From Nostoc flagelliforme FACHB-838 (GTDB lineage: Bacteria; Cyanobacteriota; Cyanobacteriia; Cyanobacteriales; Nostocaceae): a stretch of 64,000 bases of DNA. The stretch is taken from contig NZ_JACJSI010000027.1 of assembly GCF_014698065.1 (NCBI RefSeq), positions 1 through 64,000 of the forward strand, given 5' to 3'. The translations under genes and the position numbers were made by a program. Positions 1 to 64,000 of the stretch are shown in pieces. Position 1 is the stretch's first letter, and every line of letters starts with the position of its first letter. The notes under the pieces were generated by a model. It saw only the letters and a program-made list of their open reading frames with translations, had not been told where the DNA came from and made no database searches.

Positions 1-144
<144 letters not shown>

Positions 145-263
145 GTATTAAAAGGCACCACAACCTCAATAAGGGTTGTAGTTGCCGAAAATTGACATCA
201 CCCAGATTAAATAATCTCCTTGACATAAGCCAAGAAAGTGTCAATAATCCCCATTCTTTAGTC

Positions 264-293
264 ATCTCCCACCAAAAGGCGGGAGATTTTTTT
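264..293 (+). terminator. Rho-independent terminator after psbD
   Basis: ATCTCCC (264-270) pairs with GGGAGAT (281-287), an inner CC/GG pair extends the stem around an AAAA loop, and a T run follows at once. The placement fits the end of the psbD transcript. Confidence 0.85.
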
Positions 294-418
294 ATATATT
301 TTCTATATGGTTAATATCTCTAAATTTATGTGTTATGTTAGATAAAGGTTATAAACCCGGAGTAAAAACTCTGCCCTTTTAAAACTAAGACCGCTTAGGC
401 AATAAGGAGGTGATGCCC

Positions 419-490
419 ATGATAAAAAGTAGTAAATGCATGGGTCATCAGGTTGCAGTTAGCCGGCTGCGCGCCGGGGCTGTTCTCTAA
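419..490 (+). CDS. Candidate 23-aa small ORF with a perfect Shine-Dalgarno
   Basis: ATG at 419 opens 23 codons (MIKSSKCMGHQVAVSRLRAG then AVL) ending at TAA 488-490. It is preceded by TAAGGAGGTGAT (403-414), a 12-base exact complement of the 3' end of bacterial 16S rRNA, with 8 bases between GGAGG and ATG. That is far stronger than most ribosome sites in this window. The start codon sits in a hairpin stem (412-421 with 439-449), so translation could depend on RNA folding. It lies inside the terminator-ended RNA candidate and may be a leader peptide or a dual-function RNA. Product unknown. The SD match could also be chance within a structured RNA. Confidence 0.35.
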   Translation: MIKSSKCMGHQVAVSRLRAGAVL

Positions 491-592
491 AAGTTAGCCT
501 TAGTTATCTTTGAGATACTAAGTTAGCTCAATTAGCTAGGCAAGCTCGGAGTTCCTTCCGGCAGTCTGGTTGCAACCTGAAGACCCGCTAGA

Positions 593-640
593 CCGCTCTG
601 ATTTAGATCGTCCGATCTAAATCAGAGCGGATAGTTTTTT
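593..640 (+). terminator. Strong intrinsic terminator, 18-bp perfect stem
   Basis: CCGCTCTGATTTAGATCG (593-610) is the exact reverse complement of 613-630, with two bases between the arms, and TTTTTT follows at 635-640. This is the longest perfect terminator stem I see in the window. Confidence 0.85.
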
Positions 641-900
641 AAGGGTAACTTTTATTTTACCAAAGGTTGCTTTTGAAAAATTAGATGGGAATTCTTATAT
701 TTTAGAGTTTGCTTAATAAAGAAGAATATCTTGCATCAAACCTTGGGGTTTGACCAAATGTAAGCAATAAAGTCTATTTACCACACACAGGATTTATGCC
801 CTGGTTTATCCTCCCATCCTTTTTCTATGGAGAACAATAGGGGTTTAATTTTATTAAATACATAATGTAATCAAGACAACACAACTAGGAATTTTTTGAT

Positions 901-1182
901 ATGGCACAACGACTGACTGAAGCGGAAATTCAAGAAAGTGCAAAAGTTCTGTCAGGTTGGACTGTTGAAGGCTCCAAGTTGGAGATTACCCGTAAATTTA
1001 AAGATTTTATCCAAGCAATTGAGTTTGTCAATAAGTTGGTGGAGCCTGCTGAGTCGGCAGGACATCATCCAGATATAGAGATTTCCTACAACAAAGTGAA
1101 GATTACACTCACAACACATGATGCAGGCGGGCTAACGCAGGCTGACTTTGATGTAGCGCAGGCGATTTCTCAAATTAATTAA
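901..1182 (+). CDS. 4a-hydroxytetrahydrobiopterin dehydratase (pterin-4a-carbinolamine dehydratase)
   Basis: A 93-residue protein, the usual length for the PCD/DCoH family, which dehydrates 4a-hydroxy-tetrahydropterin to the quinonoid dihydropterin in the cytosol. The family signature is clear: GHHPDIEISYNKVKI (residues about 53-67) with the paired catalytic histidines, then LTTHDAGGLTQADFDVA. The ATG at 901 has AGGA about ten bases upstream. It stands alone between the RNA candidate and the porin gene. In Anabaena, from memory, a PCD gene likewise sits between psbD and an SLH-porin gene, which supports the call. A two-domain PTPS-like gene lies 5 kb downstream (6227-7099), so pterin chemistry appears twice here, though the genes are not linked in an operon. 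Confidence 0.9.
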   Translation: MAQRLTEAEIQESAKVLSGWTVEGSKLEITRKFKDFIQAIEFVNKLVEPAESAGHHPDIEISYNKVKITLTTHDAGGLTQADFDVAQAISQIN

Positions 1183-1769
1183 GTGATTTATTCTGACATC
1201 TTGCACGCAGTAACTGGAAGTCAGTGGAACAAAAGACATAGCGCGTAGCAATCTTTAAGAGGATAATTACGGGTTTTACTTTGAAGTGGATTTCAAAAGC
1301 CTTAATTCCTAAGATCGCAATAGCTGACAAACTTCCTTTGTATAGCCAAGCCAGTGTCTTTTAACTACTGTGCAATTTTTACTAGCGCAAGTGCAAGAAG
1401 TGATTTTTACTGACAAGTTGCTGAGTGTCTAAAGCTTTGAGTAATTTAGCCAAGTATGGAGCGAATGCCCTAAACCATACTCCCTGCTTAGATATATAGA
1501 TAACTCTGTGTGACAGTTATTAAGGCGATCGCTCCAATCTTGCCATCTAAATCAGATGTTTTATAATGTTATGATATAAAGATATGTTTTTGCATAAGTT
1601 AATTAGATAAGTTTTTAACCCTAAGTTAATCGTTTATTAGCTTTGCAAAAACTAGAATTGTAGTAGTGGCTAATATGCCTCATCCACAGGTTTCAATGAG
1701 ATGTCGCATTTTTGAAAATTAGGTGGATGAAACCAATTATCTAAATAAGGTGTGAGGAGTAAAGTGAAA
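1183..1769. other. Intergenic region and long 5' leader of the porin gene
   Basis: Nearly 590 bases without a credible ORF. It holds one HIP1-type GCGATCGC near 1525 and an AT-rich stretch from about 1555 to 1640 that probably contains the porin promoter. I see no tRNA, hairpin terminator or repeat array. The minus-strand ORF overlapping 1670-1870 is a shadow of the porin signal-peptide region. Confidence 0.5.
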
Positions 1770-3509
1770 ATGTCTAATCTATTGTGGAAATCCTTAGTGG
1801 TTAGCCCAGCAGTTTTGGGAGCAACATTGTTAGTTTCGACAACAGCGATTGCGTCTCCAAACACAACCACTGAAGTATCGCCAGCGGAAAAAGCAAGTGT
1901 AGCTGAAGTTGTCCAACAGCCAGAAATATTGGCGCAAACAACGATAGATCAAGTTAATCGCTACAGCAACGAAGGCAACCAAAACAACTCTCAGTCTCAA
2001 GTAACATCGGTTTCTCAATTTTCCGACGTACAACCCACCGACTGGGCATTCCAAGCATTGCAGTCCTTGGTTGAGCGCTATGGTTGTATTGCAGGTTATC
2101 CGAATGCAACTTATCGCGGCAACCGTGCTTTGACCCGTTATGAGTTTGCGGCTGGTTTGAATGCCTGTTTAGATCGGGTTAACGAATTGATTGCTACAGC
2201 AACAGCTGACTTGGTGACTAAACAAGATTTAGCTACCTTACAAAGGTTGCAAGAAGAGTTCTCGGCAGAATTGGCAACTCTACGCGGTCGCGTAGATTCC
2301 CTAGAAGCGCGGACTGCTGAATTGGAAGCTAATCAGTTCTCCACAACCACAAAACTAGTCGGTGAAGCCATTTTTGCCGTGACTGATGCGTTTGGCGGAA
2401 CTACTGGTGACAACAACAATACTGTCTTCCAAGATCGGGTACGTTTAGACCTACAAACCAGCTTCACTGGTAGAGATGTTTTGCATACCCGTCTTGCAGC
2501 CGGTAATGCACAAGCCTTTCTGCTAACGGATGATGCTGGTTTTGGTATCAATAGTGCCGAAGGTACACAAACCTTTGAAGTTAGTAGTACTGGTAATAAC
2601 AGTGTCAGAATAGACCGATTGACCTATGAAGCTCCTATAGGGCCAGCCCAAGTTTACCTTGCAGCTAGTGGTGGACGACACAGCCATTATGCTGCTGTGA
2701 ACAATCCTTACTTTTTTGACACCACTGATGGCGGTAACGGCGCTTTATCTACCTTTGCTTCTGAAAGCCCCATCTATCGGATTGGTGGTGGTGCTGGTAT
2801 AGCGCTCAATGTACCTCTTGGTAGAGGTCAGGGTATTTTAGGAAATAGCTCAATCACTGCTGGTTACTTGGCGTCACAAGCTAATAATCCTGGTCTTGGT
2901 CAAGGTCTGACCAATGGCGACTATGCAGCTTTAGGGCAGTTGAACTTTAGTGTTGGCGATCGCTTGGCTTTAGCTGCTACCTATGTACATGGATATAGTG
3001 CCAGTGGTGCTTTATTCGACTCTGGTACAGATGGAGCAGTTGGTACTGCGGCAGTAGGTACTGGACAAGCTAACTTTTTAGGTAATGCAGCAGGTCTTGC
3101 TACAGGTGTTGCAACCCCATCTTCAAGCAATTCCTACGGTGTGTCGGCTGCGTTTAGACCCAGCGACAAACTATCCATTAGTGGCTTCATCTCTTACCAT
3201 GACGTTGCAGGTGTTGGTGCAGGTGATGATTATGAAGCTTGGAGCTACGGTCTTGGGGTAGCCTTACCTGATTTCGGTAAAAAGGGTAACGTTTTAGGTG
3301 TTTTTGCTGGTGCAGAACCCTATTCCTTTAACCGCCCAGGTTTTGGCGGTAATAATGATATACCCTATCACTTTGAAGGCTTCTACAAGTATCGTGTGTC
3401 CGATAACATCTCTGTTACTCCTGGTGTAATCTGGTTGACCTCTCCTGGCCAAAACAGCGATAACGATGATGCTATTATCGGTACCCTGAGAACAACTTTC
3501 ACCTTCTAG
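1770..3509 (+). CDS. SLH-domain OprB-type outer-membrane porin
   Basis: A major cyanobacterial outer-membrane porin. From ATG 1770 it has an N-terminal signal peptide (LLWKSLVVSPAVLGATLLV... ending near AIASP), an SLH domain (FSDVQPTDWAFQALQSLVE, GCIAGYP, LTRYEFAAGLN) that binds the peptidoglycan layer, a coiled coil (LRGRVDSLEARTAELEANQ), then an OprB-like beta-barrel ending in phenylalanine (TLRTTFTF), as outer-membrane proteins do. The frame is open upstream to GTG 1752 and GTG 1764, but GAGGAG at 1754-1759 lies ten bases before ATG 1770, so I prefer that start (579 aa). A terminator follows. Substrate not deducible; roles in small-molecule or ion diffusion are known for the family. Confidence 0.92.
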   Translation: MSNLLWKSLVVSPAVLGATLLVSTTAIASPNTTTEVSPAEKASVAEVVQQPEILAQTTIDQVNRYSNEGNQNNSQSQVTSVSQFSDVQPTDWAFQALQSLVERYGCIAGYPNATYRGNRALTRYEFAAGLNACLDRVNELIATATADLVTKQDLATLQRLQEEFSAELATLRGRVDSLEARTAELEANQFSTTTKLVGEAIFAVTDAFGGTTGDNNNTVFQDRVRLDLQTSFTGRDVLHTRLAAGNAQAFLLTDDAGFGINSAEGTQTFEVSSTGNNSVRIDRLTYEAPIGPAQVYLAASGGRHSHYAAVNNPYFFDTTDGGNGALSTFASESPIYRIGGGAGIALNVPLGRGQGILGNSSITAGYLASQANNPGLGQGLTNGDYAALGQLNFSVGDRLALAATYVHGYSASGALFDSGTDGAVGTAAVGTGQANFLGNAAGLATGVATPSSSNSYGVSAAFRPSDKLSISGFISYHDVAGVGAGDDYEAWSYGLGVALPDFGKKGNVLGVFAGAEPYSFNRPGFGGNNDIPYHFEGFYKYRVSDNISVTPGVIWLTSPGQNSDNDDAIIGTLRTTFTF

Positions 3510-3548
3510 AGGGTTGACTATCCACTAACAATTTTTAACTCTATTTCT

Positions 3549-3575
3549 CCCCGCCATGAGGCGGGGCTTTTTGTT
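3549..3575 (+). terminator. Rho-independent terminator after the porin gene
   Basis: CCCCGCC (3549-3555), loop ATGA, GGCGGGG (3560-3566), followed by CTTTTTG and more T. It lies 40 bases after the porin stop codon. Confidence 0.9.
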
Positions 3576-3857
3576 TTCAGTAGTAGCAATAGATAAACTC
3601 CTGTAGTTAACCGGAGTATACTAGAAAAGTTAGGAGTGGTGGCGGGTTTGATATGAATAGGCCAAAGTAGGCTAGTCATTGTAATGCCCACTCTACAAGT
3701 GGCTTACCCGTGAGCAACTTTTTATGAACAATCTTTTCTAATAGAGGTTGGCTGTATAAAGTTACAGATTGTGTAATATCCTAACTCTGCCAATTTTAGA
3801 TTTTGAATTTGGGATTTTTAGATTTAAAGAAAAATCTGAAATCAAAATTGAATAACT

Positions 3858-3889
3858 TCTAACTCCTAACTTTTAACTCTTAACTTACT
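3858..3889. repeat. Tandem heptamer repeat (TAACTCC/TAACTTT type)
   Basis: Four to five head-to-tail heptamers of the form CTAACTC, CTAACTT, TTAACTC, TTAACTT directly upstream of the Rrf2 gene. Similar heptamers recur near 4341-4407, 6132-6160, 13712-13755, 31590-31614 and 56578-56623, so this is a dispersed short repeat family. The rest of 3576-3857 is AT-rich with no gene. Confidence 0.75.
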
Positions 3890-3896
3890 ACTGCTT

Positions 3897-4334
3897 GTGG
3901 AACTATCGTGTAAATCAGAATACGCAATTTTGGCCTTATTAGAGATGGCCGCTCATTACGAAAGCGGCGAACCGCTGCAAATTCGACAAATTGCAGCACA
4001 ACAAAACATACCTGACCGCTATCTGGAACAGCTATTAGCAACCTTAAGGCGTGGGGGCATAGTCAAGAGTCAGCGTGGGTCAAAAGGTGGCTATCTGTTA
4101 ACGCGAGAACCCCGAAAAATTATCCTTTTTGAGATTTTAGAATGTTTAGAAGGCTTAGAGGTGCGGACTGGTGAAGAAAACGTTAATTCCAAAACAGTAG
4201 ACAGTTCGGTTATAGAAGAAGTTTGGCAAGAAGCAAGTCATGCGGCAAATTCAGTGTTACAAAAATATACGCTCCAGGATCTTTGTGAAAAACGAAATTC
4301 CCGGCGGCAGTTGGATATCATGTACTACATTTAG
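3897..4334 (+). CDS. Rrf2-family transcriptional regulator (CymR-like candidate)
   Basis: A 145-residue winged-helix regulator from GTG 3897. It opens with ELSCKSEYAILALLEMAAHY and continues with IRQIAAQQNIPDRYLEQLLA, GGIVKSQRGSKGGYLL and ILFEILECLEGLE, the typical Rrf2 fold sequence. The three clustered cysteines that hold an Fe-S cluster in IscR and NsrR are not seen in the expected region after the wing, so it is more like CymR, which lacks a cluster. The next gene, 77 bases downstream on the same strand, is a cysteine synthase. In Bacillus, CymR works as a complex with CysK, so regulation of cysteine supply is a reasonable inference. Start choice: the GTG is the only early start that keeps the conserved N-terminus. 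Confidence 0.88.
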   Translation: MELSCKSEYAILALLEMAAHYESGEPLQIRQIAAQQNIPDRYLEQLLATLRRGGIVKSQRGSKGGYLLTREPRKIILFEILECLEGLEVRTGEENVNSKTVDSSVIEEVWQEASHAANSVLQKYTLQDLCEKRNSRRQLDIMYYI

Positions 4335-4340
4335 TCAAGA

Positions 4341-4407
4341 GTCATTTGTCATTTGTTGATGACTAATGACCAATGACGAGTAACTAATAATTAATAACTA
4401 AGGACTA
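4341..4407. repeat. Degenerate heptamer tandem repeat
   Basis: The spacer between the Rrf2 gene and cysK parses into successive 7-mers: GTCATTT, GTCATTT, GTTGATG, ACTAATG, ACCAATG, ACGAGTA, ACTAATA, ATTAATA, ACTAAGG. It fills almost the whole intergenic gap, so any cysK-specific promoter must lie in or overlap the repeat. Confidence 0.7.
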
Positions 4408-4411
4408 AATT

Positions 4412-5374
4412 ATGCGAATAGCTCGTAACATTACAGAACTGGTTGGTCGTACTCCCCTGGTGCAATTAAACCGTATTCCTCAAGCAGAAGGATGTGTTGC
4501 GGAAATTGTGGTGAAACTGGAAAGTATGAACCCATCGGCATCAGTCAAAGACCGGATTGGAGTGAGTATGATTAACGCCGCAGAGGAAGAGGGGTTGATT
4601 ACTCCTGGAAAGACAGTATTGGTAGAACCCACTTCTGGAAACACAGGAATTGCCTTAGCAATGGCAGCAGCAGCAAAGGGTTATAGATTAATTTTGACAA
4701 TGCCAGAGACGATGAGTGGAGAGCGTCGGGCAATGTTGCGAGCATACGGGGCAGAACTGGAACTAACGCCAGGTATGGAAGGCATGAGTGGGGCAATTCA
4801 ACGGGCGCAGCAAATAGTTAACACTACACCAAATACCTATATGTTGCAGCAGTTCCGCAATCCAGCTAATGCAAAAGTGCATCGAGAAACTACATCTCTT
4901 GAAATCTGGGAAGATACCGATGGACAAGTAGATATAATCGTCGCAGGGGTAGGCACAGGTGGTACGATCAGTGGTATAGCAGAAGTGATTAAAGCACGCA
5001 AGCCTAGTGCCAAAGCGATCGCAGTTGAACCAGCCAATAGTCCAGTCTTATCTGGGGGACGACCAGGGGCACACAAAATCCAGGGAATTGGTGCTGGGTT
5101 TATTCCCCAAGTTCTCAAGATAAAATTGATTGATGAAGTAATTACCGTCACCGATGAAGAAGCGATCGCCTATAGTCGGCGTTTGGCGAAAGAAGAAGGG
5201 CTACTATCTGGTATTTCTAGCGGAGCAGCTTTATGTGCAGCAATTCGCGTCGCCCAACGTCAAGAAAATAAGGGACGTTTAATTGTGATGATTCAGCCCA
5301 GCTTTGGTGAGAGATATTTGAGTACACCGTTGTTCCAAGACCTGGAAACAAGGTTAGCCGCTAGCATCAGCTAA
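4412..5374 (+). CDS. cysK: Cysteine synthase (O-acetylserine sulfhydrylase), PLP-dependent
   Basis: A 320-residue fold-type II PLP enzyme making cysteine from O-acetylserine and sulfide in the cytosol. The PLP lysine lies in [12 protein letters not shown] (about residues 35-46). [10 protein letters not shown] is the substrate-binding asparagine loop, GTGGTISG grips the PLP phosphate, and GISSGAA is the conserved C-terminal motif. Length and motifs fit the CysK/CysM family; the [11 protein letters not shown] form looks CysK-like, but K versus M cannot be settled by eye. It follows an Rrf2 regulator on the same strand, and a J-domain gene begins 15 bases after its stop, so these three genes may share a transcript. 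Confidence 0.93.
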
Positions 5375-5389
5375 CGATAAATTGAATTA

Positions 5390-6091
5390 ATGGTCAATTC
5401 TAAGCACGTTTCTAACCATTACGAAACTCTCAAAGTTAGTCCAAGTGCAAGCCAAGCGGAGATTAAACAAGCTTATCGCCGCTTGGTTAAGTTGTTTCAT
5501 CCTGACAGCAATCAGGAAACAGCCGATCGCGAACAGATAATTAGCATTAATGCAGCCTATGAAGTCTTAGGCGACAACCAAAATCGCCGCAATTATGACC
5601 AACAACTGCAAGATGACTCTCAAAAATTAAATAGCGATCGCCAACAGCGTACAGCATCAGCGCAAAGTCATTACCAGACAAGACGAAAAACCGGACGGGA
5701 TGTTGACGAGCAAGTTGAAGAATGGCTGCGCCAAGTTTACCAACCTGTAAATCGCTTGCTTTGTAACATTCTCTATTCGTTAGAAGAACAAATGGATCAA
5801 TTAGCTGCTGATCCCTTTGATGATGAGTTGTTAGATGAGTTTCAGGAATACTTAAAGGCCTGTCGAGATGACCTTAAGCAGGCACAAATTACTTTTCGCT
5901 CTCTGCCAAATCCGCCTAGTTTAGCAAGAACCGCGGCTCACCTCTACTACAGCCTTGATCAAGTAGGAGATGGACTCGATGAATTAGGTTATTTTCCTTT
6001 GAACTACGATGAGCGTTATTTACACACAGGTCATGAACTATTCCGCATAGCTTCGAGATTGCACTGTGAAGCACAAGCATCTGTTACATAA
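5390..6091 (+). CDS. J-domain (DnaJ-like) protein
   Basis: A 233-residue protein with an N-terminal J domain (about residues 10-70): NHYETLKVSPSASQAEIKQA, then the HPD motif in LFHPDSN, and INAAYEVLGDNQNRRNYDQQ. J domains stimulate Hsp70 ATPase. The G/F-rich, zinc-finger and C-terminal domains of true DnaJ are absent. The C-terminal half is acidic and helical with no family I recognise, so this is a class III type J protein with unknown client. It starts 15 bases after cysK, so it is probably co-transcribed. The ATG has no strong ribosome site. Confidence 0.87.
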   Translation: MVNSKHVSNHYETLKVSPSASQAEIKQAYRRLVKLFHPDSNQETADREQIISINAAYEVLGDNQNRRNYDQQLQDDSQKLNSDRQQRTASAQSHYQTRRKTGRDVDEQVEEWLRQVYQPVNRLLCNILYSLEEQMDQLAADPFDDELLDEFQEYLKACRDDLKQAQITFRSLPNPPSLARTAAHLYYSLDQVGDGLDELGYFPLNYDERYLHTGHELFRIASRLHCEAQASVT

Positions 6092-6226
6092 TTATTGGGC
6101 ATAGGTCAATATCGCTGGATATCAAAGGATAGATGACTAATGACTAATGACACATAACTTAGGATTTAGTTTATGCTGGAAACAGAAAAAGATTAAGAAA
6201 TTTTAAATTCTGCTCATAGTGTACTC

Positions 6227-7099
6227 ATGCAATGTATTGTTAATCGCCGCGCCCAGTTTTCGGCAAGTCATCGCTATTGGTTGCCAGAACTGAGTGAAGC
6301 CGAAAATATTGAAAAATTTGGTGCTTGCTCTAGATTTCCTGGACACGGACATAACTATGTTGTATTTATCTCCCTTGCCGGGGAATTGGATGAATATGGC
6401 ATGGTGCTGAACTTGTCTGATGTAAAACAGGTAATTAAACGGGAAGTTATAAGTCAATTGGACTTCTCTTATCTCAACGATGCGTGGGCAGAATTTCAAG
6501 AAACTCTGCCCACCACCGAGAATATTGCACGGATTATTTGGCAGCGACTAGCACCTCACTTACCTTTAGTCCGTGTGCAGTTATTTGAACATCCTGAACT
6601 TTGGGCAGATTATACGGGAAACGCAATGGAAGCCTACCTCACCATCAGTACTCACTTTAGCGCCGCCCATCGGCTAGCTCATCCTAACCTCAGTAACGAA
6701 GAAAACAATGAGATTTATGGTAAGTGCGCCCGTCCTCACGGTCACGGACACAACTATCATCTAGAAGTTACCGTGAAAGGGGAAATTGATCCACGCACTG
6801 GCATGATTGCCGATTTAGGGGCATTGAACCAAGTAATAGAAGATTATGTAGTAGAGCCATTTGATCACACCTTCTTAAACAAAGACATTTCTTACTTTGC
6901 TGAAGTTGTGCCCACTGCTGAGAATATCGCACTTTACATTAGTAATCTACTGCGATCGCCTATTCAAGAATTGGGAGCTAAACTTTACAAGGTGAAGCTT
7001 ATTGAAAGTCCCAATAACTCCTGCGAAATTTACTGTACTGAATCTGAATCAAATTCAGTCAGCGCAGCCGCGAGTCAACCAGTATTAGCAAGGATTTAG
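6227..7099 (+). CDS. Tandem two-domain 6-pyruvoyl/6-carboxy-tetrahydropterin synthase family protein
   Basis: A 290-residue protein made of two PTPS/QueD domains in one chain; the family is usually a single domain of about 120-150 residues. Domain 1 (about 1-130) has FSASHRYW, GACSRFPGHGHNY and PTTENIA. Domain 2 (about 135-275) has FSAAHRLAHP, GKCARPHGHGHNYHLEV, DLGALNQVI, DHTFLN and PTAENIALYI. Both keep the three zinc-binding histidines (one in the S-A/S-H motif, two in GHGHN) and a cysteine at the catalytic position, so both may be active or form an internal dimer. It could make queuosine precursor or a biopterin; the sequence alone does not decide. It stands alone, with repeats on both sides. 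Confidence 0.9.
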   Translation: MQCIVNRRAQFSASHRYWLPELSEAENIEKFGACSRFPGHGHNYVVFISLAGELDEYGMVLNLSDVKQVIKREVISQLDFSYLNDAWAEFQETLPTTENIARIIWQRLAPHLPLVRVQLFEHPELWADYTGNAMEAYLTISTHFSAAHRLAHPNLSNEENNEIYGKCARPHGHGHNYHLEVTVKGEIDPRTGMIADLGALNQVIEDYVVEPFDHTFLNKDISYFAEVVPTAENIALYISNLLRSPIQELGAKLYKVKLIESPNNSCEIYCTESESNSVSAAASQPVLARI

Positions 7100-7129
7100 G
7101 CAATTGAAAATTTAGGCATTTTTAATAAT

Positions 7130-7300
7130 TCGCAATTCGTAATGACGCTCGATGACTCGCTAACGCTGCGCTAACGTAATTCGTAATTATTAAAATTAGT
7201 CCTTTCAAAGTGACTTGTAAAATTTATTTGATTCTGTCTGTGTCTTTGCGGTCTAAAAGTAATTTATTTAACCGCAGAGTCACAGAGGACACAGAGTAAA
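7130..7300. repeat. Palindromic repeat region (Nostoc-type)
   Basis: Contains ATTCGTAAT copies around 7134-7190 and an imperfect inverted repeat: CTGTGTCTTTGCGGT (7238-7252) against ACCGCAGAGTCACAG (7271-7285), two mismatches. It lies between the convergent PTPS and Uma2 genes and might terminate either transcript weakly. Confidence 0.65.
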
Positions 7301-7325
7301 AAAGATGAGTGGAAAGAATCCAAGG

Positions 7326-7883
7326 CTAGAACAGTTTGCTGACTAAGCAGTTGAAACCAGGTAGCAAAGGACTTGTTAACTCATCTTGACTAAATAAAGT
7401 AGCTGCTAACTTTAATGCAGCTTGTTCACGGCGATAAACTTCAACTTTCTTCTGTATAGAATCGCAAATCCAATATTCTTGAACCCCTTGGACTGAGTAC
7501 AGCTTTAGCTTTGTTTCTTTGTCACGTTTTTCGTTTTTTTCACCGGGGGATAAAACCTCTACAACTAACTCCGGTGCGCCCGTGAGATGTCCAGCTTCAT
7601 CTAGCAAGTTTTTTAAGCGTTCATGACTTGCCCATACCACATCAGGGATCACATTGTCAGAATCTGAGAAAATAATTCCAGGTGCGATCGCAGCTTTACC
7701 TAAACCAGTTTCATCTGACCAATTGTTAAGAACTGTAACAATATTGCCACAACTTGATTGATGATCCCAACTAGGTGATTTGGTCACAAAGAGTTCTCCG
7801 TCTATAATCTCATAACGATTTTTGCGATCGCCAGCAAATAGTTCTAAATCAGCAGTCGTCCAACGCACTGGAGTTGTTTGCAT
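7326..7883 (-). CDS. Uma2-family restriction-endonuclease-like protein (DUF820)
   Basis: A 185-residue member of the Uma2/DUF820 family, very numerous in cyanobacteria, with a PD-(D/E)XK nuclease fold. Visible landmarks are RYEIIDGELFV, then PDVVWAS, PELVVEVLSPGEK (the core D/E-x-K element, about residues 102-115) and VQEYWICDS. Biological role is unsettled; links to mobile DNA or defence are suggested for the family but not shown here. It is a single gene downstream of the broken PrsW-like gene, with no toxin-antitoxin partner visible. Confidence 0.85.
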   Translation of the reverse strand: MQTTPVRWTTADLELFAGDRKNRYEIIDGELFVTKSPSWDHQSSCGNIVTVLNNWSDETGLGKAAIAPGIIFSDSDNVIPDVVWASHERLKNLLDEAGHLTGAPELVVEVLSPGEKNEKRDKETKLKLYSVQGVQEYWICDSIQKKVEVYRREQAALKLAATLFSQDELTSPLLPGFNCLVSKLF

Positions 7884-7915
7884 AGAAACCCCCTAGCATT
7901 TTTCTAAATCATATT

Positions 7916-8884
7916 TTAAAAATACCGACGACGAGCGGAATGTCGCAAATAGCGATAAATGCCCCAAGCTAAAACTCCGAAAAAGAGATTTAGTAAAGAG
8001 CGATTAAATATAAACCACAAAATCTCAGGATCAAAAAGCTTCGACGGACTTAAGGGACTAAGAATCCTGGCTAAGAGAAACAGCCCAAAAATAGCATTTC
8101 CACCCAGCACGAGGGCAAACAGCACTAAACTCCTCTGCCAGTAACGGTGTTGGGGTGTATAACCTGAAATCAGGGTAATTGCGGCTTTGCCTTGCACTTT
8201 TCGCAGTAATTGCTCTAGTCGCCAAAACATCCACAAGAGAAACGGGAATAAACCATAACTTAGGAAACCTAAAGGTAGTGAGTAACGCCAAGCACTAGAT
8301 AAGACATTAACTAGGGCATGACAGATTACAGAATTTAGCCAAGCCCTAAAAATGAACTTTTTGTCTCGATTTAAGCGACTATTAGAGGAAATATAGATTC
8401 CTAATGCATATCCCCAAGGTGCAGAGAACATGGCGTGGACTGGCATACCGATAGTACGGTCAAGAATTGATGCTGTACCGTGGAAAAGGTAAATCCAGTT
8501 CTCTTCGGCAGTGAATCCAAGGGCAACGGCTATGGTGAAGAGGAAAACGGTAGACTAAAGTAATCGATACGTGCGTTGCAGATAGTAGGTTGGGACAACA
8601 ACCGCAGCGAACTTGCAACCTTCTTCAATTGGCCCTATTTCCACAAGCTGCCGCAAGGCTATACCAGGAAGCCAACGTTTCATCTGCTGCCAGTCTACAA
8701 ACCAGTTGGCTACAATTTCAAAAACCCATTCGAGGCTAAGGGCTAAAATCCCAGATATTGCCCCGATGACAAAGAACATCAGCAACCTTAAAAGAGGTGG
8801 AGCAAATGGCACCCGAAAATAGTAGTAGCCTAGCAGCAGCAATGGTGGTATTGCTGCCCACAAAATTAGAGATAAATCAACCAC
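7916..8884 (-). pseudogene. PrsW-family intramembrane protease gene interrupted by one in-frame TAG
   Basis: Two ORFs in the same frame form one gene. The first half (8884 to 8558) has several membrane helices and the family motif GPIEEGCKF (the EExxK metal site). A single TAG at 8555-8557 follows TYRLL. The reading then continues unbroken with FTIAVALGFTAEENWIYLFH, a second glutamate motif, and RTIGMPVHAMFSAPWGYAL and ICHALVN, which are the histidine motifs of PrsW, to 7916. No frameshift is needed; the full reading would be 322 codons. A C-to-T change of a CAG codon would explain it. Could be a recent pseudogene, a sequencing error, or suppressed translation. The GTG start overlaps the end of the upstream methyltransferase gene by eight bases. 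Confidence 0.82.
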
Positions 8885-9800
8885 TCACCTGAGCAATTAC
8901 TGTACGGTGACGGTGGGTGTTGTTGGTGATAGTGGGAGTTTGGAAACCCGCCTCAACAATAGCTTGCTCAATGTCTAAAGCAAAATATTCATCTAAATAC
9001 GGTTCAGTACTTTTGAGCAAAGTCAAAATGTAGGCTGGCATTTTTTTGTAAACTTCAGATTTAGGATTCATATCCATGATTGCCAAGTAGCCACCTGGAC
9101 GCAGCAAGCGCCGCATTTCAGCTAAAATTTGTCGGGTTGCCGATTGTGGTAATTCGTGGCACATCAGGAAAATGGAAACTAAATCAAAAGAGGCATCAGG
9201 TAGCCCGGTAGATTCCGCTTGGGCATGAAGCCAGTTAATTTTGGCTTGACGTTGCCCAGCGCGATAATTGGCAACGGCTAAGAAGTAGGGAGATAAGTCC
9301 AAGCCTGTAATTTTGGCATGACGATAAACTGCTTGTAGGGCAAAACTACTCAAGCCAACACTACACCCTACATCTAAGATGTCTTGCGGCTCATTGGCGA
9401 TTTGATTTTTCAGGATATCGTGGTAACTTTGGCGCAGCATGGCATCGCCTTGCGCTTCTTCAGTGCCCTGCAAAATCTTAGCGTGGACAGCGTAAGCAGC
9501 AGGTTCTACCTCAAAAGCGGCTTGCCAACTGAGATTTCCGGTTTCGTAGGCATGGAATGAAGTGACGTAGTAATCGGGGTAGGAAAGCTGAGGATTTTGT
9601 ACTTGAGCGAGATCGTCCTTCCAATCAAGTGCCTGTAGTGTTTCGACTTCTTGCGTCCAAGACACACCAATTCTCTCGGCACGTTTAATCATCATTTGTC
9701 TAGCTTGATGCTTGGCTAGGTTAGCTAAAGGCTGGATTGCCAGTATGCCATTTACCAAGCGGGAAGCTAAATCAAGATTAGTGTTTACAGCAGCAGTCAT
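8877..9800 (-). CDS. Class I SAM-dependent methyltransferase
   Basis: A 307-residue Rossmann-fold methyltransferase. Motif I is ILDVGCSVGLSSFAL (about residues 140-155), followed by acidic GLDLSPYFLAVA, the LPDASFDLVSIFLMCHELP region (motif IV-like) and LRPGGYLAIMDMNPKS (post-motif typical of UbiE/ubiquinone-type enzymes). The N-terminal 130 residues are family-specific and not recognised. The substrate is unknown. Its 3' end overlaps the PrsW-like pseudogene by eight bases, so the two were probably translated in coupling. Confidence 0.87.
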   Translation of the reverse strand: MTAAVNTNLDLASRLVNGILAIQPLANLAKHQARQMMIKRAERIGVSWTQEVETLQALDWKDDLAQVQNPQLSYPDYYVTSFHAYETGNLSWQAAFEVEPAAYAVHAKILQGTEEAQGDAMLRQSYHDILKNQIANEPQDILDVGCSVGLSSFALQAVYRHAKITGLDLSPYFLAVANYRAGQRQAKINWLHAQAESTGLPDASFDLVSIFLMCHELPQSATRQILAEMRRLLRPGGYLAIMDMNPKSEVYKKMPAYILTLLKSTEPYLDEYFALDIEQAIVEAGFQTPTITNNTHRHRTVIAQVSG

Positions 9801-9939
9801 AAATCAGTTCGCATTGAACAGCCTTTTCTACTTATGACATAGTTGCTGGAGGCCAGTCTAGATGTAAATTAAAAAACATTTTCGGGAATGGGGAGTAGGG
9901 GAGAGTTTTCCCCTCTGCCTCTTTTCAATGTCTAATGCC

Positions 9940-11622
9940 CTACTTTGCCGTAGGCTTGAGAGCTAACAGCATCTCCAATTTACTAGTTGATTTATCGGGG
10001 CTAGTGGCGGTAAAACCAAGACCACGAATGGAACTCAGGATGGTGATTGTATCGGCGTTAGATGAGATCAAACTATTGATCAGGGGCACACTTTTAGTTT
10101 TATCCATATCCAGGTAGAAATAGCCGCCGTTGGGCTTTTGCAAAGAACCAGTAACGGCTTTGAAAGCGTCGCTATTGTTGAGAGATGAATTCTTGCCATC
10201 GGCAACTGCGTCAGCAATTGGGCCACCAAGAGCTACAAATACGGTATCTTGATCGAGCCAACCATGTGCCAATAAAGCTCCTTGTCGGGGAATTTGCCAT
10301 TCAGTTACGTCTTTACCACCAATATTTCTGTTGGCGACGTTGATTTGTTGGGTTTTGGCAAGGGTATCCAATTTTGTTAAGGTGGCTTCAGCAGTTTTGC
10401 GATCGCTAGTATCAAATACTAAAGCGCCTCCAAAACCAACACTCGCTAATACCCCTTGATTTGATGGAATCACACCAAAGGCGAATTCCCCATTCATCCA
10501 GCCAAAAATATCCTTATCTAGGTCTATATTGACAAATTTCAGTTGTCCTCGCGCTTGTTCCAGAGCTTGCTTCATTTCTGGATAATCTTTTGACTGTTCT
10601 AGTAGCACTTCCCAGCCACGGCTGATGCCATTTCCGCTAACCAGAGCAAAGGTATTAGTGGGAAATTGCCCGACTATATTTCCAGGACTTGATTGATACT
10701 GAAATTTATTTAGTTGTGGATCTAAATTAGCGATCGCTTTTACCCGCACTCCCGCATCATCAATACCAATACCCGCTACCACAGATTTTATCTGCTTGAG
10801 TTGCGTCAGGGTTTGTGGAGGTAACTGCTTTGCCTGCGGATTTCCCGCCGTTAATTGTTGTATCATCCCGGCATAGTCTGGTACATAAATTTGGGCGAGG
10901 CTGTTTTTAACATCCACTCCTTTAAGAATGCTGCTAGCACCTTCTTTACTAGCGAAAGAAGATTGTCCCTTAAATGTATCAATTGCTTTTTCTACAGCTT
11001 GCTTTTCGGGGGCTAATACCAACTGATTATTATTTAAAACTACGCTATAGGTAGGCTTGCCATTTTGTGTAGTTTCGATAATTTTTTGACCTTGATAGTC
11101 AGATTCTTGTAATTTCACCCCTTTTTGTGACTTCAATTTGTTAGCAAAATTCAAAGCGCTGAGTTTGTCCTTGATTCCTACCACGATCAGGATATTTGAT
11201 TCCTGCTGTAAATTTGTTGGTATATTATTAGGTTCCCCAGCAGAAGGCAGGTTTAACTGTGCTGGTTTTAAAGGATTTGGTGGCAGTACAGCAATCATGA
11301 CACTATCAGCCCAAGGCTTTATGTCTTTTTCATAAGAAACATTGCTGTCACTGAACATTTGCCTATTAAAATCTTCTAGATTTTTTGCCACTAACTTTTG
11401 TGCTTCTGGAGTGCCAAACTGCTGTAACTTTGCCCAAGCTTTAGGGTCAGTAGTAATATAAGTTGCCATCAATGCTGTTGAAGGTACTACTTTCGCACTG
11501 CCTAGAGCGTCTGAACTACCTCCTGATGGGCCTTTAAAATAGGTATAAGCCGCTATACTTCCTGCTACAACTACAGCAGCACCAACAGCAGGTATGAGAA
11601 ATTTTGATTTACTTTCAGGCAT
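9940..11622 (-). CDS. DUF3352 domain protein, membrane-anchored
   Basis: A 560-residue protein with one N-terminal membrane anchor or uncleaved signal (FLIPAVGAAVVVAGSIAAYT) and a long exported domain. Landmarks are VPSTALMATYITTDPKAWA near the start, NILIVVGIKDKLSALNFAN, GQKIIETTQNGKPTYSVVL and repeated alpha/beta segments in the C-terminal half. This matches what I recall of DUF3352, a cyanobacterial family of unknown function. It is monocistronic and divergent from the aminopeptidase gene. Function cannot be stated. Confidence 0.8.
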   Translation of the reverse strand: MPESKSKFLIPAVGAAVVVAGSIAAYTYFKGPSGGSSDALGSAKVVPSTALMATYITTDPKAWAKLQQFGTPEAQKLVAKNLEDFNRQMFSDSNVSYEKDIKPWADSVMIAVLPPNPLKPAQLNLPSAGEPNNIPTNLQQESNILIVVGIKDKLSALNFANKLKSQKGVKLQESDYQGQKIIETTQNGKPTYSVVLNNNQLVLAPEKQAVEKAIDTFKGQSSFASKEGASSILKGVDVKNSLAQIYVPDYAGMIQQLTAGNPQAKQLPPQTLTQLKQIKSVVAGIGIDDAGVRVKAIANLDPQLNKFQYQSSPGNIVGQFPTNTFALVSGNGISRGWEVLLEQSKDYPEMKQALEQARGQLKFVNIDLDKDIFGWMNGEFAFGVIPSNQGVLASVGFGGALVFDTSDRKTAEATLTKLDTLAKTQQINVANRNIGGKDVTEWQIPRQGALLAHGWLDQDTVFVALGGPIADAVADGKNSSLNNSDAFKAVTGSLQKPNGGYFYLDMDKTKSVPLINSLISSNADTITILSSIRGLGFTATSPDKSTSKLEMLLALKPTAK

Positions 11623-12172
11623 TTTGTTATCCTCTTTTGCTCAGATTGTCACCGAGATTTATACAAGTGTCATTGTAGAGTTTTCGGATTTATTAATAAT
11701 TTCCGCTCATTGATCGGTATTTACTGATAAAATTAGTAGTCCTATAAGTTAGCAGTCTAAAATTACTCTCAAAAATACTTCAAAGGGATAATGAGCAAAT
11801 CCGTAAATGATATGCTGTTCATCTCAAACAAAATAGCCTGATCAGAAGCAGCAAGCTATCCTAAGTTATAAGAATAGTTAGGAGTATTTGTACTTAATGA
11901 GAATTTCCCGAGGTGCAAGAGGCTCTTGACTCAATGACAAAAAAGTGCAAAACATCAGGAAAAATAAATGCGGTAGGGATATGGAAAAAAGCTCCGGGAT
12001 CGCCAGCCGATCTTCGGCAGTTCGGGTGAGATTAATTTCAATCCCCCAATCCCAAAGGTGAGTTATCACCTCCATAAAGCCCTATTGATTTGGGAAATAC
12101 AGACACCGCTATTTAGCTTAACAACATCCAGCCAAGCCAGACTTTTCAGGATTACAAGGTCAGTAAGGATCA
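11623..12172. other. Divergent intergenic region between DUF3352 and aminopeptidase genes
   Basis: 550 bases, AT-rich near 11690-11890, which must hold both divergent promoters. A minus-strand reading of 65 codons at 11878-12075 lacks a convincing ribosome site or known motif and is not called. No hairpin terminator or repeat stands out. Confidence 0.45.
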
Positions 12173-14815
12173 ATGTCGAAGTCTTATTTTGATACAGATA
12201 ATAACGGGCACAAACCTTTTGAGTTACCGGGAGCAAGACCACACTACAACCCCGATCGCCCCGGACAGGTAGAACATATTTTTCTCGATCTCAGCTTGGA
12301 TATTCCCAAGCAAAGCTATCAGGGCAGTTGTAGCATTCGCCTCTTACCAATCCGTAATGGCATTGATCGTTTAACTTTGGATGCTGTCAACCTGAATATC
12401 GAATCTGTGCGGGTGGACGATGTGCCACAAAATTTTGACTACGACGGGGAACAGCTTTCCATTCAACTGTCTGAGACGACCCAGATCGGTAAACGCTTGC
12501 TGATTGCGATCGCCTACTCGGTGGCAAAACCGCAACGCGGTATTTATTTTATTCAACCAGACAAGCATTACCCGAACAAGCCTACTCAAGTTTGGACTCA
12601 GGGAGAAGACGAAGACTCTCGCTTTTGGTTCCCCTGCTTTGACTATCCAGGACAACTGTCTACTTCGGAAATTCGCGTCCGCGTTCCTAACCCTTTCGTG
12701 GCAATTTCCAACGGCGAATTGATTGACACCACAGAAGATGGTGATGACAAAATATACCACTGGTTACAGCAACAAGTTCATCCTACCTATTTGATGACTT
12801 TAGCAGTAGGCGATTTTGCTGAAATTCGGGATGAGTGGAAGGGAAAAGCAGTCACCTACTATGTAGAAAAGGGACGGGAAGAAGATGCCCAACGCAGCAT
12901 GGGCAAAACTCCCCGGATGATCGAATTTTTGAGCCAAAAGTATGGTTATCCATACCCTTTTCCGAAATACGCCCAAGTTTGCGTTGATGACTTCATCTTT
13001 GGCGGGATGGAAAACACTTCCACAACCTTGTTAACAGATAGATGTTTGCTGGATGAACGCGCCGCCTTAGATAACCGCAACACCGAAAGCTTAGTCGTCC
13101 ATGAACTAGCGCACCAGTGGTTTGGTGATTTGGTGGTGATTAAGCATTGGTCTCATGCTTGGATTAAAGAAGGGATGGCTTCTTACTCTGAAGTGATGTG
13201 GACAGAACAGGAATATAGTCTCCCAGAAGCAGCTTACTATCGTTTATTAGAAGCTCGTCGTTACTTAAGTGAAGATAGCAGTCGTTATCGCCGGCCGATG
13301 GTAACGCATATTTATCGAGAAGCAATTGAACTTTACGATCGCCACATCTACGAAAAAGGATCTTGTGTCTATCACATGATTCGAAGCCAATTGGGAGATG
13401 AATTATTTTGGCAGGCAATCCAAACATTTGTCCAAGATAATGCTCATAAAACTGTCGAAACAGTAGACTTACTCAGGGCGATTGAAAAAGCAACCGGGCG
13501 TAATCTTTTGTTTCTATTTGACCAATACGTTTATCGTGGTGGTCATCCCGATTTTAAAATAGCTTACTCTTGGGATGGGAATGCTAATTTAGCAAAAGTT
13601 ACAATAACTCAAACCCAAGCTGCTGAAGGTACAAATGGCAGTAAAGATTTGTTTGATTTAAAAATACCTATTGGTTTTGGCTATACCCAACAGGAAGAAC
13701 TCAAGAGTGAGGAGTTAGGAGTTAAAAACAATTCCAAACTCATAACTCCTAACTCACAACTCAAAATTTTTACTGTGCGGGTAAATGAACGCGAACAAAG
13801 CTTCTACTTTCCCCTAGAAAATAAGCCCCAATTTATCAGCTTTGATGTTGGAAATAATTACCTGAAAACAGTAGCTTTGGAGTATCCGATAGCAGAGTTA
13901 AAGGCACAGTTAGAAATTGATCCTGACCCGATTTCGCGTATTTATGCAGCAGTAGCTTTGGCAAAAAAAGGCGGGTTAGAAGCAACAAAAGCACTATCTG
14001 CGTCGCTGAAAAATGACTCATTGTGGGGTGTGCGTGTAGAAGTAGCGAAACAACTAGCCCAGATTAATTTAGATCAAGCCTTTGATGGCTTACTTGCTGG
14101 GTTAAAAGATAAAAATGCTTATGTGCGACGAGCTGTAGTAGAAGCACTTACTCAAATCAAAACTGCTGAAAGCTATAAAGTTGTAAGAGGGCTGTTGCAA
14201 AAGGGTGATCCCAGTTACTACGTGGAGGCAGCAGCTTCTCGTGTAATCGGGGCAATCGCCTCGGCAAACTTGGAAGAAAAACCCAAGGAAGACAAGGTAT
14301 TAAAGCTGCTGAAATCCGTTTTAGAAGAAAAGGCGGGTTGGAATGAAATCGTGCGGAGTGGAGCGATCGCGGGTTTAGCTGAATTCAAAACTTCGGAAGC
14401 AGCTTTAAATCTACTAATCGAATACACCAAACTCGGTGTACCACAACCTTTACGTTTAGCCACAATTCGCGCTTTAGGAAAGATTTCTGTCGGTCAAAGT
14501 CCGGTTAATTTGGAACGGATTTTAAACAAATTAACAGAATTAGCCAAAGAAACCTTCTTTTTAACCCAAGTGGCAGTAGCCGCAGCATTAGGGCAAATGG
14601 AAACACCCAAAGCAGTGGGGATTTTGCAATCGCTAGTTGACCAAACAGCCGATGGGCGTGTACGTCGCTATGCTGAAGAAGAAATTTCCAAGGTGCAAAA
14701 GAATATTGGTTCAGAAAAAACCCTGCGTCAACTGCGTGAAGATTTCGACCAACTCAAACAACAAAACCAGGAATTGAGAAGCCGTTTAGAAAACTTGGAG
14801 GCCAAATCTAAATAG
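12173..14815 (+). CDS. M1-family zinc aminopeptidase with HEAT-repeat C-terminus
   Basis: An 880-residue peptidase that trims N-terminal residues from peptides. The exopeptidase motif appears as GGMEN (residues 277-281, usually GAMEN), the zinc site as HELAH (310-314) with the third ligand glutamate in WIKEG about 19 residues later, and the catalytic tyrosine region as YEKGSCVYHMIR. After about residue 580 it has HEAT-like helical repeats (YAAVALAKKGG, VRVEVAKQLAQI, AYVRRAVVEALTQI) and a coiled-coil tail. Oddly, residues about 510-530 are encoded by an inverted heptamer repeat (13712-13755) that also occurs in intergenic DNA, so a repeat seems to have inserted in frame between catalytic and helical domains. 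Confidence 0.92.
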   Translation: MSKSYFDTDNNGHKPFELPGARPHYNPDRPGQVEHIFLDLSLDIPKQSYQGSCSIRLLPIRNGIDRLTLDAVNLNIESVRVDDVPQNFDYDGEQLSIQLSETTQIGKRLLIAIAYSVAKPQRGIYFIQPDKHYPNKPTQVWTQGEDEDSRFWFPCFDYPGQLSTSEIRVRVPNPFVAISNGELIDTTEDGDDKIYHWLQQQVHPTYLMTLAVGDFAEIRDEWKGKAVTYYVEKGREEDAQRSMGKTPRMIEFLSQKYGYPYPFPKYAQVCVDDFIFGGMENTSTTLLTDRCLLDERAALDNRNTESLVVHELAHQWFGDLVVIKHWSHAWIKEGMASYSEVMWTEQEYSLPEAAYYRLLEARRYLSEDSSRYRRPMVTHIYREAIELYDRHIYEKGSCVYHMIRSQLGDELFWQAIQTFVQDNAHKTVETVDLLRAIEKATGRNLLFLFDQYVYRGGHPDFKIAYSWDGNANLAKVTITQTQAAEGTNGSKDLFDLKIPIGFGYTQQEELKSEELGVKNNSKLITPNSQLKIFTVRVNEREQSFYFPLENKPQFISFDVGNNYLKTVALEYPIAELKAQLEIDPDPISRIYAAVALAKKGGLEATKALSASLKNDSLWGVRVEVAKQLAQINLDQAFDGLLAGLKDKNAYVRRAVVEALTQIKTAESYKVVRGLLQKGDPSYYVEAAASRVIGAIASANLEEKPKEDKVLKLLKSVLEEKAGWNEIVRSGAIAGLAEFKTSEAALNLLIEYTKLGVPQPLRLATIRALGKISVGQSPVNLERILNKLTELAKETFFLTQVAVAAALGQMETPKAVGILQSLVDQTADGRVRRYAEEEISKVQKNIGSEKTLRQLREDFDQLKQQNQELRSRLENLEAKSK
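13712..13755. repeat. Inverted heptamer repeat inside the aminopeptidase gene
   Basis: GAGTTAGGAGTT (13712-13723) and its exact reverse complement AACTCCTAACTC (13744-13755), with 20 bases between. The same words occur in the intergenic palindrome at 56578-56623. It stays in frame and encodes a polar, low-complexity linker. Confidence 0.85.
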
Positions 14816-15371
14816 CACTAGATGATAATTCAAAGTAGGTAATTGGTAATAGTGGCAAAGCTATTACCAATTACCAAGGTTTTGGTTGACGCTGTAATTT
14901 TTATTGTGGACGCATAGAATATTTTATTTTCCACTTAAATTACAGGGTATAAATAAGCATAGTATTAAGATCCCCGGCTGCTCACAGAAGTCGGGGTTTT
15001 ATGTTTAATTAACTTGATCTACTTAGTTTTGGTAGATTTAGTTGATACCAAACATGATTATTTGGTTGTCATATCCTCCTCAAATTTTCATATATAGGTA
15101 AATATTTATATTTATATAAATTAAAGTTAAGAAAAGATAAAATCATCTAAAGCTTGGATAATTAGTTGTAGTTTTATAAAGTATAATTAAGAAAAAGACA
15201 AATAAATCTAGGCAATAACATAGGCTGTAATCGCCTCGAACATTATCTCCAAAGGGTAAAGTTCTAATTGTTTTAGATAAAATGCTGACGCTATCCTGAA
15301 CTTGCAATTAACTTGTCGGTCAGGAGAAAAGAATCGTTGTAAATTTTTCAGTTGAAGAGGCAAAAAAAGGC
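14816..15371. other. Intergenic region with aminopeptidase terminator and ABC1 kinase promoter
   Basis: Holds a small inverted repeat just after the aminopeptidase stop (GGTAATTGGTAATAG with CTATTACCAATTACC), the terminator at 14972-15001, then an AT-rich stretch 15040-15220 likely to include the next promoter. No gene seen. Confidence 0.5.
14972..15001 (+). terminator. Rho-independent terminator
   Basis: CCCCGGCT (14972-14979) pairs with AGTCGGGG (8 bp, one G-U), followed by TTTTATG. It lies 155 bases after the aminopeptidase stop. Confidence 0.75.
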
Positions 15372-17096
15372 GTGGGTCAGTATCAACCTGCTCAACTAAA
15401 ACTCTATAATCCAGATGCGATCGCTCGCTATTATAGTTACCGTCCTTGGCTAGCTTGGGGCCGACTACTGAGAATTATCTCCTCTTTTGTAGGATTTATA
15501 TTCAGTCTGAAGTGGGATGAATGGCAAGATCAAGTTGAGCAGAACAAGGGTAAACGAGCTATCCAGTTGCGAGAACTGCTCACCCGCCTCGGCCCGACAT
15601 TTATTAAAGTTGGTCAAGCCCTCTCCACTAGGCCTGACTTAATACGCAAAGATTTTTTAGAAGAACTGGTAAAGTTACAAGACCAGTTACCACCATTCGA
15701 TAATGCGATCGCTTACCAGATTATCGAAACTGAACTAGGCCGTCCCATCCACGAAAGCTTTAGTGAACTGTCACCTAGACCAGTAGCTGCTGCTAGCTTG
15801 GGTCAAGTATACCGGGGTCGTCTTGTCACTGGTGAAGAAGTCGCGGTGAAAGTGCAACGCCCCAACTTACACCCGGTTATTACACGCGACTTATATTTAA
15901 TGCGTTGGGCAGCAGGTTGGCTAGCTCCTTGGTTGCCTTTAAATCTCGGTCACGACCTAACTTTAATCGTGGATGAGTTTGGCACAAAGTTATTTGAGGA
16001 AATTGACTATATTAATGAAGGCCGCAACGCCGAAAAATTTGCTAGCAACTTCTACAACGACCCGCAAGTTAAAGTTCCAGGTATTTACTGGCGTTATACC
16101 AATACCCACGTTTTAACCCTGGAATGGATTGATGGCTTCAAGCTGACAGATACTCAGCGCATCCGCGAAGCAGGTTTAGACCCAGAAGAAATCATCCAAA
16201 TTGGTGTAACATCAGGATTACAACAGCTTTTAGAACATGGTTTCTTCCATGCTGACCCCCATCCTGGCAATCTTTTTGCTGTGCCCGATGGTCGTATGGC
16301 TTACATCGACTTCGGCATGATGGATCAGTTAGAAGAAAACACCAAAGAAACACTGGTAGATGCGCTAGTGCATTTGGTGAATAAAGACTACACCGACTTA
16401 GCCGAAGACTTTGTAAAATTAGGGTTTCTGACTCCAGATACGGATATTTGTCCGATAGTGCCAGCATTAGAAGCAGTGCTAGGAAATGCTATTGGCAAAA
16501 ATGTTAAGGATTTTAACTTCAAAACTATAACCGATGAGTTTTCGGAACTGATGTATGAATATCCTTTCCGAGTCCCGGCAAAGTTTGCTTTGATTATTCG
16601 TTCCTTGGTGACTCAAGAAGGTATTGCCCTTAGCCTCAACCCGAATTTCAAAATTATTGAAGTGGGTTATCCCTATATAGCACGGCGGTTGCTGACAGGG
16701 GAATCGCCAGAATTACGGCGACGATTATTGAATGTGTTGTTCAAAGATGGTAAATTTCAGTGGCAGCGATTAGAGAATTTGATTGCGATCGCTCGTACTG
16801 ATAGCAACTTTGATGTATTGCCTACAGCCCAGATGGGGTTCCAATACTTAATGTCGGAAGAAGGCAAATTTCTGCGACGACAGCTTGTGCTTGCTCTCAC
16901 CGAAGATGACCGCCTCCATACCGAAGATGTCCAACGCCTCTGGAACCTGGTTAAAGATGACTTAAAACCGGATCGTTTATTAAATGTAGCGATCGGTATT
17001 TTAACAGAGTTATCCAGGGAAGGCACGGCTGCTATCCTGCCAAAAGGGACATTACTTCGGTCTTTTACTGATAACCAGTCAACAAATAAAAAGTAA
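15372..17096 (+). CDS. ABC1/UbiB (AarF, Coq8)-family atypical kinase
   Basis: A 574-residue ABC1 kinase-like protein. It shows the family hallmarks in order: the KxGQ motif in TFIKVGQALSTRPDLI, the alanine-rich nucleotide loop AAASLGQVYRG in place of a glycine-rich loop, the VAVKVQRP lysine, the EIDYINEGRNAEKF segment, and the catalytic HADPHPGNLF and YIDFGMMD. A C-terminal membrane helix is not obvious. In cyanobacteria and plastids such proteins act in prenylquinone metabolism and stress responses. The start is GTG 15372, with GAAGAGG upstream. A small membrane-protein gene follows after 26 bases, probably in the same transcript. Confidence 0.92.
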   Translation: MGQYQPAQLKLYNPDAIARYYSYRPWLAWGRLLRIISSFVGFIFSLKWDEWQDQVEQNKGKRAIQLRELLTRLGPTFIKVGQALSTRPDLIRKDFLEELVKLQDQLPPFDNAIAYQIIETELGRPIHESFSELSPRPVAAASLGQVYRGRLVTGEEVAVKVQRPNLHPVITRDLYLMRWAAGWLAPWLPLNLGHDLTLIVDEFGTKLFEEIDYINEGRNAEKFASNFYNDPQVKVPGIYWRYTNTHVLTLEWIDGFKLTDTQRIREAGLDPEEIIQIGVTSGLQQLLEHGFFHADPHPGNLFAVPDGRMAYIDFGMMDQLEENTKETLVDALVHLVNKDYTDLAEDFVKLGFLTPDTDICPIVPALEAVLGNAIGKNVKDFNFKTITDEFSELMYEYPFRVPAKFALIIRSLVTQEGIALSLNPNFKIIEVGYPYIARRLLTGESPELRRRLLNVLFKDGKFQWQRLENLIAIARTDSNFDVLPTAQMGFQYLMSEEGKFLRRQLVLALTEDDRLHTEDVQRLWNLVKDDLKPDRLLNVAIGILTELSREGTAAILPKGTLLRSFTDNQSTNKK

Positions 17097-17122
17097 AAAT
17101 TTAATATAAATCAGGAGTTTTC

Positions 17123-17491
17123 ATGTACTATTATCCTCTGCAACCGCCTTATTTCCTCTTACTTGTTGGCTTTTTAACAGCATTAACATCTGGTTTAGCA
17201 TTATCTGGCACTTTGAAAGTAATAGTGCAGAAATGGCCTAGCGAGCGCACAGAAACTACTAAACCGCGTTCCTCACTAAAACAACTACTTGTACCATTTA
17301 TCGGTATAACTGGTGGTACCTGTCTATTTCTCTCTTCAGGCTTAGAAATATTTGGCTTTCCCTCATCTTTGGCTTTAGGAGTCGGTCTACCAGTTAGTCT
17401 GTTTACTTGCTTGCTAGTTTGGTTGCAGTTGGGAAGTATGATGACCTTTATAGAACGCGAAGGTATGCAATCTTTAGATTTAGATATTTAG
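17123..17491 (+). CDS. Small membrane protein, unknown function
   Basis: 122 residues with three predicted membrane segments: YFLLLVGFLTALTSGLALSG, LLVPFIGITGGTCLFLSSG and LALGVGLPVSLFTCLLVWLQ. There is a basic loop between the first two and an acidic tail (EREGMQSLDLDI). No family recognised. It follows the ABC1 kinase gene by 26 bases, with AGGAG-like TCAGGAG upstream of ATG, so a shared transcript and perhaps a shared membrane function are possible; this is inference from position only. Confidence 0.75.
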   Translation: MYYYPLQPPYFLLLVGFLTALTSGLALSGTLKVIVQKWPSERTETTKPRSSLKQLLVPFIGITGGTCLFLSSGLEIFGFPSSLALGVGLPVSLFTCLLVWLQLGSMMTFIEREGMQSLDLDI

Positions 17492-17665
17492 ATTCTTTTT
17501 CTTAGAAAAGAGTAAAAAATATAAAATTCACCACTAGCAATAATGTTCTACTGAAAAGAAGAGCATTAGTTAGTGGTGAATACTTATTTATTTGTTGTAA
17601 GTCCCTAAATCCAAAATTTAATCTCGTTAATATTAAATCCAAATACTGAAACTTGCATCCGCAGT

Positions 17666-17763
17666 ATATAGCGTTTCTCTGCCTTTGTGAGGTACTGCAA
17701 CTCCACCCCCCGCAAGCGATGAGCTTGCTCTGATGTACCTTGTATGATTAGGAAACGCTATAT
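17666..17763. mobile_element. MITE-like palindromic element
   Basis: A 98-bp element with 12-bp perfect terminal inverted repeats, ATATAGCGTTTC (17666-17677) and GAAACGCTATAT (17752-17763). Inside, AGGTAC pairs with GTACCT and GCAAG with CTTGC, so the whole unit can fold as one long hairpin. No coding capacity. It sits in the otherwise empty 17492-17847 spacer between the ABC1 operon and the glycosyltransferase island. Confidence 0.7.
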
Positions 17764-17847
17764 CTGGTAATGAGGTAACAACTATGGCTCCAGGTATAAT
17801 CGACTTGGGTTAGTATTTTTATTTAATTAAAAGGAGCGTAAAAAGCT

Positions 17848-18729
17848 ATGACTCAAGATATAAAAGGATTTTGTTTTTGTACTTTAGCCTGTGGTAAAAA
17901 CTATCGCGATCTTGCATTATTATTAGCAAAAGATATCGAAAAATATTCGCCTAACAGTTATTTTGTTATTTTAACTGATTCTCCTAGCGACTTTAGCGAG
18001 CAGCCCAACGTTTTAGCATTTAAGCACAGACAACAAAGCGTTAAGCTTTACCATGACAAAAGATTTGCAATAGCCAAGGGTTTATCTCTATTTTATTCAT
18101 GTATATTCATTGATGCAGATATGCGAATATTAGGGCCAGTTCCACAAAATCCGAAATGGATTTCAATACCAGGAATAACGGCAAGGGGTTGTGAAAATAT
18201 GCCGAAAAAGTATGCAAAGGTTCTAGCTGGTAATCCTGATACCAAACTTCTGAAAGAGTTTAAAGTAGCTAAAAAGGCTGCTTCAAAGTTAAATTTAGAA
18301 CTAGAAAATGAACAGATTAACTTTGTTTATGAATATTTATTTGCAGTTACAAAAGATTCTGGAAAGGAAATAGAATTTCTCAAACAGTGGGAAATTCTCG
18401 CATCTTATTGTGAGTTAAATGGACTGTATGACGCCGAAGGTAATGCAATAGGTTTAGCAGCGGCTAAAGCAGGTTTACCCGTTAGATGGAGTGCAATGGA
18501 GGGTATCTCTTTCTTTAAGAATAGAATTGAATTCGTCAGAATCAAAAAGGGAGAGTCGAAAATGGAGGATGTGGCAATATATTTTGAGCAACAAACAAAG
18601 CTAGAATATCCCAAACGCTTCATTGGGCAAAGAATTATTCTTAAAAGCAATAAAATTATTAAATATTTATATAATTTACTGCGCTTAAGAATTGTAACTT
18701 TGAAAGACTTTGATTTTTATTACCGATAA
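17848..18729 (+). CDS. Putative glycosyltransferase (nucleotide-diphospho-sugar transferase fold)
   Basis: A 293-residue protein with a GT-A-like start (FCFCTLACGKNYRDLALLLA, SYFVILTDSP) and a DxD-type metal/sugar-nucleotide motif in IFIDADMRI (about residues 88-96). The C-terminal third is basic, suggesting membrane association. No closer family recognised. AAAGGAG lies about ten bases before the ATG. It is the only plus-strand gene of the glycan island and converges on the minus-strand operon, so it is probably a separate unit. The donor and acceptor sugars are unknown. Confidence 0.7.
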   Translation: MTQDIKGFCFCTLACGKNYRDLALLLAKDIEKYSPNSYFVILTDSPSDFSEQPNVLAFKHRQQSVKLYHDKRFAIAKGLSLFYSCIFIDADMRILGPVPQNPKWISIPGITARGCENMPKKYAKVLAGNPDTKLLKEFKVAKKAASKLNLELENEQINFVYEYLFAVTKDSGKEIEFLKQWEILASYCELNGLYDAEGNAIGLAAAKAGLPVRWSAMEGISFFKNRIEFVRIKKGESKMEDVAIYFEQQTKLEYPKRFIGQRIILKSNKIIKYLYNLLRLRIVTLKDFDFYYR

Positions 18730-18783
18730 GTGGGCTATAGATAAGCTACAAATTAAACAACTTTTAAGTCTGACTTGGCTTTA

Positions 18784-19818
18784 TTATTTAGTAGTTCTAT
18801 CCTTGAAATTACGATAGTTCAGCTTAATATTGTTGACTTTTTGATTAAAAAAACTTGTAGTAGTCTTTTGCAGACGTATTAGTGGACTCTGACGCTTAAA
18901 GCTTGTGGGTCTTTGTTCTGGCGACTTTAAATATCTATAATGCAAAAACACATCTCGATATGGAATATTAACATCTTCACCAGCGCAAAGTTGAGTAAAG
19001 TTTGATGAATTGATACTCATATAATGCAGATATGTCAGCCGCCGTCCTTGGTCATAAAGGATGTTATCTACTACATCAAATTGAGAACTCCAGTGATTAC
19101 CAGTTGATTGTTTGCAGTCATGAAAAGCAAAATTATAATATGCAATTCCACTTCTCAATACCATATAGTTAAATAAAGATTGGTCAGGGCCTAAACAACA
19201 CATGACTTCAGCTTCACCCGCTATTAATTTCTCGAGAAAGTCGGCTCTTATAGCTGTGGAAAAAGTATTCTTTTTAGTGGCAAACCAACCAGCACAAAAT
19301 ACTTTAGATTGCAAGTTATCTGAGTTGAAAACTTGCTGCATCTGCTCTGAGGAACCATCAAAAACAAACTTTAAATCAGACTTATATTGAAAATCATTCA
19401 CTACCCAATCATAGGCATCTAATTTTTCATATACATAATCTATAGGCCCCATTAACAAGGTATCTGCATCAAAATAAATAAATCTATCAAAGGGGCCATC
19501 CAGACCACATAATTTGCGGTGCATTGGTAGCCGATACAGTTCTGGAAAGCCCCACCCTCGCCAAGTTTTTTGTGCTCTAGGATAATTTTTCCATATCTGA
19601 GTAGCAAAGTCATCCCAGTAAGCTATGGAATCAGAATCTTCAAATAAGGTGACATTATCTCTAGATACAATTTCTGCTTTTACTTTGTCTAACTGCTCAT
19701 TATATGGAATTATACAAACAGGAATTTCTCTACCAGCATTAGCTTCTATACTGTTGAGCAACGCAACTAATTGGTCATAGACGACATTATTGGCTAGGAT
19801 GTAAATACCATCAATCAT
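18784..19818 (-). CDS. Glycosyltransferase-like protein, tandem paralogue 3
   Basis: 344 residues, third of three adjacent related genes. It opens DGIYILANNVVYDQLVALLN and shares with its neighbours the LLNSIE helix, a PYNEQ segment, the DxD motif in FDRFIYFDADTLLMG (about residues 110-125), and the C-terminal GRRLTYLHYMS and IPYRDVFLHYRYLKSPEQRP blocks. The fold looks like a GT8/GT-A transferase, but the family is not one I can name with certainty. From memory NCBI holds a cyanobacterial family named after Npun_R2821/R2822 that may be this one; not verified. Last gene of the island operon, 17 bases after paralogue 2. Confidence 0.75.
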   Translation of the reverse strand: MIDGIYILANNVVYDQLVALLNSIEANAGREIPVCIIPYNEQLDKVKAEIVSRDNVTLFEDSDSIAYWDDFATQIWKNYPRAQKTWRGWGFPELYRLPMHRKLCGLDGPFDRFIYFDADTLLMGPIDYVYEKLDAYDWVVNDFQYKSDLKFVFDGSSEQMQQVFNSDNLQSKVFCAGWFATKKNTFSTAIRADFLEKLIAGEAEVMCCLGPDQSLFNYMVLRSGIAYYNFAFHDCKQSTGNHWSSQFDVVDNILYDQGRRLTYLHYMSINSSNFTQLCAGEDVNIPYRDVFLHYRYLKSPEQRPTSFKRQSPLIRLQKTTTSFFNQKVNNIKLNYRNFKDRTTK

Positions 19819-19835
19819 TGGGATACTCCTAATAT

Positions 19836-20726
19836 TTAAGTACGGGCAGAAACAAAGGGAAATAAACGGCGAGTCAGTTTGGGGATAAAGGCGAATTTAC
19901 CCTCATGGAGATAGCGGTAGTGTTCCCACAATTGCCAATAGGGACTACCAGTTTTCATGCGTGTGCCAGCCCAATGCAGATATTTTAGTCTTTGTCCTCG
20001 GTCATAGAGGGCGTAGTCTTGTTGTTGGAAATTTTGCGAACCGGCCCAACTACCAGGCCCTCCTCCAGGGATTTTGACAAGATTACCACGTTTGGAAATT
20101 AGTTTGAGAACAAGATAATTTAAAATGGGTTGGTCTGTAACTCCTTCAGAAAAATCAAAATATTCGTGATGTGCAGCACATTCGCGCAAAGCTTCATCCA
20201 TCTGCTGTTCAGTGATAGTTCCTTTTCTAGAAGCCCAAAAACCGCTATTGAAAACGTCTTCAAGTTGGGCATCTGAAAAAATTTGCTGCTCTTTCACAAA
20301 TGTAGAAAAGATATTTCGCAGCTTGTCATTGGCATAATGGTAATCACAACAGAAGAAATCAACTTCTGAAAGCTTGTCTAAATTGTCGGCAATTTTTTCA
20401 AAAACAACAATATCCGTATCAATATAAATAAACTCATCTAAAGGGCCAAACCAGACCACCAGTTTACGCATTTTATTAGGTAAAGCGAGAAAATCTCGAT
20501 CAAAAATTTCTCCGATACGTTTGGTAAATTTATCAATAAGTTCTAAATCTGGGAAAACTTGGACGTTGTGTAAAGTAGCAAGCTGCTCTGCTACCTTATG
20601 ATAATTTTCATTAAATGGTATGAGATAGATGGTTACATCTGGGTCATAGTGACGAATGCTATTGAGTAAAGCGATCGCATTATCGATAACCCGGTCATTG
20701 GCAACAATATAAATTCCCCTACTCAT
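19836..20726 (-). CDS. Glycosyltransferase-like protein, tandem paralogue 2
   Basis: 296 residues, the shortest and most diverged of the trio. It keeps RGIYIVANDRVIDNAIALLN, IPFNENYHKVAEQL, the DxD motif as DEFIYIDTDIVVFE, GFWASRKG, and the closing GQRLKYLHWAG and LWEHYRYLHEGK. Its catalytic region differs from the other two (WFGPLDEF instead of DGPFDRF), so it may use another sugar. Nine bases separate it from paralogue 1 upstream and 17 from paralogue 3 downstream, so the three are surely co-transcribed. Confidence 0.75.
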   Translation of the reverse strand: MSRGIYIVANDRVIDNAIALLNSIRHYDPDVTIYLIPFNENYHKVAEQLATLHNVQVFPDLELIDKFTKRIGEIFDRDFLALPNKMRKLVVWFGPLDEFIYIDTDIVVFEKIADNLDKLSEVDFFCCDYHYANDKLRNIFSTFVKEQQIFSDAQLEDVFNSGFWASRKGTITEQQMDEALRECAAHHEYFDFSEGVTDQPILNYLVLKLISKRGNLVKIPGGGPGSWAGSQNFQQQDYALYDRGQRLKYLHWAGTRMKTGSPYWQLWEHYRYLHEGKFAFIPKLTRRLFPFVSART

Positions 20727-20735
20727 AAATTATCC

Positions 20736-21707
20736 TTAGTTAATTAACTTAAATTTTCGCAAAGCTTTTGTAAGCAAATTTGGTACTGGAGCGTCATTAT
20801 AACTTTTGGGAGGATTGTTAAAAACTGGACGCTTTTCTGGTTCGTGTAAGTAGCGATAATAGAGAAATAAATCTCGATAGGGAAACTCAATGTTTTCTCC
20901 AGCACACACTGCTTGATTGATATTAGGAGGAATACCAATGTAATGGAGATAAGTTAGCCGATTACCTTTGTCATAAAGAATTTTATCTTTTTCTTCAAAA
21001 TGATCAGAAGTAACAGAATTACCTGCAACTTCATGATTGGGTAAGTTATGGGCAAAGTTATAAACTGGTATGTCAGACCTCATAAACATATAGTTTAGAA
21101 CTGGTTGATCTCCTGTAGGATAGAGTATTTCCCTCTCACCTGCTTTCAAATTAGCTAATAGCTTATTTAATTTATCTGGTTCAAATAAGCCTTTTTTAGA
21201 AGCGTAAAATCCTGAACAAAATATTTCTGTTCTGAACCGATTTTTATCAAAAGTTTTTAGTAGTTTAACTGAACTAATGTTATAAACTTTATCTGGATGT
21301 TTAAACTGGAAATCGTAGACAACACAGTTATATTCATCTAATTTCTGAAAAATCAAATCTAGTGAATTCATCACTAAAGTATCCGCATCCAAATAAACAA
21401 ACCGATCAAAGGGGCCATCAAACGCACAAAATCGCCGATGACCACCATAAATTCTATATTTATTTTTGTTCATACTAGCAGGACTGGCCTCTAGCATAAA
21501 TTGATCCCAACGGTTGATTGATTCTTGATTATCGTAAAGGAATACATTAGGGCGTTTAGCTATTTCGTCAGCAATTCGCTGTGTCTGATCATCAAAAGGA
21601 TAGATACAAACAGGAGTTTTCGGCCCCAAGATAACATCAATACTGTTGAGCAAAGCTACCAGTTGATCGAAAACATAATCATTGCCAAGGGTACAAATAC
21701 CATTCAT
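20736..21707 (-). CDS. Glycosyltransferase-like protein, tandem paralogue 1
   Basis: 323 residues, first of the three tandem paralogues. Shared blocks are NGICTLGNDYVFDQLVALLN, YPFDDQTQRIADEI, DGPFDRFVYLDADTLVMNS with its DxD motif, FCSGFYASKKG, GNRLTYLHYIG and FPYRDLFLYYRYLHEPEKRP. It is closer to paralogue 3 than to paralogue 2. It begins only three bases after the GT10-like gene stops, which implies coupled translation. Acceptor unknown. Confidence 0.75.
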   Translation of the reverse strand: MNGICTLGNDYVFDQLVALLNSIDVILGPKTPVCIYPFDDQTQRIADEIAKRPNVFLYDNQESINRWDQFMLEASPASMNKNKYRIYGGHRRFCAFDGPFDRFVYLDADTLVMNSLDLIFQKLDEYNCVVYDFQFKHPDKVYNISSVKLLKTFDKNRFRTEIFCSGFYASKKGLFEPDKLNKLLANLKAGEREILYPTGDQPVLNYMFMRSDIPVYNFAHNLPNHEVAGNSVTSDHFEEKDKILYDKGNRLTYLHYIGIPPNINQAVCAGENIEFPYRDLFLYYRYLHEPEKRPVFNNPPKSYNDAPVPNLLTKALRKFKLIN

Positions 21708-21710
21708 AAT

Positions 21711-22670
21711 TTATGAGTGTTGTTCAACAAAGTTTGACAACCAGTTGAGCAGGTTTAATTTGTGTAAAATGATTTGACGTGCTTCTGCGATCGCATCTTT
21801 GGCAGCATACCAAGCATCAGGTGTAGCTGTCACTTCTTGGATATACGCAATGCCTTTTTCATCTAAACTGGGTAATCTTAAAAAACTACCAGGCGGCAAT
21901 AATTTATCAGCAGCCGGGCCACCGTAATAAATTGGTAGACACCAGGCAAGCAAAGAATCCCATAATTTTTCACTCACATACCAATTATTGTCTGCATAGT
22001 TTTCAATTGCCAGGTTGTAATAGTATGGTGCCATTCCATGCCATTTGTGGCCAAGTTCTCCTTTCGTTGCCGACCATTCAGGTAAGTCCCGCCCATATAA
22101 ATCGAACTTAGTATCGCTGGCTTGCAATGATTTCAAAAAGTCTAAACGCTGGCGATGGTTAGCTGTTCGGCTAATTCCCGAAGTAATCCAACTGCATGGG
22201 GCAATTTTTTCTGGGACTGGCATCTCGTTTAAATCCTCAAATGATTTGGCATGATACCAAATAGCAGGCATATAATCGGGATTGGGCGCAAAGTCATCCG
22301 GCCCGGAAACATGACCACAATACTTTTGAGCCTCCTGATAATTCCGCTTATTTATTTCTACAATCTCATCTAAAGGCGGTTCACGGAGAAAATAAATAAT
22401 CCGCTCTTTTGGCACACCACATAATAGAGATTCTATATTTATTTCTGGTTTTTGTTGTCGTTTACGAATAATATCTAACCAAGATGGTTGTGGGGATGGT
22501 TGGGGAAAATCAAACTGATATAGCAACATAAAGTCTGGCTTTTGGGCTATTTTCAACATTTGGATATTCTCCCAAACACCAAAGTGATGTGGAGTTTGTT
22601 GCCATAACCAATCTCTGGTTTTAGCAAGTCCTGAATAGCTACTAATCATGCCAACAGTTTTGAGAGTCAT
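21711..22670 (-). CDS. GT10-like (fucosyltransferase-type) glycosyltransferase
   Basis: A 319-residue protein whose C-terminal half matches the alpha-1,3-fucosyltransferase (GT10) signature: YYYNLAIENYADNNWYVSEK (about 213-232) followed by LWDSLLAWCLPIYYGGP. In this family the motif binds the GDP-sugar. The N-terminal half has SWITSGISRTANHRQRLDFL, also seen in bacterial members. The donor could be GDP-fucose or another GDP-sugar; no fucose-synthesis genes are in the window. It is followed after three bases by paralogue 1 of the glycosyltransferase trio. Confidence 0.82.
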   Translation of the reverse strand: MTLKTVGMISSYSGLAKTRDWLWQQTPHHFGVWENIQMLKIAQKPDFMLLYQFDFPQPSPQPSWLDIIRKRQQKPEINIESLLCGVPKERIIYFLREPPLDEIVEINKRNYQEAQKYCGHVSGPDDFAPNPDYMPAIWYHAKSFEDLNEMPVPEKIAPCSWITSGISRTANHRQRLDFLKSLQASDTKFDLYGRDLPEWSATKGELGHKWHGMAPYYYNLAIENYADNNWYVSEKLWDSLLAWCLPIYYGGPAADKLLPPGSFLRLPSLDEKGIAYIQEVTATPDAWYAAKDAIAEARQIILHKLNLLNWLSNFVEQHS

Positions 22671-22715
22671 AAATCGTATTTGTTCGTAGTTAGTTTTAAG
22701 TTGATTTCTTTGTCA

Positions 22716-23930
22716 TTACAACAGAATTGGTGGACGTTGAGCTTCTTCTACGTAACTTAATATTTTGGTAATTCTATTTTCCCAAGAAAATTGCTGGGCA
22801 AAATCTATACTAGCTGCATAACCCTCTATTTTGCGGGGATAGGTTTCTAAAGTATGTAGAATAGATTGGGCAAGTTTATGCGGGTTATCTGGTGTACACC
22901 AACTAGCAATTAAAGGTGATGCCTTGAATTCCATTAAAGGTGGAATCTCAGTTGCAACTATAGGAGTACCAGCAGCCATGTACTGAAAAAACTTAACTGG
23001 ATTCGTGAAATCTGCTGATTTTCCAGCGCAGTGAGGATGAGCCAAAATATCAGCGGCTTGAAACAAGCTGACTAATCGTTCTCGTGGAAGTATCCAGCCT
23101 AAAAATTTAACGTTTTCTACATTTTTATCTCTAGCTAGCTGTTGATATGCTTGTACCTGTGCTTCTGTACCTCCTGTGATGACAAACTGAATTTCTGGCA
23201 ATTCTTTAGCAGAATCAATTAAGAGATCGACTCCTTTGAAAGGATACAAAGCGCCTGAATAGACAACTAAATGCTTACGTCCATTTGTAAGCAATTCTTG
23301 ACGCCATATTTCGGCTTCTTGGGGCTGTCTGATTAAAAATGATCCATTGAATCCGTTATGTAGCCAAACGGCTTTTTCGGGTGGCATTCCATATTCTATT
23401 AGGCTTTGCCTGATGGGTTCCGATTGAGTAACAGCTATTTTAAAATATGGATTGTGGACAATTTCTGGCTCAAATTTTTGGTCTTGATAGTAGTGACGTT
23501 CATAGATAGTAGGAATTTTATTTTTGACTGCGGCTTTGACAAAGTTCCAATCTCGTGTATGAACAAGTTGAGAATTAGGGCGGATATGAATCGGTAGAAA
23601 ATACTTGGTTACTACTGTACTGGAGTTAGTAAACTTACCACCTATTTGATCAATGGGCCAAGGCATTGGCAATACAGCAATTTTGAGTTTTTCTTGAACA
23701 TCATAAAATTCTATAAATTCTCTGTCAGGTCTTTTGGGTTGTTCAAGATAAATTAAAGATAGTAAATTAACAGAAGATTTTTTATCTGGATACATTAAAA
23801 CTGAGGAGTAGCCTAAATTAGCCGCTGCGTTGGCACAAAGAACATCATGAATTTCGTGTGCTGTGTCTGGTTGCAGTGATAGCTCTCTGGTGTAAAAAAT
23901 ATATTGAGTTTTTTTTGAAAAATTTATCAT
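22716..23930 (-). CDS. Glycosyltransferase family 4 protein
   Basis: A GT-B fold retaining glycosyltransferase of about 404 residues. C-terminal landmarks are VVYSGALYPFKGVDLLIDSA, IQFVITGGTEAQ, NVKFLGWILPRERLVSLFQA, ADILAHPHCAGKSADFTNPV, and KFFQYMAAGTPIVATEIPPL, the glutamate-containing sugar-nucleotide region being altered to a KFFQYMA form. The frame is open up to TTG 23954, but ATG 23930 (MINFSKKTQYIFYT) is the more natural start. It lies between the ABC exporter and the GT10-like gene in the operon. Confidence 0.85.
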   Translation of the reverse strand: MINFSKKTQYIFYTRELSLQPDTAHEIHDVLCANAAANLGYSSVLMYPDKKSSVNLLSLIYLEQPKRPDREFIEFYDVQEKLKIAVLPMPWPIDQIGGKFTNSSTVVTKYFLPIHIRPNSQLVHTRDWNFVKAAVKNKIPTIYERHYYQDQKFEPEIVHNPYFKIAVTQSEPIRQSLIEYGMPPEKAVWLHNGFNGSFLIRQPQEAEIWRQELLTNGRKHLVVYSGALYPFKGVDLLIDSAKELPEIQFVITGGTEAQVQAYQQLARDKNVENVKFLGWILPRERLVSLFQAADILAHPHCAGKSADFTNPVKFFQYMAAGTPIVATEIPPLMEFKASPLIASWCTPDNPHKLAQSILHTLETYPRKIEGYAASIDFAQQFSWENRITKILSYVEEAQRPPILL

Positions 23931-23995
23931 TGTTTTGGATAATAGGTTTTTCAATATTCTGATACAAATACTTTTGTTAATTACATTAACTAAAA

Positions 23996-26236
23996 TTAAA
24001 CTTTATCCTCAAAAACCTTTAATGTCTCTAGTAGGTAAATAGCAGAGTTATAAAATTCTGTAATTAATTGATTTTGTTTTTGAGGATCGGATTCTAATTT
24101 ATCGGTTAGCAAGCGCAGAGAGCTAATGAGGGGATAGAGACGTGTGCGAAACTCATTGGAGATATTAGTGAAGTTTTGATACTGCTTATTTCCATTTTGA
24201 TTTTGATCTATATCTGACGATAACCGTGAGTTAATTTTCAAGTTAACCAGATCGTCGAAGACTTCAATGGCATTGAGAACTCTTAAGGCCGAATTGTATG
24301 ATTCGTCAATTAATTCGTGCCGCTCTTGAGAATTGTCTACCAGATCATCAACTAAAATCCCGAGGAAACCAATCATTGAGTTAAGCCTTGTCCGCAGTTC
24401 GTGAGAAATTCGGTTAAAGCTGGGATTCGTTCTGGTAAAAACTTCAGCCCGATCAGCAAATTGCATTGAATAGAGCCGTGAGTAGTAACCACCTTTTTGT
24501 AAAAGTTCTTCATGGGTGCCGATTTCTACTACACTTCCTTGGTCTAAAACGGCGATTTGATGGGCTTTTTGGACTGTGGAAAGGCGGTGAGCGATTACTA
24601 GGGTTGTGCGATCGCGACTTAGTTCATCAAGTGCAGCTTGTACTAAGCGTTCAGAAACTGTATCTAAAGCACTGGTAGCTTCATCTAAAATTAGAATCTC
24701 GGGATTTTGCAGTAGTGCGCGAGCGATCGCTAATCTTTGCCTTTGTCCACCCGATAACATCACACCGCGATCGCCAATCTGCGTATCAAATCCCTGGGGT
24801 AATTTGCTAATAAACTCATAGGCATTTGCTCGCTTTGAGGCTGTGAAAATTTCGTCATCACTAGCCTCTGGTCGTCCATAAGCAATATTGTTCCGCACTG
24901 AATCATTAAAGAGAAACGTATCTTGACTAACAATTCCCATCGCCTTCCGCACCGATTTCAAATCGAAATCTCGCAAATCTATTCCGTCTAGGGTAATACA
25001 GCCAGATGTGGGGTCATAAAATCTCGGTAAGAGGTCTGCCATTGTTGATTTACCAGCACCAGAACTACCTACCAAAGCTAAAGTAGTACCACGTGGTAAA
25101 TATAAATTTACGTCTTGAAGTACTATATTTTGATGATTAGGATAGGAAAAACAGAGATGCTTAAAATGCACTCCCTCTATTAATTTCTCGTAAGAAATTG
25201 TACCGTTTCCCATGAACGGCTTATTATCCTGCCGTAAAAAATCAGCGACAATATCCACGCTAGAAGCAGTATTAGCAAAGCTACTACGAAGAGTATTTAA
25301 CTGAGAAATAAACGGCAGTAGTCGCAATAGCAACAATAAATATGTAATCAAAACGGCTGAGACTGAACTAATCTGGTCGGCAAATAAGGTGCGACCCAAA
25401 AAGACAATGAATATTAAGGCTATAATGCCCGTCACCTCACTAACTGGTGTAATAGCCTCAGAATTCACTTGCGACTGAAAATCTGCTTTTTCTCGGTCAC
25501 GAATTAGCTTTTGAATCCGTTTATATTCTCTATCTTCATTTCCAGTTGACTTTACTAGGCGAATTCCATTTAGCATTTCCAACACAGAAATGGAATAAGC
25601 TTTAGACATCTCCGAAAGCTGGGCACCAAAATCTCTTGAGCGGTAAATTGCGTACTGATTTATTAACGTCACTAAAGTTAGCAATATTGTAGTGGCAATG
25701 GTCAACTGCCAGGAAATTGACAGCAACAAAGCCACAAAAACTAAAATTGTAATTGCCAGTATGATTAATCTGATGACGCTGCCTATAGCACTAGCAGCAC
25801 GACTAATTTCTCCCCCAAGGCTGTTGATTAGATCACCAACTTTCATTTTGGTGTAATAATCTATGTCAATATCTAGTAATAGTTTTAAGCCGGCTTCTCG
25901 CATATCAGATGTCAACGTCCGCGTTAAAGAACTTGACACTAAACTACCGACATAGCCAGCTAAATTTTTTAAAATAATTATAAATATAATTGAGCCAGCC
26001 ATCACCGCAAGACGGTAATTTTCTGGAATCTGATCAAAGGGAGAGATAATGGATTTAATAATTGGCGGAGCACCTGTCAAATCTACAGGTTGACCCACTA
26101 TTTGAAGAATGACTGGCACAATTAGCGTCGTACCCACACCGTTAAATAAAGCGCCAGAAAATCCGAACAATATTGTAAAAAATATCCTTGCTGGATAAGG
26201 TTTAGCAAATTTTACTAGTAGCTTGCGGTTAGACAT
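23996..26236 (-). CDS. ABC exporter (MsbA/lipid-glycan type) with two HisKA-like C-terminal modules
   Basis: A 746-residue half-transporter. Residues about 1-330 are a six-helix exporter membrane domain; 350-595 are the ATPase with Walker A GSSGAGKSTM, signature LSGGQRQR, Walker B ILILDEATSALD and the H-loop IAHRLSTV. An ordinary exporter would end near residue 600. Here about 145 residues follow, built from two copies of one motif: FNRISHELRTRLNSMIGF (607-624) and FTNISNEFRTRLYPLISS (689-706), each followed by a matching helix with YNSA. The first copy resembles a histidine-kinase H-box with its histidine (H612); the second has Asn instead. No kinase ATPase domain is present. It probably flips the glycan or glycolipid built by the surrounding enzymes. 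Confidence 0.9.
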   Translation of the reverse strand: MSNRKLLVKFAKPYPARIFFTILFGFSGALFNGVGTTLIVPVILQIVGQPVDLTGAPPIIKSIISPFDQIPENYRLAVMAGSIIFIIILKNLAGYVGSLVSSSLTRTLTSDMREAGLKLLLDIDIDYYTKMKVGDLINSLGGEISRAASAIGSVIRLIILAITILVFVALLLSISWQLTIATTILLTLVTLINQYAIYRSRDFGAQLSEMSKAYSISVLEMLNGIRLVKSTGNEDREYKRIQKLIRDREKADFQSQVNSEAITPVSEVTGIIALIFIVFLGRTLFADQISSVSAVLITYLLLLLRLLPFISQLNTLRSSFANTASSVDIVADFLRQDNKPFMGNGTISYEKLIEGVHFKHLCFSYPNHQNIVLQDVNLYLPRGTTLALVGSSGAGKSTMADLLPRFYDPTSGCITLDGIDLRDFDLKSVRKAMGIVSQDTFLFNDSVRNNIAYGRPEASDDEIFTASKRANAYEFISKLPQGFDTQIGDRGVMLSGGQRQRLAIARALLQNPEILILDEATSALDTVSERLVQAALDELSRDRTTLVIAHRLSTVQKAHQIAVLDQGSVVEIGTHEELLQKGGYYSRLYSMQFADRAEVFTRTNPSFNRISHELRTRLNSMIGFLGILVDDLVDNSQERHELIDESYNSALRVLNAIEVFDDLVNLKINSRLSSDIDQNQNGNKQYQNFTNISNEFRTRLYPLISSLRLLTDKLESDPQKQNQLITEFYNSAIYLLETLKVFEDKV

Positions 26237-26402
26237 TGGGGATTTAGATTATAAATTTATAATTTTATAGTGGCAATAAAAATTACTATAGAATTTTTAT
26301 CAATCTAGAGCTATTCTTACGTAGAGATATACTACGCTGGTTACGATATTTTTAATTGAGTTAAATCTAGATTAATCATAGATTTATAACCATACACCAT
26401 CC

Positions 26403-27560
26403 TCATAAACGCGAAATCAACTCAGATAAAGTAGATGCCATAGCTTCTAAGCTGTATTTTCCTAAACATCTTTCTCTAGCCTTTCTACCTCGCTCCCTTG
26501 CTTGTTCTACATCGGCAAATATCAGTTGAATTTGTGCAGCAATTTGTTGGGGACAACTAGGATCAACTAAATAACCAGTTTCTGCTAAAATTTCGGGAAT
26601 ATCTCCCACTCTTGTGGATAACACAGGTTTAGCCATTGCCATCCCATCTGTTAACTTTAGAGGAAATTGGGCACGAGCAATCACGCTATCTCTTTGGGGA
26701 ACAACTACAACGTGAGCAGCTGCTACAACCTCAGGCATAACCTCCACAGGACACTTTGGTAATTTGATAATCCAGCGTCCCCATTTTTGAATCAGTTGCT
26801 CATCATAATCATCGTAAGGGCTACCTCCCACAATGACTAATTTTAAATCTTGCTGATTCAACTGATCTAACGCTATTAAGACATCTTCAACTCCCTTATG
26901 AGGTCTTGGCGCACCAGGAAACATGAGAACTCGATACTTTGTTAAACCATAACGCTCTCTGCTGACCTCTGGATTATATTTCTCAGGGTCAAACATGGCA
27001 GTATCTTTGCCATTAGGCAAATAAACACCCCCAAAGCGGTTTTGAAGAAACTGAGTATCTATCGTAATCCCATCGGCACGAGATACTAAACTTTCTATCC
27101 ACTGGAGATAAAGTGGATGATCGGGAAATCTCAATGCACCATCTTTTTTTAAAATGTCCCTGGCAAATTGTTTAAGATTAGGACGATACTTCCATTCAAA
27201 ACCTCCATGCCAGCTAAGTTCCCAATCATCCATATCTAAAAGCAAAGGACGACGACTAGCTAATTTATGCAGTAGAGACACACCAAAACTTGTTGGTTTA
27301 GGTTTGACTGCATAGATAATGTCGCCATCTAGTTTTTGCCAAAGTTTTTTCGCTGAAGCAAAAAACTCAGGATAGTTTTTACCATCAACAGCAACTAACG
27401 GTATTCCTTTAGGAGGAATAGCATATAATTCCTGACCAAATAAAAATCCTACAATTTCAACTTTATAATTGATTTTTTTTAGAACTTGAGCTAGTAAAAA
27501 AGCTCGTACTGAGCCTCCACCAGACAAGTCGCTCACAACTAACGAAACTTTTCCTTTCAT
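26403..27560 (-). CDS. Glycosyltransferase family 4 protein
   Basis: A 385-residue GT-B transferase. The N-terminal Rossmann domain begins KVSLVVSDLSGGGSVRAFLL. The C-terminal donor domain has VLMFPGAPRPHKGVEDVLIA, LKLVIVGGSPYDDY, AAHVVVVPQRDS, and FPLKLTDGMAMAKPVLSTRV, where the usual EAMA-type glutamate region reads LTDGMAM. The gene starts 12 bases after the GT2 gene and precedes the ABC exporter by 166 bases. Substrate unknown. Confidence 0.87.
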   Translation of the reverse strand: MKGKVSLVVSDLSGGGSVRAFLLAQVLKKINYKVEIVGFLFGQELYAIPPKGIPLVAVDGKNYPEFFASAKKLWQKLDGDIIYAVKPKPTSFGVSLLHKLASRRPLLLDMDDWELSWHGGFEWKYRPNLKQFARDILKKDGALRFPDHPLYLQWIESLVSRADGITIDTQFLQNRFGGVYLPNGKDTAMFDPEKYNPEVSRERYGLTKYRVLMFPGAPRPHKGVEDVLIALDQLNQQDLKLVIVGGSPYDDYDEQLIQKWGRWIIKLPKCPVEVMPEVVAAAHVVVVPQRDSVIARAQFPLKLTDGMAMAKPVLSTRVGDIPEILAETGYLVDPSCPQQIAAQIQLIFADVEQARERGRKARERCLGKYSLEAMASTLSELISRL

Positions 27561-27572
27561 ATATTAGTTGCT

Positions 27573-28616
27573 TTAGTCAGTGTTGATATAACTGCTTTTT
27601 GGCTTTTTGAACAAGTTGATAAACTGGGAAAAAATTGAGATGATTTTTTGCGATCGCGGGCCTCGGTATTTTTCATAGAGTAAAAAGCTGGGAATAATTA
27701 GCCTAGTTTGATAAATTAGCTTGAGTAAATAGCTATGATTAATCCTAATTTTTTTATTTAGTAAGTATAAAGGAGGAGAAAACATTTTAATTAGCCGAGC
27801 AAAATTATTTTGTTCTTTTTCTCTAATTGCTTCTTTAAGCAGAAAATCTATACCTACTTTGCATAAAGGGATTAAATCATGATGCTTACTGCACACTGTT
27901 TCGTATAACAAAATGTAATAAGCTTTCATATAAGACCAGTTATTAGTTCTATTAAACTGATGTTTTGTATAATATGCTCCTATCATAGGTGTGTAGACAA
28001 AATTAACATTGGCAAGTAGAAGGTCTATTGTAAAATCCCTATCTTGCAAAGCTTTTAAACTCTCATCAAATATTTTTTTCTCCTGCACATCTCTACTCAT
28101 TAATAGACATTGCTGAAGTAAGGGAAATGGAGAATCAGCTAGAAAATCAGGTATGAGTAATCGTTCAACCAGTTGCTCTCTCGATAAAGAACCAACTATA
28201 TTTTCTTGTCTGCTAATAATTTGCTGTTCTCTGTCTATAAACACCCGTTCATAATCTGTGTATAAAACAGTATTTTCTTGAACATTCAAGGTATTTAAAT
28301 GTTCTAATTGAAATTTAATTTTATCTTGATGAATCCAATCATCTCCATCTAAAAACTGAATCCACTTACCTTGTGCCTGTTTAAAACCAAAATTCCGACT
28401 TGAGGATACTCCGCCATTTTCTTTATAGAAGTAGCTGACTCTTGAATCTAGGCTGATCAATTGTTGAGCAACTTCTTTTGTATTATCAGTAGAGCCATCA
28501 TCTACCATAATACATTCAAGGTCAGTAAATGTTTGTGATAGTACGCTTTTAACTGAGCGTTCTAGGTAGTCAGCTTGATTAAAACAGGTAACAACAATTG
28601 AAACAAGTGGAGTCAT
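27573..28616 (-). CDS. Glycosyltransferase family 2 protein
   Basis: A 347-residue inverting GT-A transferase. It starts PLVSIVVTCFNQADYLERSV, with VDDGSTDNT (about residues 37-45), the SSRNFGFKQAQGKWIQFLDG and DDWI acidic metal-binding motif, and ALQDRDFTIDLLL, the catalytic-base region. A basic C-terminal tail follows. Second gene of the operon, 12 bases from the next GT4 gene. Confidence 0.9.
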   Translation of the reverse strand: MTPLVSIVVTCFNQADYLERSVKSVLSQTFTDLECIMVDDGSTDNTKEVAQQLISLDSRVSYFYKENGGVSSSRNFGFKQAQGKWIQFLDGDDWIHQDKIKFQLEHLNTLNVQENTVLYTDYERVFIDREQQIISRQENIVGSLSREQLVERLLIPDFLADSPFPLLQQCLLMSRDVQEKKIFDESLKALQDRDFTIDLLLANVNFVYTPMIGAYYTKHQFNRTNNWSYMKAYYILLYETVCSKHHDLIPLCKVGIDFLLKEAIREKEQNNFARLIKMFSPPLYLLNKKIRINHSYLLKLIYQTRLIIPSFLLYEKYRGPRSQKIISIFSQFINLFKKPKSSYINTD

Positions 28617-28691
28617 TGATTAAACACCCTTCTTGTTGAAAAGGTATAGTTCAAAATTAACGCTGGAGAAAATTAAATATTGGTAAATAAA

Positions 28692-29699
28692 CTAAGTTGG
28701 TATTTTGATTGAGATGTCGGCACGCTGCAAGTAATATTTCAGGAGTGCTGTATAGATGCGGTCTATTGATGGCAATGCATACTTTTTATCAGGATCACCG
28801 TCATGTGAACCCCAGATTACCGGGAAAGGATTTGGTTCCCAGACCATAAAGTTTCCCTGTTCGTCATAGCTATAATCAAAAGCCATAAAATCAAAACCTA
28901 ATGCTTTGCGTGCCTGCTGTAAAAGTTCGTGATTGGGGTCTTCTCCACTGAAATAAGCAATCTCCTCTGCTATTATTGATTCATTAATTACGCGATTATG
29001 GTTGTCGCGTACCTCCCAAGATTTGGAAACCATTAAAGGGCCAGGGATACCTTCATCTCCCATAGCGAAGTAGCGATACTTACGATATAGTCCATCTTCT
29101 CCTTTAACATCCAGAAATTCTACTGCAATAGGGGCAATAAACTTTTCAAAAGGGACATTTGCCAAATCATCAAGATTTTGGACGAAAAAGATTTGGCAGC
29201 CATGCACCCAGTCTTCACGGATAAAGAAGGGAGTTGACAATCCTGCTTGTGTCTTTTTAAAAGCTTCTGGATCAGTAATGGGAACTGTTTTGGCAGTACG
29301 AATGCCTTTTATGCTACCAATCCGTTGTGCTGCCAGTGATTTAATTGAATTTGAGAGGTTATCAATAGGATTAACAATGGGAATGTTGCGTTTTTGACAT
29401 TCTGCTTCTATTGGCTTGGCATATTGATAAATATGCGGAAATCTTTCTTTTAGGGGATCTTGTAGCCAAGGTAGAAATAGTGCATAGCGCTCCCAATCAT
29501 TTATCTCACAAGGAAGATAATGGAGTTCAAACAGATGTGCTGCTTCCGGTACATTTTGATTTACCCAATAAAGAAAATAGTCATTGTATGTAGACTGGTG
29601 ATCTTTCTGTCGCACCACAAGGATGCGCTTGGGATATCGGACGTTGTTCATTGCGTCCCGAATTGCTGAAATTACTTGTTGCCGAAATTCTTTGTACAT
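28692..29699 (-). CDS. ATP-grasp-like protein at the head of the glycan operon
   Basis: 335 residues. The C-terminal two thirds look like an ATP-grasp ligase: STPFFIREDWVHG (nucleotide-binding strand), PIAVEFLDVKGEDGLYRKYR, and near the end ALGFDFMAFDYSYDEQG followed by VWEPNPFP, where the E-x-N pair would bind magnesium. The N-terminal part (RILVVRQKDHQSTYNDYF) is unassigned. Such enzymes join a carboxylate to an amine or similar group, so it could decorate the glycan or a lipid or peptide carrier; that is inference. It is the first gene of the nine-gene minus-strand run, and its upstream spacer must hold the operon promoter. Confidence 0.65.
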   Translation of the reverse strand: MYKEFRQQVISAIRDAMNNVRYPKRILVVRQKDHQSTYNDYFLYWVNQNVPEAAHLFELHYLPCEINDWERYALFLPWLQDPLKERFPHIYQYAKPIEAECQKRNIPIVNPIDNLSNSIKSLAAQRIGSIKGIRTAKTVPITDPEAFKKTQAGLSTPFFIREDWVHGCQIFFVQNLDDLANVPFEKFIAPIAVEFLDVKGEDGLYRKYRYFAMGDEGIPGPLMVSKSWEVRDNHNRVINESIIAEEIAYFSGEDPNHELLQQARKALGFDFMAFDYSYDEQGNFMVWEPNPFPVIWGSHDGDPDKKYALPSIDRIYTALLKYYLQRADISIKIPT

Positions 29700-30074
29700 A
29701 GAAGTTTTGTGTAACGTTAAGATAGTCTTGGATGAAATTTTGAGCAGATGTGGGCTATTCGGCGCTAAAAATCTTAGTTGATTTTTGTTGGCAAAACTTT
29801 GTCACTTTTATTCAATAACTAAGGTTTTCTAGACTAAAAATTGGTTTTAATAGAGGCTATATCTGACTTCTGAAGTTTTCAGTGCAAGGATGAATCAGCC
29901 TTTAGTTTGCCATAAATTATAGAAAAGCAGATATTTTTAGTTAACCTCAGATATCAAGGTTCAATAAAAGCCTAAATAAAGTTAACGCCAGATTTGCTAG
30001 TTCGTCTAGCGAAATTTTACATAAATACAGTATTTTTCTGTACTAAGTAGTAACTCATAAGGGAGGCAAAGGTA
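29700..30074. other. Divergent promoter region of glycan operon and gloB
   Basis: 375 AT-rich bases between diverging genes. GGGAGG at 30061-30066 is the gloB ribosome site (8 bases to ATG). No ORF, hairpin terminator or repeat worth naming is visible. Confidence 0.5.
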
Positions 30075-30848
30075 ATGCAGATAATCCGTCTTGAAGCACT
30101 CTCAGACAACTATATATTTTTACTGTACGATCGCAAACAAAATATTGCTGCTGTTGTCGATCCAGCTGAGGCTCAACCAGTATTAAAGAAACTGGCAGAA
30201 TTAAAAGCTGAGTTGGTAGCGATTTTTAACACCCATCACCATAACGATCATGTGGGTGGTAATAAAGAGTTGATAGAACAATTCCCTCAAGCGATAGTTT
30301 ATGGAGGAGCCGAGGATCGTGGTAGAATTCCCGGACAGCAGGTATTTTTGCAACAAAGTGATCGCGTTCAATTTGCAGACCGCATAGCTGAAGTTATCTT
30401 CGTTCCTGGGCATACCCGCGCTCACATCGTTTACTACTTTCCTGCTGAAAAAGCTGGTGAGACAGGCGATTTGTTTTGCGGTGATACCTTATTTTCTGGC
30501 GGTTGCGGTCGTTTATTTGAAGGAACACCGACCCAAATGGTGGACTCTTTAAGCAAACTGCGCTCTCTACCCGATGATACACGCGTTTGGTGTGCCCACG
30601 AATACACCTTAAAAAACCTGCAATTTGCCTTAACTGTGGATAGTGATAACGCCGACTTACAAAAGCGCTTTAATGAAGTGAAGGCTTACCGTAGTCGAGG
30701 AGAAGCTACCATACCCTCGCTGCTAGGGGTGGAGAAGCGAACCAATCCCTTTTTACGTTGGGATGAGCCATCATTACAATTAACTGTTAAAAGTAGCGAT
30801 GGAGTGCAAACCTTTACGCGTATACGGGAAATGAGAAATAATTTTTAG
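30075..30848 (+). CDS. gloB: Hydroxyacylglutathione hydrolase (glyoxalase II)
   Basis: A 257-residue metallo-beta-lactamase-fold hydrolase that releases D-lactate and glutathione from S-lactoylglutathione, the second step of methylglyoxal detoxification. Metal ligands are in [13 protein letters not shown] (about 52-64), [12 protein letters not shown] (histidine), [16 protein letters not shown] (bridging aspartate) and [13 protein letters not shown] (histidine). C-terminal residues include the KRTNPFLRW substrate-binding segment. Length is typical. Strong ribosome site GGGAGG. Confidence 0.94.
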
Positions 30849-31081
30849 TCATTTGTCATTAATTATTCTTCCCCAGCTTCCCCTGCCTCCTTTGCTCACT
30901 TATTCCCCCAATCCTCATCTCCCCAACTTTCTAGCGCTAATAGTTGCGATCGCACCCTTCCTTTCGCTAGGATCTGTAAGCTTTAGGGTATTAGGCCAAG
31001 AAGCTTGGAATACAGCACTGACATTGTGAGCTTCTTACCTAAACCCAAATTAATCAGATTTTACAGGAAAAACGAAAAACG

Positions 31082-31540
31082 ATGGCGAAACGTGTGCAGT
31101 TAGTTTTAAATCAGGATATCAGTAAGCTGGGAAAATCTGGCGACTTAGTGGAAGTCGCTCCTGGCTACGCTCGTAATTATCTGATTCCCCAAAAATTGGC
31201 AACCAATGCCACCCCTGGGATTCTCAAGCAAGTAGAACGCCGTCGGGAGCAAGAACGTCAACGGCAATTAGAACTTAGACAACAAGCTATTGAGCAAAAA
31301 GAATCTTTAGAAAAAATTAGCAGCTTGACAATTGCCAAGCCAGTTGGTGAAAACGAAGCAATTTTTGGTACTATCACCACCCAAGATGTTGTAGATGCAA
31401 TTAAGGCAGCCACCGGTCAAGAAATCGATCGGCGTGGGATTACCATCCCGGATATTAACCACCTTGGTACTTATCAAGCCGAAATTAAGCTGCATTCTGA
31501 AGTAGCGGCGCAAGTCAATATTCAAGTAGTTGCTAGTTAA
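31082..31540 (+). CDS. rplI: 50S ribosomal protein L9
   Basis: 152 residues, the usual length. The N-terminal domain reads [37 protein letters not shown], the L9 signature; a long connecting helix ([20 protein letters not shown]) and the C-terminal domain ([49 protein letters not shown]) follow. It binds 23S rRNA and bridges ribosome domains. dnaB follows on the same strand, a common rplI-dnaB order in bacteria. Confidence 0.97.
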
Positions 31541-31589
31541 CTCAGGAGGGGGATGCAGGCATGGGGGGAGCAAAGGAACTAAAAGTGAA

Positions 31590-31639
31590 TTAATAACTCC
31601 TAACTCCTAACTCCTGTACAGACGCGATTAATCGCGTCT
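31590..31639. repeat. Heptamer run plus 20-bp perfect palindrome upstream of dnaB
   Basis: Three AACTCCT heptamers (about 31594-31614) lead into AGACGCGATTAATCGCGTCT (31620-31639), a perfect palindrome common in Nostoc intergenic DNA. It could form a cruciform or hairpin between rplI and dnaB. Confidence 0.8.
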
Positions 31640-31669
31640 ACTAGCAAAATATCAAAACTAAAATCGTTT

Positions 31670-33031
31670 ATGGCTGAAGAACGAAATTTTCAAGGCGATG
31701 GTAACGATGCCTACGACGGTAAACTACGCCTCCCCCCACAAAATATTGAGGCGGAAGAAGCGATTTTGGGGGGTATTTTGCTAGATCCAGAAGCGATTAG
31801 TCGAGTTAGCGATCGCCTCCTTCCCGAAGCCTTTTACATTAGCGCTCACAAAGATATTTATCAAGCTGCTGTGAGGCTCCACACTCAAGGTAAACCCACA
31901 GACTTACTCTCAGTCACAAGTTGGCTGACTGACCACGATTTGCTAGCCCGCATTGGTGGTAGAAATAAATTAGCAACTCTGGTAGACCGTACAGTGTCAG
32001 CTGTGAATATTGACGCCTTAGCAGGGTTAGTTATGGAAAAATACCTGCGGCGACAGTTAATTAAAGCTGGCAATGAAATTGTACATCTTGGTTACGAAAC
32101 AGAAACCGAGTTACCACAAGTTTTAGATCAAGCAGAACAGAAAGTATTTGGTGTTACTCAAGAGCGTCCTCAATCAGGTTTAGTGCACATTTCTGATACT
32201 CTAATTAATAATTTTCAAGATATTGAGGATCGAAATCAAGGCATCGCCTTACCAGGTATTCCCTGCGGATTTTATGATTTAGATGCTATGACCAGCGGCT
32301 TTCAGCGTTCTGATTTGATTATTGTCGCTGGCAGACCATCAATGGGGAAAACAGCATTTTGCTTAAACCTTGCTCATAATATTGCCGCTTCTTATAAATT
32401 ACCAGTTGCTTTTTTCAGTTTGGAAATGTCAAAAGAGCAACTGACGCAACGGCTATTAGCTAGCGAAGCGCAAATTGAAAGTAGTTATTTGCGAACTGGC
32501 CGCCTCAGTCAAACACAATGGGAACCTTTAAGCCGTGCTATTGGTATCCTTTCCGAGATGCCAATTTATATTGATGACACGCCAAATATTACAGTTACAC
32601 AAATGCGTAGTCAGTCAAGAAGACTGCAAGCTGAAATTGGAACTGAATTAGGATTAATTGTAATAGATTACCTGCAATTGATGGAAGGAGCAGGTGATAA
32701 TCGCGTACAAGAATTATCAAAAATTACGCGTCAACTTAAAGGTTTAGCGCGTGAATTATCTGTACCAGTTATTGCTTTATCTCAGTTAAGCCGAGGAGTG
32801 GAAGCACGTACTAATAAACGCCCGATGTTATCTGATTTGAGAGAATCAGGTTCTATCGAACAAGACGCCGATTTAGTAATAATGTTATACCGCGACGAGT
32901 ACTACTCTCCCGATACTCCCGATCGCGGCATTGCAGAAGTAATTATAGCTAAACACCGCAACGGCCCTACAGGGACTGCGAAACTTTTGTTTAATCCTCA
33001 GTTTACAAAGTTTCAAAATTTAAAAATTTAG
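31670..33031 (+). CDS. dnaB: Replicative DNA helicase DnaB
   Basis: 453 residues, full length and without an intein, which some cyanobacterial DnaB proteins carry. N-terminal domain: PPQNIEAEEAILGGILLDPE and the primase-interacting helices. Helicase domain: Walker A VAGRPSMGKTAFCLN (about 220-235), FFSLEMSKEQLTQRLL, Walker B LIVIDYLQLMEG, ALSQLSRGVEAR, SDLRESGSIEQDADLVIMLY and the arginine-finger region AKHRNGPTGT. Unwinds DNA at the fork and recruits DnaG. Lies downstream of rplI and converges on an FKBP gene. Confidence 0.97.
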   Translation: MAEERNFQGDGNDAYDGKLRLPPQNIEAEEAILGGILLDPEAISRVSDRLLPEAFYISAHKDIYQAAVRLHTQGKPTDLLSVTSWLTDHDLLARIGGRNKLATLVDRTVSAVNIDALAGLVMEKYLRRQLIKAGNEIVHLGYETETELPQVLDQAEQKVFGVTQERPQSGLVHISDTLINNFQDIEDRNQGIALPGIPCGFYDLDAMTSGFQRSDLIIVAGRPSMGKTAFCLNLAHNIAASYKLPVAFFSLEMSKEQLTQRLLASEAQIESSYLRTGRLSQTQWEPLSRAIGILSEMPIYIDDTPNITVTQMRSQSRRLQAEIGTELGLIVIDYLQLMEGAGDNRVQELSKITRQLKGLARELSVPVIALSQLSRGVEARTNKRPMLSDLRESGSIEQDADLVIMLYRDEYYSPDTPDRGIAEVIIAKHRNGPTGTAKLLFNPQFTKFQNLKI

Positions 33032-33085
33032 CCCTTGAATTGGGAACTGGGGATTGGCGGAAACCAATACCCAATGCCCCAATCT

Positions 33086-33607
33086 TTATTTAACTCCCAG
33101 CAATTCCACTTCAAAAATTAGAGTTGCATTGGGTGGAATCACGCCACCAGCACCACGAGCGCCATAGCCTAACTCAGAGGGGATGATTAACTGACGAAGA
33201 CCGCCTACTTTCATGGTGCTAAGTCCTTCATCCCAACCTTTGATTACCTGTCCAGCGCCAATTTTAAAGCTGAAGGGTTGACCGCGATCGCGTGAACTAT
33301 CAAACTGAGTACCATTTTCTAAAGTGCCGACATAGTGAACTTCAACCGTTTGTCCAGGTTTAGGAGTCGCCCCAGTCCCCTCTTTTAACTCGACATACTT
33401 TAATCCAGAGGGGGTAGTTACGGCATTAGCATCAGACATAGTATTACTCGCAATTAAGATATTGTTTTCAGTTACAGTTGTGGACGCTGGCGGCGTTTGG
33501 GTTAACTCGGCAGCAATGGCAGTATTCTGTTTACTGCCTACTTGGCCGACAACCAAAAGCACAACACACGCCAGCATGAACGCCACACTGAGGAAAATTG
33601 GTTTCAA
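33086..33607 (-). CDS. FKBP-type peptidyl-prolyl cis-trans isomerase, exported
   Basis: 173 residues: an N-terminal signal or anchor ([20 protein letters not shown]), a low-complexity linker, then one FKBP domain (about 68-173) with [73 protein letters not shown] and FEVELLGV. It probably folds proteins in the thylakoid lumen or periplasm. The start codon is TTG at 33607, backed by TAAGGAGAA eight bases upstream on the minus strand; no ATG or GTG alternative would keep the signal peptide. Confidence 0.93.
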
Positions 33608-33685
33608 AATCAGTTCTCCTTACTTAGGTATCCTGGAAAAAAAATTACCAACAGGACACATTTAGTTTAAATCAGAAAGGGCATT

Positions 33686-34012
33686 CTAACGCCAAAGCTT
33701 ATTTTCTAAATCGCGCAATTGCCGCTCTAAACGGTCAATTCTACCCCTCAGTTCGTCCACTTCTGACTGGCGAGCCACCCCCAAATCCTGCATCATATTT
33801 CGCATTTGGCGTTGCATTTGCACATCAAAGTTCCCCTGCTCCGACTTTAACTGCTGGGCAATATCATCTATTACTGCCTTGGCTTGCTCAGGATTGAGCT
33901 TACCGTCTTTGACTAAATCATCGCTGACTTGCCGCAGTTTTTCTGCGACTATAGACGTTGTGCCAAGACCCACCATCATTAACTGTTGCAACCAGTTGTT
34001 ATTGTTGTCCAT
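33686..34012 (-). CDS. Phasin-like coiled-coil protein
   Basis: 108 residues, all helical. The N-terminus (WLQQLMMVGLGTTSIVAEKL) resembles the poly(hydroxyalkanoate) granule-associated/phasin-type start with a short hydrophobic patch, followed by DGKLNPEQAKAVIDDIAQQL and a C-terminal coiled coil (DELRGRIDRLERQLRDLENK). Widespread cyanobacterial family; granule association here is inference from similarity. GGAAGGGAGT on the minus strand gives a good ribosome site. Confidence 0.7.
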   Translation of the reverse strand: MDNNNNWLQQLMMVGLGTTSIVAEKLRQVSDDLVKDGKLNPEQAKAVIDDIAQQLKSEQGNFDVQMQRQMRNMMQDLGVARQSEVDELRGRIDRLERQLRDLENKLWR

Positions 34013-34351
34013 ACTCCCTTCCTCTTACTTATTAACCAGCCGGCTCTTCCTGCTGAGTGTAGGCAATCAAGCTTCTTAAAGCGTAGTTCTTCTAGCCTAC
34101 ATCTCTATTTTGGCAAATTGGCAAGCACAAGGATAAGGATCAAAGGTCGTGATTATACAACTCCTCAAGTTTAAGGTTGCCCGAATTTACCTAATTTGCG
34201 ATGTTAAAGGCAATTCCCTATAAGTTACAAAGCTCACACTCACCTCTGGCGGTGAATGTGAGTAGTTCATGGGAAGATTTTATCTAGAAGGAGGCACAAA
34301 TTAGGATAATAGCGATCGCTGAATATCTAAGATTGATCGTTAAAGAAGAAG

Positions 34352-34762
34352 TTAAATTTGTGTACGCCATTTTTGAAAAGCGATCTCGTAATCCTCTGAT
34401 TTACTCTGATAAACACTCCACCAATGAAAAAATATTCCTAATCCCCATCCTAATACTGGGAAAATAGCCCAAAAATAACTAGGACTAGTGATTAAATTTA
34501 AGAGAATGAGGAATAAATTTACCGCTAGGAAAGAAACAAAGTTTGACCAAAAAGCTCTACGTCGGAAAGTATTAAATCTGTGCCGGTAACGTTCCTCTTC
34601 TTGTTGAGCCAACCACTTTTGTTCAGTTGTTTCCAAAATATTAGAAGAAATGCCTAACTCAGATGCCATTTCTAAAAGCTGTTCTCGTGAAAATTCACCT
34701 TTGTCTTTACGAGCAAGTGCTTTTTGCAGAATTTGTTCTATATCTTCTGAATCGTAAGTCAT
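34352..34762 (-). CDS. 2TM-domain protein
   Basis: 136 residues. The N-terminal part is soluble and helical (DIEQILQKALARKDKGEFSR, LLEMASELGISSNIL), followed by the 2TM domain: FRRRAFWSNFVSFLAVNLFL, LLNLITSP, then FWAIFPVLGWGLGIFFHWWS, with the characteristic N-x-x-L-x-x-L-N and W-G-x-x-H pattern. The role is not known, though 2TM domains sometimes occur on sensors and regulators. Monocistronic. Confidence 0.82.
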   Translation of the reverse strand: MTYDSEDIEQILQKALARKDKGEFSREQLLEMASELGISSNILETTEQKWLAQQEEERYRHRFNTFRRRAFWSNFVSFLAVNLFLILLNLITSPSYFWAIFPVLGWGLGIFFHWWSVYQSKSEDYEIAFQKWRTQI

Positions 34763-35228
34763 TTTAACTACCTTATAAGTTTGTGTGTAAATGCGCCTTT
34801 GATTTACGAAATTATCGATCCGCTTCGTTCAATTCAATTAGCAAATGCATCCACATTTTGCACCCAATACTTAGTGATATTCACAACATTATTATTTTCT
34901 CACAATTGATTTAGGACTACTGTATTTGTCAATACCTCTATAATTGCTTTGATGAGTGCGATCACTCTTATGACTCTTTTGAATTACCAAAAATATTAAA
35001 TTTAATGGAAGATTTAAGATATCAAGAGCGGTATACGCTACTTAGTAGTCGAGCAAGCTAACGAAAGTCAAGTTACCTTGACAGAGTACTAGAAAGTCGG
35101 TCAAGTTTAATTTGATAGGTTCGTAGTTTGTGCTTTAGCGCTAAAGCACGAACCACGAACAATCCACACCCCTCAATTATTTCTTGACAGACCAATCGAT
35201 GGGAATGCGTCAACAGAGGACTCAATCA
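34763..35228. other. Intergenic region with palindromic repeat, upstream of parA-like gene
   Basis: About 465 bases, AT-rich from 34850 to 35000. It holds the palindrome at 35120-35159 (separate entry) and several in-frame alternative start codons for the ParA-like gene (TTG 35184, ATG 35199, ATG 35205). No other gene seen. Confidence 0.5.
35120..35159. repeat. 40-bp near-perfect palindrome
   Basis: TTCGTAGTTTGTGCTTTAGC is followed directly by its near reverse complement GCTAAAGCACGAACCACGAA, two mismatches that would be G-U pairs in RNA. The inner 20 bp (35130-35149) are perfect. Likely a member of a dispersed family. Confidence 0.85.
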
Positions 35229-36113
35229 ATGGGATATGTAATTGCTACTGCAAATATGAAAGGTGGTGTTGGTAAAACCACTCTCACCGTCAACTTAGCT
35301 ACCTGTCTAGCTAAAAATCATGGCAAGCGGGTGCTTGTCCTTGATTTAGACAGCCAAATTAGCGCCACACTCAGTTTGATGTCGCCTTTAGATTTTGCCA
35401 AACGTCGTAAACAAAGTAAGACATTTAGGTATCTAATAGACGAAGTTATTAATCCAGTTCCACAAGCAAAACTCACAATTCAGGATATTATTCAATCCCA
35501 GGTTTGTAATCTTCCCGGGCTAGATTTATTACCGGGAGATATTGATTTGTATGATGAATTTGTTGTTTCAGAAATGCTGCATCAACAAGCAACTGCTTTG
35601 GGTGAGCAAGACTTTGAAACAATTTGGAATCGCTTTGAAAGAGTTTTAGTAAATAACATCTTAAAGCCAATACGTCAAGAATATGACTTTATCCTTCTCG
35701 ATTGTGCCCCTGGCTATAATCTATTGACTCGTAGCGCTTTAGCTGCCAGCGATTTCTACATCCTTCCTGCTAAACCAGAACCCTTATCGGTAGTGGGTAT
35801 TCAACTGCTAGAAAGACGGATTGCCCAATTAAAAGATAGTCATGGACATGAAACTAAGATAGATATAAAAATGCTAGGAATTGTATTTAGTATGTCCAGT
35901 GCTAACCTTCTCACTGGCAGATATTACAAACAAGTAATGCATCGTGTTGTTGAAGATTTTGGCGTAGAAAAAATTTGTAAGGTGCAAATACCAGTTGATG
36001 TCAACGTTGCTAAGGCTGTTGATAGTTTTATGCCAGCTGTTTTAAATGCTCCTCAATCAGCAGGTTCAAAAGCTTTCTTTCAGTTAACTCAAGAGTTGTT
36101 GCAAAAGCTATAG
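35229..36113 (+). CDS. ParA/MinD-family ATPase
   Basis: A P-loop ATPase of the ParA/Soj type, about 294 residues from ATG 35229. It opens MGYVIATANMKGGVGKTTLT, the deviant Walker A with signature lysine K11, then VLVLDLDSQISATLSLM, the Walker B-like DFILLDCAPGYNLLTRSALA, and LPAKPEPLSVVGIQLLERRI. Earlier in-frame starts exist (TTG 35184, ATG 35199, ATG 35205), but AGAGGA at 35215-35220 fits ATG 35229 best. No parB or parS is adjacent, so this is an orphan that may position protein cargo rather than segregate a replicon. Its neighbours are unrelated. Confidence 0.88.
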   Translation: MGYVIATANMKGGVGKTTLTVNLATCLAKNHGKRVLVLDLDSQISATLSLMSPLDFAKRRKQSKTFRYLIDEVINPVPQAKLTIQDIIQSQVCNLPGLDLLPGDIDLYDEFVVSEMLHQQATALGEQDFETIWNRFERVLVNNILKPIRQEYDFILLDCAPGYNLLTRSALAASDFYILPAKPEPLSVVGIQLLERRIAQLKDSHGHETKIDIKMLGIVFSMSSANLLTGRYYKQVMHRVVEDFGVEKICKVQIPVDVNVAKAVDSFMPAVLNAPQSAGSKAFFQLTQELLQKL

Positions 36114-36141
36114 CCTTACTTAATCATTCATAACTAATACG

Positions 36142-36170
36142 ATTTCCGACCTATTTAATAAGTCGGAAAT
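36142..36170 (+). terminator. Hairpin after the ParA-like gene
   Basis: ATTTCCGAC (36142-36150) pairs with GTCGGAAAT (36162-36170), nine base pairs. It lacks a clean T run, so it may be a weak terminator or mRNA-stabilising hairpin. The remaining spacer to 36440 is AT-rich and empty. Confidence 0.5.
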
Positions 36171-36440
36171 CTGCAAATTGCTATGTTTATATATTTTTAT
36201 AAAGGTTTGAATAAAAATAATTTATACTACTAGTTATGATAAGCAAGCTACGTAAAAAAGCTCAAATCTTTAATTTAAAATTATTTATCAAGGAAAAATC
36301 TTTAGGCATGAGTTAGTCTAAAATCTAAAATTCAGTAACAACTAAGTTATTCTTTTATAAAGTTCAGCAGTAATACTGAGGCTATAAACAGTGAGATTCA
36401 GCTATTGAGTGAAAAGGTCAGTAAATCTCACTAAGAAACA

Positions 36441-39400
36441 ATGGTTAATAACGATTCTGCACGAGCAGAGAACAATCAGCACTTGCTAATGCGCTTACCG
36501 CAGACCCTGAGTTATCTCGAAACCTGGGGCTTTGGTTTAACGGGTCATGTTGGATGGATTGGTACTGCCCCTATCATTCATGCAGCGTTAGGGCCTAAAG
36601 CAATCTTAGTTTGGTTTTTCGGTACGATCATTTCCTTTTTACTTAACTTGCAGGTACAAAGTCTAGGTAGACACTGGTCAGATGTCGCAGGAGGTACACC
36701 AAACTACACCACAAGGCTATTAAAGAACTTTCCTGGCTTAGGGCGTTACGTAGCTTTAGGATACTTTTTTAGCTGGGCAGCAGCACCAGCTCTGTATGCG
36801 ATTATTCTCACCAACCTAATTAAAGTCAATTTTGAAACATTAGGTATTTCTTGTCCAGAAACTTTCTTAAAAGTTTTATTTACAGCGATTCCTTTTATTT
36901 TGGCCTTCAGTGGCACTCGTGCTTTAGCTCTCCTGCATTTATTTTTTGTATTCCCAGCGATTTTATTACTGTTATTGTTTTGTGTTCAAGGCGTATTATG
37001 GTTAGCCTTTTCATCTGCTAGTTTTCAATTTTCCCCAACTAGCACACATAGCCTGAGTTTTGAAGAATGGGCAAAGTGGTTTTTTCTAGCTAGCTATTCA
37101 ATTTATGCTTGTGAAACCACTTCTTCTTTTGTTGCTGATAGTCGTCACCCAAATAAAACTTTAAAGTTCTTAACTGTGGCTGCTTGGTTGATTCCTCTAG
37201 TGTTTTTAGGTGGTTCTTGGGTATTAATGTGTTCGGCTCCAAATCCCACGATAGGTGACGATACATTCTTAAATTTGGTAGCGGCTTCTAAGCCTTTTTG
37301 GGGTAAATCTGCCCCCTTTCTAGCAACACTTCTAATCACTATATCTTGCCTTCTAAGTTCTGCTACGGCAGTTTCCAACTCTCCTCGGATGTTATACCAG
37401 CTTGCCTTAGACAGACAGATTTCTCCCATATTTGCATTAGTTTCTCGTCAAGGTGTTCTTGGCCCTGCTATTTTAGTTACCTTTCTACTCAGTTTACTTT
37501 GTCTAAATTTGGGAAATGTATCTCAACTTGTTACAGTAGCAGGCACCTGTTATCTTATGTCCATTATGGGACTACATCTGGGATTATGGCTATGTCGGGG
37601 CAAACCACACGTGTTATGGCCTTGGTGGTCACTTGGTTTCTTTTTGGTAGAAGCAGTAGTTCTTATAGTAGGAGGTTTAGCTTGGAATTGGAGAGATTTC
37701 TTAATAGGATTATTATTACCTATTATTCTCATGAGCGCAGATGTAGCGTTACGTCGTTTAAGATTTGCGCCATTACACCCGAACTGGTGGACACAGCGTC
37801 ATAATACTAACTCTAGTAGAAATAACCCTGATTTTGTAGTATTACAAGTGATTGTTTTAGTATCATTAATTTGTACTACTGCCACAATTAGTTGGGTGAT
37901 CCGCGATTTTTTAGATAGACATTCTACTAATCCTCAAAACTCTTTGCTGGCTATTCTCTTAGTGACGCTTTCTTTTACAGGAGTAGCGATCGCTTGCTGG
38001 ACTACTTTACCACAAATTATTGCTATTGATGAAGCACGCAAACAAGCAAGAAACCTATTTATTACTACTCTCGATACCGTTCCAGATACTGTTTTAGTCT
38101 TAGATGAAAACGGGACAATTTCTCAAACAAATGCTGCTGCTGAAGAATTATTTCAAACAAGTGTTCAGGAACTGCTTGGGCAAAACTTGAGTCAAATTCT
38201 GATATGCTATCACGGCAAACCAGAGCAATGGTCTATTAGAAGTGAGCAAACCTTAAAAACTAACCAAGGTTTACGAGTTGTTGAATCAACTATTTCACAA
38301 CCATTTAATTCCCAGCTACGTGAGTATATTGTTATTATCCGTGACATAACTAAGCGGAAGCTAGCAGAGGAAGAATTAGGCCAGTACCGTTATCAACTTG
38401 AGCAGTTAGTGCTAGAACGCACTATTGAGCTTATTAGACTTAATCAACAACTTCAACAAGACATTATCAAGCGTCAAGAAGCACAAGAACAATTACTACA
38501 TAATAGCCTTCATGACGGGCTAACTGGATTACCTAATCAACGATTATTTTTGGAGCGGGTGCAACAGGCAATAGAACATAGTAAACAGCAGAAGAATTAT
38601 TTATTTGCCGTACTTTTCTTAGACCTAGACCGCTTTAAAGTTGTTAATGACAGCCTTGGACATTTGTTGGGAAATCAACTTTTGATTGCAATTTCTCATC
38701 GGCTAAAGTCAATTCTACGAACCGGAGACATCGTTGCTCGTTTTGGCGGAGACGAGTTCACAATTTTAATCGAGGAAATTGAAGATATCAGCACCGCCAT
38801 ACACGTAGCCGAGCGAATTAAAAAGATTTTAGCTTCGCCATTTCAATTAAATGAGCATCGGGTATTTACTAATGTTAGTATTGGCATCGCTTTAAGCAAA
38901 CCAGATTATGAGCAAGCAGCGCAGATTCTACGCGATGCTGATGTGGCAATGTATTGTGCCAAAGCTCTTGGTAAGGCACGTTATGAAGTTTTTGATTCAA
39001 AGATGCACGAGGGTGCAGCTTTGCTCTTGGAGTTAGAAACTGCTTTACGTCATGCGTTGCTCAAGCAAGAAGAATTTCGCCTTGATTACCAGCCAATTAT
39101 TTCACTAACAACTGGCAAAATTATTGGATTTGAGGCACTGATACGTTGGTATCATCCAGAACGAGGGCTTATTTCCCCTGAAGATTTTATTCCTCTGGCG
39201 GAGGAAACTGGAATGATTGTTAGTATCGGGCAATGGGTGCTTTATGAAGCCTGTCAGCAAATGCACTCATGGCATCAACAATTTCCTACCTCACTACCTC
39301 TGACAATTAGCGTAAATTTTTCTGGTAAACAAATCACGCAACCTGATGTGTTTCAAGAAGTTAAATATATTTTGCAGCAAACTGGACTGGAGCCAAGCTG

Positions 39401-39824
39401 TTTGAAATTGGAGATTACTGAAACCTTGTTGATGGATAATTTTGAATTAGCTACTACTGTGCTTTCCCAATTAACAACACTGAATGTTGAGTTACACATG
39501 GATGATTTTGGTACTGGCTATTCGTCCTTGAGTTATCTGCACCGCCTACCAATCAAAACCATTAAGATTGATCGCTCTTTTGTCACCAGTATAGGTAGCC
39601 GAGGAGAAAATTTAGAAATTATTCGAGCAATCGTGACATTGGCTCATAATTTAAATATGTCTGTAACAGCAGAAGGGATAGAAACTGTAGAGCAATTAGC
39701 ACAATTGAAGGCTTTACAATGTGATTATGGACAAGGGTATTTTTTCTTACCACCTATGGGATGTGCAGAAGTAGAAATACTACTTGCTGCTAACTTGTGC
39801 GGAAAAAACTTTTTAAAGAGATAA
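36441..39824 (+). CDS. APC-type permease-PAS-GGDEF-EAL protein (c-di-GMP enzyme with transporter-like sensor)
   Basis: A 1127-residue membrane protein. Residues about 20-520 carry a dozen or more hydrophobic helices and resemble an amino-acid/polyamine permease (LSYLETWGFGLTGHVGWIGT, FFSWAAAPALYAIIL, ASYSIYACETTSSFVADSRH). A PAS domain (about 535-640: TVPDTVLVLDENGTISQTNA, IIRDITKRKLAEEE) and a coiled coil follow. GGDEF domain: GGDEF at 769-773, with inhibitory-site RTGD at 760-763. EAL domain: EAL at 898-900, then SVNFSG, EITET, DDFGTGYSSL, IKIDRSF, TAEGIET and QGY. Motifs for both cyclase and phosphodiesterase activity are intact. It may sense an amine or amino acid and set c-di-GMP level; that coupling is inference. 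Confidence 0.9.
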   Translation: MVNNDSARAENNQHLLMRLPQTLSYLETWGFGLTGHVGWIGTAPIIHAALGPKAILVWFFGTIISFLLNLQVQSLGRHWSDVAGGTPNYTTRLLKNFPGLGRYVALGYFFSWAAAPALYAIILTNLIKVNFETLGISCPETFLKVLFTAIPFILAFSGTRALALLHLFFVFPAILLLLLFCVQGVLWLAFSSASFQFSPTSTHSLSFEEWAKWFFLASYSIYACETTSSFVADSRHPNKTLKFLTVAAWLIPLVFLGGSWVLMCSAPNPTIGDDTFLNLVAASKPFWGKSAPFLATLLITISCLLSSATAVSNSPRMLYQLALDRQISPIFALVSRQGVLGPAILVTFLLSLLCLNLGNVSQLVTVAGTCYLMSIMGLHLGLWLCRGKPHVLWPWWSLGFFLVEAVVLIVGGLAWNWRDFLIGLLLPIILMSADVALRRLRFAPLHPNWWTQRHNTNSSRNNPDFVVLQVIVLVSLICTTATISWVIRDFLDRHSTNPQNSLLAILLVTLSFTGVAIACWTTLPQIIAIDEARKQARNLFITTLDTVPDTVLVLDENGTISQTNAAAEELFQTSVQELLGQNLSQILICYHGKPEQWSIRSEQTLKTNQGLRVVESTISQPFNSQLREYIVIIRDITKRKLAEEELGQYRYQLEQLVLERTIELIRLNQQLQQDIIKRQEAQEQLLHNSLHDGLTGLPNQRLFLERVQQAIEHSKQQKNYLFAVLFLDLDRFKVVNDSLGHLLGNQLLIAISHRLKSILRTGDIVARFGGDEFTILIEEIEDISTAIHVAERIKKILASPFQLNEHRVFTNVSIGIALSKPDYEQAAQILRDADVAMYCAKALGKARYEVFDSKMHEGAALLLELETALRHALLKQEEFRLDYQPIISLTTGKIIGFEALIRWYHPERGLISPEDFIPLAEETGMIVSIGQWVLYEACQQMHSWHQQFPTSLPLTISVNFSGKQITQPDVFQEVKYILQQTGLEPSCLKLEITETLLMDNFELATTVLSQLTTLNVELHMDDFGTGYSSLSYLHRLPIKTIKIDRSFVTSIGSRGENLEIIRAIVTLAHNLNMSVTAEGIETVEQLAQLKALQCDYGQGYFFLPPMGCAEVEILLAANLCGKNFLKR

Positions 39825-39897
39825 AATCTTGGGAGCAAATTTTGTTTAGAGAAACAGCTTCTAATATCAGGCAATTAATTTTGCTTGAACATTTACA

Positions 39898-41049
39898 TTA
39901 GTGTAGTACTCGCTGTAGCTGGAAATTTTCTACGTTATTAGCTAACCCTTCTTCTAATAAAAGTTCGTTAACAAAAGTATCGATTTTATCGCGGTTGATA
40001 TTTTGCATGATTATAATGTGTACCCAATTTTCAAAAGTTGCTAACTGCCATTTTTTAATTAACTTTTGAGAAGGTTTTTGCAAGACTACGGTATTAGAGA
40101 ACTTATTGAGCATACATGGATATTCTCTGATTTTAAGTTGTTGGAAAAGATATTGAGCATTATTAATACAGGTATTTGCTTCTCTAGCTAATCCATCATA
40201 ACCTCTTGTTTGCATTGCATACCAGAGAATCAGAGGTGTATGACCGTTTCTCGATCCTAGAATTGTTGTATCTGATGAACCAATATATTCAATTGCTGTT
40301 TCAACTTTTTCTACCCATTTTTTCTTAGTTAAAACTACACCGCAAGGTAAGGGAGAACCAATGAATTTAGCAGAAATAGCTACACTATCTATAGGTTTTT
40401 GAAAGTTAATTTGCGGAGCGCCATCTAGAAAGGGCAATATTAATCCTGAAAGCGCGGCATCACAATGAATGTAATAATCTTTAATCTGATTGCGTTCTAA
40501 AATTTCTAGAACTTTGTCTAAGTCGTCAATTGCACCTTTGACAGTAGTCCCAATATTTAAATTTATGATCGCTGGATAATTCCGATTTTCGCTAATGACT
40601 TGTTCAAAATGTTCATAATTCATCTCTCCATTAATTTGTGAATTAACAACATTATGTTGGATGCGGAATAATTTTGCTGCTTTGGGTATTGAGTAATGAG
40701 AGTCTTGTGATGAGTAAAGAATGCCACTAGGGTAAATTTCTCTTGCTAAGAAGATTCCATATAAATTACCTTCAGTTCCGCCAGCAGTAACATAACCCCA
40801 GAACTGATTTTCTGGAATTTTATAGAGTTGAGCAAAAAAAGCTAATACTTCTTGCTCAAATTTACGAGAATGCAGACCAAAATCTGGCTCAATATATGGA
40901 TCTCCAGCATTATTTAATAGATGATTAAAGAATTTAGCTATCAAACTATAATCACAACTTAAATTATATGGATAGCCTGCATGAAACTGCGATCGCTGTT
41001 CTATTTGCACCAAAAAATCTGCCAACTCTTTAGTAACTTTATTTGACAT
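39898..41049 (-). CDS. Histidine-decarboxylase-like PLP enzyme (group II), active-site spacing altered
   Basis: A 383-residue group II PLP-dependent decarboxylase most like bacterial histidine decarboxylase (histidine to histamine). Visible: PYNLSCDYSLIAKFFNHLLN, YVTAGGTEGNLYGIFLARE (PLP phosphate loop), SSQDSHYSIPKAAKL (PLP-stacking histidine), IINLNIGTTVKGAIDD, IHCDAALSGLILPF (aspartate pairing with the PLP nitrogen) and the PLP lysine K228 in DSVAISAKFIGSPLPCGVVL. In the family the lysine is preceded by histidine (SGHKxxGSP-type), but here the stretch reads ISAKFIGSP and is one residue shorter, so the histidine is missing. The enzyme may be impaired or changed in specificity. Monocistronic, ATG 41049. 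Confidence 0.85.
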   Translation of the reverse strand: MSNKVTKELADFLVQIEQRSQFHAGYPYNLSCDYSLIAKFFNHLLNNAGDPYIEPDFGLHSRKFEQEVLAFFAQLYKIPENQFWGYVTAGGTEGNLYGIFLAREIYPSGILYSSQDSHYSIPKAAKLFRIQHNVVNSQINGEMNYEHFEQVISENRNYPAIINLNIGTTVKGAIDDLDKVLEILERNQIKDYYIHCDAALSGLILPFLDGAPQINFQKPIDSVAISAKFIGSPLPCGVVLTKKKWVEKVETAIEYIGSSDTTILGSRNGHTPLILWYAMQTRGYDGLAREANTCINNAQYLFQQLKIREYPCMLNKFSNTVVLQKPSQKLIKKWQLATFENWVHIIIMQNINRDKIDTFVNELLLEEGLANNVENFQLQRVLH

Positions 41050-41465
41050 ATCTTTGAATCCTTTAAATTTTGGCTTAATGGATGTTTTAATCTAAAATCT
41101 ACGTATTAATCCATACCTTTATATTTTTTTAACAATGCTGTAGTTTGGCTCTATATTTGAAGAGCATACAGTGAGAATACTTAGAAAGCTTCAGTGAAAA
41201 CACCCATTTTTTTTGCTCAAAAATATATTACCCTTAGACTTACGCACTATAGGAAATAACCATAATGTGTATTACGCAAAATATCTATTTCAGGCGCTGG
41301 CTGCAACGTGAATTCCACGGATGATGTAGTTTCTATCTAATTAGCTGAATGAAAAGACCGCTAAGAAGTTTTACTAGGCAAAAAATTCCCTCTCCGACTT
41401 GGAGAGGGAAAGACTTGAACTTTAATTGAAGATAGGGAGAGGTTTGTTGAACTAACGTATATTTA
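41050..41465. other. Intergenic region between HDC-like gene and ileS
   Basis: About 415 bases with no ORF. TTCCCTCTCC (41386-41395) and GGAGAGGGAA (41401-41410) form a perfect 10-bp hairpin of a dispersed family; related hairpins lie on the other side of ileS. The ileS transcript ends into this hairpin. Confidence 0.6.
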
Positions 41466-44372
41466 CTAGAACTTTCCAGCTAAGGCTGCAACGCATCGTT
41501 CGCAAATTAAGGGATGTTCTGCTGATTCTCCTACATGAGTAGAATAGTTCCAACAGCGAATACACTTCGTGTAAGCTTTGCCAACGCATTTTTGCCCCTC
41601 TGCTTTCACTACGCCAATCCCCCAGTTTTCTGTCTGCGCTGTATATTCTAATCCTTGCAATCCTTCAGCAGAATCTAATAATTCCACTTGGGAAGTCAGC
41701 AATAAATATCGCAGTTCATCGATACCGTTACCCTTAACTGGGTTAAAGGCTTTGATAGCATCGCCTAACTGTTTGTGAGGTATATGAATCAAAGCTTTGG
41801 CTTCTAGGGAAGAACCAATCATTTTTTCAATCCTGGCTTGTTCCAACACCTTGTTAACATCAGTGCGGAGTTGTCGCAGCGTTCCCCAAAATTCTGCTAA
41901 CTCTGGATTACGCCATTTTTCCTCAACTTGCACCCAACCGGCTTCAAACACTGATTTATAAGGTGTTTTGTAGGGGAGATATTGCCAGATATCTTCGGCG
42001 GTGTGGGATAGTACTGGTGCGATCGCTCGTGCTAAATTATCTAAAGCTATTTTCAGCACCGTTTGACAGCTGCGACGGCGGAAAGCATCTTTTGCACTGA
42101 TGTACAGCCTATCTTTGGCCACATCTAAATAAAAGTTGGATAAATCCACCACGCAGAAATTCTGCACTGTTTGGAAAAAGCGGAAGAATTGGAAAGTCTC
42201 AAAGGCAACGGTTACTTCTTCAAATACCTCGGTGATGCGGTGCAGTATATAACGGTCAAGTTCTGGCAATTCCTCGAAGGGAACTGCATCTTTTTCTGGG
42301 TCAAAATCATCCAAGCTACCCAACAAAAACCGCGCCGTATTGCGAATCTTGCCTCTAACATCATTCATCTGCTTGATGATGTTTTTGCCAATGCGGACAT
42401 CGCCAGAGTAGTCTACCGATGATACCCACAATCGCAATACATCTGCACCGTAAGGCGGTTCTACTTTTTGATTTTTTCCGCCTTCAATGATTGTATTGGG
42501 GTCAACCACATTTCCTTCTGACTTACTCATCTTTCGCCCTTGTTCGTCTAAGGCGAAGCCGTGAGTTAGCACAGTTTTGTAAGGTGCAATGTCATTTACC
42601 GCTACACTGGTGAGCAAACTTGACTGAAACCAGCCGCGATGTTGGTCGGAACCTTCCAAATATATATCAGCAGGGTAGCGTAACTCTGGACGCTGTTGGA
42701 CAACAGCCGCCCAAGATGAACCAGAATCAAACCATACATCCATTGTGTCTGTACCTCTGCGGTAAGACTTGCCATTTTGACGATAAGATTCGGGTAATAA
42801 CTCCTCTACTGAAAGTTCCCACCAAGCATCAGAACCTTTTTCAGCGATGATTCCTTGAATATGGTTGATAATTTCTTCATTCAGCAGTACTTCCCCCGTG
42901 GTTTCATCGTAGAAAACGGGAATGGGTACACCCCAAGCGCGTTGACGGGAGATACACCAATCGGAACGTTCCGCTACCATTGGCGTGATGCGATTTTCAC
43001 CTTGGGCTGGAATCCATTTTACCGTGGCGATCGCTTTTAGTGCTTCTTCTCTAAATCCTTCCACGGAAGCAAACCATTGTTCAGTAGCGCGGAAAATCGT
43101 TGGTTTCTTCGTCCGCCAATCATAAGGATACTTGTGGGGGTATGGTTCTTCTTTCAACAAAGAACCAGCCCCCGCCAGTGCATCAATTACCGCCTGATTT
43201 CCATCACCCAGCACATTTAACCCAGCAAATTGTCCCGCTTCTTCGGTAAAATTGCCATTGTCATCCACTGGTGCAAGGATGGGTAAACCGTAGCGCTGAC
43301 CAACAATGTAATCTTCCTGACCATGACCGGGGGCTGTGTGTACCAACCCAGTACCTGACTCAGTAGTGATGTAATCACCACCTACGACAATCGGACTTTC
43401 CCGGTCATATAGAGGATGACGGTAAGTAGTATGTTCTAAATCATTCCCCTTAAAGGTGGCTTTTAGAGTTAACTCAACTCCCAAGGTTGAAGATAAACGT
43501 TCTACTAAATCAGCAGCAACGATTAAGTATTTGAAATTACTTTGCGCCTCCGATTCTGAGCGGGAAACTTCCACCACTGCATAATTCAAATCTGCATTCA
43601 CCGCTACAGCCAAATTTCCCGGAATTGTCCAAGGTGTAGTTGTCCAGATAGCCACACCTAAATCTGAGAGATATTCCGCCAATAGTGGTTTTACAGCTTC
43701 CGCCAAACTTGTGATTGCAAAAGCTGCATAGATACTACGAGAAACGTGACCTTCGGGATATTCCAACTCAGCTTCAGCCAAAGCGGTATGAGAACTGGGA
43801 CTCCAGTGAACCGGCTTTAAACCGCGATAGATGTAGCCTTTTAAGAACATCTGACCAAACACGCCAATTTGAGCCGCTTCATATTCCGGCTTCAAAGTTA
43901 GATAAGGATTGTCCCAATCGCCCCAAATACCGTAGCGTTGAAAATTTTGGCGCTGGTTATCTACCGTAGCTAAACCAAATTCTTTCGCTTTCTGCCGCAG
44001 TTGTAAAGACGTTAAATTTTGCCGTTCTGCTGACTTCATGTTCTGCAAAACTTTTAACTCAATTGGCAATCCGTGACAATCCCAACCAGGGACGTAGCGA
44101 ACTTTACGCCCTTGTAACATTTGGTAGCGGTTAATAATATCTTTGAGAATTTTATTTAAGGCATGACCAATATGGAGTGAGCCATTAGCGTAGGGAGGCC
44201 CATCGTGCAGTATAAATAATTCGCCGGGGTTATTTTCAAAGAGGCGATCGTAAATTTTATTTTCTTCCCAAAATTTTTGGATTTCAGGCTCACGCTTGAT
44301 GGCGTTTGCCCGCATATCAAAGTTAGTCTTGGGTAAGTTGACAGTATCTTTGTAACTTCCTGATTCGGTCAC
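41466..44372 (-). CDS. ileS: Isoleucine--tRNA ligase
   Basis: A class Ia aminoacyl-tRNA synthetase of 968 residues. HIGH signature in PPYANGSLHIGHALNKILKD (HIGH at 67-70), editing-domain motifs in TTTPWTIPGNLAVAV and HTAPGHGQEDY, KMSKS loop in DEQGRKMSKSEGNVVDPN, and a C-terminal zinc site in CIRCWNY and LICERC. The frame is open to about 44435, but cyanobacterial IleS proteins start with M-T-E-x-G-SYKDTVNLP, which corresponds to GTG 44370-44372 here, so I chose that. Monocistronic. Both flanks carry CCCTCTCC hairpin repeats. Confidence 0.96.
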   Translation of the reverse strand: MTESGSYKDTVNLPKTNFDMRANAIKREPEIQKFWEENKIYDRLFENNPGELFILHDGPPYANGSLHIGHALNKILKDIINRYQMLQGRKVRYVPGWDCHGLPIELKVLQNMKSAERQNLTSLQLRQKAKEFGLATVDNQRQNFQRYGIWGDWDNPYLTLKPEYEAAQIGVFGQMFLKGYIYRGLKPVHWSPSSHTALAEAELEYPEGHVSRSIYAAFAITSLAEAVKPLLAEYLSDLGVAIWTTTPWTIPGNLAVAVNADLNYAVVEVSRSESEAQSNFKYLIVAADLVERLSSTLGVELTLKATFKGNDLEHTTYRHPLYDRESPIVVGGDYITTESGTGLVHTAPGHGQEDYIVGQRYGLPILAPVDDNGNFTEEAGQFAGLNVLGDGNQAVIDALAGAGSLLKEEPYPHKYPYDWRTKKPTIFRATEQWFASVEGFREEALKAIATVKWIPAQGENRITPMVAERSDWCISRQRAWGVPIPVFYDETTGEVLLNEEIINHIQGIIAEKGSDAWWELSVEELLPESYRQNGKSYRRGTDTMDVWFDSGSSWAAVVQQRPELRYPADIYLEGSDQHRGWFQSSLLTSVAVNDIAPYKTVLTHGFALDEQGRKMSKSEGNVVDPNTIIEGGKNQKVEPPYGADVLRLWVSSVDYSGDVRIGKNIIKQMNDVRGKIRNTARFLLGSLDDFDPEKDAVPFEELPELDRYILHRITEVFEEVTVAFETFQFFRFFQTVQNFCVVDLSNFYLDVAKDRLYISAKDAFRRRSCQTVLKIALDNLARAIAPVLSHTAEDIWQYLPYKTPYKSVFEAGWVQVEEKWRNPELAEFWGTLRQLRTDVNKVLEQARIEKMIGSSLEAKALIHIPHKQLGDAIKAFNPVKGNGIDELRYLLLTSQVELLDSAEGLQGLEYTAQTENWGIGVVKAEGQKCVGKAYTKCIRCWNYSTHVGESAEHPLICERCVAALAGKF

Positions 44373-44486
44373 AGTCTCATGCCTAGAATTAGGTGTGCAG
44401 GTTTTATCAATTATAGAAGATAGCCTGAAATCCAAAATTCCCTATTTGAACGTGGTTTGATAAGTATTATTTGACCTCTCCCCCAG

Positions 44487-44561
44487 CCCCTCTCCGGAGC
44501 GGAGAGGGGAGCAAAAAGCTGAATTTTTGTTCAGGTCTCTCCCTCTCCGAGTCGGAGAGGG
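44487..44561. repeat. Pair of CCCTCTCC/GGAGAGGG hairpin repeats
   Basis: CCCCTCTCCG (44487-44496) with CGGAGAGGGG (44500-44509), then CCCTCTCCGA (44541-44550) with TCGGAGAGGG (44552-44561). Both stems are perfect 10-mers. They lie upstream of ileS and belong to the same family as 41386-41410. The rest of 44373-44725 has no gene. Confidence 0.85.
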
Positions 44562-44725
44562 ACGGTTTTACTACATAAAACCAGGGGTTTCTAGGCGATT
44601 AGGGAACTAATCACGAATTTTGCGGAGTTGAGAGTTAATCAACAGAAAGTAGTATACTTTTGTGGGTTCGCGTCAAGCTATCCAAAAATTTCGTCTAAAA
44701 ACCAATAATTTTGGGGTTGCTCTAA

Positions 44726-45094
44726 ATGCTAAGTCCTGTCGTAACGGTAAGTATCTTTCAAAAACAACCCGATCCTCAAGCATTTTCAGCAGGCCAAGTC
44801 ATCTTTGAAGAAGGGCAGTCTGGTGAGCAAATGTACGGGATTCTGGAAGGAACAGTAGATATATTAGTCAATGGCAAGGTTGTAGAAACCATTGACACAG
44901 GTGAAGTTTTTGGTGTCGGGGTACTTGTAGGAGTAAAAAATAGAACTTACACAGCTATTGCCAAGGTGGACAGCAAACTTGCTTTCGTTGATGAGAAAGC
45001 ATTTCTCTTTGCCGTTCAGGAAACACCCATGTTTGCCCTCAAGGTGATGAAAAGTTACTCAGAGCGTCTAAGTCGCGTGCAGCGCATGGTGTGA
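44726..45094 (+). CDS. Stand-alone cyclic-nucleotide-binding (CRP-like) domain protein
   Basis: 122 residues consisting of only a cNMP-binding beta-roll: FSAGQVIFEEGQSGEQMYGI, LEGTVDILVNGKVVETIDTG, EVFGVGVLVGVKNRTYTAIA, DEKAFLFAVQETPMFALKVM. There is no DNA-binding helix-turn-helix. In the phosphate-binding cassette the usual FGE-type glutamate is replaced (FGVGVLVG), while an arginine remains in KNRTYTA, so cAMP or cGMP binding is doubtful. Single-domain forms like this are common in cyanobacteria with unknown partners. It precedes the Lin0512-type gene by 141 bases on the same strand. Confidence 0.85.
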   Translation: MLSPVVTVSIFQKQPDPQAFSAGQVIFEEGQSGEQMYGILEGTVDILVNGKVVETIDTGEVFGVGVLVGVKNRTYTAIAKVDSKLAFVDEKAFLFAVQETPMFALKVMKSYSERLSRVQRMV

Positions 45095-45235
45095 GGCAGG
45101 GGGCAGGGGGCATATATACCTCTCATTGCAGGACTCTACGTGAAGGTTTTTGCAGAGAAGCGATGCAGTATTGCAAGTGAGCTACAGCCCTCTGCTTTTC
45201 TTGGTGAAAGGTGCAGAACTTACTGGAGGTTAGCA

Positions 45236-45604
45236 ATGGCGCGTAAACGGTTGATTATTGAGATGGGTATGGGAATAGATCAGCATGGACAAGAACCAAC
45301 AGTAGCAGCATCTAGAGCAGTACGTAATGCGATCGCTCATAATGCTTTACCTGGTGTTTGGGAAGTTGCAGGCTTAAGTCACCCCAATGAAATGATTATA
45401 GAGGTTCAGGTAGCAGTTCCATACCCCGAACAAGTTAGGGAAGAAGAGGTACTCGCTGTATTACCATTTGGTCAAAAAACTCTCACCGTAGAATCTGGGG
45501 GGATGATAGTTCAAGGGCGGGCGATTCCCGAACTCAATGATAAAAATGACGAAATGTTGATTGCGATCGCAGCTGTTACAGTTCTCATCGAAGATGGTAG
45601 CTGA
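45236..45604 (+). CDS. Lin0512-family conserved hypothetical protein
   Basis: 122 residues from ATG 45236. GGAGGT at 45225-45230 is five bases upstream, which decides this start over the longer frame beginning at 45140. The sequence RLIIEMGMGIDQHGQEPTVA, SRAVRNAIAHNALPGVWEVA and EVQVAVPYPEQV, then GGMIVQGRAIPELNDKNDEM, matches the Lin0512 family as I remember it. The family has a small ligand-binding fold and no assigned reaction. No operon partner is clear beyond the upstream cNMP-domain gene. Confidence 0.8.
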   Translation: MARKRLIIEMGMGIDQHGQEPTVAASRAVRNAIAHNALPGVWEVAGLSHPNEMIIEVQVAVPYPEQVREEEVLAVLPFGQKTLTVESGGMIVQGRAIPELNDKNDEMLIAIAAVTVLIEDGS

Positions 45605-46298
45605 GGTAATTCTTCTATAAAATCACTAAATTGAAAGATAGAGTAAATCGAGCAATCGTTGAAAATTAAGTGACATACAGCAGTTCTCAAGTAGGACTCC
45701 ATTTGTGCAGGCGCTATTTTTAATCGTCAAGTATATTTGCCGAGTACTTTATCAAAAAGCCTAATTGCTTTACAGAAATACCTGTTTACTTTATCAAAAT
45801 ACTTAAATTACTTTCTCAAAAGCTGTGTTTGCTTACTCAAACCCCAGTTTGCTTACTCATTTTAGTGTTTTCCGCAAGCAAAAGCTGTGTTTGCTTACTC
45901 ATTTTGGTGTTTTCCGCAAGTAAAAGCTATATTTGCTTACTCAAAAGCTGTGTTTGCTTACTCATTTTGGTGTTTTCCGCAAGCAAAAGCTGTGTTTGCT
46001 TACTCATTTTAGTGTTTTCCGCAAGCAAAAGCTGTGTTTGCTTACTCAAACTCCAGTTTGCTTTCTCATTGTTAATTGTTAGAAGTTTTACTTTAGAAAT
46101 GTTTTATCTTTGGGACTAGTAAGCCACGGCGTAAATAGAGCAACCATTTAAAATCCCTTACTTTAAACAATTTGCTCAAATGCCTTGTGTGGTTAAATCA
46201 TGATCAAGTTAGTGACTCTGCGCTAAAGTAAAAATATTGGGATAAAAATCTCTGGCAGTAAGTTCAATACACCACTAATCTTTACCACTGCGGCGATC
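45605..46298. other. Intergenic region dominated by a tandem repeat
   Basis: About 690 bases. Degenerate 21-bp units (TACTTTATCAAAA-like) start near 45730 and pass into the well-conserved array at 45829-46067. After it, 46070-46298 is unique sequence with the promoter of the next gene. An ORF of 96 codons here only reflects repeat length being a multiple of three. Confidence 0.6.
45829..46067. repeat. Tandem repeat array, 21/42-bp periodicity
   Basis: The word TTGCTTACTC recurs at 45829, 45849, 45891, 45933, 45954, 45996 and 46038, with a variant TTGCTTTCTC at 46058. Spacings are 20, 42, 42, 21, 42, 42, 20. The 42-bp unit is AGCTGTGTTTGCTTACTCAT followed by TTTGGTGTTTTCCGCAAGCA and AA. The spacing pattern is mirror-symmetric. 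Confidence 0.92.
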
Positions 46299-46637
46299 AT
46301 GTCTCAAGAGCATAACGAATCACTCCAAATTCAAGAAATCACTAAACTCAAACCGAAACACTTTGCTGATTTAGTCAGATCAGCACAGCTAGTTTTCGAC
46401 CCCACAGCCGGAGTTTCGGGAAGACATATAACAGTTGACTGGGAACAATTCGGAATCCCCCGTGATGTAGCGGACAATCTCAAATCACTTGGTCAACAGT
46501 ACCAATATGCGTCTCCTCACATTCCTGTTGAAGACATTTGGGGTAAATTAACTCCAGAAACTCGTATTTGGTTTGTTGAAAATAAAGATCGGTTGTGGCA
46601 GCTTGAAGAAGCTTTCCCAGCCCTTGACGAAGATTAA
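46299..46637 (+). CDS. Conserved-looking hypothetical protein, 112 aa
   Basis: A soluble 112-residue protein rich in charged and aromatic residues (ITKLKPKHFADLVRSAQLVF, GVSGRHITVDWEQFGIPRDV, DNLKSLGQQYQYASPH, WFVENKDRLWQLEEAFPALD). No family recognised. Codon use looks like the neighbours and the reading frame is clean, so it is likely real. The ATG lacks a strong ribosome site. A palindromic element begins right at its stop codon and could supply its terminator. Confidence 0.65.
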   Translation: MSQEHNESLQIQEITKLKPKHFADLVRSAQLVFDPTAGVSGRHITVDWEQFGIPRDVADNLKSLGQQYQYASPHIPVEDIWGKLTPETRIWFVENKDRLWQLEEAFPALDED

Positions 46638-46740
46638 AGGACTTGCAAAAAAATAAATTATCCCAAATTATTTGTAGATTTGTCGAGGCGCAAGACTTTG
46701 CGCCCCGATGATGGGATGTTTTTTAATTGGAAGTCCCTAA
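46634..46740. mobile_element. MITE-like palindromic element
   Basis: Inverted ends GGACTT (46639-46644) and AAGTCC (46731-46736), with further imperfect pairing inward (TTATCCCA/TGGGATG) and a central GGCGCAA/TTTGCGCC hairpin. About 100 bp, non-coding, overlapping the stop region of the preceding gene. Confidence 0.6.
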
Positions 46741-46774
46741 ACAGTGGAACCATTGAAAGGAATACAAATTATTT

Positions 46775-46804
46775 ATAGGGGCACAACGATCATTGTGCCC
46801 CTAT
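46775..46804. repeat. 12-bp perfect inverted repeat
   Basis: ATAGGGGCACAA (46775-46786) and TTGTGCCCCTAT (46793-46804) with a six-base CGATCA spacer. It resembles a Nostoc dispersed hairpin. Confidence 0.85.
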
Positions 46805-46855
46805 CATCTCTCTATAGGGGTTATTGTTTGAATGCAACACGCGGTAAATTTACAC

Positions 46856-46959
46856 TTATACCATTTAACTTTAATAATGATACAAATACGCTGATAAGGG
46901 CATGGCATTGCCATGCCCCGACGATAAATATGTATCAGGATTTTCGTGAATTGGTATTA
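46856..46959. mobile_element. MITE-like palindrome with central hairpin
   Basis: TTATACCATT (46856) and AATTGGTATTA (to 46959) form the ends, TGATACA and TGTATCA pair inside, and a perfect GGGCATGGCA-T-TGCCATGCCC hairpin (46898-46918) lies at the exact centre. About 104 bp. A nominal 81-codon ORF across this region is not a gene. Confidence 0.7.
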
Positions 46960-47099
46960 GTAGTCCACCAAACTAACTTTGATGGATAGATAAGTTCGTA
47001 ATCAAGACTTAGCAAACTTGGCTTGACAGACTCTAGCTATCCTGGGCGATCGCGCTAGCTTGAGTACATCGCGTTAAATTAATAAAAAAGCTCATATCG

Positions 47100-48284
47100 A
47101 TGAATCAAAGCGTAAGTGCTACTCCCAGCCTGGAAGAACACACTCATGAACATTCTGTCGTTACCAAACAACAGCTATTTGCAAAGCAACTAATTGTCCT
47201 TGTCTTAGAAATGCTTCTGGCATTACCTCTGGGTTTATTCCTCGCAAAGTTCCAAATTGGCAGGATTGCCTGGATATTTGGTGGAATTGCTGCTGGTACA
47301 ATGGTTCTTCAAGGGTGTCGAATTCTTTATCAATATTCTCCCCAACCTAACCGCACTGCTAGAAAAGTAGGAATGGCACTTGTCGGCTTAACTGTCGGCG
47401 CTTCCAATGCTCACGGTAATCTAACTAGTGTTGCTTCTAGTATTCCTATATTTATTTTTCTTACCTTGTTTCTGCTGCTGAGTGGAAGCTGTATTGGTTA
47501 CATTTACTCGCGCCTTAGCAAAACCAACCTATTAACAGCAATGCTGGCTACAGTTCCTGGTGGTGTAGGAATTATGGCAGCGATCGCTGCTGATTACAAT
47601 AAAAATGTGAGCTTGGTTGCTCTAGTTCAGGCGATTCGCGTCACCTCAGTAGTTGTCCTAATTCCCCTAGTCGCTAAAACATCAACTGGTAATTACTATA
47701 GGCAAACACTCCCAATCAACGCTGCTTGGTTCAATTTCGATCCATCTCAACTACAATTACTTTTGTTAGTACTGGTAATTACTGGATTAGTAGTTTATCC
47801 AGCTATATTATTTAAAATTCCGGCTGGCGATTTCTTTGGTGCATTGTTGATTGGTATTGGGTTTAATCCTTTGCTACATTGGTTGCCTTTTGGGGGTGAT
47901 ATTAGCTTTAGTCCGCCGCCAATCATAAACTTATTGGGTCAAATGCTCCTGGGAATTACTATTGGTGAGTATTGGGGAGACAAACCCAACTTTAGAAAGC
48001 GGACTGTCGGCTATGCCTTGATGTCTGTGGCCATGACTCTGATAGCCGGAGCGATCGCTGCTGTACTTGCAATGCAATTAACCTCTTGGGATTGGTTAAC
48101 CTGTCTTTTAGTCACAGCACCAGGAGGATCAGCAGAAATGATCCTGGTTTCTCTAGCATTGAATCATAATGTTGAAATTGTTACAACTGGTCATTTAGTG
48201 CGACTAATTGCGATTAACAGTTCCCTGCCTCTTTGGGTGTTTTTGTTTCGCCGTCTGGATCAGCAACTTCCTGAATCAGTTTAA
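47100..48284 (+). CDS. AbrB-family membrane protein (ammonia monooxygenase-like AbrB duplication family)
   Basis: A 394-residue protein with about ten membrane segments arranged as two related halves. LVLEMLLALPLGLFLAKFQI, PGGVGIMAAIAADYN in half one corresponds to PGGSAEMILVSLALNHN in half two, the family's repeated P-G-G-x-x-E/I-M motif. This matches the membrane AbrB family of unknown transport function; it is not the DNA-binding AbrB regulator despite the name. The hydrophilic, histidine-containing N-terminus (EEHTHEHS) is unusual. A TrpF-like gene follows after 52 bases. Confidence 0.82.
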   Translation: MNQSVSATPSLEEHTHEHSVVTKQQLFAKQLIVLVLEMLLALPLGLFLAKFQIGRIAWIFGGIAAGTMVLQGCRILYQYSPQPNRTARKVGMALVGLTVGASNAHGNLTSVASSIPIFIFLTLFLLLSGSCIGYIYSRLSKTNLLTAMLATVPGGVGIMAAIAADYNKNVSLVALVQAIRVTSVVVLIPLVAKTSTGNYYRQTLPINAAWFNFDPSQLQLLLLVLVITGLVVYPAILFKIPAGDFFGALLIGIGFNPLLHWLPFGGDISFSPPPIINLLGQMLLGITIGEYWGDKPNFRKRTVGYALMSVAMTLIAGAIAAVLAMQLTSWDWLTCLLVTAPGGSAEMILVSLALNHNVEIVTTGHLVRLIAINSSLPLWVFLFRRLDQQLPESV

Positions 48285-48336
48285 TTATTTTAAGGGATTG
48301 GAAATTGGGCATTGGCGCTTTCGGAGTTAGTAAAGA

Positions 48337-48996
48337 ATGGAAAGAACAGCAAACCCAAGAGTCAAAATTTGCTGTATTAGCAGCATAGAAGAAGCATGGA
48401 TTGCCATTCGCTGCGGTGCATCTGCCCTCGGTTTGGTTTCTCAGATGCCAAGTGGCCCCGGTGTCATCTCTGAAGAATTAATTGCGAAAATTGCTGCTTG
48501 TGTACCACCCCCGATCGCTACTTTTTTGCTTACTTCAAGTCAAGATGCTCAGGAGATTATTCAGCAACTAAGGTGCTGTCGGACAAATACTGTGCAAATC
48601 TGCGATCGCTTAGAATCAGGAAGCTATCAAGATATCCGAAATGCCTTACCTGGGATTTCCATTGTCCAAGTAATTCACGTCATTACAGAAAAATCTTTAG
48701 ATGAGGCAATTAGCGTAGCACCATACATAGATGCAATTCTACTAGACTCCGGCAATCAATCACTACCGATTAAAGAGTTAGGCGGTACAGGACGCTTACA
48801 CGACTGGAACTTGAGCGCTAAAATCCGTGAGCAAGTAAACGTGCCAATTTTCTTAGCTGGAGGGCTGAAACCTGAGAATGTTGCGATCGCAGTTCAGCAA
48901 GTTGCTCCTTTCGGACTAGATTTGTGTAGCGCGGTTCGCACCAATGGCAAATTAGATGAGAATAAGCTCCAGTTGTTCTTCCAACAATTGAAATAG
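48337..48996 (+). CDS. Phosphoribosylanthranilate isomerase-like (TrpF-related) protein
   Basis: A 219-residue TIM barrel resembling TrpF, which isomerises phosphoribosylanthranilate in tryptophan synthesis. Preserved: RVKICCISSIEEAWIAIRCG with the catalytic-position cysteine, DAILLDSGNQ with the catalytic-position aspartate, KELGGTGRLHDWN and IFLAGGLKPENV. Changed: the KICG motif reads KICC, the F-x-x-x-SxR substrate segment is replaced by SQMPSGPG, and the end reads GLDLCSAVRTNGKLDENKL. It may be a second TrpF with shifted specificity; other trp genes are not here. It follows the AbrB-type gene on the same strand. Confidence 0.78.
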   Translation: MERTANPRVKICCISSIEEAWIAIRCGASALGLVSQMPSGPGVISEELIAKIAACVPPPIATFLLTSSQDAQEIIQQLRCCRTNTVQICDRLESGSYQDIRNALPGISIVQVIHVITEKSLDEAISVAPYIDAILLDSGNQSLPIKELGGTGRLHDWNLSAKIREQVNVPIFLAGGLKPENVAIAVQQVAPFGLDLCSAVRTNGKLDENKLQLFFQQLK

Positions 48997-49076
48997 GGCT
49001 AATGACAAATGACAAAGATGCAACTTGAATGCTCATAGCTTATTCTTTTGTTATCCAAATATTAAGGATGCTTCAG

Positions 49077-49892
49077 ATGGTTGCCCAAATCCAAGAACTT
49101 GAAGCCCAGCACTGGGTTAAAACTCGTTCATCTCTCGACCCTAGCGAATCTACTTTCCTGATTTGGAAAGGTAAAATTTATGCTTTTATCCCCGGTGAAA
49201 AAAAACAACTCTTGTTTAAGATGCTGGGATTGAGTGTTAGCCGATGTATTCCCACAGATGAGGGTAGCTGGGATTTCACTTCCAGGGAACTGACTTACTA
49301 CCTTAATCCACAAACAGATGAAGTCTTAGCCAAATGGGAGAATCCTTGGACAGGCGAGACAGTTCCAGTAATCCACGTTGCTAATAATCCAGTGCAGGGG
49401 AAGTTTAAAGGAAATTTCCTCGCACAAGTAGATGGTGACAGCACAACCTTTGTTTTTGATATATTTCCCTATTACCCCAATCCCTTAGCAGACGATCCCA
49501 AATTTGCCGAATACAGCCCAAATCCAATTTATCAGGCAGCAGAATTGTTTAAATTAACTGTGCCAACGGCAGACTTATTCAACACCGCCCTCTCTTCAGT
49601 CTCTGAACTCAAACTGAGTTGGGATAGAATTGGTCAATGGCTTCCCTGGATGAAAATGGGCGATCGCCCCGGTCAACTAATCTACAGTGCTGTTGGCAGC
49701 AAAGTAAATGGTTTAACAGAAGTTCCATCTGTGCTGCAAGACGAAATTAATAACCGTATTCCTTTATATAAAAAAGCCCCAAAAGCATTGCTAGATGTGG
49801 AAGATATGACTTCCTGGCTATACTTTCAAAAGCACTTTCCAGCTTACTTGGCTGGTGAAATCTTCCCACTTCCCCAAGCAGAAGAATTTTGA
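49077..49892 (+). CDS. DUF1838-family protein
   Basis: About 271 residues from ATG 49077. AAGGA at 49064-49068 lies eight bases upstream; earlier in-frame starts at 49029 and 49068 are less likely. Sequence features: FLIWKGKIYAFIPGEKKQLL, FKMLGLSVSRC, ELTYYLNPQTDEVLAKWENP and FQKHFPAYLAGEIFPLPQ. This fits DUF1838, a family of unknown function, from memory. No signal peptide. It may be last in a short plus-strand run after the AbrB-type and TrpF-like genes. An IS200/IS605-like end lies immediately after its stop. Confidence 0.65.
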   Translation: MVAQIQELEAQHWVKTRSSLDPSESTFLIWKGKIYAFIPGEKKQLLFKMLGLSVSRCIPTDEGSWDFTSRELTYYLNPQTDEVLAKWENPWTGETVPVIHVANNPVQGKFKGNFLAQVDGDSTTFVFDIFPYYPNPLADDPKFAEYSPNPIYQAAELFKLTVPTADLFNTALSSVSELKLSWDRIGQWLPWMKMGDRPGQLIYSAVGSKVNGLTEVPSVLQDEINNRIPLYKKAPKALLDVEDMTSWLYFQKHFPAYLAGEIFPLPQAEEF

Positions 49893-49990
49893 CATACTCC
49901 CCCGAATTGAATTCGGGGGATTCTGAGATCAAACAGCGATTTCAGTTTCGTACCGTCTTACGTCGCCTAACTCAACCAGTAAATCCTTAT
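49891..49990 (-). mobile_element. Probable solitary right end of an IS200/IS605-family element
   Basis: CCCCCGAATT (49899-49908) and AATTCGGGGG (49910-49919) form a 10-bp hairpin set in GACATACTC...GATTCTGAG, the form typical of IS200/IS605 right ends in cyanobacteria. On the minus strand the adjoining 70 bases read as a short open frame (VELGDVRRYETEIAV stop) that may be a scrap of the element's coding or guide-RNA region. No tnpA or tnpB is present; glsA begins directly beyond. It could equally be a dispersed palindrome-associated repeat. Confidence 0.5.
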
Positions 49991-49992
49991 TT

Positions 49993-50997
49993 CTAGTAAT
50001 CTTTTTTTTGGCACTCAAATAGATGTAAACCTAAACGTTGGGAAAGTTCTTCACACACCTTTACCCCCCGCACACTATTACCACGTACATCAAGCAGTGG
50101 CGAAAAAACTCCAATGCCCATCTTATTGGGTACAACGGCGATAATCCCACCACAAATTCCGCTTTTCGCCGGAATCCCAATTTTATAAGCCCACTCACCT
50201 GCAAAGTTGTACATTCCACAGGTATACATAACACTCAAAATATCTTTGATATAACGTTTATCTACCGCCTGTTCTTTGGTAATCGGATTAATACCTGTGT
50301 TAGCAAGGGTAGCCGCCATCACTGCTAAGTCTTGGCAATTTACCATCACAGCACACTGCTGGAAATAAAGATCCAGCGACTCTTCAATATTCCGGTCGAT
50401 CATGCCAAAGTTAAGCATCAGATGCGCCATTGCCCGGTTGCGATGCCCTGTACTACGTTCTGAGGTAAAAACTGAAATGTCAACGAACACATCGTGGCCA
50501 ATATATCGGCGAAACATATCCAGCATCCGATTGAGGCGTTCGGTGGGGCCGGAACCTTTAATTAAGCTGGTGGTGGCGATCGCACCTGCATTTACCATTG
50601 GATTATAAGGTCGCTTCGATTGCTCATCCAAAATAATCGCGTTGAATGCATCCCCCGTTGGTTCCACCCCAACTCTAGTCAATACGTAATCCAGTCCATG
50701 ATCTTCTAAAGCAAGTCCATAAGTAAATACTTTGGAAATTGACTGAATGGTGAAGAGGTGATCGTAATCGCCAACTTTGTAAACCTGACCATCTACTGTC
50801 ACAATGCAAATGCTGAACAAGTCCGGGTTTGCCTTCGCCAGTTCGGGAATAAATTTCGTTACTGCACCCTCCCCTAATGACTTGTACTGGGAATGCAACT
50901 CATTGAGAAAAGCTGATAGTGGCGATGGATATATTTCTAAGTCTCCTTGATGTGCTTCGTTTGTAATCATGCTGATAGCATTCCCCAAAATACTCAC
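49993..50997 (-). CDS. glsA: Glutaminase A
   Basis: A 334-residue serine-dependent glutaminase with beta-lactamase-like fold, releasing ammonia from glutamine. The active-site serine and lysine are in [20 protein letters not shown], with [69 protein letters not shown] and [20 protein letters not shown] following, all standard. The start is GTG 50997 or ATG 50970; neither has a strong ribosome site. Monocistronic. Confidence 0.94.
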
Positions 50998-51865
50998 TAT
51001 ATATAGTAGGGGTGCAGCTGTACATCCCTACAACCGCAAAGATTTTGTCAAACACAGCTGGCTCTAAAAAACCATCCTTGAGCAATTACTGAGGTTAAAA
51101 AACACTATTTGTTCTTTTTGATACTAATAAAGCTTTATTTACAAGCGATCGCAAAGATTTCTTAATTTTTTCATCATTAATCCTGATAAATATTAAGTTG
51201 AGTATCGTCCTTTTTTTTATACTCAGCAATACTAGTATTTGAAGTTATATTTATTACTACTGTCAGTCTAGTCATATAGAATAAAAGTTATGATTAATCT
51301 AAGTAGAACAAACTTTGAAAACAGATATTAAACTCAAACTGATTTGCATAATTATTTTAGATGTAACTCATATCACGACTTATTCATAGGTAAATCTAAA
51401 GATTTACTTAAATAAGCAATTTTAAGTATTTATGCAGTTGCTATTTAATAAAAGTTATATTACCTTCTTATAGGAAATGAGTTTAAAAGATGTAATATAG
51501 AATACACAAATAGTTACGAGCCTTTAGAACCAATGTGAACAGGGTATCGTCACTTTAGTGTGTAATCAGCGTAAAGTTTTTTAAGAAATTTTTGACTTGC
51601 AGAAAAAAGCGTTACATAGCCAAAGTCCGCTTTTGAGAAAGGTTTCACCCTTCAAATTTGAATTTTAATTTGATTGATTTGCCGATAGTTACGCTAAAAC
51701 CCTGATCCCCAAGCTAAAAGGTTCGTGTTAGTCTGTTGCAGTTATAAAGAACAAAGTGAAAACGGAACGAGTTCGAGTTTTTCAAAAGGGTATTCACTAT
51801 TCACTAGTGAAAAGTCCCGCAAGTTATAAAACTTAAGTTCTACAGTCGCTTTCAAAAACGGACGC
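50998..51865. other. Long AT-rich intergenic region upstream of rlpA
   Basis: About 870 bases between diverging genes, with no ORF of interest. It contains one HIP1 octamer near 51147 and long A/T tracts at 51160-51480. The region 51530-51865 should hold the rlpA promoter and leader. I see no hairpin terminator or tandem repeat. Its length leaves room for an undetected small RNA. Confidence 0.4.
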
Positions 51866-52969
51866 ATGAATCAAAGACATTTGTGGATTATTGTTACCCT
51901 GTCTATGGCTGTTTTGGGCATACCCTCAGTCGGTTGCACTCAAACCGCCAAGGGAAATGCCCTAGCTTCCCAGAAATCACCTGCCCCTGATGTAGTGAAG
52001 GTGGGAGAGTACCAATCCAGAGCAGGGAAACAAACCTTGGATGCTGTGATTACAGAAATTCATCCTCACGAGATTAGAGGACGTAAGGCGGCAACCCTGT
52101 TTATCCGAAATATACCTGTTTTCACTTTTTTGAGTCCTGTATCAAATACGAATTTTGAAAATAAAAAAGTTGGTGAAATTGGAAATACTGGGGGCGTGCA
52201 AGGGTACGCCCTTATTGCTAGCAATTCACCAAATGCGCTGAATACTGGTAACGCAACAGATGCAATTAACCAGATTAGCTCGGCTGACAATGACCCGATT
52301 CAGATAGCTGGTGTAATAGCAGCTAAGATCAACCAGTTGAATCGGGAAAATGTGGACGGTAGTAAGATTACCGTAAGTTGGAAAGCAGGGGAAAAATCTA
52401 CTGCTAATCAAGCGCAAAATAAAAGCGTCCCAGTCCAACAAGATGGCGATCGCTATGTAATCAAAATTAATGGCGAAGAACTGGTCGAAATCAACGAAGG
52501 TACGCGACTAGCAGATAGTACCAACAATCTGGCGCAAGATGCATTGCAAGCAACCAATCGCTTACGGAGACTACTAGGCAATGCATCTCCTATAAAAGAG
52601 ATTGCGAATTTACCAGTCCGTCAACAAATATCAATACCAAAGCTGCCTCAACAGGTTGCCGTTGGAGTAGTGCGATCCACCTTGAAAGGTATAGCTTCTT
52701 TTTATGGCTATGATTTTGCTGGTAATCGCACTGCTAGCGGACAGAGATTTAATCCAGAAGCAATGACTGCCGCTCATCGCAGTTTACCCTTTGGTACAAA
52801 AGTCCGTGTAACCAATACTCGTAATGGTCGTTCTGTAGTGCTGCGGATTAATGACCGAGGCCCATTCATTCGTGGTCGAATCATTGACGTGTCTACTGGC
52901 GCGGCTCGAGTTTTGGGAATGATGGGCAGTGGCATAGCACCAGTACGTGTTGAAGTTTTAGGGAAATAA
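51866..52969 (+). CDS. RlpA-family septal-ring lytic transglycosylase-like lipoprotein
   Basis: 367 residues. The N-terminal signal ends in a lipobox-like GIPSVGC (cysteine about residue 24), so it is probably a lipoprotein. A long middle region of unknown fold follows. The C-terminal RlpA double-psi beta-barrel (about 272-366) reads GIASFYGYDFAGNRTASGQR, FNPEAMTAAHRSLPFGTKVR, VTNTRNGRSVVLRINDRGPF and GRIIDVSTGAARVLGM, including the catalytic-type H and D residues. Such proteins cut denuded glycan strands at septa. The usual SPOR domain is absent. Monocistronic. Confidence 0.9.
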   Translation: MNQRHLWIIVTLSMAVLGIPSVGCTQTAKGNALASQKSPAPDVVKVGEYQSRAGKQTLDAVITEIHPHEIRGRKAATLFIRNIPVFTFLSPVSNTNFENKKVGEIGNTGGVQGYALIASNSPNALNTGNATDAINQISSADNDPIQIAGVIAAKINQLNRENVDGSKITVSWKAGEKSTANQAQNKSVPVQQDGDRYVIKINGEELVEINEGTRLADSTNNLAQDALQATNRLRRLLGNASPIKEIANLPVRQQISIPKLPQQVAVGVVRSTLKGIASFYGYDFAGNRTASGQRFNPEAMTAAHRSLPFGTKVRVTNTRNGRSVVLRINDRGPFIRGRIIDVSTGAARVLGMMGSGIAPVRVEVLGK

Positions 52970-53141
52970 TACAGTAGGTTACAGGTTACAGGGAAAAGAT
53001 TATTCCCTATCACCTATAACCTTTCCCCTAAACTCAATTTCCAGTTCCGTATCACTTAATTCCTCTAGTTTAATCATCTCTTCCCTCTATTTCAGATATA
53101 AACTAACGGGGGAGGGATCGATAAGAACTAGGGGTATTTTT

Positions 53142-54749
53142 GTGCGCCTGCTGACAACAGTCGCAGCTTTACGCTGCTATTTAACTAAACGCTGCTCAGA
53201 AAACAAGCTAATTGCAGTTACTGAGGATTTAAAACTAGATGAGATGACTGGCTGGTATCAGACGGCAGTCGGTCTAGTGCCAACTATGGGGAATTTACAT
53301 CAAGGTCATTTAAGCTTGATCCAACGGGCGCGGCAGGAAAATTCTACGGTGATTGTGAGTATTTTCGTTAATCCCCTGCAATTTGCTCCTAATGAGGATT
53401 ATCAACGCTATCCCCGCACTTTAGAGCAAGACCAACAATTTTGCGAACAAGCTGGGGTAGATGCCATTTTTGCACCAACTCCAGAAGAAATGGCAGTTCC
53501 CCACAAAAGTATACAAGAATCAAAGGTTACACAAGTTATCCCCCCATCTGCTATGATAACAGGCTTGTGTGGTCGTTCTCGGCAAGGTCATTTTCAGGGT
53601 GTCGCTACGATTGTTACCAAACTTTTCAACTTGGTACAGCCTGACCGTGCCTACTTTGGTGAAAAGGATGGTCAGCAACTAGCAATTATTAAACGCTTAG
53701 TAGCTGACTTAAATTTGCCAGTAGAAATTGTTGCTTGTCCAACAGTACGGGAAGCGTCGGGTCTTGCCTTCAGTTCTCGCAATCAATATTTGACTGCAAC
53801 GGCAAAAGAGCAAGCAGCTGTGTTATACCGTGGCTTGCGACGAGCTGAAGCTGCATTCATTGCAGGCGATCGCAATAGCAACAAGTTGATAGCAGTGGTA
53901 CAGCAAGAAGTGGCTATAGTCAGCACGATTTTAGTGGAATATATTGAATTGGTTGAACCGACTACGTTGATGTCTTTAGAAAAAGTTGAGGAGGAAGGAA
54001 TGTTGGCGATCGCAGCTCGTCTTGGGTCTACACGTTTGATTGACAATATTATCTTGCGCGATCGTCAACCTATTATCGCCATTGATGGCCCAGCCGGTGC
54101 TGGAAAATCTACAGTGGCGCGTCAAGTGGCAGCAAACCTGAGTTTAGTGTATTTAGATACAGGGGCAATGTACCGTGCTGTCACTTGGTTAGTACTGCAA
54201 AAGGGTATTGCTATTAATGATGAGTGTGCGATCGCGGAATTAACTAACCAGTGTAAAATTGAACTCACTCCTAACCAGGATTTACAATCATCCGTGCGGG
54301 TTTGGATTGATGGTACCGATGTTACCCAGGCAATTCGCACGATTGAGGTAACTTCTCTTGTATCTGCGATCGCAGCACAAAGCGCTGTCCGTCAAGCACT
54401 GGTTAAACAACAGCAAAACTGGGGTAAAAAAGGTGGTTTAGTAGCTGAAGGTCGGGACATTGGTACTCATGTATTCCCCGATGCCGAAGTGAAAATCTTC
54501 TTAACCGCTTCTGTGAGTGAACGCGCACGTCGCCGCCAGGAAGACTTTACCAAACAAGGTCAGTCCGAAGTGAGCTTAGAGCAGCTAAAACACGACATTG
54601 CCGAACGTGACTGGAAAGATAGTACACGCAAAGTTTCCCCTTTGCAAAAAGCAGCCGATGCGATCGAAGTTCAAACCGATGGTTTGGACGTGTCTGAAGT
54701 CACGGCACAAATTGTTAACTACTACCAGCAGCGTTTATCTCAGCCGTAA
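53142..54749 (+). CDS. panC/cmk: Bifunctional pantothenate synthetase / cytidylate kinase
   Basis: A 535-residue fusion characteristic of cyanobacteria. PanC part (about 1-300): VGLVPTMGNLHQGHLSLI with the HIGH-like GH, VSIFVNPLQFAPNEDYQRYP, GRSRQGHFQGVATIVTKLFN and YFGEKDGQQLAIIKRLVADL; it condenses pantoate with beta-alanine. Cmk part (about 305-535): P-loop AIDGPAGAGKSTVARQVA, YLDTGAMYRAVTWL, GLVAEGRDIGTHVFPDAEVK and RARRRQEDF; it phosphorylates CMP. The start is GTG 53142; the N-terminus has the expected cyanobacterial form. Coenzyme A and nucleotide supply are thus linked in one chain. Confidence 0.95.
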   Translation: MRLLTTVAALRCYLTKRCSENKLIAVTEDLKLDEMTGWYQTAVGLVPTMGNLHQGHLSLIQRARQENSTVIVSIFVNPLQFAPNEDYQRYPRTLEQDQQFCEQAGVDAIFAPTPEEMAVPHKSIQESKVTQVIPPSAMITGLCGRSRQGHFQGVATIVTKLFNLVQPDRAYFGEKDGQQLAIIKRLVADLNLPVEIVACPTVREASGLAFSSRNQYLTATAKEQAAVLYRGLRRAEAAFIAGDRNSNKLIAVVQQEVAIVSTILVEYIELVEPTTLMSLEKVEEEGMLAIAARLGSTRLIDNIILRDRQPIIAIDGPAGAGKSTVARQVAANLSLVYLDTGAMYRAVTWLVLQKGIAINDECAIAELTNQCKIELTPNQDLQSSVRVWIDGTDVTQAIRTIEVTSLVSAIAAQSAVRQALVKQQQNWGKKGGLVAEGRDIGTHVFPDAEVKIFLTASVSERARRRQEDFTKQGQSEVSLEQLKHDIAERDWKDSTRKVSPLQKAADAIEVQTDGLDVSEVTAQIVNYYQQRLSQP

Positions 54750-55373
54750 TCACCACTCTTTGCTGTTAGTTTTTTAGTTTTAAAGGGTGGTGAGTGAGTG
54801 ATTATTCACTTACCATCCTCAAAACTGCATTTTAAAACAAAATAGATAATTTAATTATTAGCTATCTATATTGAAAATCAAGCCTTGTACCAAAAATATT
54901 AAATTATTAAAGTATTAAATCATCTCGCTTTAGACTGATTTATCATATTGCAACTAATCCTACCAAAGATAGAAGTATCAAAGCTTTAATTGCTAAATGC
55001 GAATTGATTAAGTAAGTCGGCAAAATAAAAGCAACCTATATCAAGAAAAGTCAACAAGGCTCAAACCCTTTTTCCCCCTGCTCCCTGCCTCCTGCCTTAT
55101 CCCAACGATAATTATTTACGCCGACCTACTTATGCGTCTCTGGCTATGAAATATTAGCCATTTTTATTTATAGTCATTACTTCCTAGTAATTTGGCTTAT
55201 TTTACTTATTAGAGAAGTACTTTGTTTTTATCTTCACTTTGGTAGTAAAATGACGATGTTAAGTTTTATGTTTCATGATTAAAGACATAAAACCTCAAAA
55301 ATAAAAGCTGTTAATTTCCTAAGCTTCTGCAATAGCTTAAAACTGGAAACCGGTAAAGAGAGGATTTGACACG
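54750..55373. other. Intergenic region between panC/cmk and sodB
   Basis: 624 bases. A long-arm inverted repeat TCACCAC...GTGGTGA (about 54751-54796) may terminate panC/cmk. The element at 55011-55132 is entered separately. The remaining AT-rich sequence to 55373 should hold the sodB promoter; an AGAGAGGATT ribosome-site region precedes the sodB ATG. No ORF. Confidence 0.5.
55011..55132. mobile_element. MITE-like inverted repeat element
   Basis: AAGTCGGCAAAATAA near the left end and TTATTTACGCCGACCTACTT near the right end are imperfect inverted copies, spanning about 122 bp around a pyrimidine-rich core. Non-coding; lies in the sodB upstream region. Confidence 0.6.
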
Positions 55374-55976
55374 ATGGCATTTGTACAAGACCCACTACCT
55401 TTCGATATTAATGCTCTAGAGCCACATGGCATGAAAGCTGAAACTTTTGAGTATCACTATGGTAAGCATCACAAAGCTTATGTAGACAACCTCAACAAGC
55501 TCACTGAAGGTACAGAACTTGCGAATAAGTCTCTGGAAGAGGTGATCAAAACTTCCTTCAACGACTCCTCTAAAGCGGGAATCTTCAACAACGCTGCCCA
55601 AGTTTGGAACCACACCTTCTTTTGGAATTCCTTGAAACCAGCAGGTGGCGGCGCACCCACTGGTGATCTCGCAACCAGAATTGATAAAGATTTTGGTAGC
55701 TTCGACAAATTCAAGGAAGAATTCTCGAACGCGGCCGCAACTCAATTCGGCAGTGGCTGGTCTTGGTTGATTGATGATGGTGGTACGCTGAAGGTGATCA
55801 AAACACCAAATGCAGAAAACCCTCTAGCTCATGGTAAGAAAGCACTCCTAACCTTGGATGTTTGGGAACATGCCTACTACATTGACTATAGAAACGCCCG
55901 TCCAGCATTCATCAAGAATTTTCTAGAAAACTTGGTAAACTGGGACTTTGCTGCTGAAAACTTGGCTAAAGCTTAA
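55374..55976 (+). CDS. sodB: Superoxide dismutase [Fe]
   Basis: 200 residues, cytosolic enzyme that dismutates superoxide. Metal ligands: histidine in EYHYGKHHKAYVDNLNKL (about 27), histidine in QVWNHTFFWNSLKP (about 79), and aspartate and histidine in LDVWEHAYYIDYRNARPAFI (about 161 and 165). The start FVQDPLPFDINALEPHGM is that of cyanobacterial FeSOD. Fe rather than Mn is inferred from overall similarity, lack of signal peptide and the AAATQFGSGWSWL segment. Confidence 0.95.
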   Translation: MAFVQDPLPFDINALEPHGMKAETFEYHYGKHHKAYVDNLNKLTEGTELANKSLEEVIKTSFNDSSKAGIFNNAAQVWNHTFFWNSLKPAGGGAPTGDLATRIDKDFGSFDKFKEEFSNAAATQFGSGWSWLIDDGGTLKVIKTPNAENPLAHGKKALLTLDVWEHAYYIDYRNARPAFIKNFLENLVNWDFAAENLAKA

Positions 55977-56369
55977 TCAATTGACGCAATGTGCAACTTA
56001 ATATTCTGACACTGCCATTTCTCTTTCCTTGTACGGGAGAGGATTTGAATTCTCTTTATTCCCTAATAGGAAAAGGGACTGGGGAGTTAGGTTTGTGTAA
56101 AAGTTGCACACAGCGTTAATTGGCAGTTTTGAACTGATTATAAGAAGCTTTTTCCTAGATTTGTGAAATAGAAGGAGGCAGTTTTGACTAAGATCAAAAG
56201 AATGCCATTCTGATAAAGGCTTCAACCTTGATTAATTGCAAGTCACCAAATCTGAGATTTGGCAGGGTAAGTTCAACTCTTGCTTGTTTGAATGGCAGTA
56301 GTTCTTGCTAAGGGCAGGATTTCTCCTCTTTCCTGTATCTTAAAAGTAATAAGATTAAAATCAAAATAT
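55977..56369. other. Intergenic region after sodB
   Basis: About 390 bases with loose repeats of TTCTCTTT and a GGGAGAGGATT stretch near 56035. A minus-strand 75-codon frame (55998-56225) has no motif or ribosome site and is not called. No convincing terminator. Confidence 0.45.
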
Positions 56370-56576
56370 ATGGATAGTACAGAACTAGCTCAATATATCG
56401 AAGCGACGAATAGCATCACTAAACCTTGGGTATTGGTACAACTACGCCTCCAAAAATTGCAAGAGCGTCGAGCTACCCTTACAAACGATGTTTATATTAA
56501 AGAATTAGAAGATATTTACCAAGACTTAATGAATTTGGGGGAATGGTGGCGTGGTATTGAAGATGAGGTATTTTAA
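56370..56576 (+). CDS. Small hypothetical protein, 68 aa
   Basis: From ATG 56370 a 68-residue helical, charged protein (MDSTELAQYIEATNSITKPW, VLVQLRLQKLQERRATLTND, IYQDLMNLGEWWRGIEDEVF). The frame is open to ATG 56292, but the extra residues look unlike coding sequence, so I prefer the shorter form. No family recognised. The regular heptad spacing hints at an adaptor or oligomer. A 17-bp perfect palindrome starts just after the stop and may terminate the transcript. Confidence 0.6.
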   Translation: MDSTELAQYIEATNSITKPWVLVQLRLQKLQERRATLTNDVYIKELEDIYQDLMNLGEWWRGIEDEVF

Positions 56577-56577
56577 A

Positions 56578-56623
56578 GTGAGGAGTTAGGAGTTATGAGT
56601 TTTCTTAACTCCTAACTCCTCAC
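56578..56623. repeat. 17-bp perfect inverted heptamer repeat
   Basis: GTGAGGAGTTAGGAGTT (56578-56594) and AACTCCTAACTCCTCAC (56607-56623), exact reverse complements, 12-base loop, followed by TTTTAAC. It shares words with 13712-13755 inside the aminopeptidase gene. Confidence 0.9.
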
Positions 56624-56645
56624 TTTTAACTTAAAACGCAACCTG

Positions 56646-57782
56646 ATGTCTCAAGCTCTCGATCAAGTCGATTATGATACTCTCGATGCCGCAAAACGAC
56701 GCTTCATCGAAGCTGCAAAACGCACACTTGGCTTTGCAAGCGCTTATGGCATTGTGCCCGCGTCGGGTCTTGGAGCCAGCGCTAACGCTTTCAGCTTCAA
56801 CCTCGCCCCCTTTGTAGAGGCGGGGGCTAGAGAACTTTCTATGACGCTTGTACCCGAAGGACTGGGCACCGCAGACGATACCCGGCCTGATGACCTCTGT
56901 GAAGAAGAGCTTCGACGATTCTGGTGGAACATTGGTATCAAGATCATTTCGTGTCTTACGAATGATGCCGCAACTTCCGGTATGCAGACTATACTTCTTG
57001 GTCTTTATCTGCCGTCGAGTACTCCTGAAACAATTTTTACTCCCGCTTTCCTTGATGGGTTTCTGGATGGAGTCGTTGAGGGGTGTAAACGAGTCGGGTG
57101 TGTTTATCTCTCAGGGGAAACTCCTCAACTAAAAACTAAGATGATTCCCGGTCGGCTCGACATCGCAGGCTCGGTTTTTGGGGTAATGCCGACTGGTGTC
57201 GCTCCTATTGATAGCTCACGTCTGAATGCCGGAAATACTATTGTTCTCATTGAGAGTTCGGGGCCTCATGAGAACGGCTTTACCCCACTGCGAAAGCTCG
57301 CTGAGTCCCTTCCTGATGGGTATAGAACAAAACTTGCAAGTGGGCAGGAGTTTTGGGAAGCGATGAATGTTGCATCATATCTCTACACGCCGCTTGTTCA
57401 GGCGGTACTTGGCGAAGGTATTCGTCCAACTGCGATGGAGAATATCACTGGTCATGGCTGGCAAAAGCTGATGCGGTCAGTGAAACCGCTCCGGTATGTC
57501 ATCGAAACGATGCTTCCAGTACCGGAAATATTTACGTTTGTTGAGGGTCATCTTGAGGGCGGGGCCGAGACGATGCTTTCTGTGTTCAATTACGGTGCAG
57601 GATTTGCATTCTATACAGAGTCGGAGCAGGATGCAGAGAAAATTGTCAGACTTGCAAGAGAACATAAGCTTACGGCTGTGATTGCCGGAAGAGTTGAAGC
57701 ATCCCTGACCCGCGAGGTGGTAATAGAACCCCTTGGAGTCACCCTGAAGGGAGATTCTTTTGGGATTGCGCGAGGCGTATAA
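56646..57782 (+). CDS. AIR synthase (PurM)-related protein
   Basis: A 378-residue member of the PurM/SelD/HypE superfamily, ATP-dependent enzymes acting on amide or acyl substrates. Landmarks: IISCLTNDAATSGMQTILLG (the N-D region), VGCVYLSGETPQL (where PurM has GGETAEM), RLDIAGSVFGVMP, SSGPHENGFTPLRKL (PurM: G-x-HSNG), NITGHGWQKLMR (where PurM has TGGG) and FNYGAGFAFYT. The changes at SGETP and GHGW mean it is not the purine enzyme; the substrate is unknown. Three 60-base rows counted by hand give 50-60% GC, against 37% for a row of sodB, and codon use differs, which suggests transfer. No ribosome site of note before the ATG. Confidence 0.75.
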   Translation: MSQALDQVDYDTLDAAKRRFIEAAKRTLGFASAYGIVPASGLGASANAFSFNLAPFVEAGARELSMTLVPEGLGTADDTRPDDLCEEELRRFWWNIGIKIISCLTNDAATSGMQTILLGLYLPSSTPETIFTPAFLDGFLDGVVEGCKRVGCVYLSGETPQLKTKMIPGRLDIAGSVFGVMPTGVAPIDSSRLNAGNTIVLIESSGPHENGFTPLRKLAESLPDGYRTKLASGQEFWEAMNVASYLYTPLVQAVLGEGIRPTAMENITGHGWQKLMRSVKPLRYVIETMLPVPEIFTFVEGHLEGGAETMLSVFNYGAGFAFYTESEQDAEKIVRLAREHKLTAVIAGRVEASLTREVVIEPLGVTLKGDSFGIARGV

Positions 57783-58256
57783 TTAGCCGTAAGCGTAGGC
57801 ATAGCCCGTCGTAGACATCGCCAGTTTTTTTGGAGCTATTATAGACCCAGAAGATTTTCTTATTGATGTGATTGCTAAAGTTGTTATTACTTAGATAAAA
57901 GCTATAACTACTGAGATAAAGAATAAGTTTTACACACAATATAGAGTTGCATTTCCGGCTTATTAGAGATTATCGCTCTACTAAGCCTTTATTATGTAAG
58001 TCATTTGCCATAGATGCTATAAGTGTATTTATGAAAATTTGGATGCAATATTTGTTACCACTTAAATTTAAAGTAGTCTGAAATACCCATGACCACTGAG
58101 ATTAAGATTTGCTAACGTAGTCTTAACATATTGAAAAATTTGCTGAGAAAGCTGAGAAAGTAGCAATCAATACTAATTATTAGTGCTGAATCTTTCTTAT
58201 CTGTAGATGTGGCGTTTTAGTGTGTTGAGAATATATATTTTTGTTCAGAGGGAGTT
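57783..58256. other. Intergenic region after PurM-like gene
   Basis: 474 bases. Near 57785-57825 a common Nostoc repeat (GGCATAGCCCGTCGTAGACA type) occurs. The remainder is AT-rich and empty until the GGGAG ribosome site before 58257. No gene or RNA seen. Confidence 0.5.
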
Positions 58257-58943
58257 ATGGCTGTAAATTTGGCCCGTACTACTGCTTCGGCAGAACTTTT
58301 GAAGCAAGTATTCAAAAACATTGATGCACATAGTTGTCCAAGGTTATTCAACTTTCATATGCACACCGTCTTCTCAGATGGGAGGTTGCAGCCTAGTGCA
58401 TTGATGGAGCAGGCGATGGCTATTGGTCTAAAAGGGCTAGCGATCACCGACCATCATGGTATTATCGGCTATCAAGCGGCCCTTGCTTGGTTGGAAGATT
58501 GGAAGTGGAGTAATCCTGGTGCAAGCACTCCTCACCTATGGAGTGGCGTGGAAATCAATGCTAACCTTTTGAATATAGAAGTTCACATTTTGGCTTACGC
58601 TTTTACACCAGACCACCCTAGCATCAAGCCTTATCTCCACAGAAGGCCGACTACAGGGCAAGAATATCAGGCAAGTAACGTGATTGCTGCTATTCATGAA
58701 GCTGGGGGATTGGCCGTTTTGGCTCATCCGGCTCGTTACAAGCGATCGCTTTTTGACTTAATTCCAGCTGCGTCCCAAAAGGGTATTGATGGTGTGGAAA
58801 CTTTTTATGCCTACAACAACCCTAACCCCTGGAAACCCAGCGTAGTGGAATCAGAACAAGTACAAAAGTTGGCTGATGAATACTTTCTTTTCAATACTTG
58901 TGGTACTGATACTCACGGTTTGAGCCTGCTACAACGCTTGTAA
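58257..58943 (+). CDS. PHP-domain metal-dependent phosphoesterase
   Basis: 228 residues with the polymerase-and-histidinol-phosphatase fold. Metal-binding motifs in order: NFHMHTVFSDG, AITDHHGIIGY, SGVEINANL, VLAHPARY, and CGTDTHG near the end. These are the usual His/Asp/Glu ligands of a trinuclear site. Substrate unknown; relatives hydrolyse nucleotides or histidinol phosphate. Good GGGAG ribosome site before ATG 58257. It converges on arsH with a hairpin between. Confidence 0.88.
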   Translation: MAVNLARTTASAELLKQVFKNIDAHSCPRLFNFHMHTVFSDGRLQPSALMEQAMAIGLKGLAITDHHGIIGYQAALAWLEDWKWSNPGASTPHLWSGVEINANLLNIEVHILAYAFTPDHPSIKPYLHRRPTTGQEYQASNVIAAIHEAGGLAVLAHPARYKRSLFDLIPAASQKGIDGVETFYAYNNPNPWKPSVVESEQVQKLADEYFLFNTCGTDTHGLSLLQRL

Positions 58944-58965
58944 AAATGAATCAATTTTTTGAACT

Positions 58966-58995
58966 CTCCTGGTTAAATCTGCCAGGAGGTTATTC
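58966..58995 (+). terminator. Hairpin terminator between PHP gene and arsH
   Basis: CTCCTGG (58966-58972), nine-base loop, CCAGGAG (58982-58988), then GTTATTCTATT. It could serve both converging transcripts. Confidence 0.65.
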
Positions 58996-59026
58996 TATTC
59001 TGGATTTTCGCTAATCAAGCCTGATA

Positions 59027-59716
59027 TCAACCCACATTCGGCAGGTTGGTTTGAACCATATTAGAGTTAACTTCAAGAGCTTGAGAAGCTATTTTGATTG
59101 TCTCTTTAGTAGCTTTTTCTTTACGTTCACTGTAGCGGTCTGTGAGATAATCAACTTTGTCACGCAATAGCAAGGTAAATTTGTAAAGTTCTTCCATGAC
59201 ATCGACAACGCGATCGCGGTAGGGCGAATCTTTCATAGTCCCGTCTTCGTTAAACTCCTCGTATGCTTTAGCTACTGAAGATTGATTGGGGATAGTGAAC
59301 ATCCGCATCCAGCGTCCAAGAATTCTTAATGTGTTGACAGCGTTGAAAGACTGAGATCCGCCGCTTACTTGCATGACAGCTAAAGTTCTCCCTTGAGTCG
59401 GGCGAACGGCTCCAATACTGAGCGGAATCCAATCAATTTGGTTTTTCATAATGCCAGAAATCTGACCGTGCAGTTCTGGGCTAGACCAAACCTGCCCTTC
59501 TGACCACAAGCTTAATTGGCGCAACTCCTGCACCTTTGGGTGGCTATCAGGTACGCTGCCGTAAATCGGCAGCTCACGGGGATCGAAAAACTTTACCTCT
59601 GCGCCAAATTCTTCAATGATGCGTGCTGCTTCCTCTGCCAAGAGGCGGCTATAAGAACGCTCACGCAGAGAGCCATATAAAAACAAAATTCTGGGGGGAT
59701 GGTCAAATGTCGTCAT
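59027..59716 (-). CDS. arsH: Arsenical resistance protein ArsH (NADPH-FMN reductase)
   Basis: 229 residues, flavodoxin-like FMN enzyme that oxidises organoarsenicals or reduces quinones and metals in related species. Signature: [80 protein letters not shown] and [20 protein letters not shown]. It is the last gene of the arsenic operon; its ATG overlaps the phosphatase stop as ATGA, so translation is coupled. Confidence 0.94.
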
Positions 59717-60183
59717 GATAATTTCTTATTCTCCTCCAACTCTCGCAAAAAGGTACTTTGGGCTTCTCGCAATTCAACATCAGGATTTGCGTGTTGGATT
59801 TTCTGTATTGCGTCGTTATAAGAAGAGCCAGTGTAAATTAGGTAAGAAGCCAGTATCGTTCCCGTTCGTCGCCTCCCACTGGTGCAATGAACTGCAACAG
59901 CGTTGCCAATGCCTTTTTGAATGTCAATAAAGTTTTGTAATTCCTGAAGCTGCTCTAGGCTGGGTGCAGTGCCACCTTTGATTGGCAACCAGAGATGAGG
60001 AATGTTTGCTTTTTGATACAAATCTAGGTTAGAGGGGTCATCCATAACGGAGGCGATCGCACCTACACCATTAGCCTGTAACTCTGTTAACTCTTCAGCC
60101 ATTGGCTTACGAACACCTGCCAGTTTCCCTGGAATCACCCACCACAGGTTTTGTGAAATTGGTTGAATTGTTTCTTGCTCCAT
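59713..60183 (-). CDS. Dual-specificity/tyrosine-phosphatase-like protein of the arsenic operon
   Basis: 156 residues, cysteine phosphatase fold. The P-loop is [18 protein letters not shown] (HCxxGxxR with cysteine about residue 99). The aspartate loop region is [20 protein letters not shown]. It may act as a protein phosphatase or as a second arsenate-reducing enzyme, since CX5R enzymes can do both; the context favours an arsenic role, but this is inference. It lies 50 bases after arsC and overlaps arsH by four bases (ATGA). Confidence 0.82.
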
Positions 60184-60233
60184 TGGTTCGAGCCTTAGTT
60201 TAATCTCAGTACTATAATTTGACGTTGCAATCT

Positions 60234-60647
60234 TTATGGAGCAGGTGTAAATTCTTTATTCACCGACTCAATCAATTGAGTTACCCGTTCTTTAACCTCA
60301 TCGCGGACTCTAGGAAAAATTTCTGGTTGTTCTGCTGGATCGTCTAACTGCCAGTCTTCAAATACTTCTCGCACAACCCACTCTGGCGGCAAATTCACGC
60401 CACAGCCACACAAAGAAATCACTACATCAAAGTCTTGCGCTTGGAAATCACTTAGGGGTTTGGAGCATTGATTGGTAATATTGATACCAATTTCTTTCAT
60501 GGTTGCGATCGCTTCTGGTCTAACCTGGCTTGCTTCTAAACCAGAGCTAATCACTTCAATTTTTCCCTTACCAAGGGTTTTGGCAAAGCCTTCTGCCATT
60601 TGAGAACGCGCAGAATTCTTTTTGCAAACAAACATCACTCGTTTCAT
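60234..60647 (-). CDS. arsC: Arsenate reductase, Synechocystis-type ArsC
   Basis: 137 residues of the low-molecular-weight phosphatase fold. The catalytic P-loop is VCKKNSARSQMAEGFA (C8, R14), and the two further redox cysteines are C80 and C82 in ISLCGCGVNLPPE. The C8/C80/C82 set is that reported for Synechocystis ArsC, which uses glutathione and glutaredoxin. It reduces arsenate to arsenite for export by the Acr3 protein encoded upstream. Spacing to acr3 is 173 bases on the same strand. Confidence 0.93.
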   Translation of the reverse strand: MKRVMFVCKKNSARSQMAEGFAKTLGKGKIEVISSGLEASQVRPEAIATMKEIGINITNQCSKPLSDFQAQDFDVVISLCGCGVNLPPEWVVREVFEDWQLDDPAEQPEIFPRVRDEVKERVTQLIESVNKEFTPAP

Positions 60648-60820
60648 GGTTCAATTCCCCTAATAATGTCGTTAAATTTATAAGCTGCGAGATTCGGGTG
60701 TTACGAAAAATTTGTAATTCGCGATCGCATTTTTGCCGTACTGTGCTTAGTAGAAGCAGTTCTATCAATGAAAATTAGGTATTACTTTGATTACGCAATC
60801 TTTAGAGTCAAAGATTGTGG

Positions 60821-61972
60821 TCATTTTAAGACACCAAAACAGCGCGGATCTTGCAATGTAGCTTTTTCCGGTTCCCGTGGAAACCAAGCTGCTGTGCGTT
60901 TACAAAGCTCAACCAGCATCAACATCACTGGCACTTCAATTAAAACCCCTACCACTGTAGCCAGTGCTGCACCTGAATTTAAGCCAAATAGCATCACAGC
61001 AGTCGCAATAGCAACTTCAAAATGATTACTTGCTCCAATTAATGCTGCGGGTGCGGCATCTTCGTAGGATAAATTCATCTTCAATGCTGCTACATAACTA
61101 ATCAAGAAAATGAAATTAGTTTGGATAAATAGTGGTACGGCAATTAATAAGATATGCAAGGGATTTTTAACAATTAATTCGCCCTTGAATGCAAATAGTA
61201 GTACCAAAGTTAGCAATAGAGCAGTAATTGAAACTGGAGTCAAATACTTTAAGAATCGTCTTTCAAACCACTCTGTACCTTTGTATTTAAAAATCCAGTA
61301 ACGGCTGTACATTCCCGCCACTAAGGGAAACCCAACATAAATTACTACTGACAAAACAATAGTTTGCCAAGGCACGGTTAAATCATTCGCCGCTAATAAC
61401 CATCTACCCAATGGTGCGTATAAGAACAGCATCGCCAGAGAATTTACTGCGACCATTATTAAGGTATGTCCCTGGTTGCCATAGGAAAGATATCCCCACA
61501 ACAGTACCATTGCTGTACAAGGAGCAATTCCTAGTAAGATAGTACCAGCAATATAAGAATTTGCCAGTGCTACTTCGCTACCGCCAATGATCTCAGTTCC
61601 AGTAATCAAAGGACGAAATAACCATCCTAAGAAAAATTGAGCAAATATTACCATCGTGAATGGTTTAATCAACCAGTTCACTACCAAGGTGAGAACAACG
61701 GGTTTTGGGGCGCGGATAGCATTTGCTGCTTGTGTGAAATCAATCTTCACCATGATTGGATACATCATGAAAAACAAACATACCGCGATGGGAATAGACA
61801 CTTGATACACACTCATTGCATCAAGACCTACCGCTATCCCTGGAAACAATCTACCTAGTGCAATTCCGACAAAGATACACAAAAATACCCAAACGGTGAG
61901 ATATTTCTCAAAAAAACTTAGATTGCTTCCTGCTTGTATCCGGGCTGTACTACCTTGTGAATTCTGACTCAT
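60821..61972 (-). CDS. acr3: ACR3-family arsenite efflux transporter
   Basis: 383 residues with ten membrane helices. Landmarks are [71 protein letters not shown] (with the conserved cysteine needed for transport), [14 protein letters not shown] and [20 protein letters not shown]. It exports arsenite across the plasma membrane. Often called arsB in cyanobacteria, though it is of the Acr3 family. It lies between the pstS-like remnant and arsC in the operon. Confidence 0.95.
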
Positions 61973-62001
61973 TGGAATAAACCTAAAAATAAAAGAAATC
62001 G

Positions 62002-62605
62002 CTAAAACTTGCCTTCTTTCCGTAATAACTCACCAATTGTCAAGTTCATCTCTGCTTTGCCTTCAAATACTGTTCCCACTTTGCCTTGATGCAAGTGAAC
62101 GTAATTGAGGTGTTTGCTTTCATTTGGTAAAGGTATATAGCCCACAGCATTTGCTATTGTTGGTGCTTTATCAATGTAAAATTCGACAAATTTGTTTACT
62201 AATCCCTTGTTTTGGTTATCCCGAAAATTAACGTAGATAACAAGCTTCCATCTCTGCCTTCATAATCGGTCGGGAAGCGTTGCTAATATCTGTTTCTCCA
62301 GCACAGAATTTTTCAAATCCGTCAGTAGTACCAGAAATGTTAACTGCAACCTGCACCCGATTTTTTGGCTCAACTTGATAATCTTTAGCGTAGGCGTAGA
62401 CCGCCGCAGGCATCGCCTCTGTAATGGGATAGACCGTGCTGGAACCATCAATTTTAATTGTTGCTATTGCATTACCAGAATCTCTTACCTGAGTTACAGA
62501 AGGTGACTGCTGAGTTTGAGTAGATGTGTTGGATGCTGCTGTACAACTGGTCGTTAAAGCCAACATTCCGAGTGCAAGAGCCAATTCCTTTGTTGTTGTG
62601 TTCAT
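62002..62605 (-). pseudogene. Decayed pstS-like phosphate-binding lipoprotein gene
   Basis: Two pieces of one gene in different frames. From ATG 62605 the N-terminus has a lipoprotein signal ([14 protein letters not shown]), then [20 protein letters not shown] and [20 protein letters not shown], typical of PstS/SphX, and ends at an early stop, 62228. Just before the stop, at an AAGCTT near 62242-62247, the other frame picks up a PstS C-terminus ([40 protein letters not shown]) ending at 62002. The middle of the protein is missing, perhaps 150 residues, so an internal deletion with frameshift occurred. An intact relative would bind phosphate for ABC import; related genes sit beside ars genes in other cyanobacteria, as I remember it. 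Confidence 0.82.
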
Positions 62606-62614
62606 TGACCCCAC

Positions 62615-62844
62615 CCCTGTGAGTTATATCAAGAGTATATCTCTATCATTTCAAAAAAAATTGATTTGTCAATCCGTATATAACTAGAAGTAAAAAAAAC
62701 ATTACAAAAAAAATTGATGGATTTTTAGGCGTTGCATAGTTGCAGGATGATTTAGGAACTTCCAAAATTCTCCCCCTGCTTCCTGTGCATCCCCTGCCTC
62801 CCCTGCTTCTCTCAATTCATCCCACCGTTCTGCAACGCCAATTT
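62615..62844. other. Promoter region of the arsenic operon
   Basis: 230 bases between arsR and the pstS remnant, AT-rich from 62625 to 62725, with the repeated candidate operator at 62651-62718. A CCTGCTTCCTG-type pyrimidine stretch follows near 62774. No ORF. Confidence 0.5.
62651..62718. promoter_or_regulatory. Candidate ArsR operator pair
   Basis: CAAAAAAAATTGAT occurs twice as a 14-base direct repeat (62652-62665 and 62705-62718). The first copy forms TCAA-N6-TTGA (62651-62664), an inverted-repeat spacing of the sort ArsR/SmtB dimers bind. Placed just upstream of the pstS-acr3-arsC-arsH transcript and beside arsR, so control by arsenite is likely. Confidence 0.5.
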
Positions 62845-63171
62845 TTAAGTTTCGCAGGGAGGACGAATAGGCAATATTGGGCTAAAGCGGCGGAATTCTG
62901 CTAAATACTGTTCTAAGGCAACAAATTGCGGCAGATTGAGGCTGTAGTAAATCCAGCGTCCTTCTTGACGAGCGCGAACTAAGCCAGCTTCTTTCAAGGT
63001 TTTGAGGTGAAAAGACAGTTTAGACTGAGTGGTTCCCAGGTGGTCGCATAAGTCACACACGCATAATTCCTGAGAACGCAGAAGTTCTAATACCTTAATC
63101 CGTAGGGGGTCAGACAGGGCATGAAAGCCAGCAGCGATCGTATCAGCAGTGAAGGTGCTATTAGAAGCCAT
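62845..63171 (-). CDS. arsR: ArsR-family arsenite-responsive repressor
   Basis: 108 residues from ATG 63171. Winged helix-turn-helix: HALSDPLRIKVLELLRSQEL, CVCDLCDHLGTTQSKLSFHL, KTLKEAGLVRARQEGRWIYY. The ELCVCDLC motif gives the three cysteines that bind As(III) in ArsR of the E. coli type, so arsenite should release it from DNA. The frame is open further upstream (to 63357), but the extra residues are unlike the family and the short form has the standard start. Encoded upstream of the ars genes on the same strand. Confidence 0.92.
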   Translation of the reverse strand: MASNSTFTADTIAAGFHALSDPLRIKVLELLRSQELCVCDLCDHLGTTQSKLSFHLKTLKEAGLVRARQEGRWIYYSLNLPQFVALEQYLAEFRRFSPILPIRPPCET

Positions 63172-63451
63172 CAACTTTTCTTGAAGTATTTCTTTATGGT
63201 AAAGTCTAAATGATGAGTTAACAATCTCTCTGTTCTTCCTTTTCATTTCTAAGTTTGCAAGATTGTACAACGATCTTAGATGATAGTTCTCTTGCTTGCC
63301 CTTGAGGATTCTTAGAATGAAGCTAAAGCAATGAAAAACGATTCCGGTTTCTTGCAAGCGTCTGGATTTTTATTCGCTTGAACTAGGGCAGAGTAAAAAC
63401 TCCGTCTCAGTTTTTCCCCCAGAAAAGCGCCCCTTGCCTCTTTTGACAGGT
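63172..63451. other. Intergenic region between arsR and cobI
   Basis: 280 bases containing the arsR promoter region on the minus strand and the downstream end of cobI. No repeat or convincing hairpin; nothing else seen. Confidence 0.45.
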
Positions 63452-64000
63452 TTATAGTCGATTCTTAGTTGGAATCACAATCATCGAGAAATAGGGTACT
63501 TCATCTGGATCAACTTCATCCAGGGGTATGATGCGTTGCTGTGATGTTGATGCCCGCTCAATATATCTTGCCCGTGATGCTAGCCCTAATTTATGCAGGA
63601 TATCTCGTACTTTGGTAAAGTGACGACCTAGCTTCATAATTGCTGCTGCGTCGGTCATCAGCAGATGTGTAGTCAGTTCTTCTGCTGGCAATGGTGCGGG
63701 TAAGACTGTGAGAATATCGGTATAGTAGGTGAAAGGTACACCCAATGCTACCGGACAAGCCATCAGCGAGGAAACCCCGGGGACAACTTCTGTTTCATAC
63801 TGGTCACATAACCGCGTGAACAGGTACATGAACGAACCATAGAAAAATGGATCGCCCTCACATAGCACTACGACATCTCGACCCGCCGCTAAATGGTCGG
63901 CGATTGGTTCAATTTCTTTATCATAAATAGACTTTGCCTTTTCTGGTTCCAAAGCGCGGGGGAGGTGAAATAATACCTCGATTTGATTACCCGGTAGATA
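63452..64000 (-). CDS. cobI: Precorrin-2 C20-methyltransferase (partial)
   Basis: The C-terminal 182 codons of a gene that continues beyond the window edge on the minus strand. The tetrapyrrole methylase motifs are clear: VVVLCEGDPFFYGSFMYLFT (SAM- and substrate-binding G-D-P-x-F-Y), EVVPGVSSLMACPVALGVPF, LMTDAAAIMKLGRHFTKVRD and VPYFSMIVIP. The enzyme adds the C20 methyl group in cobalamin synthesis. The frame has no stop through base 64000, so the apparent TTG start at 63952 is not the true one. Confidence 0.9.
   Translation of the reverse strand, partial: YLPGNQIEVLFHLPRALEPEKAKSIYDKEIEPIADHLAAGRDVVVLCEGDPFFYGSFMYLFTRLCDQYETEVVPGVSSLMACPVALGVPFTYYTDILTVLPAPLPAEELTTHLLMTDAAAIMKLGRHFTKVRDILHKLGLASRARYIERASTSQQRIIPLDEVDPDEVPYFSMIVIPTKNRL

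Follow-up and report, generated by a model that had tools for sequence, protein, structure and literature searches.

The C-terminal tail of an ABC half-exporter encoded in the window (the whole stretch of DNA analysed here, 64,000 nucleotides of Nostoc flagelliforme FACHB-838) is probably a domesticated and disarmed pseudo-DHp hairpin that serves as a helical, dimerising element rather than as a phosphorylated switch. The tail is homologous to the HisKA/DHp domain of histidine kinases, recurs in orthologous exporters across the class, lacks the marks of catalysis and is under purifying selection; helical hairpins and a four-helix bundle are predicted for it. A known exporter class here carries a known fold in disarmed form. 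The gene and its parts are arranged as follows:

23996..26236, minus strand: ABC half-exporter gene, 746 aa, with ABC_membrane and ABC_tran domains and a tandem HisKA-derived tail (Pfam, synteny).
24449..26236, minus strand: transporter core, residues 1-596, transmembrane and ATPase domains (PF00664, PF00005; median dN/dS 0.11).
24239..24427, minus strand: module 1, residues 604-666, a strongly conserved HisKA/DHp-derived hairpin, predicted to be helical (Pfam, alignment, profile; median dN/dS 0.12).
24401..24403, minus strand: CAC codon of His612, equivalent to the kinase phospho-acceptor (alignment); outside the window's family, most orthologues have Tyr there.
24386..24388, minus strand: Arg617, standing where catalytic kinases have the H-box proline (alignment).
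24182..24238, minus strand: linker, residues 667-685, weakly constrained (median dN/dS 0.71, 12 pairs with a value).
23999..24181, minus strand: module 2, residues 686-746, a second copy of module 1, in which Asn694 stands at the His site (alignment, profile).

Both PF00664 (86.7 bits, cut-off 28) and PF00005 (120.4 bits, cut-off 25) are matched in one chain, and the 746-aa protein is a type IV ABC exporter half-transporter. The best curated model of its core is HepA_fam_ABC (NF045513; 569.8 bits over residues 3-593, curated cut-off 725), and the MsbA_lipidA model reaches 454.7 bits against a curated cut-off of 602. With the HepA/MsbA type IV exporters it thus has in common the best curated core models and a glycosyltransferase context, but it scores under both cut-offs, and the match to the HepA model (610 positions) stops at residue 593, short of the tail. 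Because the core stays below the HepA cut-off and a separate HepA gene of the same genome (G000:C79, 1060.8 bits) lies above it, the exporter was rejected as a HepA equivalog and is regarded as a HepA-related system.

The surroundings are rich in glycosyltransferase genes, with GT2 and GT4 upstream and GT4, GT10 and GT8 downstream, including:

26403..27560, minus strand: GT4 glycosyltransferase gene directly upstream of the exporter, its usual neighbour (124 of 140 loci).
22716..23954, minus strand: second GT4 glycosyltransferase gene, directly downstream of the exporter (locus annotation, gene order).
30075..30848, plus strand: divergent hydroxyacylglutathione hydrolase-like gene, found at 98 of 140 loci within flanking stretches that differ in length.

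The 124 loci with a GT4 homologue on the same strand and at most 1.5 kb upstream comprise 79 of the 80 loci L009-L088 and 45 of the 60 others. Since this gene is common to most loci, the exporters compared are largely orthologues in place, and the exporter's link to glycosyltransferase genes is real by both gene annotation and synteny. Judged from its neighbours, the exporter presumably handles a glycan or glycolipid. Five second exporter copies in family f52 (L110, L111, L113, L115, L116) are without the upstream GT4 and may be paralogues; in these same five, the segment linking the ATPase domain to a Tyr-type module is about 100-180 residues longer than usual. A kinase or regulator was not found as a regular neighbour: in a BLAST check with 10 kinases of the own genome, limited in scope and weak for lone regulators, a kinase- or regulator-like open reading frame appeared in the flank of just 12 of 140 loci. 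Two further genes of the window deserve mention. One within the glycan locus (28692-29699, minus strand, 335 aa) matches nothing in Pfam or NCBIfam at the thresholds applied and is present in 8 of 140 related loci; the other (36441-39824, plus strand, 1127 aa) combines an amino-acid permease region (residues 33-404) with PAS, GGDEF and EAL domains and is a possible transporter-linked c-di-GMP sensor.

Modules 1 and 2 align over 59 columns with a Smith-Waterman score of 125 (26 ± 5 in 1000 shuffles, maximum 50), and their likeness is beyond chance. Pfam HisKA (PF00512) gives 33.4 bits for the whole protein, above its gathering cut-off of 26.9, in two stretches of which the best covers residues 609-662, and a profile built from 48 modules (three from the window's own family) recovered both modules in a whole-genome search with E values of 1.5e-26 and 1.4e-14. 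For the two modules of the window's clade, single-chain prediction yields a four-helix bundle (pTM 0.75). The initial annotation had described the interval 23996-24427, that is, residue 604 through the stop codon, as two tandem HisKA-like modules with His612 in the first copy, Asn in the second and no kinase catalytic domain. Alignment and the codon at 24401-24403 bear out the modules, HisKA ancestry and a helical tail able to form a four-helix bundle are supported by Pfam, the profile and the single-chain prediction, and Pfam searches at E values up to 10 found no HATPase or other kinase catalytic domain in the exporter. An identity as histidine kinase was rejected for this lack of a HATPase domain. 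The orthologue from Iningainema tapete (P0049) bears the UniRef name 'histidine kinase', yet its Pfam listing shows no kinase catalytic domain; for exporter tails of this kind, the HisKA label is misleading.

The nearest relatives other than exporters are 15 cyanobacterial GAF-HisKA-HATPase kinases (P0063-P0077), which share 42-60% identity with the queried tail over 31-48% of its length in a search whose candidates were limited to proteins 0.55-1.75 times as long as the query. In the profile search, a kinase of the own genome (G000:C556) came next after module 1, with an E value of 1.1e-17. The DHp/HisKA domain of these kinases is thus homologous to the tail, but the tail is without HATPase and H-box proline, and its His is mostly replaced outside the window's clade. 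Read most simply, a DHp of this kind would have been fused to the exporter early on and later lost in some lines.

A survey of ABC exporters for such tails, as the initial annotation had proposed, covered 148 genomes from the order and 242 from the class, taken to be Cyanobacteriia, and found orthologous tailed exporters across that class, in many families. The class-wide matches end mostly near query residue 661-690, which corresponds to one module, and those reaching residue 742-746 belong to the window's own family (f1) and family f52. Named relatives are cyanobacterial save for one record labelled Actinomycetota (P0082), a one-module tailed exporter under a metagenome-assembled genome, which is likely a misplaced contig. 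The profile detects a second module in each of the 84 proteins examined from the window's clade and, as a clear match, in six of 137 loci outside it (L098, L109, L112, L114, L117, L277); L115 and L119 give weak partial matches. Among the 137 loci, no module was found in L102, L105, L106, L107, L118 and L137, and a contig end truncates L145; the resulting 130 of 137 is no frequency of tail presence, the 80 short tails having been chosen for matches running into the tail. Exporters without a tail were also encountered in the class search (e.g., in G180, G302, G327, G255, G206, G314 and G308) and stand outside the residue counts. The 80 loci L009-L088, among them that of Nostoc punctiforme NIES-2108 (L016), were assigned to the window's family by name alone. 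A tree of the core, from which L199 (a repeat of the L139 gene) and the odd-numbered loci of L009-L088 were left out, implies at least three changes between one and two modules (L115 and L119 omitted) and at least four between tail and no tail; this was a quick tree with a long-outgroup-branch warning and many weak forks, and its change counts are blind to gain versus loss. From these changes and the spread of second modules it follows that the module doubled more than once.

At the site of His612, a profile alignment of the 130 tails outside the window's family shows Tyr in 115, His in 11, Phe and Gly in one each and a gap in two, namely L119, whose first match is weak and partial and whose clear module has Tyr, and L281, where Arg is seen by eye. 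In module 1 of the window's clade, 66 of 84 proteins have His, 10 have Tyr and eight have Gly, Asp, Val, Gln or Asn. When only distinct C-terminal pieces are counted (L121 repeats L011, and four pairs outside the family share identical pieces), His is found in 65 of 83 and 11 of 126, respectively. On the core tree, most of the deep branches carry Tyr. Proteins with His cluster as a block in the window's clade and also turn up here and there outside it, in some cases deep in the tree (L143, L101, L134); His versus non-His requires at least 11 changes, four of them inside the clade. The His of the window's clade may have been kept from the kinase ancestor or regained from Tyr. In the tails of L097 and L283 (G028, G052), an eight-residue H-box repeat was observed, SHELRTRL directly followed by SYEVRTRL; the His thus belongs to the additional copy, and the residue in the normal register is Tyr.

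Not one of the 306 aligned module copies (seven with a gap there) has the H-box proline at +5, which all 25 of the catalytic kinases in the comparison possess, nearest relatives included; the pattern used for this comparison fixed the His and admitted only P or Q at +5, by which none of the 25 candidates was lost, and since it also fixed Arg at +3, counts of that residue come from the profile alignments instead. The tail was therefore rejected as a functional histidine phospho-acceptor domain, and because the His is unconserved and the proline missing, the site does not behave as a phospho-acceptor in the exporter family as a whole. These results bear directly on the proposal that a separate kinase phosphorylates His612 in trans and thereby switches glycan export, for which the initial annotation had expected a His612 conserved in orthologues. 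Conservation of this kind did not emerge. The retention of His by most of the window's clade, together with Glu at +1 in 82 of 84 of its proteins, speaks for such a relay, which we nevertheless consider most improbable: 18 of the 84 have another residue in place of the His within this very clade, Tyr prevails outside it, no module has the proline, and a kinase nearby is not the rule in the limited neighbour check. Moreover, the entropy of the His site in module 1 of the clade (1.18 bits) exceeds that of positions -1, +1, +3, +4 and +7 (0.19-0.57 bits) and falls below that of +2 (1.41 bits). A role for a His612-type residue may still be considered for the members of the window's clade that keep it, and for those only.

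Across 14 close pairs, which are not independent and six of which include the window's gene, the median dN/dS is as low in module 1 as in the core (values listed above), and higher in the linker and in module 2 (0.26). Purifying selection acts on module 1 as strongly as on the core. In module 2, the values are 0.61-1.21 between the window's gene and its six near relatives and 0.06-0.26 in the other eight pairs; with few sites and non-independent pairs, the module may be losing constraint in the window's lineage. This near lack of constraint, along with the several orthologues that have no tail, would suit a decaying remnant without function. We hold that to be hardly probable for the tail, given the constraint on module 1, that on module 2 in the other eight pairs, and the residues retained outside the family, where the 130 tails have Arg at +3 and Glu at +26 in 129 each (one gap each), Gly at +11 in 121 and Tyr at +35 in 115.

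A third proposal takes its lead from DivL of Caulobacter, which, according to the available portion of the source, has a Tyr at the phosphorylation site, functions in vivo without kinase activity and is disrupted in its binding to DivK when Arg553, at Tyr +3, is changed to Ala (PMC4211667). By analogy, the pseudo-DHp of the exporter would bind a response regulator, perhaps only in its phosphorylated form, and a two-component system would gate the exporter post-translationally with the tail itself unphosphorylated. We regard this as possible but rather unlikely; the broader form of the idea, in which a glycan-linked ABC exporter across cyanobacteria docks a (phospho-)response regulator on a DivL-like pseudo-DHp and signalling gates export at the transporter and not at transcription, appears slightly more doubtful still. 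Tyr is the usual residue at the site, the nearly invariant Arg at +3 matches the position of Arg553, and in helix 1 the positions 0, +1, +3, +7 and +11 are conserved and +5, +8, +12 and +14 variable, a post hoc grouping that fits docking; by helix spacing, the conserved positions would share one face. However, catalytic kinases conserve the same helix 1 positions, and +8 and +12, which we take to be the setters of regulator specificity, are among the variable ones. In module 2 of the window's clade, the His site varies freely (Asn, Asp, Val, Ile, Ala, Glu; 2.83 bits), and Arg at +3 is still found in 72 of 84 proteins (eight gaps) though residue 0 drifts. Because it is kept where residue 0 is free, this Arg is probably structural, which argues against docking as the reason for its conservation, as does the lack of a regular regulator neighbour in the limited BLAST check against docking itself.

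In the scenario that we prefer, a disarmed hairpin retained for its packing, a copy of the dimerisation hairpin from one of the cyanobacterial GAF-HisKA-HATPase kinases would long ago have joined the C-terminus of a HepA/MsbA-like half-exporter in a glycosyltransferase locus. Phospho-acceptor chemistry would have been lost, most lineages now having Tyr at the His site and none the H-box proline, and helical packing retained. In one-module exporters, the two hairpins of a homodimer may pair into a four-helix bundle near the ATPase domains, and such an inter-chain bundle would tether these domains and thereby stabilise or tune the transport cycle. In the window's clade, tandem duplication may let modules 1 and 2 of one chain close the bundle, and this intra-chain arrangement would have left the old His-site residue free, most of all in module 2. 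Both the dimerisation between half-transporters and its effect on transport are what we infer from these features. In any case, a signalling hairpin has become a fixed transporter part in a large share of a bacterial class, with the fold preserved and most of the phosphate chemistry gone, and such tails offer a natural test of what a DHp can do besides phosphotransfer, be it as clamp, spacer or regulator dock.

At the level of titles and abstracts, with most subscription journals outside the scope, we found no description of an ABC exporter with a DHp tail; likewise, the exporter-GT4 locus looks like a cyanobacterial glycan export system of which no description was found. Three known systems invite comparison, each as far as the available portion of its source describes it. 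DivL resembles most exporter tails outside the window's family in having Tyr at the DHp phospho-acceptor site and Arg at +3, but DivL is a complete kinase-like protein that has PAS and catalytic-type domains and binds DivK, whereas the exporter carries the hairpin alone, and the window's own copy has His where DivL has Tyr (PMC4211667). BceAB-BceS likewise couples an ABC transporter to a DHp-containing protein; BceS, however, is a separate and complete membrane kinase acted on by BceAB, in contrast to a disarmed DHp within the transporter chain (PMC10314905). A Bce-type transporter-kinase module was rejected for the window's exporter in view of the 12 of 140 flanks with a kinase- or regulator-like open reading frame in the BLAST check with 10 own-genome kinases. 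Finally, the homodimeric exporter BmrA needs a C-terminal helix for activity, and C-terminal parts of exporters can therefore matter (PMC11774805). The helix of BmrA is a single two-part one for which the available portion of that source mentions no kinase link, whereas the tail described here consists of HisKA-derived modules (PMC11774805).
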